Origin: Fennellomyces sp. T-0311
Lineage: Eukaryota > Mucoromycota > Mucoromycetes > Mucorales > Lichtheimiaceae
NCBI GenBank assembly: GCA_025266875.1
Contig: JALLLT010000058.1
Span: forward strand, 1 to 64,000
DNA length: 64,000 bases
Reading direction: 5' to 3'
Shown: in pieces, positions 1 to 64,000 of the stretch
Layout of the letters: every line of letters begins with the position of its first letter
Position numbering within the stretch: position 1 is the first letter of the stretch
The notes under the pieces: generated by a model
Databases searched by the model: none
What the model was told of the DNA's origin: nothing
The model's input: the letters and a program-made list of their open reading frames with translations, nothing else
Position numbers and translations under genes: made by a program

Positions 1-612
1 ACAATTGAACTTTTTCCAGGGCAAAACTACAAAATTGCGAAAGCTAAAAAACTAAGTGTCACTTGGAATACACCAACAATTTGGGGTTCTTTGATTTATT
101 CCTACAGTAGATTATATATGTATCGATCAGTATTATCAAAAGTTGAGGTTTATGGTATGGATACAGATTCAGCTTTCATTCATATGGACTCGATGTCTGA
201 AATTTCTAGAAATTTATTTAGCACAGACTTTGGCAAATTTAAAATTGAAACATCATAACACAGTGCTATAATGGTGCAAAAGAAATGTTATGTTTTCTTC
301 GTGAGAGAGACAAATGGAGACATAACTATTTTAAAAATGCGTTTCAAAGGCATTAATGTTCAAAAAGACAAGGTTTTTTCTAAGAGTGATTTAGGTGATT
401 TGTCCCCAGAATACTTAAATAATTATTATTTTGATGATAAAAATAAAATCAATATACAGATGTTTGAAAACATGTTGTACTCTGATATATATTTTTTAAC
501 TAGTAGTTTAAACAAACGTTTAACTTCAAAAGATAAATTGCCTTTATCTATAGTTCAACATTTCTCAATTAAATCGAGCTCACTTTTTTCAAAAACGATC
601 TTTAATAAATGA
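1..612 (+). pseudogene. Type-B DNA polymerase fragment (plasmid/Polinton-like), broken
   Basis: The reading frame beginning at base 1 encodes the C-terminal part of a protein-primed family-B DNA polymerase of the organellar-plasmid/Polinton (DNA_pol_B_2) type. The diagnostic motif C is YGMDTDS at about 154-174, carrying the two catalytic aspartates; an SYSRLYMY helix precedes it. An in-frame TAA at 256-258 interrupts the frame, which then stays open in the same phase to the stop at 610-612. The continuation (a KKCYVFF strand, then MRFKGI) is where such polymerases continue. Only the palm end and thumb remain, and the 5' part lies outside the window. The reading is strongly A/T-rich, unlike the housekeeping genes to the right, which suggests mobile or plasmid origin. 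The family call is good; which element it came from is inference. Confidence 0.6.
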
Positions 613-978
613 TCATTTACCCTAATTTTTACTAGTTTCGGTCAGATAGAAATGTAAGAAAAATTTGAAAAAATAAAATGCTTCGTATATAGTTTAACGT
701 TTCTTAATCAAATCGAGTTAATTTTTTTCAAAAAACCATCTATAATAAATGATTTTTTTGACTATTTTCACTTAGTTCTATAACCCTTAAATGCAAAAAT
801 CTCTTGATTCTACAACCCTAATTTTTTAAATCACTGTCAAAAAAAATAAGGTTTGATTGATCTTTCTTAAAAAAACCCAATATTTCTTGATTCTTTTAAA
901 AAAATTAAAGAACACGCCTAGGCACGTATAATCAAAAGAGATTTATGGAGAACGTACAGGAAATACCAAAAACTGCTC
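613..978. other. AT-rich gap, no gene seen
   Basis: Very AT-rich sequence with poly-A/T runs. Two similar stretches (ATCAAATCGAG-type words near 569 and 712, each followed by TTTTTTCAAAAA) suggest a degenerate local duplication. No coding signal is visible. Confidence 0.5.
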
Positions 979-1464
979 TAGTACCAAAACACTGCACTAT
1001 ATCCTCAAGGCGCTCCAAAGTCACCCTAGTCTACCAACTACTTATTGTCATAAAATGCACTCTCTTACTGTCAAACACTTTTTCTGTTCAAAACATACAT
1101 GTTTGTCTAAACCTACCCTGCTTTTGGAACTCACTGTCAATTGATCACTTGCTGTTGTGCAAACCCTTTGTACTACTTTCTTCCTTAACGCCATTTATTA
1201 TAGCCAACATGCCCAATGTTGATTTCTTTGAAACTTATGTGCAGCATGAATGGGACTTCCCAACCTACCTTTTACAAACACATAACAACATGAACAAGAC
1301 CCGGCTCAAATCCTTGAAAACTATTCTTTTTGATTACATGAATGATCTCACTGCTCACATGAACAACGGTGACCAGCAGGTCAAGCAGTATGCAGGCCAC
1401 TTGAGAAACCTCGCTAGAGTACATATATCTGGTATGGCTGGACTATTCAACAACTAATAAATGA
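979..1464 (+). repeat. Repeat copy A (5' part of the PD-(D/E)XK-like gene)
   Basis: This segment is present again in inverted orientation at 8911-9352. Shared blocks include the TATCCTCAAG(G/A)CGCTCC stretch, the CCAAAGTCACCCTAG stretch, AACATACATGTTTGTC, GTTGATTTCTTTGAAAC, GGTCAAGCAGTA and CTAATAAATG. The duplicate covers the upstream flank, the first exon and the start of intron 1 of the gene at 1209-3516. Copy A keeps an open frame through the exon, whereas copy B has a stop shortly after NVDFFETYA. Confidence 0.75.
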
Positions 1465-3516
1465 TGTATAAAGTATTCGGACATGCAGTTGCGAGCTATA
1501 TCTGCGATGGTCATCAATTTGTCACGACCTCAGCAATCGCAAGTCTTTCATATATATGGTGATCACTCAGTCAATGGCAACAACAATAATGTCACTGTAG
1601 CACTAGCTACTGGTAAGCATTACGCACATATGCGATCTTTTCTACATTGCTCAAACGTTTCAGTGGATAATTTCGCAGCAAGCAGCAGGACTAGCGATCA
1701 ATTTGAAGATGCTTTCACTAATGATTCAGGAACAGAAGAAGAAGAGGCATGTGTTGAACTGAGTGACTTCAGGGATGCTGTGTTCCAGGCAGGAGTAAGC
1801 AAGGTATGCTATTGCTTCTGATAACCATTATTGCACATGATCCTGATGGTTGTTGAAATCGTATAGGAGAATGGCACTATTACCATCGACTTGTCGAAGA
1901 ACCTACATAATTTGGTTGTTGTATCCAGTGGTATTGGGAGACAAATGAGTTGTATCTGGTGTAACATGCGGTAGCTTAAGAATAGACTATTTTCAATTTG
2001 TGTTTCTCTCTCTCTTTTCCGGAATAAATCTCTCCTATAAAGAGTCTCACGAATTACTTCATCCACACACACACATAACCACACCAAACACTTCATTGGT
2101 GAACAGGTTCCGGCCCCAAACTCTTGGCCAAAGATTGGATGTTATGGCGGCAGAGCTTATACTCAAAGCCGATCTAAAGGATGATGCTACGGTCATGGTA
2201 CTCAAGTACGTATAGTGCATTTCACGGTGGTTTTTTTGTATTCTAATTGATCTCTTAGGTTGTCGCTCTCTCGCCTGTTCTCCTTGTTAAACGACAAGAT
2301 CAAAGCTGTGTTCCGGAAGCATTTCGACCAAAGTGTATTCGATGACCTCGCTGCCGCTGCCCCAACTCCTCCCCAAGGGTTATCTGCAAGAAGCAAAGCA
2401 GTATACAAGGAGGTGATTACGGTGAGTTGAAGCATTCGGCTATAGTCCTAGCCAACAGAGGATGCTTTGTGTGGCATATTCTGACGAAGTTCACGTTTAG
2501 GCTGCCAACAATGCAGAAGCTCCAAAAAGTTTCCTTACACGCTTGCAGGTTGCCATCTGTATGAAGAAACTGGAAATATATCAATTATCTCCAGAAGAAA
2601 CAGAAGTACTGCAAATATTGGACGTCCTCACAAATTTGGCAAGCAACATCCCAGAAGAGACACCATGCTAACCAAGCACATCCAGCGAGCTAACATGGTA
2701 CAGGAAGTTCGCCCAGATACTTGATATCATTCTGAAGGATACATCTTTCAGCATTGACGAGTAAGTGCTATCATTACTTTATTCCGAGATGGGAGTGTAG
2801 ACTGAAAATGGTTATCTATGTGATAGCGGCGAACGGATTTGCAAGGCTTCAAAAAACGTCACCACGCAGAACAGCTGCTTCCATTTTTCCCCAAGAAACA
2901 CGGCCTTTGGCAGAAGGATTGACTTGATACTCACGTTAAGCCATGTGGAACTGTGCACAAATGAATGGAAACGTGAAGATGCTTCGATGTCGGATATCTG
3001 GAAACAGCAATCTAAGAATTCAAGGATGAACAAGGCTGTGCTGTCATCATTGCTTAAATACCCCCTGAATGACGAACAAAAGTCGAAAATGGCAACACTT
3101 AGCCTTGACATGACAGGTAATTGAGCAACGGTGGTTCATATAACACACATATACTCATTTACTATTCTTTAGGCCCGCTTGGCTATATGTTCTATTGCTT
3201 TAAACGCGAGGATGTCTTCGTCGTAAAACACATGGCAAATTTCAGGTTGCCCCCAGGACTCGACCAACTTGACGCGTTCCTGGACAGTCTCGATATCTTA
3301 TACAAATGGAAAAACCACCATCTTGCAATGCAGACAATGTTGACCCCGGCCATAACAAGATTTAAAGATGCCAAGTTTTACAGCCAAGTAACGACGGACA
3401 CAGATGGTGTCCTTGCGGACAATGATGAGTACCAGTCACCAAATGTTTACTTTACACCAGCAAAAAGAAGAAAAACCGGATCATGCTCCACAGACACTGA
3501 GGACGAGGCATCGTGA
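1209..3516 (+). pseudogene. Multi-exon gene with PD-(D/E)XK-like nuclease signature, one premature stop
   Basis: Consistent GT-AG introns join exons at roughly 1209-1418, 1489-1612, 1664-1803, 1867-1955, 2109-2209, 2260-2420, about 2501-2761, about 2827-3116 and 3173-3516, all in one frame. The C-terminal half has GRRIDLI (Asp codon 2921-2923), then NEWK (Glu 2963, Lys 2969), then QQSKN (Gln 3005). This is the D...ExK...Q order of PD-(D/E)XK nuclease folds as found in effector-like protein families of Mucoromycota. A basic tail, KRRK, lies near the C terminus. A TAA at 2669-2671 falls in frame between exon blocks and cannot be removed by an obvious intron, so the copy is probably dead or needs readthrough. 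The nuclease assignment is inference from motif order only; the N-terminal half is unrecognised. Confidence 0.5.
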
Positions 3517-5217
3517 TTTGTACATCTGGCCATTTACAACCAAGTATATCTCTGACATCCATATTCGTAAGAGTACATTACTTGTACACAAGCATGCCAC
3601 ATCCTTTCTTGTCATTATCTTATCTTTAGCTACTCTAGTTTCCAAGGCCATATATTTTAATCGTTACCAACCCAAAGTAAACACATAAGTCATAATAGAG
3701 CACATGCTTAACCATGTTCCTGACTCGCAAATAATGTTCACGGGCTCTGATAATCGACGGATGGTGAAGCATAGAAAGGGCCATATACCTCAGCGATTAT
3801 ACCATAACGGCATACATTGATTTCCGGCTGCACTTAGGATTCTGACCCAAGCACATGTAATATCATGGCTCAAACCGATGTTGGCACATTTGTATTGCCA
3901 CAACTGATCATCTTTACTGGCTACATGAGAATCAAGTTGTGTCAATGGTTTTGCATATCGAAAGCAGAATCAATGGAATTCTAAAAGGTACGTGAAATAT
4001 GATAAAGATAACTGTATATTCGATGGTCATTATGCTATACTAACAGTAGATATGATACTTTTACAGTGAGTGAAATAAACAGATTTTCCATTATTCTACT
4101 AATGGCTCTATCGATATTGGATTTGTTATGGGGTTATTCAATACGATTGCAACCGATCTACTGGTGATCGAATGAAGTATAAGCTTTTTGATATCTCGAC
4201 ACACTTTAATGGGTATGGCTTTCCAGTTGCATATATGCTTTTTAGAGCGAGTAACGTGGGTGTATCAGAGGCGGTGAGAAAAACTTCATGGATGATAATT
4301 GTATCCATAGATTCTTCTGCTGTCCGTAAACTTATTTTACTCGCGCTCCTCTTGTCTTTTTTTATTTGTTTCTTTTCTTTTCCTTTTTTATTATTTTCTT
4401 CCTCTTTGATATTTCTATAGACTTTATGAAACATCCTTTTTTGCGATACTTCTTTACTTCCATTTACAATATATAAATCACCTTGTAAGCTTTGCTAGAA
4501 AGAAAGTAAGTTACACTAGATTGTTACACAAAGATTTAAACAATAGCTTGTACTTTTGAGGTCATGAAAAATGTCATCGGTACAATTCATCCACTAAGTC
4601 CATTATCCGTAAAAGCACCAAATTTGAGAAGTTACACCAGTAAAATATATGAACCTGAAGACACTTACCCATAACAATTCTGAAACGCGTATCCCACGTC
4701 CAAAGCTGCTCAGTAAATTAGCTTCAAAACAAATCCAGTGTTTCCAGATTGGTACGCTTGTAATCCCATCTGACGGAAGAAACGCTTGAATCCCTAGTAG
4801 TCACGTACCTTTTGCACCAGTCCTTAGCACTTGTGTGCCCCGCTAATGACACTTGTTCTTCTCGCTAGTTATTGCCACTTTCTTTGCTAGGCTAGAAAGC
4901 GTGCAATGGTGGAATTTATATGTAAATTTTTAGTTTTTACTGTTATCTGGTTTGTCGTATCGGTTTTGACGGTAAACCGGGTTTTCATACACCCACAATT
5001 TCGTCAATGGTCGAGTCGGCTGAACGTGATACACCTTTTCCGGGAGAAATTTCCAAGAAACGAAAAGCATGTTATGGAGCCGGCTTTCTACCGACCTCTG
5101 GAACCTGTTGTCTTCGACTAAGATGTACTAACTATGCATCATTTCATAGCAGATATTTTAAAACTGAAGTATTTGGAAAAGTTCTTACATGACCACTGAT
5201 ATATGCGCGGTTGCAGT
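3517..5217. other. Gap without supported gene
   Basis: No convincing coding region. Open frames at 4138-4434 are low-complexity (Lys/Glu or poly-T shadow), and those at 4906-5192 lack start or splice support. Confidence 0.5.
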
Positions 5218-7346
5218 TAGGGCTCTAAACGGGCCATGCCCGACGGGCATCGGGCCAGTTCAGCCGGGCCACACCTGTGGCCCGTGGCCCGCCCGATGGA
5301 ATCTACAATGTAAACGATCTTAATGCAGCAATGACTAATATAGAAGTGAAATGGGGTTCTGCCTTGTGTTATCGTATATAAGGTTTGGGCAAAAGTCATC
5401 TTTATTGTATTAGATCATGTAATCGCTATCTTGCACACACTTTTTTGAAACAGCAGAACTTCTGCAAGCAACAAAGGAAGACCAAGAAGTACAAAAAGCC
5501 AAAGCGACATAGTGAGACAAACCAGCAATTCGACATCGCAAATGGCGTAGGAATGCATCCTGCTTTGCATTTTTTCAGCAACGTTTTTTCTCTCGATGCC
5601 CGTCAAATGGAATTCAGGTCGACCATATTGCTTCAGAACGAATTTTTAATCACCACATACAGTACTACTCGACCATATTTATTTTCCATACAACTGAATT
5701 TTACCATATGACTCAGCTTTGTTTTACCGGCACTCCATTCCATTTCGACATTGTGCATCCCAATCAAAAAAGGGTGGCTGCGTACATACTGTAATGGTGC
5801 ATACACAGCCACCCTTATTGTTTTTCAAATAGGTACACTTTTTCAAGCGCACTACTCAAGATGAAGAAGGATGCTTGTTGTAGCTCTTTTTTCTTTATCC
5901 AATGGTTTTCTGCGAAGCACCACCTTTAGTAAGCCAAAGGTTGGTTTTTTTCGGTAATAAAGCATCTGTATGGTCGAGGCACTTTTCAATCACTATTGTT
6001 GTCCTTTTTTTCGTGTAATAAAGCTATCATTATACTGATCCACTTTATCATCACGTTTTACTTCTGCTTACACAATGCCAGCTGGAAATTATCTTTGCTT
6101 GAACACATAGCCCTTTCACACTAATACCGATCCTATCCAAGTTCTAAGACATTTGCGGATTAGCGTGCTGCAGGCAGTTTGAATAGTGCTATGGTGCAAC
6201 TGATCTTAAACCGACAAAATTTTTAAAGTGTATCTAGTCTGTCAAAAATAAAAGTTTAGAAAAACTAAGCGATAACTTTGATGTATTATCATGTATAGAT
6301 GAAAAGTTATGGCTTACATTATGGATAACTGTCGATGTAAAGAAGTAGTTAGCACTTGAAGTTGGTGACTTGAGAGAACTTTTGGCAGGGAAAAGGGTTA
6401 AAATGTTACAATTCAAACGCAGCGCCGCCATTTGTGTAACAAAAATGGTAGATACGTTACACAAAATCTCTGGATAGCCCAATGATACATCTGCTTTTCA
6501 TTTTCCATTCACTGTCACTACAGTAAAGAGAAAAGGCTGATGGGCCTGACTTCAAAGCTCAAAAGTCTGCTCTTCTGAAACTAGTGGTAAAATCTCATCA
6601 TAAGTTAAAGCTCTATCCCAAAAATTAATTATGAAATGAATTCCATAACGCGTTTCTGGGGAATAGCAAAAAGAGAAGCCCGCATGCAGTATAATTGTTC
6701 CTTTTAAGTTGCTATAACGCCACCTGCCATCAAATCCTAGACTCAGTCCTATTGCTAATGATTTGGTGCTTTGTGTTGAAGGCTTGGGCATACATTAAGT
6801 TCTATGTAGAACGAACAATAGTTGGTCCTGAGCATGATTAGTTCTTGGAAAAATTACATATTTCACCTCAGGGGTGGCCACGATGAATTGTCTAACCATA
6901 TATAGATGCGGGATTTCAAATCGAAAATTTGTTACAATTTGAAATTTTGTTGGTTTAAGATCGGTTGCACCATAATTGACGTAGCAGCCTTTCATTGTCG
7001 CAACTTGGCCCATCAACACCAATCATTGTGTAACCGGATCATTGTAGAAACTGCTCAACCTTTTGACAAATCTTTCCATATTAAAGATGTATACTTAGTT
7101 GATTAATCTTTATTTGCAATACACAGTTTTGATAGAATCAAATTACATATATAACAAGGGCCATTTAGATGGACGTTTCATCTAAGAAAATACATATGCT
7201 TCACATTCGGGCACTCGGTCGGGCCGCTATATAGGACCGTGCCCGTTCGGGCACCCACCTTCATACAGCTTTCCTGGCCCGATGCCCGAAAATGCCGGGC
7301 CAAAACGGGCGGTCCACGGGCCTGCCCGCCCGTATTTAGAGCCCTA
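5218..7346. mobile_element. hAT-like element with 12-bp TIRs
   Basis: The left end reads TAGGGCTCTAAACGGGCC (5218-5235) and the right end is its inverse, TTTAGAGCCCTA (7335-7346), giving a perfect 12-bp terminal inverted repeat. Both ends carry dense GGGC/GCCC subterminal words (5230-5298 and 7208-7335), a layout typical of hAT elements. The flanking octamers (GTTGCAGT and CATGATAG) do not match, so either the target duplication has decayed or the ends come from different copies. The interior (about 2 kb) holds no hAT transposase. A decayed reading near 6250-6480 (plus strand, two stops) and minus-strand frames at 6552-6791 and 6795-7022 may be relics of other proteins. Family assignment rests on the ends alone. 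Confidence 0.45.
5770..5816. repeat. Short hairpin, 14 of 15 pairs
   Basis: The left arm AAGGGTGGCTGCGTA (5770-5784) pairs with the right arm TACACAGCCACCCTT (5802-5816), with a 17-nt loop and a single mismatch. It lies inside the hAT-like element; function unknown. Confidence 0.7.
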
Positions 7347-8584
7347 CATGATAGTGACGAAGTGGTGGCCTATCGGCAGAAGTATATCGAGCGATGCCTC
7401 GCCAACCTAAACGACGATGGGTTGCCAACAAGGCCTGAGGTTTTCTTGGACGAGTCTTATTGCCATTTGGATCACCATGCCAAACAAACGTGGTTTGTTC
7501 CAGGTGAAGAACCTGTTAAGGAAGGAGGACGTAAACCAATGCTGGTAATTTTTGAGGCGATTGCTGTACGTAAAGTACACCGCTATCACCTTGCTGCCGA
7601 GATTGTTGAGGAGAATGTGCTCATCTGGCCAGTGAATGGCACATGGCATATCCAATCCGCAGGCACGAAGCGTGGTCGTCCTGCAACAAGAAATACTGCG
7701 AGAAGTGGGCTGATCTCCCAAAATGTGTCAAAGATGTGAAGTGTGTTATCTGGTTTAGATAGTGATAGAAGAACAAATAGAAGAGACAATAGGAATCCTT
7801 TGAGACACGGATTTATTCTCAATAACAGATCGAGTTCAACTATCAATTCAATATTCCTTTTATACTGGGCAATACGTTGTACGGATTGCACCATCCATGA
7901 TTCTAAGTGACAATGTAGTACGGATTGCACCATCCTTGATTCTGAACGCGCATTAAGCTGAGTGCGACTCGGTATTTTAATCTTCCATTTTCGGACTTAA
8001 CTCTTGGACACCACACGAAGGTTACGCCAGATTACCACGATTACCACGGCAATTTCAACGCAGCAATGTTTGAGAACATATTCGAAAGACTATGCGATAA
8101 GTTGAAGAAGAAGTATAGGGAGTGTGATATTCATATGGACGGTGCAAAATACCATTTCCGTAAGATCAACCCATTGCCCACTTCGCAAGCAAATTCGACA
8201 GAAATTCAGGATTGGTATCGTGACAACCGAGTTGCACTGCCAACGCCTAATGCAAACAATCGCATAACCAGAGCAATGATGCTCGAAAAGCTCAAGAGTA
8301 TACGTGATGAGTACCCACCCAACTACGTCGTGTACAACATCGCAAACAAGTATGGTCATAGAGTTATGAAGACACCACCATACCACTGCAAGCTTCAACC
8401 AATTGAAGGGCTCTGGGGAATCGCCAAGCAGCAAGTGGCTTATAGCCCAGACCTCGAGAACAATGAGGTAGAGCTTGCACATCGACTGCACAAGCTTTTT
8501 GCACAAGTTGAGGAACGTAGCCTCCTTCCCTCTGGCAAAAGACAGTGCAGAAGTGTGAAGAGTATAACGAAGAATAATTTTTAG
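7347..8584 (+). pseudogene. DDE transposase (Tc1/mariner-IS630-like, DDE_3), split and frameshifted
   Basis: Three catalytic blocks of a Tc1-like DDE transposase are visible. The first Asp is in VFLDESYCHLD (about 7440-7475), the second Asp in IHMDGAKYHFRK (about 8129-8164), and the final Glu in LQPIEGLWG (about 8393-8420). The first half starts abruptly at the right end of the hAT-like element and runs to about 7650. It then shifts frame (a Cys-rich stretch SCNKKYCEKW continues in another phase) and is interrupted at about 7744 by a 260-bp insert before resuming at about 8005 with DYHGNF. The N-terminal DNA-binding region is missing. This is a dead copy in which at least two later events overlap. 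Confidence 0.75.
7744..8005. mobile_element. LTR-like insert inside the transposase pseudogene
   Basis: The insert begins TGTTATCTGG (7744), a start or end typical of Ty1/copia LTRs, and contains TTATTCTCAATAACA. A GTACGGATTGCACCATCC unit is repeated twice (about 7878 and 7918). It interrupts the transposase reading between its first and second catalytic Asp. The right boundary is unclear and I could not find a 5-bp target duplication, so a solo LTR is a suggestion only. Confidence 0.35.
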
Positions 8585-8910
8585 GTTGGTTCCCTATCGA
8601 AATTTTTCAAAAAAAACAAAAATTAATCTTTTCATTTTATATATAGAGAACCATACTTTCTTTGCACTTATTAAAACATACAATTAGATATATAAAATAT
8701 TTATACAGTAGGCTACAATATCATTTGAAACAGACGCATATTGGCGGAGAAATCAAGATTTTTCATTTCGTTGCATCTTTTCCAATTTTGACGTTATCGT
8801 TATTTAAAATGTGATTTGGTAGTGACTACCGCTTTGGTGTATCGAAAATTGTATCGTTATATCGAATTACCGTTATATAAAACATCATTATACGAAGCGG
8901 CCACTACACT
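8585..8910. other. AT-rich 3' flank of transposase, possible element end
   Basis: From about 8787 the sequence is rich in CGTTATATCGAA-like words and ends GAAGCGGCCACTACACT exactly where repeat copy B starts (8911). This resembles terminal sequence of Tc1/pogo-type elements. A matching left end was not found. Confidence 0.3.
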
Positions 8911-9352
8911 CCATTTATTAGTCGTCTAATAGTCCAGCCATAACAGATATGCATACTCTGGCGAGGTTTCTCAAGTGGCCTGCGTACTGCTTGACCTGCT
9001 GGTCATCGTCGTCCGTGTGAGCCATTCACGTAATCAAGAAGAATGACCTTCAAGGATTTGAGCCGGGCCTTGTTTATGTTGCGTGTTTGTGAAAGGTAGG
9101 TTGGGGAGTCCCATTCATGCTACGCATACGTTTCAAAGAAATCAACATTGGATATGTTGGCTATAATATATGGCGACAAGGAAGAAAGTAGTAGAAAAGG
9201 TTTTGTGCATACTGTGTGCAATGGCAAGTGATCGAAAGCAGGGTAGGTTTTAGAAAAGTTGACAAACATGTATGTTGTAGACAAGAAGTGGCTGGTAGGC
9301 TAGGGTGACTTTGGAGCGTCTTGAGGATATTGTGAAGCGCTTTGGTACTAGA
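8911..9352 (-). repeat. Repeat copy B, inverted and decayed
   Basis: Reverse-strand copy of 979-1464 with many substitutions and small deletions. The exon frame is lost through a TAG after NVDFFETYA and through indels. Its 3' side stops sharply at the putative transposon end at 8910. Confidence 0.75.
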
Positions 9353-10072
9353 CCACGATTTTCGTCTCTCCTGTACACTATAGGGCCTATATCACATGTC
9401 TGGGCTTCATTAAAAAATTTACAGTTGATAGTGTTAACTTACCAGAATGAGACACGCGTCATCCATGTCAGCATACCAGGCACGACTTCTCTGGTCGGCT
9501 CCGGCCAGCAGGACTTGCATACGGGCCATATGGCAGATAGGAGAGGAGGGGGGTGAGCCAGTGCTCTGAAGCAATCAATGGTCAGTTTTGAAGGTCGTAC
9601 TACTCGTGGGAATGAACAACTTACCGCTTGGTTATCGGTCATTGCAAAGGCTAAAGAAGAAAAAAGAAAGCAGTTTTGGACACGCTGCTTCTATGTTCCC
9701 ACTGCGGCCCCCCCCCCCATTTTTTGGTTTCAAATGTACGTTCAATCCCATTTATTTACAACAATAAAGACAAGAATGAAACCAGATACTCGAGTTACTT
9801 GGCTGCGTCATTGTTTATCCTTACTTTTACTGGTTGTGTTTACAGAGCGCCTCGCATGGATATGTCATCTCCATATATTGTAGATACAAGTCGGTGGCGA
9901 ACAACCGGTCGCCTCAAAAAGGTCGAATAATGGCGATTAATGGCTGACAAGATGTCATTAAGGCCCACGTCGAAGTATTATTGGGTTTCCAGGCCGAAGC
10001 TCGACGAATGGGATTTGAGAATAACTTTTTTTGTATTCTGCCATCCAACAACAAGAAAAAGGAGATGGGTTA
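9353..10072. other. Gap without supported gene
   Basis: Contains a C-homopolymer (about 9706-9718). Overlapping open frames at 9578-9930 have no recognisable content. Confidence 0.4.
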
Positions 10073-10191
10073 GAAAAACCTGTCAATTCTCCTTAAAAAC
10101 ACATGAAAAAGACATCAGTATTGCCTGGGAAAAAATGTCGAGAATAGACATGCTTTTTCATGTGTTTTTAAGGAGAATAGACAGGTTTTTC
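10073..10191. repeat. Long foldback, about 42-bp stem
   Basis: The left arm (10073-10115) and right arm (10148-10191) are reverse complements along about 42 bp, with one mismatch near GTCAATTC/GAATAGAC and one 1-nt bulge. The core pairs TTCTCCTTAAAAACACATG with CATGTGTTTTTAAGGAGAA. The loop is about 33 nt. Transcribed, it would form a long near-perfect hairpin. It could be a tiny MITE or a small-RNA precursor; nothing chooses between these. Confidence 0.85.
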
Positions 10192-13100
10192 CAATCCGAA
10201 AATTTTTCGTCATTATCGTGAATGCTCCCCATCTGCACCTGCCATCTGCGACGGTTTTGTCCCAAGTTGGGATGTCTTTCGTTCAATCACTGTTAGAGTA
10301 CCCAGAAAAGAACACTCGCATATATTCATACGGAACAATCGAGATTGTGAGATCTGACGATCACCGTGTAAGACATAAACCAATTACCCCTCATGTTGAT
10401 ACAGCACCGTGACACACTGGAACTATTGGATATCGCATTGCGCTTCCACCAACGAGGAAGATCAATTAACCGGCCAAGCCATCGACATATTATCACACCT
10501 CAAGATATTGGAAATATCTTACAACAATGTAGATTTTCTGATCGCGCCGTTACGGCATAGTCCGCCAGCTTGAAAGTTTGACATTGTCAACACGTGATTC
10601 AGAAAGCAAAAAGCTGATTTAAAGCCATCCTACAACTGATCAATTAACGCGGGTTATCGATCCACAACGATTTCATGCGAACCAAAATGATATAATCGAA
10701 TTTCTATCCCCCATTGCAGAACAAGGATGACAATTGGAAGCGATTTATATATATATAAATACTCAACAGTCATCCAAGACTGAAAATGTGACATAAGTAA
10801 CATTTGAACACTTCGACTTGTGATTACATGACTAAATAGAAAAAGCAAACGAATGTTTTGGGGCGGGAATGTATGTGGTACCAGAAAGTAATCAAAAAGC
10901 AGGCCTCGTTGCACAAAGTCTAATAAAAACAAACAATTCTATATCATGTGAAGATATAATGTTTTTGCATGGTGCGGTTGTTTTTTTTGTCATAACATAG
11001 GATGGAAATCAAAGGGTGCAGAACTGTTCACGGCAGTACGTGACAATGCCTTACAAAGTCCTTCGGCAAAGTGAGCACATTTGTCCTCTTTTTATCGAGC
11101 AAGCCGTGCTTTGACAATGCCTTTGCAGATGAAAGCAGGGAAACGTATAGGTATCTTGAATGCTGGCATTGGCCGCAATGAGACTAAGAAAGCTCGTACG
11201 CCTCGATTTCTTGCTTTACGCCACTGTCGTATAACATCCAGCCAAGCACAAACGTTATCCGACCACTTCAAGGGTTACACAGCTGATTAAATACCAACAG
11301 TTGGACGTCCAAACTTTGTCCATAGGTACGCAGTGTTGTTCTCCAACGAGAAGCGGCCGGTCATATCAGCCCGTCCGACAGCATAGCAAATACTTTGAGA
11401 AGTTTGCTACGCCTGTGTCATGATTCAGCCTTGTATTTCGATAAAACTGTATGTCGCTCAACCAGGGATGATGCGATACAACAGAAGCATGGCAACGCCT
11501 TCGCCGTCTATCCGCTTCAACCAAGATGTTCAGGACATGCTTTTGGAGCAGTATCAGTCACGCCTATTCTGTATGTCGAATATGCTTCCATCAGCTTACT
11601 TTGTAGTATGAACCCCTCTGTACTAGTAAAATCCTTGTCCGGTCGTTATGACGTGGCAACTGAAATGGTACTCTGACTGTCACCCGGCGCAGCTACACGG
11701 TCAAGTTGAACGACGAACGTCGGGCATATGTTGGATTCCCATGGTCAATTGTCGATCGCGTGTCAGTTAGATCGAGATTGCGACATGATAGGAACGAAAG
11801 AGTGTCGTCATAAATCGCCATCACTTGAATGACAAAGAGTGGCGGGAATGTTGACGTGGTGTAGCGGAGGGAAAGAGATTCGTGTCAAGCTGAAATAGTC
11901 TATCCATTCTATTGCCAGACTGCCGGTCTCCAGAGCTGGTGCATTTGAAAATGAGAGAAACCATTATCGTGGAAGGGTGCACACGTTGTTGGTGGATGGT
12001 GGTACTATAAGCTCACCGTATACTATATGGCATGCTCGATATGTATTTGCGAAACAGTTTTTCGGGTACTGATTGGCGTGTGCGCAGGGATAATCGGTTC
12101 AGCCGGCGTGGACAAAGAGAGGTCTGTGCACTGTGCGTCGTCAAGCGGACTTGTCGGTATGGCAGCAGTGTGAGTCAGTAACGAAGACCAGCCAAAAAAA
12201 AGCTACCTTTCAAGCCATACAGTCCTTTATTGCTCTTGCACACCGTTTGCTGCAGCCATGACTTGTTACTGTAAAACGTCATAGCCTGGGTGACTGTTGC
12301 TACATGTGAAAAAAAGGGGGGACTGCTCGCTTTCAAAAAGGTATAAAAGGAGGTCAGAATCGGCAGCTTTTTTCTTTCTTTTCACAATGATCCCAAGAGA
12401 AAGTTATGCTCGAGGGAAACCACCAGGGTCTCCAGTAGCGAGACGGCACAGACAGATGAAGGGATAAACTTCCCCTTGCTCTTTGTTTGGTTGTGCTTCA
12501 TTACTGTTGAGATTCAAAAATACCGAAGCTGCTTTGGTGGCTGCTGGTCTTCCTTTGGACGGCTTGTCTTCTTTGGAGACTTGATCAACCTCCTTGGAGA
12601 CTTGCTGCTCTTCTGGGGACTGTAGCCTTCCTTGTGGAAGAAGCTGCTTCGGGGGATTATGGGAATTGGTGGCCCACGTATCCAATCAAACAAGAGAACG
12701 AAAAAAAACTTAATGGTCTTCTGAAGGCCTTTTAATCGGCTTGTTTTCAAGTGACCCGTTCCAGTTGGTGACTGTCGCTCAGGGTCTCGATTCAATAAAG
12801 TCATTGCTTTTTTCCCATGTGCTCTGCGCGCTTACTACTTGATCGACGCGTTGTTTTTGCCACTTGCTGTTTACATTAGTGCCATTTTTCCCTTAATAAA
12901 GTCCAATCCGTGTCCGTTCCAGCCTTGCGCAATCAAGTCCAATTTTCCTTTTTTGTGTGTCGACTGTTTCTTTCGCTTGCGGTCATGACAAGCGAATCGT
13001 GGTGTTCGGTTTATGATGCTTTTCGAGTGAGAACTCGTTTACTATGTGAAGCTCGCTCGTAATGAGCACATTGGGAGGCCTGGTTAAAGCCACTTCCTCT

Positions 13101-14919
13101 GCTGTTCTCCTTGTTTGATCACCCCCGGTAACAGAATATCAGCCACTCTTGCCAAACCATATGACACGAATCTTCGCTCGTTTTGACTGGTATAGACCGA
13201 AGCGAGTAGAGTGATGGCTCGATGAAGACATGCACGGTTGTTCGTTGGAACAACAAACATCGGCGTATCCTGTGCCAAGAATGACGTTCGAACAGGTTAT
13301 ACGTACCACGGAGCGCGTGTCACCCTAATCCCCCTTCAAAAAAAAAGAGCTCTGGACCAGACGATAGAACAATCAGCCTCAAACAAAACGCCCAGTTTCA
13401 CTTTGCCTCGGCACCGTTACCACATTAATCAATGTAGTAGAACATGACTGATACTTTTAATAGGAACTGCATGTTTGAAAGCTTTCTATTAATTTGAGCT
13501 TTTTGCGGAATGATTGCTGGCACTGTGTTATGCTTGGGTTACATAGATCGGCGTACTACTAGCGAACTGGCGTAAGCTGCGCGTGGGTTATGACTTGGGT
13601 ATCCACCTTTTTCAATTGAAGCGCTTGGAAAGAGAGGAACGTGATCTACCGGACGATGATGAACGTTCATAGTAGAACGTATGGTGGTGGTTGTCGTTAC
13701 CAATGCAGCTTCACGCGTTCAGCAAACAGATCCAGCTAAATCTCATTGGATGCTCTTGAGTCCTTGCACGTGCCAAGCAAAGGCTACACCACACAACGCT
13801 GTACTTTTCCGATACGCGCCATTCGGGTATAAAAGTGCTATAAAGGGTGTGTTGGTGGAAATGGGAATCAACACCAAGTTGATAAAGATACGTAAGCTCT
13901 GAGCAGATACGCTTTTGATCTGACTCAATCCCCAGAACTTTGCGCAAATGAAAACTCACAGTTGTGTTATTTTAGCAATGAAGTTGCAAACAATTGTATA
14001 TGCATATATACAAGCACTCAAACTGCAGCAGTTTGATCTCGGTCTCCTTCTCGGATGTTTGACTTTTATGCCTTGGATACCCTGATCCTTTCCGCCGTTC
14101 ACATATTGTATGGTCAATAGATTGTCAGAGCTTTCTTTGGAGCTTGGTATTCGATAAAGCAACTGTCACCCGATGGTTTACCAGCAAGTGTACAGAAATT
14201 CAATACCCATCTTTTGCCACTTGAAACCACGAAAACTGTTGAAGAGATGGCGACAGCTTTATATACAAGCGCAAAGAGCTACCAGCATCTTTATATCAAC
14301 CATCAGAATTTTTTTTTCCTCTTCGAATAATGCGGGTCTACATGTGATTTCATCGATGACACCATCTTGCATGTGCTTCCAAATATTCGGACGCTGCGTG
14401 AAGTAGATATTGAATGTTCCGATATGGTCACGAAACAGAGCGTTCAATGACTCCAACGAAACTCACACATCGATTCCTTATCAGATGGGAAGTTAGAACG
14501 CGCTGCCAACACAGGTATCCTTTGGCTATCGCATAAGACTAGAGTCTATATAGATTTAGCCTTAGCAGAACCGCTTGGATACCTTAGATAGTAATGTATA
14601 TAAAGTCTTTTATCAAGAGTTCATGTAAAATAAAACTGGGTAAAGCATATACCACCCCTCATGCGTATCGCGCATGATAAGCGCTTTTTTTCGCTTATTG
14701 CTTTCCGGAAAGTACTGTAATTATTGGATGAGTCGCTGACAACCACACCAATAGTAAAAACATACAGTATCTTGAAGTATTGCTTATATTGAATGGGTGG
14801 TGCTATGACAGAGGAAAACAAGTCTACTTTAACATGTTGATCAGAATGCAAAACATCTGTTTGTGAGTGTGTATAGTAAATGGACGGGAATCGAGGGAAG
14901 TAGAGTGGGAGGCGTACAA
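10192..14919. other. Large gene-poor region
   Basis: No family recognised. Weak open frames at 11081-11676, 12404-12804, 13084-13447, 13681-13959 and 14259-14456 lack introns, motifs or conserved context. A TATA-like GGTATAAAAGG at about 12340 followed by a CT-rich tract precedes an ATG at 12388, but the frame closes after about 22 codons. Confidence 0.45.
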
Positions 14920-16324
14920 CTATGAGTTATTCGATTCAACATCACGAAGTGGCGTGAATCGACCGCGGCTGTTGTTCTTGAGCAACCCAGATAGCGCTGC
15001 CAAGCCGCTTGCTCGCTTCTGCCTCCGTGCAAAAAACACAAATCCGATGCACACGAGCACCGTTACCATGACAGCAAAGTAAATGTGATCAAACGATCCG
15101 TCATCATCCACATCGCTATCTTCGTCCTGATCATCGGACACGGCTGATTCGGGCTTTTCGGTTGCCTTGGCATCCATGATCTTCTTGACTACCTTATCAA
15201 TAAGACCGGTGTTGGCTTGTGGTGAATATCGTTCTGACTGGAACTTTTTGTTCTTATCGATGCTGGTCCTGACTTGTTCAGGCGAGTCCAGACTTACGGT
15301 CGGCTCCAACGAGCCCGACAACAAGATGCTGTTTGCAATGGCACGATGGGCGCCTTTATTTGTTTGCGGGAACCATCAATGTCAAACAATTCATTTGACC
15401 GAGAAAAAAAGGCAACTTACCTCCAGTCAGGTGAACTTTGTCCCACCACAAGTACTCGTCCATCTCATCCGAACATTGACCCTGGCAGACGTCCCAGTAC
15501 GGATGGATTGCATCCTTGAATCCAAACTGGCTGGGGTTGGCAACCATGTCTGTGACCATCTTGTGCACATCGACCAAATCCATCTCGAGCGCACGGTGAT
15601 GCTTGTTGAGGTTCAGCACGCTACGATACAGCAGGTCGTTCACACCTTCGGCTGCAGCCTTTCGACTCTTGTCTCCGTCGAAATACGGCATTTTATCGAG
15701 CGGCGGGACGTTGATGACTAGATATCGATTACTGCCGAACACTTTACGCACATTACGCTGCGATTTGTCAGAGAAACAGTGAGTAAACTTTGGCGCTTGC
15801 ATAGCAGATAAAAGCCTGTACCATTTGCGTGCTAATGCACTCCACAATATCACCCCATAACTCGGTGCTATTGCCCTGCTTGAACGCCATCTCAATATCG
15901 TTCAATCCAATCCAAAAGGCATAGACGGTCTCGCTGGGCTCGAGGTCCAAATGTTCGTTGTAATACATTTCGATCTGGTCCTTTATGCTTGGCATAGCGC
16001 CGCTTGTGTCGCTTACAAATAGATCATTGTCGCACACGGCACCGTCAAATGCAAAGCTGTATATCGCCGCATCCCACCCAACCGCCAGATTCTCGCTCCA
16101 AAGTGGTCCGTTACTTAACCGTTGCAAATTCCCGACATCTTGCAGAATATTAATGGACAAGTTGTCCGATCGATGATGAGCAACAAAAGAAAGTTTGTGT
16201 GGAACGGAACCCTTTACTCACCTGAATACGAGTCGCCAAACACGACCAGATTCTTCACCCCCGATGCTGCCGAAAACTGCCACAACAGGCTCGAGAAACC
16301 AATAGCGATCGGTAATGTCCACAT
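14920..16324 (-). CDS. GDSL/SGNH esterase-lipase with C-terminal membrane anchor
   Basis: Four exons (16222-16324, 15822-16138, 15421-15757, 14920-15353) join in frame to give 396 residues. An N-terminal signal sequence (MWTLPIAIGFSSLLWQF) precedes block I, VVFGDSYSDVGN, with the nucleophile Ser; the first intron lies within this motif. WIGLND is the block III Asn region. The block V Asp-His pair is WWDKVHLTGG, split by intron 3. After the catalytic domain come an acidic Asp-rich stretch, one strongly hydrophobic segment (YFAVMVTVLVCIGFVFF) and a short basic tail. The enzyme therefore probably sits in the secretory pathway or plasma membrane with its catalytic domain outside. It likely hydrolyses ester bonds of lipids or acetylated polysaccharides; the substrate cannot be read from sequence. 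It is divergent from the gene at 16454. Confidence 0.9.
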
Positions 16325-16453
16325 TGATTAAAGGGAAAGAAGGAGAGACAAGTGCTCACCAACCTCGGACTTCGGAATTATCCGTCGCCGGCGTGCTGTA
16401 GTTGCAAAAGGGTCTTTCCAGTTCCAGATCGTTCTTATACACTCTTTCACCGC
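16325..16453. promoter_or_regulatory. Short bidirectional promoter region
   Basis: Only 129 bp separate the start codons of the GDSL esterase (minus) and the zinc-ribbon protein (plus), so both promoters must be here or overlap the coding sequences. No clear TATA box is seen. Confidence 0.5.
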
Positions 16454-17320
16454 ATGTCACAGGTGTGCTCCAATTGCTTACAGGTGCGCGACATTGGCGA
16501 CTTTCAAGGCAAGTGAGTTCTTGACCAATGCAAGGGACGCCAGACCCGAGCCTGTAGTCTAACTTTACTATTAGAACCAACCCGTAGTTACAAAACGTGC
16601 GAGAAATGCAGAAACAACAGAAAACGAAAGCATTCGACATCGGCGGATCTGTTCTCGAGCGAAGGATCCAACACATTCATATCGCTAATTCCGCTCGAAA
16701 AGCTGCCTCAACACTTTGCCACGGCGACAGTGCACCAAACGGAAGGATACAACTACGAGGCAATCATCAGTTTGAATGACACTCTGCTTGGACTCACCGA
16801 TATGGAGATCGCCAAGTTGCTGTGCAACAAACTCGGTGAATGCGACACGTATAAGTACATACTAAAGACAGTGAACCCGTCGACGGCACGCAAGGGCGTT
16901 GCGAGCTTTTACGCCAACTGCTCACAATCCATGGCGTTGGCCAAATCCAAATCCATTGCAACATACAACCGACGACGCAAGAGCAAACAGCGGAAACGGT
17001 TTGATTGCAAAGGGCGGGTGTCGGCAAGTATCGATCGAGTGGCGCGACAGGCGCACGTCTTGATCGAGCATGAAATACGACATGAACCTCCCGAGCCGTC
17101 GCGCAAAACACCAAATGAAGTTCGTGATTTGATAAAAAGGGAAACAGTCGTGCTGGGCCGCTCAGCAAAGGATATCCACGCCAACGTTCGGCAGCAGTTT
17201 CCCAATGTAAATATCACTCCTGCCCAGGTTTACTATTGGTGGCGTGAATTCAAACAGGAGGCTCCTGAAGCGGATCAGTCATCAACGTCAACGAAGAAAC
17301 TGAAGGTGACGGAGGAATGA
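16454..17320 (+). CDS. Zinc-ribbon protein with C-terminal HTH-like domain
   Basis: Exon 1 (16454-16508) encodes MSQVCSNCLQVRDIGDFQ. Joined through a GC-AG intron (donor GCAAGT at 16509, acceptor TTAG at 16574) to exon 2 (16575-17320), it gives 266 residues. The two CxxC pairs, CSNC and CEKC, come together across the junction, forming a four-cysteine zinc ribbon. Without the GC donor the exon-2 frame has no ATG, which is why this model was chosen. A basic KSKQRKRFDCKGR segment follows. The C terminus (RSAKDIHANVRQQFP...QVYYWWREF) looks like a helix-turn-helix of the sort found near MULE-type transposases, so a domesticated DNA-binding protein is possible. That is inference; the family is otherwise uncharacterised to me. 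Confidence 0.7.
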
Positions 17321-17795
17321 TTCCATTGTTAGCGGCGCATCCACCTCTCCTCCCCTCATCCTCCTTTGTACATAAGCCGACCCATACCATTAGCATACTG
17401 CTACCCACTATTACTTGCACCTTACATTATGAAAGCCATATAACCCAACACGTTGACTCGCTGTCGTATACTGCTACCCGTGTGCTTGATGCCCGGCTCG
17501 ATGGTATGAAGGGGCATGCATATTGATTATGTAGTCAGAATGCCCACTATCCCAATATAGTAGTCATAGCAACAGCTGTCAATCGCTTAAGCGTTAAATA
17601 CACGCTCTAATAAATCTGGTTGCCTGGTCGACGCACTACCTCGCGACAGTTTCGATAAGTATCCGGTAGGCAATGCTTATTATTAAAGCAGTATAAGGTT
17701 TTCGGCCGTCGTGCCATCGTGGCATAAAATCTGTACACCAAATAGAATTCACGCCCTCCCCTATACTCCCAGCAAAAAAAAAAAAAATAGCGACC
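17321..17795. other. Intergenic, 3' flank and NCBP2 promoter
   Basis: No gene seen. A 13-A tract lies just upstream of the NCBP2 start codon at 17796. Confidence 0.5.
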
Positions 17796-18705
17796 ATGTC
17801 GTCCATCGTCACTTCTCTGGCGGTTCCTTCAACGTATCGCGATCAACAATATCAAGTAACTTAATCTATCTGATAGGATCAAACAGACGTCAGCTCATTC
17901 ACACTTGCACCATCAGGGATCGTCGAATCAATTTGTCAATGATCTGACAGCCACAGCGACCCTCTACGTCGGCAATCTCTCTTTCTACACAACCGAAGAA
18001 CAGATTTACGAACTCTTTTCAAAATGCGGTGAAATCAAACGTATTATCATGGGCTTGGATCGTAACCAAAAGACACCATGCGGCTTCTGCTTCGTAGAGT
18101 ACGTGTATTTTATTTTGGCCAATACGCGTAACGCACCGACTTAAGCGATGGATAGATATTACCATCGAGCTGATGCGTTGGATTGTATGAAATACGTCAA
18201 CGGTACAAAATTGGATGAGCGTGTCATACGCTGTGATCTGGACCCAGGGTTCAAAGAAGGAAGGCAGTTTGGACGCGGGAAGAGCGGCGGTCAGGTGCGC
18301 GATGAGTATCGAACGGAATTCGATCCCGGTCGTGGCGGATGGGGTCATCGTATGCGTTATCAGCTCGAGCGTGAACGTGAGCAGAAGATGAAGGAGACAT
18401 ATGAGCCTATCAAGGAGATTCCAAAGGGTGCAGATCAGTACAAGAACCGCGTTCCAGATGCTTCAGGTAAGGGATCATCCATAAGCTCACAACTGCAAAG
18501 GCATCAACTCAAGTAAATGTTTTATTTGCACAACAGGATCACGTAAGCGTGAGCGTGGCTCTGAGGATGATATGGAAAGAAAGAGATTAAAGGAGCAGGT
18601 ATGTCACTACCAAGCGGCATCACCGTTGACAAAGTTTATCCTGATCCGTCCACCTTGTAGAACCCAAGATTCAGAGAAAATGACGAGGATGATGATGAGG
18701 AATAA
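17796..18705 (+). CDS. NCBP2: Nuclear cap-binding complex 20-kDa subunit
   Basis: Five exons (17796-17855, 17887-18098, 18156-18466, 18537-18598, 18661-18705) give 229 residues. One RRM is present, with RNP2 as [10 protein letters not shown] and RNP1 as CGFCFVEY split by intron 2. The conserved cap-binding extension follows with [21 protein letters not shown] and [10 protein letters not shown]; the aromatic and Asp/Arg residues there clamp the m7G cap. The C terminus is charged (Arg/Glu-rich, then an acidic tail), longer than the animal protein but usual in fungi. As the small subunit of the cap-binding complex it binds capped RNA in the nucleus and supports splicing, export and 3' processing. 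Intron 1 (31 nt) is very short, so that boundary is the least certain. Confidence 0.93.
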
Positions 18706-19171
18706 ACGGAGATATTCTTTTCACAAAAGACTAAACCTAACCGATGTCTTGGCTTTTTCTTCTGTTCTGTGGAGAATCGGTGTTTGCGGCTGGTGCTAAG
18801 CAGCTTGCCTATTCGGTCACTTTTTTTGGGGCCTCGGCTCGTTTTCGACCGAAAGTGCAGGTGTGCCTTGTTTAGATTTAGCGAATTACATGATCCTGCT
18901 AAGCAACTGTTTGCCTGCCTTGGCGGTGGCTGATCCAGTGGCGATATCGTCGCACAATGCACAGAAAATAAGGTCAACGGTGCAAGACATGACTACTTGA
19001 AGTCATGTATGCTATTCAAATTGCGGGTAATCCCTACAGACATTAAGTATTTTGTGCCAAGTTGAGAATGGTGGTACAAAGGATCACACAAATTGTACAT
19101 AAAAGGACAATTTCGCTCCTACAGTTTGTCCTTCGCTACCCACTCTTTCACTTCCATAGATCATAAAAAAA
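18706..19171. other. Intergenic
   Basis: 3' flank of NCBP2 and promoter of the next gene; nothing else seen. Confidence 0.5.
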
Positions 19172-20189
19172 ATGACAGAACAAAACTCGTCCTCCTCTCA
19201 GGCCATCACTTTGGAGTCGAAAAAACTGATTACAAAGGACATGAATGGCGCAAGTAGTCCCAAACAACAAGAACCTTTCCGTAGATCAAATAGCTACGAC
19301 GCCACAATTTCAAGCCATAGCAACGCACCGGAAGAGGAGCCCAAACAGGATCCTTGGGAATCTACGTTCAAGGATAGAAAGGGAATGTACAAAAGACTTG
19401 CCTCGTTCTTTATGATGCTTGTCGTCACCGTGGGTCTTCCTCTGGCGCTCTACTATAGCACTCGCAACACCATCGGCACACTCTATGCACTCCTGCTCTC
19501 GGGCGCACCACCACTGCTGCACACTATCTATGTCTTCATCCGTCGCCGTCGTCTCGATGTCTTTGGTCTGCTTATGGTTGTGGCATTTGTCGTTTCCGCT
19601 GTCATCTCCATTGTAACAGGTAACTCAAGCAGCTCGTTGACGATTCATCACATACTTACATATACACAAAACAGGTGATGTGCGTGCGGCACTTTTACGT
19701 GACTCTGCTGTTACCGCCCTCGTTTCCATACTATTTTTTGTTACCTTGATTCCTATCAAGAACAAATGGATTTCCAATCGACCACTGACATTCACTATCG
19801 CCTCGCAAATGCTGTTTGAGAACGCACCTCCGTACCACTGGATCGATAAAGATGGTCAACGCCACGAATTGTCCATGTCCGATTGGGTGTGGTCGATGCC
19901 AAAGACACGGAAGCTCCAATATATCAATACGGCCGGTTGGTCTATCGGTTTGATGTGTGAATTCATTATCCGTGTCATTATGGTCGAGGCCACAAGTCTT
20001 ACTACGGATCAGATCATCCTTTACGGTAATATTGTTGTGATCATTGTAGTTGTGACCATGACAAGCTTTGGTATTTTTGTATCAATGACCTCAAGGAAAG
20101 AGTTACGCCAATGGGTCAAGGATAACAACTATGCTGCCCGAAAAGAAGCATCCAGAACGGAACCTCCAACCCCTCATGAAAATATTTAA
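19172..20189 (+). CDS. Multi-pass membrane protein, family not recognised
   Basis: Two exons (19172-19619, 19675-20189) give 320 residues. The first ~70 residues are polar, Ser/Lys-rich and probably cytosolic. Then come several hydrophobic segments: around FMMLVVTVGLPLALYY, TLYALLLSGAPPLLHTIYV, FGLLMVVAFVVSAVISIV, TALVSILFFVTLIPI, an amphipathic middle with PPYHWIDKDGQ, and two C-terminal segments (SIGLMCEFIIRVIMV and IVVIIVVVTMTSFGIF). This is consistent with six to seven membrane passes. Intron length (55 nt) and phase are clean. I recall similar proteins in fungi annotated only as hypothetical membrane proteins. No transporter or enzyme motif is visible, so no function is proposed. Confidence 0.85.
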
Positions 20190-23100
20190 TCGCTTCTGTA
20201 TACCACTTTACTTTTGTTATTTTAACTTTATTTTCACAGTTCTATGTTTCGATAAATAAGTGATGCACGTGATTGATATGTATGTTGGAAAAGGGATTGT
20301 GGCTGAACTTGCTCAGCAGTTATATTTGCCTAATTATGTTGAAGAATTCCACAGACCGTTTTAGGCATATGCACCGATTTACTGTAGGACACTTATACAT
20401 TAAGTTATGACGTAAAAGTAATGGTGTATGTTAGAACGACTGGCTAAAAACGCGATCTAGATTGTCACTAATTTTCCCAGTTCATATGTCCCTCATTGGA
20501 TATCAAGATCAGGACAGGGCGATTTGGTCCTTCATGGCCAGTTTCACATTACAACACAGATCGTACCGCAAATATACTACTCATGATGTATATATAAGGC
20601 TGTAAAAGCATAGAAATCAGTACTGTAGTGTAAATATTTGCGTATACACGGTAAGTCAAGGCTATATCTAATTCCAAAATGGTATGACAAAGTATGGCAT
20701 CGTTGTCCGGCATAAAGTTGATATTCTGAAACCAGTGAGCTGCTTGCTGGCTTCATGAATTCCCATCGACTATGCCACCTGAACTTCCAACGCTTTGGTA
20801 AGAGCATTTTTGCACCGGTATATGAATCTCGATATCCATGCTGGCTATGCACAGGTTGCTGAGATGTTTCAGATCATCATTATCAAGCTTATACAGCTTT
20901 TGCACCTCAATCTTTGTAATCGTTCTGCACATGTGGCTGCAATACTTGTTCAGATCGACTTCGACAAATTTATTGTAGCATTGCTTGCACATACGCTGTT
21001 TGTCGTAGAAATCGTTGTGCGTTACTGGCAGGGCATGATTGCTTCCTTGGGTGTTGCACACGCGCAAATACGCCCTTCAAATGCGATGATCAGGTTTTGC
21101 GTATGTAGCAACCTCGGAGAGGTTTATCTTGCAACTTTTTGACTTCTTCGAAAATCGGTAAGCTCTCCACATGCTTCGTAGAGTGATGCACGTGCAGAAA
21201 AGTTTTGTGAGCGCTGAGATCGGGAGATCGACTATGATTTACACCTCATGTCCCGAAAGCTTACCACAAAAGCATACTTTCACTTTCGATGCATCGTGAC
21301 ATTGTTACTAAAGTGGTGCAAATAACTTCCATCTCCCATTCGGTGTTAAAGAGTAAGAGGGCGGGTACTATTAACGAAAACTGCATATCCCTTGTGACCT
21401 TGCTTTGAACTTGTCGCCGACTGCTTCCACTGCAGGTGCCAGATTCGTGCAGCGCGCAAGACGTCAGATTTCCAGCAGGTGACCGTAGTTTATCCATATC
21501 AGCGATCGTAGCTTCCCGAGTGCTCCAAACTGTCGTAGTCATTGGCACCCAACCTGAAATACCGTACCCCTTTGTTCTCCCGAAATCTCCATCGATTAAA
21601 CCATTATGTAGTAGCTGCGCAATGACTGATGCCGCACGACTTACACAGTTGCACATGTGATTTGATTTCATGCGCCTACTTAAACTCAAGCGGTATTACA
21701 CCGTCGGTTGATAAAGGTTTCCGATGACACATAATATCCACTTTAACATTGATCTCTAAAGAAGGACCATGATGTGAACTACCTGCTTAATAACTGTTGG
21801 TTGTCTTTCTGTCTATGACTTCGCGCATCGATAATTTTTCACAGGACAGACACACAAGGATATCATTGGTGGCTGCTTTAACAGCCAATGTGCGCCCAGT
21901 GTCAGCCACTTGACAACAAAATTCTCCGATGATATTTGCAGTTTTGACAATGTGGTTTGCAAGCATGATCGTAAAGAAGCTCATGTGTGTATATTGGGAA
22001 CCGTTCGTCGCTCGTCTTGGGGATGCTAGATAGTCACAATTCCCAGAATCACCGTTCTACAATGCGTCTATGCTAAGCCTCGGTTTCGAACCTGTATCAT
22101 TCTCTGACGTAGCATGGACAGCAACTGACGGTCCCATTGTAGGCGTATAAGCCTCTGATCTTTATTTCTCTGTCCCGCGGTATCAGATCGCACAAGTAGA
22201 GGAGCAGATAGCATCTTCAACTCTAAATCGTTACGGTAGAATGTGCATGGCGCTACACTGTTATATGCATTATGGATATTATACTTACAAAAGTTGCAAA
22301 AGAGAAAAAAGAAGGACTAGTAATCGCATAGCAGAACGGGGGCTTTGAGACGTCCTATTGGGGTAGCGGATTGTGATCATATACCACTCCGTACATCAGC
22401 GCGGCTACATGAGTCTTGATTGAGCCATGATCATATATATCTTAGGGATGATCCAAATGACTTTGAATTGAAAGGATCAGAGGTCAAAAAACATATAATG
22501 ATGAAAGCCAGACATATGAATGGAAAGTCAGAGGCAAAGAACATAAGCTATCTAGAACTTGCTTAGAACAGTAACATGGATCATTATTTTTTTATCCCAC
22601 ACTTCATCTTATTTGATCCTCCAGTTCATATCTACTGCATATCCGTTTTGGACTTACCACGTATAAAGCCATCACGATTTCGAAGCATTCCAAGATACCA
22701 GGCTCTGCGCGTATATATTGCAATTAAATAATCGAGTCACGTTTTTACTGTGCCCCTGGTGTAATACCGTCGGTTCAAGCTGAGAATGCGATCATCGAAA
22801 GTGGAATGGGCTCCCCACACTCCAATATTTTTTAACCGCATTATTGTTCTTGCGATGACAGGCCTAAATGCGGACATGTCACAAGCTTCCCAAAACGGCA
22901 CGTGCAAGTGGATCAAGGGAAAGGATTTTACCTTATAAATTATGACTTGGTAAATGCCATCATCCCTTGTATAACTATTAAAGTTTTGGTTTGTAGAAAG
23001 GTTATGAGTCACTTTTTTGCTGGAGTTAAAGGGAAAGGAGTTCATACAGGCAGGCTTAAATTGCCACGATCCGGCGATTGCCGAAAGTTCCGCAATGGCT

Positions 23101-23796
23101 GATGCTTAGCAGCTTACCAAATGCGGCACACTTATTGTAATGCTTCAGACGCAAAAGCGTTCACCCGTATCAGGAGTTTCCGACGACCTGCCTTGTTTTA
23201 AGATGAGTTACGATGCGCCACAGTCCAAAAACTTTATTGCAATAAGATTTGGCTTTGAAAGTGGAAGAGCGGGTTATGGTAACACATGAATCAAATATAG
23301 TGAGGGGACAGGCACACAGGTTCCGTTTCTGTGGCTCACTTGTCATGTGCAACAGACGGTCTTCCGCTTATTTCCAGCATTCCTTCCGTTCCTTGTTTGT
23401 TTTGACGCAAATCGCTCGGAACTGTTATTGCTTACTATGGCAACCGTTTCCACGGCAACAAAATTTAATAATCATGGAGAAGCTTATGACTTTAATATTA
23501 AAGAAACGAACCTGCCCTTATAGTATTAGTACTGAAAATACATTTGATTGTTTATTGTCGCCAAGTACAAATATATGTAGAGCAGTTGACCATGTTTTGT
23601 CAGCGACAATTTCAAAGATAGACATGTGGGTTTCATTGTGAAGGGCGCTGCGGATGAAAGCAATTGTTATTGTGTGTAGCCCAGCCCAATCTCGTTTATA
23701 AAGGTAGCGGCTATAATATTTCTCCCTCCTCTTTTTTCCCATTCTTTCTTTTACAGCCTTACTCCCCTCTCTCTTTCATATTCCTTTGTAACCTCA
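20190..23796. other. 3.6-kb gene-poor region with relics
   Basis: No intact gene. It contains an XPA-like relic (listed separately) and unrecognised minus-strand open frames at 21261-21689 and 22737-23045 that look like decayed exons. The last ~100 bp, CT-rich, form the promoter of OMA1. Confidence 0.45.
20700..21130 (-). pseudogene. XPA/Rad14-like zinc-finger relic
   Basis: On the minus strand, 20753-21067 carries two cysteine pairs (MCKQC and YCSHMC) followed by TITKIEVQKLYKLDNDDL, which resembles the ITKTEAK..Y.L...DL segment after the zinc finger of XPA-type repair proteins. The reading then changes frame, and a KRWKFRWHSRWEF stretch, similar to the helix that follows in the family, continues in another phase. 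Stops appear on both sides. It therefore looks like a broken copy or a divergent relative. The resemblance is short and the call is tentative. Confidence 0.35.
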
Positions 23797-25307
23797 ATGT
23801 TCTTTGCACGCGCACTGCGATCAGTGCCATTGCGATCGTTGCCACCGAGACCGCAATGGAGTCCGCGGTTATGCACACCCCGTTATCGTCCTCTACAGTT
23901 CCTTCCGCTGCGCCCGTTCCATGCGACACCTAACCGGTCCATCCCACTTATTCCACTTCCTGCAGCAATACTGACAGTACTCAAGACCGGGAAACTTGTC
24001 AGTTTTATATCACTTTCCTCGAAAACTTCTCTGACATTGTTACCGCATACCTACCGCCATGATCGAGGAAAATTTGTGGCTAAGTTGCTAGCTGGCATTC
24101 CTCTGATTGGTGTCACAGTGCTTTTGTTGGTTGGCTTGGATCAGGTAGAGGAAGAGAAGGAAGAAAAAAGAAAATTGGGGCTGACGAGGATTACTGTTAA
24201 TTCAGGCACCTAACACGGATCGGCTACGCTTAATCTATTTGTCCGAAACCGAAGCTGAAGAATACTCTGATCTAGGTGTCCAATATTTGTTGGGTAGCCA
24301 ACTTGGGCTTATTGCACCGAGAGAGGATTATGTATATCAATGGATAGAGGAGATTGTGGACAATCTCGCGACGGTGGCAGTCGACGATGTCCGTGAACCG
24401 GTCCGCAAGTACGATCCATCTGATCCCGCCAAGAGGGATTTCACCGTATTTTACGTACGCGACGGAACGACGGAAAACGCGATTTGTGTTGGTTCAAATG
24501 TTATCGTGTATGACCAAATGCTCAAAGTCTTGGAGGCTAGTACTGATCGTCTTGCAGTGATTCTTTCGCATGAAATTGCTCATTCACTGCAACGGCACTT
24601 TGTGGAACAAAATGGGTTCCAGTCCCTTTTGTTAATGCTAACGGATATCACCCGTGCAGCACTCTGGATGTTCACTGAACCTTTTGGCCCGTAGGTTTCG
24701 GAATGCTTACTCGTTCTCATTCTCAACTCTTTCCATTGCTAGATACGTGAACCAGAAAATAGATGAGGCCATCAAGTTGCTTATCGAAGGTGGCAAAGAA
24801 CGATCCTACAATCGAGCCCTAGAGCAGGAAGCGGATCTGGTCGGGCTTAAGCTACTTGCAAAGGCTGGATATAATCCTGAGGCTGCTATTGAAGTATGGG
24901 AAATGATGGCTCGACACCAAAATGAAGCGCTTGAATATGCCGAAGAAATGGCAGAACGCCCCAAACGTCAGAACCTCGAAATTGCTGCTGCGGAATACAT
25001 GGAGAATCTGATCGACAACTGGTTTGGATCGACCCATCCCCCTCACACAGAGCGAATCGAGTATATGCGCGAACATATGGATGAAGCCCTGCAGATTTAT
25101 GAAGAAACACTAAGACTCAATGGCCCTGCCAAATGTTCCTTTATCATTGGCTATGGCGACAGCGCTACGTTAACCAACGATGATGATGACACTACAACGG
25201 TGGTCGAACTCGAACTGAATGAGAAGAATGGATGGTACAAGTCAGTGCGAGACTGGATCTGGCCGCCAGGACGCGTTCCACAGGAAAATATGCCCCAAGA
25301 AGTATGA
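23797..25307 (+). CDS. OMA1: Mitochondrial inner-membrane metalloprotease OMA1 (M48)
   Basis: Three exons (23797-24144, 24206-24690, 24743-25307) give 465 residues. The N terminus is Arg-rich and lacks acidic residues (MFFARALRSVPLRSLPPR), as expected of a mitochondrial presequence, followed by a hydrophobic segment (LLAGIPLIGVTVLLLVGL). The zinc site is HEIAH at about 24568, with the third ligand in EQEADLVGLKLL at about 24825. OMA1 is a stress-activated protease of the inner membrane that cleaves the OPA1/Mgm1 and PHB-linked quality-control substrates. Length and architecture match the fungal family, with an acidic C-terminal extension. It lies 273 bp upstream of GAPDH on the same strand. 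Confidence 0.93.
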
Positions 25308-25580
25308 GAAACCCTTGCCCCATAGCGTGTAGTTTTTCTTTTGTTTTCTACATACTTTATGTATTTTATTTCTGATTTCATGCCAGTTACCAAGCATATA
25401 ATTCCATGTTTGTTCGGTTCGGCGCTGCCGTCTTCCTTTGACCGAATGCCCCGGAAAATTCATGCAAACGTCATCCTGTGCAACTGAAACAGTATACAAG
25501 GGTTTTGCTCGTTCTGATATAAAGGCTACGCGTGTCGGCGAGTTTTATTCTTTTTACTACATTCTTGTGAATACAACAAC

Positions 25581-26709
<1,129 letters not shown>

Positions 26710-26820
26710 ATCCCCTAGCTTGTTCCTTCATAATTACACAATAAACATTACTTTGTCCAACAACAAACCTTATGTAAGCCGGCCCGGAAGGAAAATTTTG
26801 ATAGCGAGTGTTTTTTTGCA

Positions 26821-27552
26821 ATGGCGAAAGAAAGCGACGACTTCCATCTTTTTGACGATTTCTCGAGCGATGAAGAAGCGATAAACAATGAACGACACAA
26901 ACGAATGCAAGAATCGCTTGCAAATAAGCTTTCCAGTTTTTCCAATGACCCCGTGAAAAGGTCAACTCAAGAGAACCGCATTGTTTACAACAACAAACGC
27001 CTACTATCGTTCCAGACTCCCCAAAAAGCAGAGCACCTCTTGTCAAGCATGGAATGCGATGCTGTTCTCAAACAATGTCGTGAGCTGAATGACTGGACAA
27101 CTACACGCCATTCGGCGTTCCCTACAACAGACATTCCCATTCGTAACACACCACTCGAGTATCTCGTTGATATGGTGCGTACCCGATTATTCCCTCGGCT
27201 GGCGGCCAGCTACGGCTTTCATCCGACACGCGACCTTGACTTTCGAGACGTGTTTCTCGTAAAGTACGCTGCTGATGCGCAACGCGGGCTCAAAATGCAT
27301 ACGGATGGCTGCCTCGTGTCGTTCAATGTGCTGATCAGCCATCAGGACGATTTTCGGGGCGGTGGGACGTATTTTGCATCAATCGATAGCGATGTTCAGC
27401 TCGAGCAAGGCGATTGCGTGTTCCATGATGCTCGGATCATGCATCGTGGCATTGATATCACTCAGGGTGAGCGCTACATTTTGGTGGGATTTGTGGATAC
27501 GGTCGATACTATTATTAAAGACAAAGCGGCGAGTATTCGTACAATTGGATGA
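26821..27552 (+). CDS. 2-oxoglutarate/Fe(II)-dependent oxygenase (prolyl-4-hydroxylase-like)
   Basis: Intronless, 243 residues. The C-terminal half has the Fe(II) triad: His and Asp in KMHTDG (about 27293-27310) and the distal His in IMHRG (about 27438). The 2-oxoglutarate-binding Arg is in GERYILVGF. GGGTYF matches the strand-turn seen in prolyl-4-hydroxylase-type enzymes. The N-terminal ~75 residues are charged and probably disordered. No signal peptide is seen, so it is likely cytosolic or nuclear. It is a small cousin of P4H or Ofd1-type hydroxylases; the substrate is unknown. It starts only 111 bp after the GAPDH stop codon and converges on the poly(A)-polymerase-like gene, the two stop codons being one base apart. 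Confidence 0.82.
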   Translation: MAKESDDFHLFDDFSSDEEAINNERHKRMQESLANKLSSFSNDPVKRSTQENRIVYNNKRLLSFQTPQKAEHLLSSMECDAVLKQCRELNDWTTTRHSAFPTTDIPIRNTPLEYLVDMVRTRLFPRLAASYGFHPTRDLDFRDVFLVKYAADAQRGLKMHTDGCLVSFNVLISHQDDFRGGGTYFASIDSDVQLEQGDCVFHDARIMHRGIDITQGERYILVGFVDTVDTIIKDKAASIRTIG

Positions 27553-27553
27553 T

Positions 27554-29564
27554 CTATTCACTAGCAAATTTCCGCAAGTCGCTCCTGTATATATACATAC
27601 ACGTTAGATGGTAGACATAGAAACACGCATAAACGAACCTTTTAGCCGATAAAATCTTAAACGTAACGTCCGAATCCTTGTCGTTGCGCTTTGACTCCAA
27701 CTCATCCAGAAAAGCGCCAACCTCGTTGCTTACATCCACCTCAGTACCGGCTGCTGCAAGTGCAGAGCCCCGCCCCCTCTGTTAACACGCGCGTGGTTTT
27801 GGATTTAGAGGGATTGAAAGACTTACCATTAATCTCGAGGCCTATTAAATGCGTAGTAACGTACAGTTTCCCGGGGTTCAACTCGGACAAGAACTTCTCA
27901 ACAATATCAATGCATCCCTCGAGGATGGCTGATCTGCCCTGTTGCGTGCTGTACTTGGCTACGGTTGAATATGACTTTGTGTATGGATGTATAAAGAAGA
28001 TTTCTGGGTGTCCTTCCAGGAGCTCCACGAGCTTCGGTATGGCTGTAGCCATCTTCCGTTTCCTGGGAGACTCTCTTAGCCTCCTACACTTTTCTCCACT
28101 ATTGCTCAAACGTACCATGTATCATCACTTCTCGGTCGTTCTGATATAACGACGACTCGCAAAAAGTGAGTGTATTGCGCAAAGAAATTCATCTCCTTGA
28201 ACAGCTTGGTTAGCAAGCTATTGATATCCAGAAAGTCATCGGACATCATGATGGTCCTGGCTGGTTTCGTGGTGTCAGCCTAGAAACGGAACACAACGAG
28301 ACACGGATACCTCTTTTGAATTCTTGTGTCAGTACTCGGCGTGTGGATGTCGTGGCAAACGGGGTTGCGTTGCACACGGGATAACACGGTGAAACAATGG
28401 GTACTGCCGACATTCGGAAATCATCCTATTCGTTGGTCAAGACCAGTTGCGCATACAGGAAAAGGGAGCTCACCAGATCGTTAAACGTAAGCGATCCTCC
28501 GTATTGATCTGGTATGTGACCGGCTAGCAGCATCGGTTCCGGCCATGACCAATCCGCCCACATGTCAAAAAATGTCTGGAGCAGGCTGTATACGCCAACT
28601 TGCTGGTTTGACATGGACATGTACGTCTTGAGTAGTAAAAACGTCCAGGTACTTCCGTTCAAGTAGCCGATCGGCTTTCCGTAAAGGTATCGTCGGGTTG
28701 CCCAGTGCTTGATGCATTGGAGCGAGCACTGGAAAACAGCGAGGTCGCGTTTCTCAATGTGATCCATGATATATTTTTGGGTGCGTGGCCCTAGTGTGGT
28801 CGCGTAAGGCTTTTGCGGAAACCATCAAGGTGGCAGGTACCATACCATCCATGCTGGCAAGACACTCCTTGTCCAGCCCGTCCAGCAGCGAGTCGTCAAG
28901 AATGTTGATATCGGCAGGTACACTAACGAGTCTTAAACGCACGAACGATATGTCAACCTAAACCACACCAAGCACTGAAGTGTGAGTTTGACAGGGCCCT
29001 CGATCAATACCGGGAAGGAAAGAGAAGGGGAGAAACAAAGCTTATACCGAAATAGAATCGATGATGCATTTGATGATCGGAACTGCGGTCCGCTTAATAA
29101 GCTAGCATAAACAAAAACGAGCAGGAGTGTCAGTGGGCTCTCTGCTTCCATCCACAAAGCCATACCTCAATATCATCCTTTTCCGTGAGTCGCTGCAGGA
29201 GCTGTCGAAATGTACCAAAGAAGTCACGTCGGTCAATCGACCATGGTGACAATAGCACCAAGTCCATATCTGCGCCGCTAATGTACCCGCCGATTGCGTA
29301 CGATCCAAACGGCATTAGCTGGCACGTCATGTCGTCTCTTCTGAGAGATTTTCTCTTGGCTACCCTCCGTACAAAGTCTGGCAAAAGTGAACGTAAATTC
29401 GCGTACAGGTCCTTTCTGTGTAGTCATTGGTTGATTCAGGGGATTGCCGTGCGGCGAGAGCAATTCGAACGAGCATACCGTTTTCTGGCCTGAACATCGT
29501 CCTCAATGACATGCGACCGAGCGAGGTACCGTCGAACAACGTCATTACTAATGTTGGAGCGCAT
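27554..29564 (-). CDS. Poly(A) polymerase-like nucleotidyltransferase
   Basis: Nine exons are predicted (29479-29564, 29166-29415, 29048-29101, 28846-28957, 28474-28790, 28311-28425, 28116-28260, 27827-28083, 27554-27753). A further 54-nt in-frame intron is possible at the end. The catalytic Pol-beta motif is PFGSYAIGGYISGADMD, with both metal-binding Asp, and the third Asp lies in VDISFVRL. The central domain follows with IKHWATRRYLYG and GYLNGSTW, then an RNA-binding-like region with VPIVSPCYPVCNATP and an FKEMNFFAQYTHFL helix. This order is that of canonical poly(A) polymerases. The protein is shorter at its N terminus and lacks the long basic tail and nuclear signal of PAP1, so it may be a divergent paralogue. 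The exon-9 acceptor is a tandem CAGCAG. Confidence 0.83.
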
Positions 29565-30410
29565 CAAAGTGTTGCAGTGAAGTGTGACCTGGTGAAGCTT
29601 CCGGAGGTTGTCGAAAATTGGACAATGACTATCAAATCATTGTGCCTTGCTCCTAGAACGTTCTGATTGGCCTTTAATCTGCTTCTATTGCATATTTGTT
29701 ATGGTTCTTCGACGGTGTCTTCAAGATTGTGTACTAGTTGCATAGTAACGTCATCGAATACAGCGCGCGCGACAACAAATCCCCTGTATTGCCTTCAGCG
29801 TCGATAGCTTCTTCTTGGTGCCGAATTACGGGTTACATTGCCGTCTGAAGAAGGAGAAACAGTTGACCGCTGCAACAAGAACATATCAACCAATACCTTG
29901 ATTTATCAGCAGTGTTGACTGGAACTGAAGCTTGACTCTCACATGACCACATTACAGTGGAAAGTCATTAGACCCGGAGAATGTCTTATTTTGAGCTATA
30001 CATTAACTTGGATAGGCTGGTAAAGATGGAGTCATTAGAGAGATGCAACCCGAAAACAATGACGGCATTTTATACTGGATGTTTTCGTTTGATTTTATGC
30101 ATACTCTGAGACAAGGGGCACACATGGGATTACAACAAAGCCTTCTTTCCTTTGCTTTCACTTCTTTCAAAAGTAGGCTTGGTCGCCCAGAATTGATCGC
30201 TTGGGTAGTACATCATGTTGGCTTTTTATGCTAGTACAATTAGGGACAGCTGTTACAAACTGTGCTTTGTACGATGAACACTAAAGAGCCGTTTTCATAC
30301 GTCCATAAACATAGTTCTTGTAGCCACAGGAACAAATAACGTCCTACCACCTGGATAAGGGCATTTCCAGAAGTTGCGGTATATTATTTTCGTCCTTCGT
30401 GTTAAATACA
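29565..30410. other. Divergent intergenic region
   Basis: Promoter space of the poly(A)-polymerase-like gene (minus) and AAR2 (plus). No gene seen. Confidence 0.5.
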
Positions 30411-31804
30411 ATGGATCAAGAGACCGCGAATGCCCTATTTGAACAAGGTGCATGTCTTCTCTTTCTAAATGCACCTCCGAATTTGGAATTTGGCATTGAT
30501 TACAACGCTTGGACGATCGGGCCACTCTTCAAAGGAGTCAAGATGATTCCTCCCGGATTACACTTCATTTACTTTTCGTAAGCAGACCAATCAACATTTG
30601 ATCGTGCAGAAGAATTAATCATTCGGATCGCTCAGCACCGCCAGCAAAGAAGGTGTACAAGGAATAAGAACAGGCTTCTTTCGCTATTTTGAATCAAAAG
30701 AGGTAACGCGAAACACTTTTTTATGCGAAAGCAACTGACACGCAATATCAGATAGTGGTTCGTGAGTGGAATCCGCAAACTGAAGATTTACGCGACGAAA
30801 TTGAGCTTGATCCAGACCAAGTTGAGCGATATAAAATAAGTAAGAAAAGCTGGCCTCGTGCAAGGGAAAAAAAGACTAATAGCACCAGATATTCGCGATT
30901 TCGATCGTAATATGGGCCCTTATCCGTTGGTACCACCAAGGTTCTATGAACGATGGCAAAAGTTGACGAATTATATCTATCCGGGTCTGGTGCGTCGTGT
31001 ACTTCCAAACAACGGCAGAGTCTCTCATCTCCCTAGTCAAACACCCGACGAGGACTCGCTCACCCTCAAGGATAAGCGACTCGGTAAATCGGTAGAGAAG
31101 GAAGAGGGAATGGAATTCACTCCGTTTGATCTTCGACAATCTTTCCCAGAAGGAGCCGCCGGCGATGAAATAACGCGTTGGAGTCTGGACAAATCATGGC
31201 TGGCTCAGGATTTGCTGAAACGTGTTTATAGCAACAGTATGTGTATTACCAAGATATGATGCGCATCGGAACTAACGTTGTGGCAGATCATAAGCATATG
31301 CTTGGGGAAATGCAGCTTGCATTCGTTTGTCTGCTAATGGCTCAAAACTTCTCTGGTTTCAATCAATGGAAACAATTTGTACATCTGCTGTGTTCCTGTC
31401 AGGAGCTGATGGAACAAAGACCTACCTTGTTTATCGACTTTATAAGTATGTCTGGCTGGGCCGACCCTATGTACTGAAAAAGGTGCACTAATGCGGTATA
31501 TCTGCCTAGATGTTTTACAAATTCAGTTGGACGAATGTCCAGATGACTTTTTCCGAGATATACTATCGGAAAATAACTTTGTATCTCACATGCTACAGGT
31601 ACGAAATGGGTCAACATGGCAAACATTAGCCCGTATCTAACTAGTGTCTAGAATCTGGGAAGGAACATCCCAACGACCCAGGAAGCGTTAAAAGCAAGAT
31701 TTGATAAACTACGAGTTTTTCTCTCCTACCGCTTCAAATGGGATATTCCTGACGTATATGAAGACGAGGATGACGAAGATGCTCCGGTGGTGGTAGAAAT
31801 GTAA
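30411..31804 (+). CDS. AAR2: AAR2 family splicing factor (U5 snRNP assembly)
   Basis: Seven exons (30411-30577, 30636-30702, 30752-30839, 30883-31236, 31287-31445, 31510-31598, 31652-31804) give 358 residues. The N-terminal hallmark is LEFGIDYNAWTIGPLFKG followed by IPPGLHFIYFS. Further conserved blocks are RTGFFRYFESKE, VVREWNPQTEDL, RNMGPYPL and, in the C-terminal repeat-like domain, LGEMQLAFV...FNQWKQFVHLLC. AAR2 chaperones cytoplasmic U5 snRNP by holding Prp8 until Brr2 replaces it in the nucleus. Intron 3 is only 43 nt. The C-terminal tail is acidic. The start at 30411 was preferred over the ATG at 30399 because the family begins directly with MDQETA. Confidence 0.94.
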
Positions 31805-31966
31805 CAAAGTGGCAAATTAGAATGAGCTAGGGATATATGTATTTGGTACCTTTAGTACTTTATTGTGATGTTTATGTATAGTAGGGTATGCATCATGATG
31901 TGTAAGTTGGAGGGATGTAACTGGTATAATGCATGTGGCTATATGCGTATGCAGATGAAAAGGTAC

Positions 31967-34141
31967 TTAGACTGCGCTATGTTTCGAAGTGATCCGTGCC
32001 AATTGAACTTGATCTATGTGTCGTTCATCCATTACTGCCGAGCCAATGTTGCTAGCCTTTTGTGCTTCGATATCGTTTTTAGCAGGTTCCTGCGTTGGAT
32101 GACGATGGAGTACTTTGGTTTCAAAATTTGTTCGCCATCTTTCGCCAAAGAAGTAAGTCAATGCCACAAAGACAATATTCGCGATATTAACGGCAGCTAG
32201 AATAGTAAAAAGAATACCAGGACCAATCGATTCGACAACGTCAGTCGAAAAGACGGTAGTGATAGCGGCCACGATTGATCGAAAAGCATTTGCAACACCA
32301 ACCTATAATATTCGTAAGTGACAATCCTCCGATTTTTTTCTCAACCTAAACATACCGCAGTAGCAGATGATCCGGGCTTTGAGTCCACAAGGTAGACAGA
32401 CGTTGGTGTGAATGCCCACATTTGCCCTAGGGCGTCTAAAGAAAAAATGAGTCATTTTGTTTGAAATGGCGTTGGATAAGGATGAAACGTACAAACGAAT
32501 AGCCCAATCAATGGAGCATAGACACCAATGCCATATTCAGTGGTCCATCCATAGATAAGATAGCCAGCGGGGATCAAGAAAAACGCAGGAACCGTTGCCT
32601 TTAATCTCATTTCGGGTACAATATGACCATTTGTTTTCTCTTGGAGGCTGCTCAGCACGGTATCCGAATGACGTCCACTAATGACTGAACCGATCATCAA
32701 TCCGAAACCAAAGGCGAGGTAGCACAGGCCGATCTGCCATTCGTTGTACCCATAAAGACTATGAAACGTACTGGTGATTGTGGGGTTCTGGGTGCGCGAA
32801 ATTGTCAGAGAAAAAATACCATAAAACCTTGAATTTTCAACGCATTGATCTTACCAAGAAATACAAACTAGCAAAAATGACGGTGTTGTACGCAGTAATA
32901 TTCAGTACTGTCCAATCTCGCAGCATCAGAAACATTGGTTTGAAGTCACGACATATTTTCTGGAAGATGTTCGGATCGGATGCTTTCCCCTCCGTTGACA
33001 GTGTGTACTCCGGTTTGACTTTCCGTAATGTTTCTGGGAGTAAGGTTGTCGTCATAATAAGAAGAAGTCCACCTATAAAAAGAAAATGATGAGATCGTGC
33101 TATTGTCAATCATCCTCAAGCACATACTCAGAATTGCTTGGAAATAGAACGTAGACTGCCATCCAAGATATTGACATAAGAAACCTATCATATATGGCGA
33201 ACGCGTTAATGTCCTGGTTCTACATATTTTCATAATGCTCTCAAAATACATACCACCGATAGTTGGGCCTGGTTAATTAGATTGTCATCATTCTGTTAGT
33301 TGCTTACCCAATTCCAAACTCTTTTCACTCACCAATTACGGGCCCTACCAATGGACCAATATAGAAAAATCCGTATGCTTTACCTCTGATCTCAATAGGA
33401 ATCGTATCCGCAATAACTCCGGCGCCTAGAACATATCATAAATTACTTTTTTAGAAAAAAAGTAGAAGGGATTGATGAACAAACCTAAAGTCAGGCCGGC
33501 ATTGGCTCCGCAAGATTGGAGGGCACGGAACACGATAAGCATTCCAATGTTTGTGGAAACAGCGCAGATAATGGAGGTCGCTACACTCAAAAGATTGCTG
33601 AAAAGATACATGCGTTTTCTTCCGTACTGATCGCTGAGACTGGCCCATATAAGCGGCTGCAATCATTTGTCAATTGGCGAACAAAGCTTCGTAAGTTTAC
33701 TTTCTTCTTCCTTACCGCCACACCCATAAATACAACATATGCCGCAACGGTGCCATTGACAGCTGACACGCTTGTGTTGAGATCATTAGCAACAGCTAAC
33801 AATCCAGGCATATAAATCATGCTTCCCAATGGTCCCGAAACGCCTCCAAGGGCAACAATAAGAATGATGATGTTTCGGCGACTGGCCGATATATCGCTTG
33901 GATCGTCTTGAGCATACACATCGCCAAGCAAATATTTAAACCAGCTGGAGCGATATCGTTCGTATGCGGTAATCTGATCAGTTATGGTATCTTTATGCTG
34001 GCTCGTAATCGATTCGCGATCCAATGTAGACGTATCAGATAGTTGTTCCATGACTCCATCTTCCTCTACAGTATTGCCTCTCGATTTCTCTGGTTCGTTC
34101 ACAGTAATTTTGGTAACACCTTCGTTTTTACTGTCGTCCAT
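31967..34141 (-). CDS. Major facilitator superfamily transporter, DHA1 drug:H+ antiporter type
   Basis: Nine exons (33716-34141, 33485-33656, 33333-33425, 33254-33268, 33128-33184, 32855-33072, 32493-32787, 32356-32435, 31967-32302) give 563 residues, with every junction in frame. Exon 4 is a 15-nt micro-exon coding PTIG. A hydrophilic N-terminal region of about 85 residues precedes the first membrane segment (IIILIVALGGVSGPLG). Motif A of the MFS is SDQYGRKRMYLFS. The motif C-like GPLVGPVIGPTIGG, assembled across three exons, identifies drug:proton antiporters. The C terminus is long and cytosolic. The protein likely exports drugs, metabolites or polyamines across the plasma membrane; the substrate cannot be set from sequence. 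Confidence 0.93.
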
Positions 34142-34987
34142 TGCCTTCGATACACGATTGAAAGAAAGAAAGAAAGCGAGAAGAAGGTGATTGTTGGCGT
34201 CGTATCCCGGATCAAATTTTTCTTTTTAGTTGTTTAGCGTGTTGATCCAAAATCCGACTGTCGGATCAAGAAATGATTAAGCAATAATAGATCACTTTGT
34301 GTTGCTCGTGGCGTTCAATTTGTCTACAAACGCGCCCACTAAGGGCTATTGTTTAAAAACACATACACTACTCGCATTGCACAACGTGTTTAGAGCTCCA
34401 GCCATGTGCATACAGGTTTATTTATTCACGGAAATAAGTTGTCCCCATCGTATCAAGTTGGAAATCGATCGTTACACAAAGACTGAACCACTCGTGAGAA
34501 AGAACAGAAAGAAAGCAATCTCCGGCCGCGGAACCATAAAGGTACTGGTATCAATGACACCATAAGAGTCAGTGATTGGGATCTGAAAATGCAGAAATTC
34601 AACAAAAAATGGTTTATATCTATCTATAGTTGCTTGGTTGAATCATTTATATATTAGCATTATGTTTACATTCTTGTGTTGTTTGTGTTGACGAATTCGA
34701 ACTGTCTTGAGTTTGAAGACATCCAGACACGTTCAAAGATTAGGTTTACCGTATGCGCTATGTGAAAAGACGTTGCAAAACTACTTCTTTTCGAAAACAA
34801 TATTCGATGATCCATGGTAAATTAAGGGGAAATGTTCGTCAAAATTAGTTTCATGCAACTTTAAAGGAGAGTAAATTGTATGACCTACCACACATTTCAT
34901 CGCAAAGAACAATACTGAATTCTGTGCAACGTGAGACCGATAGGATGGCCGAAGCATGACACCACACCTCTGGGCAAACCATGCTTT
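34142..34987. other. Transporter promoter and AT-rich gap
   Basis: No gene recognised. Confidence 0.5.
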
Positions 34988-35345
34988 TTATTGAACGGAT
35001 TTTGAAACCGGACTCGTCCGATCAGCATTATCGGATAATCCTAAAATAATCCGAGTACAACCTACAAGCGTAAAAGTTTCTCCTGAATGGGTCATAGGAA
35101 CGAATGAGTAAAGGTCTGGGCTCATCGCGATACCGATATCATCCTCAGCGACTCCGAAGACTCGGTGTTTTGTTCTTGCTTGGCGTAAACGGTTCTGACA
35201 CTGTACAGTAGTAAAAGTTGGAAAGTTTAGAAACTGGGCTAGAAAAAAAATATAAAATTTCGGGGAAAAGGTTACCAAGGGAATAGCAAGAATGCGAGGA
35301 TTATAACCGTTCAAAAGTCCAATACATCTTAAAAGAAAATGCACC
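34988..35345 (-). CDS. Terminal exons of an unrecognised gene
   Basis: A last exon (34988-35200) reads CQNRLRQARTKHRVFGVAED onward to a stop. Its acceptor CTGTACAG matches a donor (GTAACC at 35275) after an upstream stretch, GLLNGYNPRILAIPL, in the correct phase. The composition and clean junction look coding. Further upstream, 35420-35520 holds another coding-like minus-strand stretch (TTVAFPCGDKLWRCRFW), but I could not connect it in frame, so the 5' half is undefined or decayed. No family recognised. Confidence 0.4.
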
Positions 35346-37233
35346 ATAAATTCAAACAGCGGAAAACACTACTGCCGTTGGCACGGCCGGTGCTGATCTT
35401 CGGTTAGAAAAAAAAAAGAAGAGGTTACAGATCTTTGGGACTTCCATCATCAGGAGAGTCGTAAACTGTTGCCCAAAACCGACAACGCCAAAGTTTATCA
35501 CCACATGGAAATGCCACAGTTGTCTTAGTTAGATTTCTTTCAAGATATATTTACGTACTCATCCTTTCAATTCTGGTGTCAACAAAACAGCAACTTTACG
35601 TATTGTGTATATGAAAGTATTGTGGTTAATAGAAGAGATCAGAATGAATATACTCCTTTTCCATAGACGTTCAAGTCAATTACATAATGGATACCTATCT
35701 CTACCCATATTTCCAGTCACCGAATGGCAATAATAGAAAGTGTGCATACGCCGCCGACAAAAGCATTAGGTTACTATGGTGGTACGACATTATCGACTGG
35801 CCCACATAGATTGCTCTGGTTAGATATGCCGCTTAAAAATAACCGACATAGGCTCATCGCCATAAGATTATAACGGTAAAAAGGCGCAAGCCAGAAAACT
35901 TCTTTACTCAGGTTCTAGATCTCATTCGTGCCCGTGTTACATTACCTGTTCCCATCATTATATTGTTACGTTCCAACTTATCCTTACACAATGAATAGAG
36001 TTTACGGTATTATACTTTGTTGGGTTTATACGTGTACACTTTTGTGTATTGATAAGAATGCTAGAATGTGCTTTCAAATATCCCCGCAGCAATACCACTT
36101 TCCATACGATTCGCCTCCCATAACCCGTTCAAAATAGATCACGAGAAACAGAAAGGCCATACTCGAACCGAAAAAGCGCAAAATGAAGCGATCAAGAGGA
36201 TAACATGTTACAACGCTTGGCAGCCCCATAATTGCTTGGTATCTTGATCCTATGCTGTGTAACACAACAAATCTTATGTCATTGTCGTTCGAATTACAAT
36301 ATGCGGCCGGTTTTCTACTGGTTGTTGAAGACCATGCGTTCAGCGTCTACATACCCGATATAAAATACTTAAAACTATTAATCTAGGTTTCACTTGAATC
36401 AAGCATAGGTGTCATTGTAGTGCCTGCAAGGGTCAATCAATTATGACCACATAATAGCTGCAAGTTACTGCATAGAATTGCATCAGCCATGTGGGCTCAA
36501 TGCTAATGTCACACCAGTTAAGTGCACGCTAGGTTAAAACAACCTCATTTGTCCACTTTTTTTCTCAGATCTTCGCAATCTGTGCACGGGTAACGTGGTA
36601 CTACTGCTGATGTGCTCACGAGATGTTGCAAAACAGTGCACTACCCCGAACAACGTTATTGTTATGCTCACCATAGTCAGTGCCAAGTTGGCACCTCTTC
36701 CCGTGATGTATTATTACAAGCTTCCAAATAAAAAAAGATTACGATGATCGTGTATAGTAACCACTATATTGTTATGTTGATATCTAAGCATTACTGACTA
36801 AAAAAAAGAAAAAAAAATATATTTATCACGATGCCAGAAAAGCAAAATGATATATTGCGAGCGTGAATGACAGAGAAATCAAATGTGTATAATAAGTATA
36901 ATAGATTGGTCAATCTGCAGGACGACGAGCTTTTGCAGGAGTGAAAGTGAGAACAATACATAGATACACTGATATATAAAGCTGAGGAAAATAAACGAGC
37001 GGTATATGGGTGATGTACATAATTTAAAGAAGTTCCCCTTGCCTTTGGAAAGAAATAGAGTTCTTTTCTGGTGGAACAGGGGTTATGCATATAGGAATGA
37101 GTAAAGGAAAGTTTGGGCATAGAGAAATAGTGAGAGGAGGTGATGTGGGGAGTTAGGGATGATGCTTGCATAATAGAAAAGTAAGAAAAAAATAAAAGGT
37201 TCTGTAAAAATAGCAAAAAAAAAAAATGCTTCG
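35346..37233. other. AT-rich gap and long 3' flank of the Zn2Cys6 gene
   Basis: No convincing gene. The open frame at 36791-37216 (minus) is low-complexity and lies in the likely 3' UTR of the transcription factor. Confidence 0.45.
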
Positions 37234-38339
37234 CTAATCTGAAGCATAACCTCTGCGTGTATTATGCTCGTGTGTTCCAGCTAACAATGGGTAAATGGGA
37301 TAGCTAGGACTTCGATCGACAGCTGCCAAGGTTACGGCAGAAAATGTCCTACACGAAAGTTGATCTGATAATATGTCGGAAACGGAATCCGTTAGCATTT
37401 TGAACACCCCCTTTGCAATGTAAAATTTGTCGATCCCTCTTACCCATTACACTCGGCATCCCCTCCTTTGTCACATGATCTGCGAAGGTTGAACTCATCA
37501 TTGGCTTGTCACTACTCGTTGAATGATGGTCGGACAACGGAGATGGTGGTGAAAGACTTTTGATTGGTGAAGTACTACCCCGTGGTTGTTGTGGCCATTG
37601 CGTGACCATCAAGGAAGGGCAGCTAGCTTGTTTCATAATGGACTTGGGCTCTGAAACGCCTGAGGATGTTAGATATCAGGACAAATAGCGTTAACTTGGT
37701 TGTATTACCATGGTGATCAACGTCCATAGCTGAAAGTGGCCGTTCGACTTGTCGAGTTAAAGGTTCCACCCATTGCAGTCGCTGTTTATCGTCATCTGTC
37801 GCAGTTGCATTGCTGTTGTTATTGTTGTCCACCGTTGCCCAGCCCATCATCAATGCAGTCTGCTTGTTGTTGTTCAAATGATGAGCGGATCTCTTTTTAC
37901 TGGCGCGATGAATGCATGGGATCCGATTGGTAGCACAATACGCACATGGTTGACCGCCGTCGCACTTGGTTTTGCGGCGTCGACACGTCTCGCAAGCTGA
38001 TCCGGAGCTAAGGCGTCGTGGTACAGCATTATTATTCTGATGAACGGCGGGTTTTGCTGGGCGGAGCACATCTTGCTGATAGTATTGGTGATGTTCGCTA
38101 TCATCTTGAAAAAAGGCAATTCGCCATGGTTTGTTATTCAAGTGGTGGTCACTGGTCGGATTACTCGTATTGTTGTTCGAGCAGTAACGACAGTGCAATG
38201 GACCACTACAAAGGTTGGTCTTGAACATACAATGGGATCTGTTTTCTTGCTGACGTTGTTGGTCGCAGTAGTAATCACCCCCGTATGGAGGGTGAAGGGG
38301 TTGCTTTGCGTTGGGAAATGGAAGCGACTGTTGCGACAT
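37234..38339 (-). CDS. Zn(2)Cys(6) fungal transcription factor
   Basis: Three exons (37709-38339, 37444-37659, 37234-37322) give 311 residues. The binuclear cluster is ACETCRRRKTKCDGGQPC followed by AYCATNRIPC, with spacing C-x2-C-x6-C-x5-C-x2-C-x6-C, at residues ~140-170. The flanking regions are low-complexity: Gln/His/Asn runs before the cluster, and Ser/Pro-rich SPIKSLSPPSPLS after it, a possible phosphorylation site cluster. No fungal_trans middle-homology domain is present, so this is a short form. I started at MSQQSLPF because the upstream in-frame ATG lies beyond a hydrophobic, promoter-like stretch. Target genes are unknown. The third exon was chosen because its acceptor restores the frame and gives a clean terminus (RRGYASD). 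Confidence 0.85.
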
Positions 38340-39655
38340 GTATATATAATAGAATGATAATAAGAAAAAAACTTTTTTTGAATGCGGTTGTCGTTTATAT
38401 GGCGGTTGGGAAAAGGAACGGAAAAAAGAGTTCAAGTTCTCTCCTCGTAAATCTGTGATTTATCATAGGCGTGGCTACCTTTTTATATTTCGTCAACTAT
38501 ATGTATATGGAAAGAAATAGACATATGGGGGGTTCCGCTAGAAGATGGTGGCAAATAGAGAAGCACACACATTGAATAAGCCGATCCGAGAACCATTGCC
38601 AAAAACGCAAAAGTGCGCACTTGCCAGCTCCCTCTCCCCCCAGTTTTTACGCTAACCGCTCGATGTTAATCTTACAAGAGTCTAAACGAGTAGCTAGTGG
38701 ACATTTTTGTAAATTCTCGAAATTCCGCTCGAGTGGGGGAAGAGGGGGCGCGTGCAAATATAATAAACATAATGCACATAATACATGATCAGGTTGCACC
38801 ACCAACCCCTGCTCCTGGAAACCAGAATCTAAATACCATTTGTCCATATATCTGCTCTCAATTTTCCTCTCACTTTGTATCAGACCTCACTTTTTTCTTA
38901 TGCCACGTGTACTTGACGGAGCCACGATTATTCCATTAATGATCTTCTTCGGTGAGAGTCTACCATTTTAGTACTTTGCCGCCCCCTTCCCTGTAGACTA
39001 ATCCAACATGCATAGTATTATCCGTTCCCACACTGTCGGGTCGAATAGAGCCGAAGATAATGGACTGTTGTTTCGAACACGACAAGAACGGGTATCCTTC
39101 TCCCCCCCCTCAAATCCTCAGACCAATCGGTTGCCATCGGATTACTTGCCTTATATGAATTGATGATCGTTGTCATGCAATGGCTTTTATTTTTATGAAA
39201 GTAAACCGAATCAAATTGTAAAAATGTCGATTAGTAAAGTCAGTTATCAGCATTTAAAGGCGTTCGTGGTATCCAACACAAAAAAAAAAGCATCGTCATC
39301 ATTAATCATATGTCGTTGTGGCTTCATTGTATGTTTTGTGTATGTGTGTGTGTGTGTGTGTGCGTGTACCGTTGCAAAGAAAGTTCTGCTGACCGACAAC
39401 AACAAACAATGCTAAATCACTGCCCCATCTCCACCTTCCCCTGGCCCCCTCAATCGCCATCAATGAGAAAATAATGCATCTCTAAACTTTTGTGAACCTT
39501 GTCCACCTATTCCAGTTACAGCGGATCCTGCAGTACCACGTTTTAAAACGTGCTGTATTTATCAATCAATGTCTGCACTAATGGCAGTTAGGAGAAATTT
39601 TAGGTAAGGTGACTGAAGATGAAATGAGGCCAAAAAAAGAATGAGGGTAGCTATA
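38340..39655. other. Long intergenic region
   Basis: Promoter of the Zn2Cys6 gene plus noncoding sequence. It contains a TG microsatellite (39343-39367) and C-rich tracts near 38635 and 39104. Confidence 0.5.
39343..39367. repeat. TG microsatellite
   Basis: About ten TG units with one TGCG interruption. Confidence 0.9.
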
Positions 39656-40189
39656 CTAGTCTTCAACAGGCTCTGTTGGACGCCAATAGGTATACAGTTC
39701 ATACGCCACCACTGCGCCCACGGATATAAATGCAGCCCCCAGGATGAACGGAGCAAGAATGAGGATACCGAGGGTCAATCCAACCGCCACAAGGAATATC
39801 CAAAGCAAACTGGTAATGCAAGTTGACACAAACAGCGTTGTTGCAGCATACAATACAAAGATTGATACTGGGAGTGCTGAAAGTGCAGCCAGAATGTATA
39901 ATACCAATCGAACATCGGGGCTATTGTTACTCATGTTACCTTTGACAAAAAAGTTCCCATAACAAAAAAAAACAATAAGCCCTTACTATTGCCATAACAC
40001 TCTGACTGCTTCTTTGGCTGCGGCCCCGTACACTTGACCGTACTTTCGCGCTGTGAGCCAGTACGGCTCCGCCAGCTTAATATATGGTTCCACGAAGGCC
40101 GGCAACAATGACCCGATCTGATCGGTTGATTGTTCATCGCGATCCAGAGTATGCGATTCTTTTGACAATGTCTCGTACATTTTGAACAA
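39656..40189 (-). CDS. Promethin/LDAF1-like (Ldo16-like) lipid-droplet protein
   Basis: Two exons (39987-40189, 39656-39920) give 155 residues. The intron is 66 nt; its acceptor ACAATAG was chosen because nearer AGs create a stop. The N-terminal ~60 residues are amphipathic, with EPYWLTARKYGQVYG. They are followed by a nearly continuous hydrophobic core of about 75 residues that can form four short membrane helices (VLYILAALSALPVSIFVLY, TLFVSTCITSLLWIFLVAV, GLTLGILILAPFILGAAFI, SVGAVVAYELY). Length and layout match promethin proteins, which partner seipin at sites of lipid-droplet formation in the ER. The assignment is by architecture and sequence impression, not a decisive motif. Confidence 0.6.
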
Positions 40190-43094
40190 GAGAGAAGGAG
40201 TATCGTAATATATGAATTGCCTGATTGAGGAAAGCGTCTAAATGCGAAGGTACCATGACTTTCACAGCATTTTCTTAAAAAGTACGTACTGAATTTTTTT
40301 AATTAAATGATCGGCTTCCAATAGACGACAATAAGCCAAATTACCGATATATATCGAACAAACCTTGACAAATATTCGGCCACTTTAACAATAAAGCATT
40401 GTTGCTCACCCTAACCTCGCGGTCTTGGCGCAAAGTTTTCATCCGGGTTTTGCCAAGGTTGCATTGTAAATGCGCTCGTCCCCAATGGAAGCCACCCCAA
40501 CCAAAAAGCCCTTTGCAGCGCTTATCCTTTTTTTCCAAATATAAGCGCACTAGTGTCTTCCACATTGTATTGGAACGTCAATGTAGATTTTTAATTGATT
40601 ATGCTAAAGTAAATAGGAATCGGTCAGATACTACAATGGTAACGCACGTCTCTTTAGCTCTGTTTTTAAGCTTTCCGGAAGAACCGATCAAACGCCATGA
40701 GCAAGTTATCTGCACTAGGAGCATATCAACCTCTTAGATATGAGCAGTGCTAGAGGAAGAGCCAATCAGGTTCGAAAGGCATACATGCTGTATAAACTAC
40801 TATAGCGTGAAAATTATCTTTTATATCACTGCATCAAACGACAGGAAGTGAAGAGCGCTCGGTCAGTGTAGACACAGTCCAAACTATTCCGGCTATTCCC
40901 TCCAACTCCATTGTCGCATTACAACAGCTTTGCATACCCTCCTGCTTTAAACTGGGTTGGATCGGTCAAAGAAGCAAACCTAGCAACAGTATAATATTAG
41001 TAATGCATAGCGCTTATGCAAGTCAGGGAACAGACTAACATTGCTCTTGCTATTAATAATATCCCCGTTAGGAGATTTTATTATGCACATATATGTAGGA
41101 AGGATGGCGATCATTTACGGGAGCTCTCCGAATTAAACTTTTAAAAATAATCTATAGAACATGTGCTCTTGCCGACGCTACCAATGACTTTCAAGATGTT
41201 AGTTACGGGCCACGTTCTACTTTAGTCTGATATATACCACTTTAATACTTATGAATATTATGAACTATAGGCCATGCAGTGGGTAGATGTAAGTCAGCTG
41301 TGCTTTTTGACGCACTTTAATTCTTCAACTGATAGTGCATTGCTGATGTATCCCATCACCACTGTACATGCCCCTTTCATCAACTTTGTACGTGACCTCT
41401 TTCTATTATTAATTTGGTCAAGCAGTTTAGTTCGGGTTCTGTGAATTTCAAGTGTACTGTTGTGTCCAAAATTGTACGCTGGTGGTTGTACATGATGGCT
41501 GGTGTGATACTATTGGCAGTAGATCCCTTATATCTTCAACGATCACTTAGATAGATAGCTCTTTATCTGCTCACCTGAAATAAATTACTATCACACAGGT
41601 TCATCTTTCATCTGTATTCAATTCTGCAGCGTCATCGGAGCGAGGAAAATAAGTTTGGCTGATGGTGCGTGCACGTGAATATAGACAACCCAAAATGGGG
41701 GGTTTCCATCAACAGAGACGAAGCCTTGGCATAATAAGATTGGATAGCAACAAAGGGAAACCCTGGTTTGAATTGACCGAAGTTTAAAAGTTTGTACCTT
41801 CGTTATCAAGTATTTCCTATCGCACGCGATAAGAGTGGAGTATAAGCACGGTAGTGTACGTAGGTCATTGAGTCACGGGAAGGGGTCCTATCTGAGCATA
41901 TGCAGTGATTCGTTTTACTTTGCGTACGTAACACACGTAAACAATAAAAAGTGGTCAAAGTTGGAGCCATATAGATTAAAATGATCCAACAACGTTCCAT
42001 TGGTCACAAACGAGCTAAGCCAAAGGAGCTGTGAGCAAAGTTTAAATATCTAACTATATAGTATCCCTATCATTGATACGAGCACTAGGATGTGGCGAAA
42101 GGACATACGATATGGTAAACTCCAACGGTAACCTTTTCTATCCACTGGTGACAATCACTATTGGCTGCCACCATCAAACACAAACTGAGTTTACCATTTT
42201 TTTTGTGAATTTAATATAGACGCTGATACAGAAAGTCAAATACGCTGAATAAAGATTTGGGATAGCAGGCCGTTTCTGTGGAGGAGCATTTGCTTTTACA
42301 TATCCTTTTTGCCTTTCGTGATCATCACAAGTCCGCCATAGTCATAACCTCAGGCTGTTGAAATATCTCGCTTTAACAGTTTCATGCAAATTCTGATATC
42401 GTCATAGTGACTGACTGGAAATATATTCAACGACAAAGCTGCAGGCTGAAAATTGCAAAATGGCGATGTGATTGCATGGCAGGGACTATTATTGTGCTTA
42501 ATCACAGGGACAAAATACCATTGTACACGCGCTTGGATCCCAATTAACGAATGGTGAATGAGGGGTTTTCATTTTCGGGGTGAAAGATTGACATAAAGGC
42601 GTATAGTTTTTGCGGGGCGGTACGACAAAACGAGAATTCGAATTCAGGTGAATTAGGTGTTGACGTGCGAAGTTATGCCACTCTGGACTTGTCATAAGTC
42701 GTATTCCCTCATTAGACCAGATGATCTGTATCTAACGCCGTTCTCTCCTATATCCATATGGTTGTTGACGCCTAGCTCTATCGCAAGCTGCCCTTTGGAT
42801 CTGCAATTTCGACGAAGACGCCAAGAGCACAATGCATATATGCCGCCAAGAATTTCATCCCAAACTGCTAATCTCCTACATTAAATAAGCGTTCGCAGGC
42901 TGTGATACAAAATTTCAAAGTATGCATGACAGATAGCCGGGAGCACGTGGACAATGTGCATTACAAGATCGGCAATTAGGGCTTAAAGGAAACAGGGCTA
43001 ACATGAAAAGGGTATGATTATCCAAATTGGTAAAAAGTATAAAAAGCAATTCTTTCTTTGTTTTTCCCCAGCTTTCTTTGCTGCTGCTGCTCTG
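40190..43094. other. 2.9-kb AT-rich gap
   Basis: No supported gene. The open frame 40399-40737 (plus) has no homologue I recognise and no splice context. Confidence 0.45.
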
Positions 43095-43721
43095 ATGGAT
43101 AATCCATCCCTCCAATTCCGATGGTCAAGTCCGGACGCCCTCTTAGCCCACGTCGTCTCCAACGTCGATAGCGTCATCCAGTGCTCCGAAGCACGGATGC
43201 ACTACCAGCATATGTTGCTGCCTAGTTTACAGAGCTTCATCACCAGCATGTATTCGCGATGTCGCCTCACTCCTACCGTACTTATCGTCGCCCTCATTTA
43301 CCTTGACCGTCTGAAACGCAATCTGCCGAGCCAAGCCCGAGGAGGTTTAATTTAGTAACTCGTACACGCCTCGCAATACAATCTAATATATGACTTGCAT
43401 AGAGTTTGATACGCATTACAAACTCTTTTTAGCAGCAATCCTTTTAGCTTCCAAATATATCGAGGACCATAACCGGGCAGTAAAGTCAATATACCGTGCC
43501 GTTGCTCCGCTGTACTGCCCTCGCGAGCTGGTCGAGATGGAACGCAGCTTTCTTGCTATCGTAAATGTAAGCAAAGTGTCGTAAAGCAATGGCTTTTACT
43601 GATAAAAAACCAGTTTAATCTGTACGTTGACCTGGACCAAGTGTACCAGTACACGCAAGAGCGCAAGGATGTACTTGAGCTGGAACTTGCCTCAAGCGAG
43701 AAGCTCAGCCTCTGTAAATAG
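43095..43721 (+). CDS. PHO80/PCL-type cyclin
   Basis: Three exons (43095-43344, 43403-43566, 43614-43721) give 173 residues. The cyclin box includes LTPTVLIVALIYLDRL and DTHYKLFLAAILLASKYIED, with the MERSFLAIVN helix across intron 2. These are the marks of the Pho80/Pcl family that binds Pho85-type cyclin-dependent kinases. In yeast such cyclins control phosphate response, glycogen and morphogenesis; the exact branch cannot be decided here. The short N terminus (about 25 residues before the box) is typical for small PCLs. It converges with the acyltransferase gene, stops 144 bp apart. Confidence 0.85.
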
Positions 43722-43864
43722 CCCCCCCCCCATTTATCGACCCACTGTACCATACGTTACTTTTTAGGAATATACCAAAAGCGTAAAAAGTGCTCTTTGT
43801 TTATATATAAATAAAAAATGATGATATTGAAAATCGCTGTACAACACTTTGAAACAGAAATTAG

Positions 43865-45015
43865 CTATGCAGAGAAGTATCGAAGGAACGGCGCTAAAAA
43901 CATTCTTCCTGTTACAACCAAAGTGGTCAAAGTACATGCGATGCCGACCACTCGTTGCCAACCCACAAGCTCCTGCTTATATCCAGTTTTCTCGCGGACA
44001 ACTACTTCTGCAAGAACGATCACTCCATGAAGCGTGAAGAAAATCACATTCTCCAACGAAACTTGACGAAAGAGGCACACGATAATCAACTCATGATATA
44101 GACCACTGATGAAATACACAAGCAAACCACGTAGCATCCTACTACGACGCGCTGCGGCCCTATCACCATCCGCATCCTTCTTGCTATCCGCGCTTTTCTG
44201 GGAGAAAATCAACATATGCATGAGATTTCGGATGGGCGCATTCCAGCGACGGCTTTTCGGAAAGAGGTGATCTAATTAGTATAGAACATATCGTTGTCGC
44301 GTTAGAAATACCTCCAGAACTCTTTCGGGCTGCTGGCAAACATGGGGGAGTGATTCAAGTCGGACGTCGGGACACCGAGAGCGACCTGTTGGAGCCCCAT
44401 GAAGACATCCGCGACGCCAAGAAAACAATACGCCTTTGCTCCAAACAGTGCAGTCAGACCCAAACTTGTCGGATGTAGCCATGGGAGGGTCAACATGGAC
44501 GTCATCTTGTCGGGGAATAGTGGATCGACGCATAGCTTCATGACTGCCAACTTGCATGCACCTCGAACCATTCGCTTGACACCTTTGATACGCGCGTTCC
44601 TTCTCTCGTGGTCTGTCAGTTCGAGAGTCTCGATCTTTCGTTCTGCCAGCTGCATTCGCTGTTCATCCGACGCCTCCAGGGTCAAATATTGGGAAGAGTT
44701 GAGCCACTCTTGGTACGAGTACTTTTCTACCGGTATGGCAGCACTGTAAGCCGCATAAAACCATGGAAACGCCAAGTAGAACAAGTTGGCTGGGGTACTT
44801 GCGGATGCAATCACTAGAGGAATGGCAGTGTGGACGATCGCCAGGCCCGTTCGCAATTGTGCCTTGCTCAGCGGAAGCTTCTTCTCATTTCGTAACACAG
44901 CATAGTCAGCGGATATCACGGCCCAGTATAATGTCACTAGTACAGGCGCCTGCACGATAATAGGTGGTGGAAGCGTAATGTAGACCATGGGCCGCAATGA
45001 CCCTGGCCATGGCAT
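43865..45015 (-). CDS. Wax-synthase-like membrane O-acyltransferase
   Basis: Two exons (44312-45015, 43865-44252) give 363 residues. The acceptor CGAAAAG was chosen because it creates the family motif FWSRRWN, where nearer AGs break the frame. Other features are SPKEFW just before the junction, GLYHELII with the presumed active-site His, and LHGVIV. Several membrane segments are present (PIIVQAPVLVTLYWAVI, GLAIVHTAIPLVIAS, LFYLAFPWFYAAYSA, MLRGLLVYFISG, VVGIACTLTTLVVTG). The family (wax synthase/MBOAT-like) transfers acyl chains to alcohols or sterols, or to polyketides in fungal gene clusters, in the ER. No biosynthetic cluster surrounds it. The start may instead be Met-10 (44988). Confidence 0.8.
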
Positions 45016-45939
45016 TGTGAAATGTGTACTAGGGTCAGGTCGCTAAGCCCATCCAAACAATCAATTTTGAGTCGGCTTAACGGTGAGCTTAAAAAGGCAG
45101 ATCGTCGCCACCATGGTTGAAAAATCTCTAGAAGTGTCAAACTGATACCAGCTGATACTCTTGTCCGTTGATGCTCGACACTGCAGGTGCGTAATCGTAC
45201 TACTGGCCTCAAAAATTGATCGGCCAAACCAGTGGGACGAGCGAACAGGAGAGATAGTTGAGCTGCTCGATAGGAAGCGTTACACAACGTCTCTTGGTAG
45301 CTAGATTCGCAAGCAATGTCTCATAAACACTCTATATCTCTCGTCATATGTAGCCTGGAGCAAAAAAATACAATACCAGTGGAGATCAAGTGCCCAAAAG
45401 GTGTCCATGAGAGCCGCACAATTGACGATGCTTTTAGGTCGGTGGGCGAATCATGATGGGGGTTTTGATCTGGCTTCATCCCCGCACTAGCGATAGTGCC
45501 TGTACCATATTGTACCATCGCTTGGTATCTACTACTTTGCCACAAGTCTCGATACCAAGCTGTTGACAGAATTGAAGGAGATGATATCGTACAGCATGCG
45601 TACCAGTGAGTTAGCTTTGCACGAAAAGATTCCGCATTGCATGCTGCCTCGCGAGCAAAAGTCTTCATGACTCGCTACCAAAAATATCCGCCAACGAATA
45701 ATACGTTCGTAAGTAAATAGTCAAACTATATATCAACGTGAAGTTACTAATATGGCCTGGCGATATTACTGAAATGCGACAAATCTTGGCTGCTTCACAC
45801 CAAATAAAAATTTGCAAGCACATACATATGATATTTAATGAGTTTGGAATAGCAAAGCTTAATGAACATGATGCACAACAAAGAGAAAAGGATATACTGA
45901 CAAAAATACAGGCGTTCAGCTAACTAAACTATTTTTTCT
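45016..45939. other. Intergenic region between acyltransferase promoter and Fanzor 3' side
   Basis: No supported gene. A 61-codon plus-strand open frame (45738-45923) of unknown nature lies near the presumed outer end of the Fanzor locus. Confidence 0.4.
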
Positions 45940-46060
45940 CCAGCTTCAAGCTGGTTGGGGCAGCGAACGAGAACACGAGCTACACCGAAGGGATTTCCAT
46001 GTTGGGATTGATTTGATATGGGTCTTGTGGATTTCTCCTGAACGCCGGTAGCGGTGTGTT
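45930..46060 (-). ncRNA. Predicted guide-RNA (omega/fRNA) scaffold region of the Fanzor
   Basis: In TnpB and Fanzor loci the guide RNA overlaps the 3' end of the nuclease gene and its downstream flank. Here a perfect hairpin, CCAGCTTCAAGCTGG (45940-45954; 7-bp stem, 1-nt centre), lies 25 nt beyond the Fanzor stop on the minus strand and is followed in that direction by an A-rich stretch. The boundaries given are a guess; only the hairpin is seen directly. Confidence 0.3.
45940..45954. repeat. Perfect 15-nt palindromic hairpin after the Fanzor stop
   Basis: CCAGCTT-C-AAGCTGG, seven base pairs around one central base. Confidence 0.9.
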
Positions 46061-49000
46061 GTCCTTTGAAATAGCGATAGACAGCCCTCTAATTGCGATG
46101 TTAAAGGCCGCGGCGTCATCTCTTCCGTAGGTACTGTTTCGATGGCAAGGGCAACGGATGTTCGTACACCTCAGTGCGCCATTTACAGTCTTCAGTTCGC
46201 CTTCTCGACGGTACTTATGCAGCTTCATTGAGCTCAAGCATACGGGACATGTTTTACTTGAGTAGTCCTCCGAGATGGTCACCATAATATCTTCATCTGG
46301 GGCATCTATTCCTTGTCCCAGCGCGGTCAGATTCGCTCTCCTGTGGTCTTTGATGCGCGAGTTTATTGGCCGGTACGAGCCTAGCAACCATAGCAAAATG
46401 TTAGCAGACAGAGTATTACTGGTGCCATTTGTTTACCATTGAACGTAATTGTGGCTCCTTCTCGCCAAGCACTAGTCAACTTGCGATGGTATGTGACACC
46501 TCGTATTTCACGTGTTCTTTTTTCTTTTGAACGTTTCTTAGTATCATCAATTTGTCTCGCTCTCCTACGACTCCTGTTGGCAGAATGGGCGTTATCAAGA
46601 CGTGCGGTGTGTAGGTGGCGGGCTGTATATCGTTTCCCTTTTGTAGGTCGCAGCGGGTTGGTTGTCGTACTTCCAGATGCATGGCTAGCAACTTTTACAT
46701 AGGCATCTTGGAGTGTGAGTGTTGAAATTGTGGCCGCTGTCACCAGCCCTGGGTCAACGCCCCTAATGTTCATAGGCGAGCCGTTGTGTAATGCATGTTT
46801 GATCCGCTCTTTAGCAGCTGCCTAAGGGTTCCACAGATGCCTTTCAGTTTATCTGAGAAAGCCTCGCACGTATTTTCTTACCATTTCTTTCGAAACTTCT
46901 TGAACTTTGTCAGTAAGCCCTCGAGCAGCACGGTTGGTAACATATAAATTGGCTCGCGCTTTCTTAAGCTCTTTCTCCTGTTCCCTGATCGTCTGCTCCA
47001 GATCCGCAACTGCCACTCGTGCAGACTTCAGCCTTCCATACAACCTGTAGTCCCATACTGGCGCCGGCTTTTGTTGCCGTAATAGTCGGTGCTCGTGCCC
47101 AAGATCCGCTCGCTCCCTTTCCGCCTTTGGCAGGTTTCGGCGCATGGCTGTCAGTTCACCTGAAAGCTTATTGATATTTGCTTCCAGTTTCTGTGCCTGG
47201 TCGTCAAGTTGTTTTAAAATCTTCCTGCGCTTGGGGACCTGGATGGGCTTGGCTTTCACAGTTGCCTTCCTTTTCTTGGAACAGGAGGCCTTTTTGGCTT
47301 TGCTTTTCTTGGAACCTTTGGGCTTCTTGGGACTCTTCGCCTTGACCTTTCCTTTGTGGTCTTTGGTTTTACCCTTAGATCCTTTAGTCTTTCTGCGGTC
47401 TTTGCCCTTGCACTTGGTTCCAAGAACGCGAACCGTGCGATAGTTGACAAAGGTGAACCGGTAGCGATTTGATAGCCCTTGTTTACCGAGCACAGCATTG
47501 ATTTTCGGCAAGTTGAAAAATGCACCCATTGTTGCGCTCCGGCCTTCTCCACGGTATGTCGCACGCTTACTGGTCATCATCTTCCTGTTGTCGACCGGTA
47601 TGTCGTGGGTTTTTGAGAATAGTGTATAGACAACGTCTGGTGAGAGGTGGATGGAATGGTCCGTGCCGTCGACTTTCGGTGATACCGCCCACTCATTCTG
47701 CTGCGGGACGATCAAGTGGATAATTCGGTTGGTAATGATAGCAAGTGGTAAGCATTGGTGAACACAAAGGTCATCCATGGCGCCATCAGCCTGCGGTGTA
47801 TAGAATGGTCGGATCCCATTAGCGATGTCTGCAGCCACCTGACACTCTTTATCCGTTAAGGTACACCCACGGAAGGTCGCATTCTTGATATCCTTGGCAG
47901 TCGTTGTTTTAGAATTGCTATTGAGTATACCCGTGATGATCGCGACAAGAGCACGAATTCCTCTTGCAGAAGTTTCCTTTTCATCGGGCGACTGCTCTTT
48001 TCCTTCTGCAGGTGTCTCTTCCTCTTCGTTGCCATCAGACAGATCCAAGGGGTGAAGTTCCTCCGGATCTGGAACCACGTCTTGTTCGCCGCTTGTGCGC
48101 GATACCGCATTGGCATTAGTTGCTCTTTTGCGTCTCTACATAGTCGAAATTTAGAGAAGATTGCATTGAGACGTTTCAAACGAAATTCAAGTACCTGCTC
48201 CAGGCTGCGCTCAAACTTCCTCAAGAGGTTATCGGTGATATGTGTTGGCCGTTGGCGGACAATGGCCCTGGTTAGATCGGAAAGTAACCACACGCATTCG
48301 GCACCTCTTGCTCTTGATTTACCCTTGGCGGAATCCTTTTTCTTCTGTTTCTTCTCGGCAGCTTTCTTTGCCAGGAGCTCAAGATAGCGACGAACTCGCT
48401 TTGGCGCAAGATTCAAGCGTAACAGAGCCGTCAACGTGACTCTGAGATCACGTCTGTGTCTCTTTCGAGTCCAAAGGTTTTTGCACGCTGTACTGAATTC
48501 ACGTAACGCATTGGTCATGCTTGGTAGACTTTTTGATTTTCTTGCGAATCATGGCAAATTCTTTCCGTTCAGCCCCTTCCCGAATGCTATTACCTACACA
48601 GCCTGATAAAAGGTGGAAATGAGATTAAAAAGCCGTGGATACGGGTATGGCGATGCTATACCTGACAATAGATTGGAAAAATGAGCATACGAATATATTC
48701 CAGCTTTGTCCAGAGCAGAGAGGTCGTTGGGGATAGCCGCCACAGGGACAGTGGTTTCCTTGTTATCGAAATCGAACTGAGGGGCTACGTTCTTGATGTC
48801 AAATTTGAGCTTCTCAACTTGAACGCCACAAATTTTCGCCGCTGACCCATCTGCGATTAGCTCGGTGAGTTTGGCAACCGCGACGCTCAGACCATCCATG
48901 CATTCTGCGACACGTTTCTGTTCATGAAGGACCGTGGTAAGAAATTCGTCATGGTTCACTTCTGGACGAAGAATCGATCGTAATGTAAATGTGACCGTGC

Positions 49001-50245
49001 GGCTCTCTTTGCTACGTTTGCTCTTTACATCCTTCGCGCCAGAACCACCATTCTCGCTTGAGCTGTCGTCGTCGTCGCTCGAATCGTCCTCATCGCTTGA
49101 ACCCTCCTCGTTACTGGGGTCGCTGTCATCACCGGCGGCTGTATCATCTATGTCGCAGCCATCGTTGGCTCCACCGAGGAACCGTGTTGCCATACACTTC
49201 CAATTTTCATCCGTGGAGGTGTCAAGTGTCTTTCGGACGCCTTCGATATAGGAGCTTCCTTGACTACGGAAGTAACCGAGCCTGTCATAGTCTTTGTAGC
49301 CCTTCAACCGGTCCGAAAACCACTCTTTAGATAGATCAAGATGTTTCGGTGCCTTGCCGCAATTGTATCGCTCATTGAATTGAAGAATTTTGGAAGGGCA
49401 CGAGCGTTGTTGTGCCTTTCTTCATAGTTGTTGAGATTCATTAAAGCATCGGTCTTGTCTTCAGAGCTTTCCATAAGATCGATAATGGTGCTTTTGAAAT
49501 GCTTGACAACACCGGCCTCGTACACATCAATGATCTCTTCACATTTGATGCCTGTCTGAGCCCGCGGGGTTCGTGAAGAGCTGGCCGCCATTGGCGCTGT
49601 TTGTCTTCCCTTCACTCTTCTTGTCGCTCGTTCCGCGCGTGTTGTCGAAATGGTTTTCGATCGTTTCTTACATGCAGCTGGTTGATTGCTTGAAGCTTTT
49701 GGCTTTTGTTTCCGAACTTTGGGAGGCTATAACGCGATCTGATTAGCATCAGGTTAATATATTAACTTCTACTGACGACTTACCTTGTAATCGATAACAT
49801 CATTTAATTGAAACCACTCAGGCGGAGCACCAAGGAAGCTGTCGATGTGGTGGAGCATCGCGATTGTGGCACTGCTGCCATCCGGGTTGATTACGCGTGG
49901 TGCACGTCTTGACGAGAAGTAATAAACCCGCCAGTCATGCAAGTACGCAAGCGCCACAAGGAGGGACAGACCACGGACCTTGACCTTCTGACTACTCTGG
50001 GTCATAATCGCTACATCGTGTTCCTTTTTGCTGTTCAGGGTTTGTGCAAGAGTTGTCGATGTTTGGGTTGCCTCGAGACCGCTTCTCTTCAAAACCTTCA
50101 TGACTTTGGTGAGGTTCTCTCTCCCCGGAATACGCTCTGCCAAATGCCTGGTTGCGTCCTCAAGCCGTTCTGCAGAAAGTTGTATGGTGTCGATTTGAAG
50201 ATTGCTGGCAGAAGTGAAGCGAGTTGCACCGTAGTGAACATCCAT
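45980..50245 (-). CDS. Fanzor (eukaryotic TnpB-like RNA-guided nuclease) with long N-terminal extension
   Basis: Predicted exons, 5' to 3': 49784-50245; 49726 to about 49440; about 49430-48662; 48503-48602; 48195-48441; 46882-48135; 46437-46821; 45980-46380. All junctions are in frame except one near 49350-49440. The last two exons hold the nuclease: RuvC-I Asp in RGVDPGLV (46753-46755), Glu in ISEDYSSKTCPVC (46268-46270), a zinc ribbon (CPVC ... RCTNIRC) and RuvC-III Asp in YGRDDAAAFNI (46118-46120). The glutamate just before the ribbon matches the relocated catalytic Glu reported for Fanzors, as I recall. Before RuvC-I come a coiled coil (about 46900-47230) and a Lys-rich linker (about 47250-47440); further upstream is an acidic Ser/Asp stretch (about 49060-49140). 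The first two exons might be a separate gene. It would cut DNA guided by an RNA from its 3' flank; activity is unproven. Confidence 0.82.
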
Positions 50246-51614
50246 TATGGTGAATGGAGTGGAAAAAAGAGAGAGGAAGATGGCAAGCTGTGCTTTCCCA
50301 CCCTCTTGTTTTTTTCGCTGCAACTCTGACACAACTTCCTGGCGTCCATTCTCAAATCCAACCCTGCAATGTTTACTTCGGCTGTCAACCGATGGGATCG
50401 TTACACAGTGCGTACCATTGTCTTCATGCAGCTATGTACCCTTTGCTTGCTTCCAGAATGACGACTGCCTTTCCATATATCACACACCACCTCTGCTCTT
50501 TTCACATCAGTGCTACCCCATGATGTCATGTATACGCAACAGCATCCCGTACCCCACATAACAGTTTACCACCGCTTTCCATTGATTGATTGAAACTTTT
50601 CTATCAGCAGTCCCTATCATTTCCTTTTCTATGCAAGAAAAATCATAACTCCTACTGCAGCTAGGCAGTAGCTCATGCGGTGCAGAACGATAGAGAATAG
50701 CGACATGCATGAAACGAGAAACTCACTAGCTCATACGAAGACTCCATTCAACGATTTCCTCATCTGGCTTGAACTCAGTGATACAGATTCATCGACTCCA
50801 CCTAGCCAGCACTTTCGAGAACGGACCCCCACGCTCTCTTTCTTTCCTCTTGTTCACCAGATTCACCAACTTTTCACTCTTAATTTTAACCCTCTGATGC
50901 ATGAGTTTTTTTCTCTACTCCCATCGAGATCGGGCAGAGCGGCAATACGAATAGCGATGCGCTTCAAGTGATATTACTTTTGTAAAGCGATAATAAAATA
51001 TTGTTTGATCCAGACAGTTTGTAAACCGTACACGATGGTTACCAGACGATGCACTGCTCTCCCAGCTGATCCCGCACCTACCTCGCAGCCGCACTAGCTG
51101 CTATGACCAACTTCATAAAACCGATCTATGGCAGTGCCTGCACCACAGACCGGCCCTGACAATCTTAGTCATGCAATAAACTAAAGGGAAAAAAGGAATA
51201 TGTCAAACGCTATGTGTTGCTTTTTCCTCTGACAAAACTTATGACAGGAAGGTCATCTTCATTAGCATTCTAATCGTGTACCAATGAATTTAATGACGCT
51301 AATGGTTCTAATGGTGCAGAAACGTAAAAATTTGTGCTCTTGTTTATATTAATCTTCCTATTACATTGCTTTTTTACGGTAATCTTTTTCAACATTCCTC
51401 ATTTCGCATTGGCCGTTTTTTTATATCCACTGAAACAGCGTAGCATTTCCTAAATTTATTCTTCTTCCCAAATCATAAATGCTACATACACCCCTTCGTT
51501 TCATTAGAGATCATAACCTTTTTTTTGCCTCTATTTTGTTAGCATGGCAACCAAAAGCGTGACAGACACCCAGCCAGCCGTATCGACCAATCCCTAAAAG
51601 CTTTTCAAACTCCG

Positions 51615-51640
51615 TTAGAACGCCGAATTAGAACGCCGAA
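51615..51640. repeat. Tandem duplication of TTAGAACGCCGAA
   Basis: Two perfect 13-bp copies, flanked by ACTCC on the left (51609-51613) and its inverse GGAGT on the right (51644-51648). Confidence 0.85.
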
Positions 51641-52600
51641 AAAGGAGTAATACTGTAATGGCAATCGAGAGATCTAAATCAAAGAGCGGTTAATACCACC
51701 AGGATATTAAAGTGGCGGTATGAGAGGTAGATAAAGCAGGAATTTATATAGCAGTATAAGAGGGGACTTCAGTGACTTTCCATATTAGCGTAATTACGTA
51801 GTAATTGCACTTCTTTAATAGCTCTATAAAAAACTGTATGTTGTAATTGCTCGGTACCTTTTTGGAAGACATAGAGTCTTCTGCGCAAAAACAAATCGAA
51901 TACGCACCCAACTTACCTTCTTTTATGTTTATAATCTTTAGAAGCTCACTCAACTCTCCTAATAAAGAGAAGTACTAAAGTAATGCTTCCCGTTAATCAC
52001 CTGTGCTTCGCCTTTTGAAAACAAAAGGAAGCTATAGCATGGCGAATCGTACAGGGAGACAGATGTCGTTACAGACGAATCCAGTGTCATGGTTTGATTT
52101 CCATAGTAAACTAGATTATTGACGTGTCCAAGTGCTTTAATGTGAGTATGCACTCCTATAGTATAGATTGTAAATAGTCTTGGACGTATTGTGTATGCAT
52201 TGTGGTCGTTAGCATTGAGTGTGGTGCACATTGTGGTACAGCTTCATGGCATTCAAATTGTTCCTGGTGTCCCCTTCTTTTCAAAATCCATTAGGGAGCT
52301 CAATCAGCATGGTTGTTGTTTTTTGCCTGTTTTGCTTGATAACCGTGTTGTACCATTTTTGATTCTAGTGGACACTGTGTCCACCTCAACTCTTGTAGTA
52401 GTAAATATGTTATAACACTGTAAACACCCTTATACGTTAAGGAAAGCGTACCTTTCTACATTTATCAACTTGTTGTTGAAGGTACGTGTACCATTTACAA
52501 TGAGAGTAGTGCCGTTTATAGTGGAAGTTCTTTCCTCATGCTGTGTAAGTAACGGATTTACGGGTGAAAGCATCAACGCCATCCCGTGTATGATTAGTGA

Positions 52601-53080
52601 GTGCAAATAATATTACTTTTGCCCTGCTACTTACCGAAGATTGGGGATCTCTTCAACTGTACTAAAGTACCTATGCTTATATGGGTTGAATTGGCTAGGT
52701 TGATGACTATCGTGCAGATTACGACCAATAGATCATCTTTTATCAGGTTCTGTGGTAGCAGTTTGGTAAAGAAGCTTCTTCGCATGCTCCCCACCTATAC
52801 ATTCCCTCTTGTAGTTCAAAACTTTCCGAAACCATACAGTTATGATAGTAAGCTAATTGCACCTTTCATATCGTATATTATCCTCGTTCTAGCAAAGCTT
52901 TTCAAAGCTATCCATATCCAGCGGGCCCTTGAGCAAGTTAAAGGTACTCTTCACTGTGAAATCAGTGATTCGAAACTCGTTGACATAACTACGAGAATAT
53001 CCCGGCCAGAGTTTTTATCTATGACCTTCTTTGTACCTACTTTAGCACTGGTGTTTTTGCCGTTCCATACAGCGACCTAA
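52601..53080 (+). pseudogene. Possible copia-like polymerase remnant
   Basis: A 159-codon open frame in AT-rich DNA. The stretch IAPFISYIILVLAK followed by IHIQRALEQVKGTLH loosely resembles the RPDISYAV...HW.A..RVLRYLKGT end of copia reverse transcriptases. The match is weak and the rest is unrecognisable, so this may be chance. Confidence 0.2.
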
Positions 53081-55219
53081 CATGCTCGAAAGCGGTAATG
53101 ATGACATGATGGATGACAGTGCGAAGGGGCTCCTGCTAGTAAAGAGTACTCAGTAGCTCTTCGTAAGCACTTCTGGGCATAGGACCCTACCTCCTTGGTG
53201 GTTTCTTCGATAATATATAACATCTTGTTGCATTCAAGTGTTCCATTGCTATCTCCCCATGCTTTGTACAGCATAAGCAGCCACCGTTATCAACAATGTT
53301 CCGACACATATAAAATATTCTTCAAGAACAAACAACTTTCTCTCGTTGATTGCTACGATATCATCTATATTCAGCTTCATAGATCTAAGTACATCTTCCT
53401 TTAATCGATTCCCTTGCTGGCAGTTAGATCTACAGAACATATTCGAGCGCCCGACGGTCGTACTTGGGCCGCCGATCCATCGCTTATCTGTGATCGTGCC
53501 TAGACAAGCATCAGTACTAATGAGAAAAGGCAAAATATTGTGTACACGTTCGAATACCACGAAACGGTGGAGATTTGTGAGTTTTTGAAAGGCAGCTTCA
53601 CAATGAGATCAGATAATTTCAAGCGAAGGTAGAAACATACAGGTCACTCTATATCATGATTTTCATCATACTCAAAAGAAGAAACATAATGTACGTTGTC
53701 ATATTAGTAACGGAAGTCCAACTATGATTTGTGTGGGCACTTGCATGTTTCATATTATTAAGTTACTATGATATGACGGCTATGAAGCACTTTTCGTCCG
53801 GCACGTCTCTCCTTGTATCACATCAAAGGATTGACGGAAAACGTACCGACATAATATAATAAAGGCCTATTACCTCCCATAAAAATAAATAATAACTTTT
53901 GAACTAATATAATGAAGGTTCGATGTAGACTTAATGGAAGCTATCCGACAAATCTCGACATAGCTTCGTTAATAAAGGTCAATGAATATCTAGTGCTACT
54001 TTTAATGGAAATATATTAGTGCTATAATCCACTTACAGCAATGCTTTCATGAATAATTTACCAAAAGTACCTCAATAGAGAAAGTAGAAGGCCGACTGCA
54101 ATCAGTATTTTATGAGAACTTCATAAACAAGTATGAGATCGAAGCATATGCTAAATAAATATACACTCTCCAGCGACTCCCGGCAACGTAGTCCAAATCA
54201 TCTTGATTGGTTTTCCAAATCAACGAGAAGACAAAGATGAGCGAAAAGTTTTCATGACCTAGCCATTTTTGGCATTTAGGCATGCACAATAAGGGTGAAA
54301 TGCATAAAATGCCGTGCCGCGGATGATGATGCACATTGGGTGTCATAAAAAACTCCAAATCTTCCGATATAGGTTCCGACGCAAAGAAAGTGCATAGCCA
54401 TATCCATTACAAACAGTATGGCAGGACAGACTTGAAGCTTTAGTACGTAGAAAAGCAGCGTGCGCACTTCAAGAAAACTAATGGTCACCCAACAAGAGAG
54501 GAAGAAAATCGAAAATAATCTATCTTGGAGGCTACTTTTCGGCATCAAATTCATTATCACAACTTTGAAGCTTAGGTAAATGTAACAGGTAAGTCACTTT
54601 CAAGGTTTTGTAGCTATAGGTCAACCCTTGGTCGCCAGAAAACTGTTTCCATGACATCGGCCTTTCCGGAATAATTGATAGCCTTATCTAGTAAAAATCT
54701 ATCGGCTTGTTACAGTAACTGAAGATTATTTATTTCTATTGTAACACATGAATACGCTACCACACCAAGAGATGTCACGCAAAAAATACTTTTCCAGAGA
54801 TATTTCATCCTCCCATAGTACATAATTAAAGACTCGTACATTAACAGATAAAATATTAGCTGCTTTACTAATGTAACAGTAGTATATATATGGCATAGAT
54901 TAACCAAATGCAATAAGAGTTTTCCTTGATGTAACCATTATTAATCACTTCATATTGACAACCATTACCATTATAACACAGCTATGAAAGCGCAGCACAG
55001 CATTACTTAACTATTTAAACTGTCACCTATATTACGTGTTCCCAAAGAATTTTTTCATAAGCCTGCATCGCCTGTCCACTCCTTTATCCTCTAATATAAC
55101 ATTTCGTGCGTTACGCGACAGTAACTTGGTATGGATTACTATAATAAGAGATAGTACTTTCAGTATACTATACAGCGTAGAGCAGTACCGAGACAGTATC
55201 TGAATATTCTGTGTTGTAG

Positions 55220-56911
55220 ATGCGTACACTCAATCCCGCCACACTCTTTTTTTCTGGACTTACGCTTGTCCCTGCTCTTGTGACAGGACAGCTTAGTGGC
55301 CCTGTCGGACCAAAGATATCTGTTGCTGACAAGGCCACCAAAAAAATCTGCAACGTTCTCGATTATGGAGCTGTTGCGGATAAAAAGACAGATCTTGGCC
55401 CAGCACTTGGAGATGCATTTTTTGATTGTGCTCGAACAAACGACGGCGGTGTTGTTTACATTCCAGAAGGCGATTATGTCATGGAAACTTGGGTCACCCT
55501 TAATGGTGGTGAAGGGTGGGCACTGCAACTCGATGGTACCATCTATCGAACCGGTACCGGCGGCGGCAACATGATTATGATCAAGCGCACGAGTGATTTC
55601 GAACTCTTCTCTAGCACCGGCAAAGGTGCAATCCAGGGCAACGGTTACCAATTTCATGCTGATGGAAGCCTTAATGGCCCACGCATTCTCCGTCTTGCCA
55701 TGGTCGACAGATTCTCCGTACACGACGTTGCTCTAACTGATGCACCTGCATTCCACTTTTCCATTGATACTTGCACTAATGGTGAAGTTTATAACATGGC
55801 TATCCGTGGCGGCGATCATGGTGGTCTGGACGGTATTGACGTTTGGGGCGAGAACATGTGGATCCACGACGTAATGGTCACCAACAAGGACGAGTGCGTT
55901 ACTATCAAGAACCCATCGCATAACACGCTGATCGAAAATATTTATTGCAATTGGAGTGGTGGCTGTGCATTCGGTTCCCTTGCCGGTGGGATTAACATTT
56001 CCGATATCACATACCGCAATGTTTACACTGTTCGCTCGAATCAGATGATGATGATCAAGTCAAACGGCGGTAGCGGTACTGTTTCTAATGTCTTGTTTGA
56101 GAGCTTTATCGGACATAGCAACGCATACTCCTTGGTTTTCGATCAGTATTGGAGTAAGATGGGTACAGCGGACGGCGATGGTGTTCAACTTACCAATTTT
56201 ACTATCTCCAACTGGAGAGGCACATGTTCGAATGGTAAGCAGCGTGGACCTATCAAGATGAACTGTGCCGATGGTGCCCCATGCACTGATATCAAAATTG
56301 ACGATTTTGCCATGTGGACAGGTAAGTCATCATTGTTTACTAAAGCTATTTTTTTTACACGATGCTAACAAAACAATGTAGAAACTGGAGACGTTCTCGA
56401 CAATTACTGTCGGTCTGCCTATGGTGTGGGTACCTGTTTGAAGGAAAATACTCCTACACCTACTGCATACGAAGTAACCCATGTCACGACTACCATTGCA
56501 CCCTCGAATTATCCCGCTCCCACCATGGATGATGACGTTGAAGACAGCTTTGGGTTTACTCTTCCTATTCCAATCCCTACCATCCCAGCTTCCTTCTTTC
56601 CTGACACTCCACCAATCAGTGCTCTTGCCGGCAGTGCGTCTGATAAGACGGTTGACATCGCCCAGGTTGCTTATCAAGTCACTTCTTCTAGTACCACCAC
56701 TACTAGCACCTTGGTAACGACGACAGCAACCAGGCCCGTTACTGCGACAACTACAGCAACCACTTCCATTGCTACGACTACTATTCCAACTACAACAACC
56801 AAGGCGAGCCTCACCCCAACTGAGACCAATATACCGCGGCGTCACCGTAAAAAGCAGCACAAACACAGCTGCAACAAATCCCACCACGAGTCCAGCGAGG
56901 AAGAGGATTAA
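55220..56911 (+). CDS. Secreted GH28 pectinase, rhamnogalacturonase-like
   Basis: Two exons (55220-56321, 56382-56911) give 543 residues. The signal peptide is the first ~23 residues (ending near LVTGQLSG). The parallel beta-helix starts with [19 protein letters not shown]. Active-site regions are [24 protein letters not shown] and [11 protein letters not shown]. This variant of the GH28 motifs (KDECV, absence of the NTDG and RIKT blocks) points to rhamnogalacturonan hydrolases rather than polygalacturonases. The catalytic domain ends near CLKEN. It is followed by an unusual tail: Pro/acidic, then a Thr-rich probably O-glycosylated stretch, and a Lys/His-rich then acidic end. No GPI-type hydrophobic terminus is seen. 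The enzyme acts outside the cell on plant pectin. Confidence 0.93.
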
Positions 56912-57731
56912 AATTAGGTAATAGTTTGTGTACATACTCCAAATGATGTATTTCCAAACAACACTTGCATGGCTATGTATGTGCAAAATAAAATAATATA
57001 CTGGCTACTGTACATTCATATAGTTTTATCATTATCATTATCATTATCAGAATTTTCATTCCTGATATGGAACTGGTCGATGTGCGCAAAAGAATAGGGA
57101 ACCATGCACGCTAGAGTGTATAGAAGCGCAAGTGCGGAAATGGTTATTCCTAATAGCCTTTAAGGTCTATGTGTGTACGTAAGAATATACGTCATCGCCA
57201 ATTGTGTCAGAAATAGCTACTCAGCCCTCGAAAGAAGATAAGCTTAGGTATAATATACGTACCGATTAGGTCACAGTCCTGAATCGCAGCATTGCTCAAA
57301 TAGTCGTGCGAGTCGTGGAAAAAAGAATAGTACATGGGTATATTTCCTGCAGCGGCGATGTGTATAAAGCGGTAAGAATATGGGGCAGCAATCAGACATA
57401 ATAAAATTATGTGGCAACGTATCAGCTAACTAGGACAAGCGATCTGGAGCGGCTTAGACTGGAGGGTTTTTACTCAACAAGTCTTTCAGATAGGTATCAA
57501 TAAGTTTGTAGGTCAGAAAACCGAATACAACAATCATCTATAGCTTAACTATGGATTTTCAGCATTTATATATACCACGGTCAGATAGCGTGGACGGAGC
57601 TTTTGTGTCACTAATTTGGTTAACCACTCAATAATCTTAACGGTTCTATTAAATAGACATCCAAAGTTCGGACATACGCGCACACGAATTTTTGTCGCTT
57701 AATGACAAATTGTAATACGTATATTTTGGTA
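56912..57731. other. Intergenic
   Basis: No gene seen. It contains a TTATCA-type hexamer microsatellite at about 57026-57049. Confidence 0.5.
57026..57049. repeat. Hexamer microsatellite (TTATCA)n
   Basis: Four perfect units of TATCAT/TTATCA. Confidence 0.85.
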
Positions 57732-58776
57732 TCAATTACTGTCGTCGGTATGGGCAGAGGAGTTTCCTTCAGCAAAGACTTTTGTAACCGTGACCAAGGA
57801 TGGGTCAGCAGGTCTTCGTATGGGTACTTTCATGATATCCATTGGCGGTCGCCCGTCCAGCGCTTTGCGATAAAGTTTTTCCAAGTCGGGCCAACGTGAT
57901 GCAAAGGATGCGTGACCTATTCGATCTTCTTTATCGATATGCTCATTAATGGCATGTAACCTGCTCAAAATATCGACAGCATATTTTCGAGTTGATTGAG
58001 CATATGCCGCAATCCTTTTCACTATATTATGACAAGTCAACGATTAAATAATGCTTGCAATAAAGAAAAGACATTGTGCTGACCTTCTATCAGTTTTTCT
58101 GATGCATTCTTTGCTTGGTTAAGTCCGAGCGTTAATGCTTGAGCAGTTCTCACACTTAGCCCTTCTACATGCTTCACTCGTTGCAATAATAGTCCCTATA
58201 TCACGGGATATGAGTGCCAGATTAATTAATGGCATAGGGAAACAGTACCTGGTCCTGATGGATTTTTCTTTTGTGTTTCTCGGTATATTTTTGTAACTCG
58301 ATCAGGATTTCTGCCAAATCCTTGTGGTTGACTAAAATATCTATTAATCGATATTGTTGCCGTGATATAGTTACCACTCACTTTCATCGTTATCATCTTT
58401 CATGTTTGTCGCAGATTTTAACCCGATTGTTATACCGAGTAGGCTTTCTAATCCAAAGCTGCGTTCGGATTCTTTGATAAGTGGTTGAAACTTTTTGCAT
58501 TTTATGAATAATAGTTGGATAAGCAGACAGATAGAATAACATACTGGTTTAATGCGTCGCAACCTCTGCAGCTCTGGTTCTTCCTCGTTTGAATCTGAGG
58601 CCGTCACTTGAATCACTCCCTATGAAGCTGGTGAATTCGGTTGCCATATGAATCCCTGAAGATAATACCTCGGTTTCTCCAAGTAAAGCTGTATTTAATT
58701 CGTCGCTTTCTAAGATAGAGTATTAAAGATTGTCAACACCAGTTATTCAGGCATCACCTTGTGTCCTGGTTACCAT
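57732..58776 (-). CDS. BORC complex subunit 5-like protein
   Basis: Seven exons (58758-58776, 58669-58709, 58545-58619, 58382-58490, 58249-58340, 58084-58195, 57732-58021) give 245 residues, all in frame. The marker is GVIQVTASDS followed, after a polar stretch, by LRRIKPFQPLIKES, matching the conserved N-terminal region of BORCS5. The rest is alpha-helical with LLQRVKHVEGLSVRTAQAL and VDILSRLHAINEHI, as in the coiled-coil part of the family, ending before a basic tail. BORCS5 is the lipid-anchored subunit that tethers BORC to lysosomes and so positions them through Arl8. The N-terminal glycine for myristoylation seen in animals is absent here (MVTRTQ). Assignment rests on two short conserved blocks plus architecture. 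Confidence 0.72.
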
Positions 58777-59052
58777 CGTTTTGAACTTCTGATGAACCAG
58801 CGCTGTTGCCACCTGCTTACATCATCACTGGGTTTATATGTTGCAAACACAGTACTAGTATGCATGTCTATATTACCGCTTTCAGTTCTTTGTGCTTGAC
58901 CCTTGAAAAAGAACATCCCAATTACTCGACGATTTATTCAAACGTTTTGCTGAAAGTTACCATGGAGATTGTGCTGTTGCATAAACTTTTATTTTATCTA
59001 CCTCGTTTAGAAACCCGACATACACGCGACGCTTCTCTTTTGAAATTGTAAA
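58777..59052. promoter_or_regulatory. Bidirectional promoter region, BORCS5-like / DBR1
   Basis: 276 bp between divergent start codons (58776 minus and 59053 plus); both promoters must lie here. Confidence 0.5.
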
Positions 59053-60816
59053 ATGAAGGTAGAATCGTAATATATAGAAAGCAAGCAGCATCTCTGAATG
59101 TATATGAATTGCAGATCGCTATCGAAGGTTGCTGCCATGGCCATTTGGATGAGATTTATGGCAGTTTAAAACTATTGGAAGAACGCGAAAATTGCAAGAT
59201 AGATCTGCTCTTGATCTGTGGTGATTTCCAAGTAATAACAACAGGGTCTTTCGTGTTTTCTCCAGCTCACGTAATGCCAATGATTAGGCTGTTCGGAATC
59301 CAGCGGATATGAGATCCATGTCAGTTCCTGTAAAGTATCAAAGGCTTGGATCATTCTGGAAGTACTACTCGGGTAAAGCCAAAGCGCCCTACTTGACCAT
59401 CTTTATCGGCGGCAACCATGAAGCAAGCAATCACTTGTGGGAACTGTAACGCTACTGTCTTTTATGTATTAGACTTGGTAGCTGACCGTTGGGGAAATAG
59501 GTACCATGGTGGATGGGTGTGTGAGAATATCTACTACCTCGGACATGCTGGTGTGGTGAATTACAAAGGAGTGCGAATCGGTGGCGTTTCTGGCATCTTT
59601 AAACATGGCGATTACGGAAGAGGTAAATAAGTGAGTTCTATGTGCTGGAGCTACCGTACTTATTGCGTAGGCCATTACGAGCGATATCCGTATAGCCCAT
59701 CCGACCTACGGTCTGCGTACCATGTGCGCGACTATGATGTTCGCAAACTCTTGCAGGTATGCTTTCTTATCGCCAGTTGATTCTTGGGACTCAAGAGAGA
59801 ATTAGGTACGCAAACCAGTGGATGTCTTTTTATCACACGATTGGCCGCGGGGGATTGAGCACTGCGGAGATCTTGACGAACTATTAAGATTTAAAGGCTT
59901 TTTATCCGATGATGTAAGCTACTCTGGGACTTTCCATCGACATGACAAAACTAACCTGTGTCAGATTCAATCCAAATCGTTAGGTAGTCCAGCCAACACG
60001 AGTTTGTTGAAGAAATTGCAACCGAATTACTGGTTCTCTGCCCATTTGCATGTGAAATATTCTGCCGTGGTTGATCATAGTGCTTCCAAGAATGACCTTA
60101 TACGTGGAGATGGAAACGCAACAACAGGCGTCACCAAGTTCTTGAGTCTGGACAAGTGTTTGCCGAAACGGCAGTTCTTACAGGTAACTTGATGATATTA
60201 TTGGATGTTTCCATGGTTGCTCACAGATTTGTTAGGTTATTGATGTCCCAACACCTGAATCCAGCAGTCAAGACTTCAGCTATGATCTCGAATGGCTTGC
60301 TATTACCAGAGCATTGCATCCCTATCTTAGTTTGAACAGGGAAGCCAACTCTTTGCCCACAGATGAAGAAATTCAAAGGTAGTACTTGATAGAAAAGGGA
60401 AAATGTGGATTACTTATTTGGACTAGTATGATCGAGCAAGAACTCATGTTTTTAAACATGCAAGTGGATATGGATGAATTGGATCTCAAAATTCCAACAA
60501 ACTTTGAGGCAACATGCGATGTACATAGCACTTTTTGTAAGTGTAGCACGTATGGAAAACAGTCGGAAGTGCTAATTGTCGTGTAGATAAACCATCACCC
60601 AACCCACAAACGGTCGCCTTTTGCCAGTTATTAGGCATAGAGAACAAAATTAATACCAATGCCCCGCAGTATACGGCACCATCACATGAACCGGTTGAAT
60701 TGGACACCGAAGCACATGACAACATTGACAGCGAAGAACAACACGATGCTGAGGAACAATTCCATGGCACTGAGGGCAGTTCTCCAAAAAAGCAAAAGCT
60801 TGACGAGGCTGCATAG
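59053..60816 (+). CDS. DBR1: RNA lariat debranching enzyme
   Basis: Nine exons (59053-59058, 59115-59231, 59288-59445, 59501-59622, 59671-59756, 59806-60183, 60236-60378, 60427-60536, 60587-60816) give 449 residues. The first exon is only ATGAAG. Metallophosphoesterase motifs occur in order: [33 protein letters not shown] and FSAHLHVKY. The Cys in GCCHG is the family-specific variation of the usual Asp-x-His. The debranching-specific SVPVKYQ and YYSG segments and the C-terminal DBR1 domain ([17 protein letters not shown], [11 protein letters not shown]) are present. The tail is acidic with PKKQKL, a likely nuclear signal. It hydrolyses the 2'-5' bond of intron lariats, fitting an organism with many small introns. 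Confidence 0.95.
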
Positions 60817-60911
60817 CGAGCAAACATGACACATTATGCAAATAGACAAAAATACTGCGCATTTTGTATATATTAGTGTAACAAGCTTCTTTTTTCTAAT
60901 AAGGGTCCTAA

Positions 60912-63754
60912 TTAGAATTCGTAGCCTTCGACTTTGAACAGTTCGCCATAGTCAAAGTATCGGGTGATGAGGGATTGTACAGGCCTTGGCAAATTCATGG
61001 ATGTTAAGATGTTTTGCATCTTGGAAAGGCCTTCTTTGCGGATAAGTTTGTTCAGGTTGCATGCGATTTCCGTAGGGTACTATGGCACACGTTTAGCATC
61101 TCAGCATGCCACACTCGATAGTGCTTGACTTACCACAATTTCATGGTACCAGCGTTCATGATACACTGTCAGTTTGACTGCAGCAAGTAACGCCTTTTGT
61201 ACATTGCCTTCCTTGGCATATATCTCCAGCAGTTTCATCCACGCCTTTGCAGAGAATTTGTGATCCAGGCACATCTCATAGGATTCTCTTGCTTCATTCT
61301 CGTGCCAGAGTCTCAGGGCAAGGTCACCAAGAAGTTCCCATTCTGTACCGGTCTTTCTGTAAGGCATCTGCTGCGAGCGATAATGTGCTGCTTCGGTTCT
61401 CCAGAACGTGTATACTCGCAAGTCTTCGTAAAGGACCATGAACAGGTTATCCAGCCATCGTTCACAGAGACGTTTGTTTCCGAAAGAGAAGCTAGAGTCC
61501 TGTGCACTGCTTGGAGCCTCAGTAGAATCCTGCCCATGAATCCGTAAGCATCTAGACCCACTTTAGTAGCAAAATACAAGTACCTTGGCCTCTTCGGCGG
61601 CCTGCTGTGGGCGTTCCAAAGAGGTGTCATCCATCTTGGGAGCATCTGCAGCTTTTGGTTCATCATCGAGATCGACATTTTCCATCTTTTCGGTGACTTC
61701 GTCTGTCTCTTCGTTCTCTTCCTTTAGCTCGTCAGACTTTTCGGTCTCTTCCTGATCGACGGTGCTTGGTTGAGTGCTTGTGACAGAAGGTGAGGAAGAA
61801 TCCTTTGGCTTTGAACTATGTGAAACGCTAGTCTTGCGTTCCTCTTCCTTTGCCTTTAGAATACGATACTCTTCCTCCATAACAAATACGCCTGATCTGC
61901 ATTTCAACAAATCGTCCCAACCGATCTTGGCAGCCAGGCGGGTGAGGAGAGAGTAAGCTCTGGCAAAGGTGCCGTGCAAAGCTGGTGCCGGGAGACGCAT
62001 CAGGTTGGGATCAGGCTCCGCCTCTCTACCAACGGCATCCTCTTCCATAATGCCGGATTTTACAATATCCTGTTTGATTGGTAAGTGTGTCTTTTGCGGT
62101 GCAGGCATGCGATGCATGTCACGCTCGCTGTAGGTAAACATTGGGCACGAGTTCAGTGTCAAAAGTGCCTATAAATAGTCATTAGATCATTCATGCTTTG
62201 GGTGTGGCTTGACGCGCATACGCACATTCTTGTAGTCACCGATATCAATGTATACTAATGGAAATCCGTCAGCAATTATCCAGATTGGATCTAGTGATTT
62301 GTCATACCATCTGTCAGCTTGGCCCAGGTGAGAAATTCGGATGGCGTGGTGTTGACTGCGTATTTAGCCAATTGCAAGGCCATGTCATATTTGCCCTACG
62401 CATCACATGCTTTAATAAATCGCCATAATGCGCATATTGCTTGACGTACCTTGGTGCGCAAAAAGTCGACCTGGACATGAAGGAGCGGATAGCTCAACGA
62501 GGCCAGCTTTAGGTTCTCGTACAAGACCTTGACTGCCTTTGTTTCCTCGTTGGCCCCGATGTACGACTCGGCAAGCAACGCGCCCACTTCGGGATCCTTC
62601 TTCTGCAGCTTTTGGAAGAGCTCGATTGCGGGACCGTAACGGAAACTGTCGCCAAAATACTTCATGACACCGGCAGTCAAATGGTTATGGACGGAGGTAG
62701 CCACTTGGATCTCTGGCTTGCTGCCAAGTTGCCAACCTGAATCAAATATGTTTAGCTTGGCCATACCACTTGTTCATGAGCCCTTTCTACCTTTCCAGAA
62801 CAAAGCATCGACGGCTTCGAGAAACTTCGCCTCGGCATGAAGGCTGGTAATTGGATCAATCTTGCGATAACCAGCCAAGCGATAATAGCTGTCATCGGAG
62901 TAGAGGATGGCACGAAGGACCGCAGATAGATATGTTTCCTGCCAAATCGCGGATGTTGCTTCGTGTCTAACCATTGTATCGTTAACGATCCGACTCAAAG
63001 CGCTCGGTGTATACAAATACCGTTCACCGCGAACATCCACGAAATAACATTCAACACCTCCTGGAATCTTGACCTCGACACGGACATCCACGCGCGAGAA
63101 TGCATTGAAGCAGCTAAAATATCCAAATCGCTTTAGCGAGTGTTGTCCATTCTGTTGTTCTATATGTACCAGTAGATTCCCGAACGAATTCTCCAAGCGT
63201 TCGACTTTGCAAACCATGACTGAGTGTCGTCCTAATATGTGTCGTTGGCATACATGTACATAGGGAGCCTTTCTGTTGTCAGACAAATTACCATGGAATA
63301 AGTCAACGAGTTCAAGTATGCTGCGAGTGTAGCTGATGACGAGGCGTCGACTCCAGAAACGTAGTGATAACTGCCCAACTTGAAGCGATTCAGCAAAGAA
63401 CAAAAAAAAACACACACACACACAAAAAGGCCGGCTTATGTGCTTACCTCTCGCACACCAGGCTTTGCGTTGGTCTTGATAATATGGCAAAGGTCAGGAG
63501 GACCGAGTTCGCGGAAGGTTCCTAAGGCACATCAAGTGTTGTGTGAGAATTGGCATGCTGCGAGATGATGCTTCGCTATATATATTTCAGGGACAGACAC
63601 GCGCGGTAAGACACGAAACAAGGGCAGGAAACGAGAGAAAGTGGGGCGCATGGTGTAGGCTGTAACAATTACCTAAGGCATCGGTTCTGGCAATAATGCT
63701 CTCGCCGAGTTCTGTTTCAAAGAACTCTGGGACATCTTTGAGCATTTCACCCAT
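60912..63754 (-). CDS. ChAPs-family exomer cargo adaptor (BCH1/BUD7-like)
   Basis: Ten exons are predicted: 63673-63754, 63448-63521, 63378 to about 63290, about 63290-62791, 62450-62736, 62308-62395, 62226-62254, 61584-62168, 61134-61499, 60912-61079. Conserved blocks are DVPEFFETELG, ELGPPDLCHI, GSYHYVSGVDASSSAT, SKPEIQVATSV, tetratricopeptide-like repeats (DPEVGALLAESYIGA, YAVNTTPSEFLTW), LLTLNSCPMF, a charged variable loop (about 61600-61860) and the TPR-like C terminus ending VEGYEF. ChAPs bind Chs5 to form exomer, which carries chitin synthase and other cargo from the trans-Golgi to the plasma membrane. The exon 3/exon 4 junction does not resolve in frame: TYSM and GNLSDNRKAP are off by one base unless a 35-nt intron is assumed. 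It converges with DBR1, stops 95 bp apart. Confidence 0.92.
63409..63425. repeat. CA microsatellite in a ChAPs intron
   Basis: Poly-A followed by about eight CA units, inside the second intron. Confidence 0.85.
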
Positions 63755-64000
63755 GTTGGATAAAATATAGCTTTGGAAAGGAAAGAGGTGCAAAGGAACC
63801 AGCACGCCTATTGTGCGGGGTTACATTTTTAGACGGCCAAGAGCAGGCGCTCTGTTCTCTGTGTAACCGCTCAACATATCAACGTTATTTATAAAGAAAG
63901 ATTTGATCCACCTTTTGCTAGCCTTTTATGTGCTACTATGTAACCGAGTTGCGTTTGCATGTATCCCCTTGATGGGTGAAGCCGCTTCTCAGGCGCGTCT
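63755..64000. other. Upstream region of the ChAPs gene
   Basis: Promoter sequence to the window edge; no gene seen. Confidence 0.4.

Follow-up and report, generated by a model that had tools for sequence, protein, structure and literature searches.

A decayed copy of a giant, probably Helitron-carried Fanzor1 element and its intact relatives in one fungal genome

A Fanzor gene lies on the minus strand of the 64,000-nucleotide stretch of DNA analysed here (the window). It raises three questions: whether genes of this kind can still act, what their unusually long N-terminal part is, and what moves the elements that carry them. We consider it fairly likely that the copy in the window is the decayed form of a Fanzor1 element that is non-autonomous, the probable carrier being a Helitron. 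An earlier reading made from the letters alone (the sequence-only reading) had given the locus as 45980..50245. When the genome was examined for other copies, as that reading had proposed, at least 77 protein matches to the last exon of the window element were found, which merge to 68 loci. The junctions put the element ends at 45902-51643 (Table 1), so the interval first given does contain the Fanzor gene but not the full extent of the element, which is larger and repeated. At least seven introns had also been claimed. Five introns of 56–60 bases, whose positions are shared by two sister copies, suffice to explain the gene, and seven or more were rejected.

Table 1. Features of the window copy of the Fanzor1 element
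Feature	Position	Strand	Basis
Fanzor1 element, T-run at each end included	45902..51643	minus	flank/element junctions common to sister copies
CCTTTTT at the 5' junction (T-run and flanking CC), a candidate target-adjacent motif	51639..51645	minus	
GTTAGCTGAACGCCTGTATTTTT at the 3' terminus, in inverted orientation relative to GGCGTTC at the 5' end	45902..45924	minus	
3' untranslated stretch: hairpin CCAGCTTGAAGCTGG, which may form part of a guide RNA scaffold	45940..45954	minus	predicted structure
Exon 1: start codon and the 154-aa N-terminal domain, conserved	49784..50245	minus	
Exon 2: helical stretch, acidic Ser/Asp/Glu stretch, beginning of the conserved middle part	48662..49726	minus	
Exon 3: conserved middle part	48195..48602	minus	
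Exon 4: conserved middle part, Lys-rich linker, coiled coil	46882..48135	minus	
Exon 5: RuvC-I (DPG) and the part after it	46437..46821	minus	
Exon 6: Glu, zinc ribbon, RuvC-III Asp, stop	45980..46380	minus	
RuvC-I Asp codon (GVDPG)	46753..46755	minus	
RuvC-II Glu codon, six residues ahead of the first ribbon Cys (Fanzor position)	46268..46270	minus	
Zinc ribbon CX2C...CX4C	46151..46249	minus	
Four ribbon Cys codons	46249-46247, 46240-46238, 46168-46166, 46153-46151	minus	
RuvC-III Asp codon	46118..46120	minus	

The RuvC-I Asp, the Glu, the four ribbon Cys and the RuvC-III Asp, all reported as intact, were each traced to a codon. Fanzor identity is supported by the DPG motif, the Glu six residues before CX2C, the CX4C and the RD. 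A profile of the family was also compared with the Protein Data Bank. SpuFz1 (Spizellomyces punctatus Fanzor1, PDB 8gkh) was the best match (E = 0.0037), over the Glu-ribbon-Asp part, while the next entry was a lamin (E = 0.44). The match is therefore more than chance. Glu, CX2C ... RREGK ... CTNP.C ... NRD align with SpuFz1, and the RuvC-I Asp is separated from the Glu and the last Asp by 143 and 193 residues here, similar to the 158 and 223 in SpuFz1. This family departs from the published Fanzor search pattern in its spacing and in the second CXXC; SpuFz1 likewise has CX4C. As in a Fanzor1 carried by a non-IS607 eukaryotic transposon, the gene sits in a repeated element with fixed ends. DPG is present at RuvC-I in family A, in family B (a second family in this genome), in Circinella and in Zychaea. 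The Glu stands six residues ahead of the first ribbon CX2C in families A and B and in Zychaea, and CX2C...CX4C...RD is found in families A and B and in Circinella, the Zychaea model being without the second Cys pair. Circinella P0001 has Lys at the Glu position with an Asp beside it, which suggests that not all members need be nucleases. An AlphaFold2 model of P0003 built on 4 sequences was poor, with a mean pLDDT of 44 and about 30–50 in the catalytic part.

Complete catalytic residues do not make a complete gene. Exon 2 of the window copy lacks 1 base, and its exon 3 lacks 32 bases, that both sister copies, C108 and C123, possess. These deletions shift the frame, and the whole protein cannot be encoded by this copy. 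Its frameshifts, together with the many related copies that are internally deleted or broken, would fit a dead lineage in which every copy is a relic and the protein no longer has a function. Against this, at least three intact long genes (1,324–1,357 aa) are present in the genome. C108 and C123 each have six intact exons and five introns and encode 1,333 and 1,324 aa, and the family B copy C139 encodes 1,357 aa. The dN/dS ratio between C108 and C123 is 0.35 overall, 0.33 in exon 1 and 0.12 in RuvC; it is 0.65 for residues 155–330 and undefined for residues 701–895, where there is no silent change. Furthermore, 12 family B copies are 94–100% identical to C139 over the full length of exon 1; two of the 12 contain a stop. 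A dead lineage is accordingly unlikely. Outside this genome, a Circinella protein of 1,415 aa is a full-length relative (33% over 98%). Two further protein searches returned no additional long member, and scanning a viral collection with the family gave 67 pattern-matching stretches, 0 of which were confirmed.

KP derivatives of the P element act as repressors, and we wondered whether the internally deleted copies, in which about 76 aa of exon 1 are joined to the ribbon (166 aa), form a comparable repressor family. This deletion type is common to 20/30 loci examined, and some copies keep open frames. Silent changes in the ribbon part (67/195, 0.34) are slightly above the neutral 0.26. However, those in the N part (62/237, 0.26) are what neutrality predicts, and both parts contain stops and frame breaks. 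A repressor role was rejected on these grounds and is very improbable. Stronger conservation of the derivatives' 3' end, which had looked likely against C123, was not clearly borne out in pairwise windows.

The long N-terminal part is better supported than the sequence-only reading had claimed, since family B and the Circinella protein have it too. SpuFz1 has 382 residues ahead of the RuvC-I Asp whereas C123 has 1,085; the roughly 700 additional residues comprise the exon-1 domain, the acidic stretch, the Lys-rich linker and the coiled coil. Both the Lys-rich linker and the acidic Ser/Asp stretch are present as described, and the coiled coil is predicted with pLDDT 75–89 in the model of a homologue. 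At 1,324–1,415 aa the proteins lie outside the usual Fanzor1 range of 600–700 aa, with some to about 800, given in the available portions of PMC11423790 and PMC10711439, although length is a typical size and not a defining residue. A close parallel is PpFz1 of Parasitella parasitica, as far as the available portion of PMC11423790 describes it. It is also a Mucorales Fanzor1 with an extra domain, FRI, which binds cyclophilin. Its additional sequence is about 100 aa inserted in RuvC, in contrast to about 700 aa before RuvC-I here.

What the N-terminal part is was approached through its occurrence. The exon-1 domain was found at 39 loci in the genome. At 36/39 a Fanzor last exon follows downstream on the same strand, and the remaining 3/39 lie within starts of these same elements. 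The domain is conserved about as well as RuvC between family A, family B and Circinella. A captured host gene fused to the Fanzor, one of the origins offered earlier, would be consistent with an N-terminal part that no Pfam family explains and with published Fanzor descriptions, the available portions of which mention nothing comparable. Because the domain is found in this genome only within Fanzor elements, such a fusion is quite unlikely, and its presence in two families and Circinella at RuvC-like identity means that any fusion must be old. When N-terminal pieces were compared with Pfam, all matches were below the cut-off and differed between homologues. An AlphaFold2 model of exon 1 from 2 sequences was likewise poor, with a pLDDT of 43.5. 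The proposal of a transposon partner domain also lost ground, as no transposase family was matched and the 5' end indicates a separate Helitron as the mover. The basic linker leaves a localisation module as a possible role.

Insertion sites and termini were compared among copies to examine how the element moves. The elements insert in C-rich/T-rich targets (CCTTTT), have a T-run at each end and carry the inverted arms GAACGCC/GGCGTTC. The base ahead of the T-run is C in 29/29 flanks; counts over these flanks (29, 25 and 18 of 29) were settled by eye. No target duplication was seen in the 14/16 pairs that could be parsed (44 shared letters compared with 43.0 in shuffles), C128 and B_C111 having been dropped because the end pattern was not found. 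A MuDR-like mover, known for Mucorales Fanzors, is unsupported since no 9-bp duplication was seen. The available portion of PMC3627910 describes such elements in Rhizopus, Phycomyces and Mucor (ROr-4, PBl-3 and MCi-4); like the element here they are Mucorales Fanzor1 elements without an encoded transposase, but their inverted repeats are MuDR-like and their target duplications measure 9 bp.

Two elements with Helitron genes and no Fanzor match begin with the same 5' end as the Fanzor elements. In C172 the 5' end at 46058, identical over its first 30 bases, is followed on the same strand by DUF6570 at 47055 and Helitron_like_N at 48080. In C120 the 5' end at 49443, 78% identical over 97 bases, is followed on the same strand by DUF6570 at 47923 and Helitron_like_N at 47170. 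This shared end suggests that the Fanzor elements are probably Helitron passengers, and the missing target duplication and fixed short insertion motif are features of such passengers. A third Fanzor-less 5' end, C153:25869 (2 mismatches to the pattern), has no Helitron match, and a search allowing 3 mismatches detected no family A 3' end close to either C172 or C120. An ORF in L076 (1.6 kb of C120) was considered as a Helitron start and ruled out, as it lies outside the element.

The same termini could instead belong to a self-moving element, with the N-terminal part as a divergent Crypton-like transposase/recombinase and the T-run as the crossover core between the inverted arms. In a circle GAACGCC and GGCGTTC would face each other around the T-run, and the T-runs at both ends and the lack of target duplication also fit. 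Conversely, the N-terminal part has no recombinase match, none of the 8 places in the genome that match PF00589, the recombinase profile used, is near the element ends, 2/3 Fanzor-less 5' ends run into Helitron genes, and the sole match to the exact circle-junction pattern is an ordinary 5' end. A self-mover is therefore rather doubtful, and Helitron carriage is preferred. Close precedents, in the available portion of PMC3627910, are CRe-1/2/3 of Chlamydomonas, non-autonomous Helitron2 elements with a Fanzor1 and T-run insertion. Their complete copies likewise lack target duplications, their 5'-truncated copies have them, and internally deleted copies occur. Here the host is fungal and the inverted arms are placed differently. 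Bao and Jurka place the Helitron2 3' inverted arm upstream of the terminal hairpin, 20–30 bp from the end (PMC3627910, available portion), whereas the 3' arm here lies between the hairpin and the end.

The likely function of the intact copies, judged from their sequences and sites, is RNA-guided cutting of empty sites beside CCTTTT, the predicted target-adjacent motif; that of SpuFz1 is CATA. A Helitron Rep/helicase would move the Fanzor element in trans. The 3' end of the element would yield a guide RNA whose guide is the flank adjoining the element, and the Fanzor would cut the empty site, in which CCTTTT precedes the guide sequence, thereby favouring retention or copying of the element. T-rich empty sites were recovered for 2/14 insertions; one of these two empty-site families lacks the CC, and the C could be the target's or the element's. 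As to structured RNA, Rfam returned nothing on the window at gathering scores. The family A fold has a long stem that pairs exon 6 with the 3' end, but paired changes do not preserve it and it did not appear in the family B fold.

Together with the basic coiled-coil insert, the long N-terminal part may add a host- or element-specific contact that targets the protein to the nucleus or chromatin, lets it oligomerise or couples it to the Helitron, by analogy with the Parasitella FRI domain and cyclophilin. More tentatively, a giant-Fanzor clade might use an old, dedicated N-terminal half to link RNA-guided cutting physically with host chromatin or with the rolling-circle transposition of a Helitron, one protein both finding the CCTTTT target and helping to deliver or keep the Helitron; we regard this as a speculative possibility. 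With a Fanzor1 of twice the usual size, the conserved part that matches no Pfam family is a lead to partners comparable to the cyclophilin that PpFz1 binds. The first 80 bp of families A and B are ~95% identical, although their RuvC parts are 43% identical. The reason for which transposons of eukaryotes retain Fanzors can be approached in this one fungus: intact copies at known sites, empty sites, a predicted CCTTTT motif, two diverged families with a common 5' end and a candidate mover together make homing directly testable.

Six exons and five GT-AG introns of 56–60 bases each explain the coding sequence of the window copy, and its intron positions are identical in two sister copies on contigs C108 (locus L009) and C123 (L010) of the same genome, each ~96% identical to it. 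The sequence-only reading had called for at least seven introns, but five suffice. Both sisters have an uninterrupted reading frame (1,333 aa in C108 and 1,324 aa in C123). Because 1 + 32 bases are absent relative to both, the window copy is out of frame. The catalytic and zinc residues named earlier are all there.

Coding exons and extent of the Fanzor element in the window
Feature	Position	Strand	Remark
Whole Fanzor element	45902-51643	minus	single element
Exon 1	50245-49784	minus	same introns in two sister copies
Exon 2	49726-48662	minus	one base missing vs both sisters
Exon 3	48602-48195	minus	32 bases missing vs both sisters
Exon 4	48135-46882	minus	same introns in two sister copies
Exon 5	46821-46437	minus	same introns in two sister copies
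Exon 6	46380-45980	minus	same introns in two sister copies

The public Fennellomyces protein P0004 matches the C123 protein at 100% identity over residues 841-1324, so this public model covers 484 of the 1,324 residues. In another public gene model, BJV82DRAFT_674575 (P0002, 937 aa; contig C135, L039), ~645 residues that BLAST does not match to C123 are joined to a Fanzor linker, coiled coil and RuvC-I. P0002 is either a wrong gene model or a host-Fanzor chimera.

The Fanzor fingerprint, DPG at RuvC-I with Glu six residues ahead of the ribbon (accessible text of PMC10711439), was found both in family A (the window copy and its sisters) and in family B, a second family in this genome. When a four-member profile was searched against the PDB, the top chain was SpuFz1, the Fanzor1 of Spizellomyces punctatus (E = 0.0037, spanning the Glu, the ribbon and the last Asp), followed by lamin (E = 0.44). 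These sequence comparisons support the original Fanzor call. The Pfam match to the TNB domain stays below the cut-off. AlphaFold2 modeling of Zychaea protein P0003 from four sequences gave a mean pLDDT of 44, and was confident only for the coiled coil and, less so, for an N-terminal helical piece. More Fanzor lineages, with 32-37% identity to the last exon, occur at C116:365787, C128:1035782, C35:886817, C172:118502 and C136:203973; two of them (C128 and C136) additionally show an upstream match to the exon-1 domain. In a full-length relative from Circinella umbellata, P0001, the RuvC-II Glu is replaced by Lys, and by its sequence this protein is possibly a binding-only Fanzor.

The RuvC-I Asp is residue 1086 of the C123 protein and residue 383 of SpuFz1 (available part of PMC10432273); therefore ~700 residues are extra, all ahead of RuvC-I. 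The unusually long N-terminal part proposed earlier was thus borne out, with a layout common to family B and to P0001 (33% identity over 98%). Published Fanzor1 proteins mostly have 600-700 aa (PMC11423790, in part), and certain ones reach ~800 aa (PMC10711439, in part). The C123 protein consists of a conserved exon-1 domain (1-154), a linker, a helical part, an acidic stretch (richest 50 residues beginning at 346), a conserved middle part, a Lys/Arg-rich linker (K+R 50% of the best 60 residues), a coiled coil, and RuvC with the ribbon. Family B comprises at least 16 rows with 44-48% identity over almost the entire last exon, and both copies read, C139 (intact, 1,357 aa) and C79 (broken), have the family A layout. 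Between A and B or Circinella, identity is 44-54% in residues 401-600 and 701-895 and only 21-26% in 601-700. For the exon-1 domain it is 41-43%, versus 35-43% for RuvC. Comparing C108 with C123 gives an overall dN/dS of 0.35, with 0.33 for exon 1, 0.12 for RuvC and 0.65 for residues 155-330; for 701-895 it is undefined.

The exon-1 domain lies upstream of a same-strand Fanzor last exon at 36 of the 39 loci found in this genome (chance per locus ~0.006); the other three are inside the starts of A or B elements. No Pfam family accounts for it. For the extra N-terminal part, binding of a partner or of nucleic acid is the likeliest role. PpFz1 of Parasitella, also a Mucorales Fanzor with an extra domain, binds cyclophilin through that domain (accessible sections of PMC11423790). 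Among mostly open-access papers on Fanzor and Fennellomyces, whose supplements may hold longer Fanzors, no title or opening of an abstract mentions the double-sized form.

The 5' ends have the form CC-TTTTT-AGGCGTTCTAAC, with some variation; the 3' ends are GTTAGCTGAACGCCTGTATTTTT in family A and GTATAGAACGTCTGATTTTT in family B. The first 80 bases are common to A and B at ~95% identity, far above the protein identity. No target duplication was found in the flank pairs, of which 14 of 16 entered the comparison (44 shared letters versus a shuffled mean of 43.0; 213/500 shuffles as high). Among the matches listed for empty sites, 12/40 rows span a junction, covering 2/14 insertions, and five of the 12 were read in sequence. 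Four are copies of one repeat with CACC then TTTCT- or TTTTCT-like stretches, indicating that the T-rich stretch predated insertion; the fifth, at a different site, has TTTT without CC. In 29 distinct 5' flanks (a thirtieth was dropped as a duplicate, and T-run placements were corrected by eye), the base ahead of the T-run is C in 29/29, the next in 25/29 and the third in 18/29. Immediately outside the 5' end of family B copy L060 (C13, near 842704) is a second CCTTTTTAG; perhaps this copy inserted into an older end or next to one.

The 5' end pattern occurs at 33 places in the genome and its reverse at six. For three places, C172:46058, C120:49424 and C153:25869, the matches listed include no Fanzor, and none of the three is a known start of A or B. 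C172 matches the 5' end over 30 identical bases (E = 1e-7) and C120 at 78% over 97 bases (E = 4e-16). Inside both, on the same strand, are DUF6570 (at 1.0 and 1.5 kb, respectively; 2 of 11 such places in the genome) and Helitron_like_N (at 2.0 and 2.3 kb; 2/44 rows). The C172 gene is interrupted by stops; C120 keeps an open frame of 632 aa. Neither DUF6570 nor Helitron_like_N was matched at C153:25869, which may be a chance hit of the pattern. Since C172 and C120 run from a Fanzor-type 5' end into DUF6570 and Helitron_like_N, a Helitron is the likely mover, a reading resting on the 5' end; a search for the family A 3' end turned up nothing near either. That the element moves itself, without a Helitron, appears improbable. 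Fanzor1 on Helitrons is already known from Chlamydomonas, where, as here, insertion is into T-runs and complete copies lack duplications (accessible text of PMC3627910). In contrast, the MuDR-like ends and 9-bp duplications described there for Fanzor1 elements of Mucorales, the order of Fennellomyces (family Lichtheimiaceae), are absent from the present element. We consider the window copy likely to be a decayed copy of a non-autonomous Fanzor1 element, probably Helitron-carried.

In the Fanzor model, a 3'-end RNA carries a guide and the protein cuts the matching site beside a 5' motif (PMC10432273, in part). By this model, the 3'-end RNA would take the element's flank as guide, and Fanzor would cut the matching site adjoining the 5' motif. 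The predicted motif is CCTTTT, because the empty site here is CCTTTT then the flank. With the empty site cut, repair would be able to copy the element into it again. A predicted 3' hairpin, similarly placed in A and in B, agrees with this proposal without proving it. In many family A copies, exon 6 contains GGCGTTCAG (L010 near 5796; window near 46045). This sequence is complementary to the 3' end of the element and could extend a guide RNA scaffold; this pairing is not in the predicted fold of family B.

In 20/30 loci read, a common internal deletion places the ribbon directly behind ~76 aa of exon 1. The reading frame of these derivatives is drifting almost neutrally, with silent changes making up 62/237 in the first part (the expected 0.26) and 67/195 in the ribbon part (0.34; 0.26 expected). 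A repressor family was considered and, given this drift, the derivatives were read as passengers instead. Part of the copy number is probably segmental duplication, because some copies share a flank (5', L068/L069 on C124/C114; 3', L030/L033, both on C121). Adjoining the element, window positions 43865-44275 weakly match an MBOAT acyltransferase (E = 0.0027, below the cut-off), and the insertion lies outside this match. At window 12084-13613 lies a 1.5-kb repeat that contains no ORF of 120 aa; it is 86.5% identical to L008 7333-8888, near the Fanzor copy on C103.
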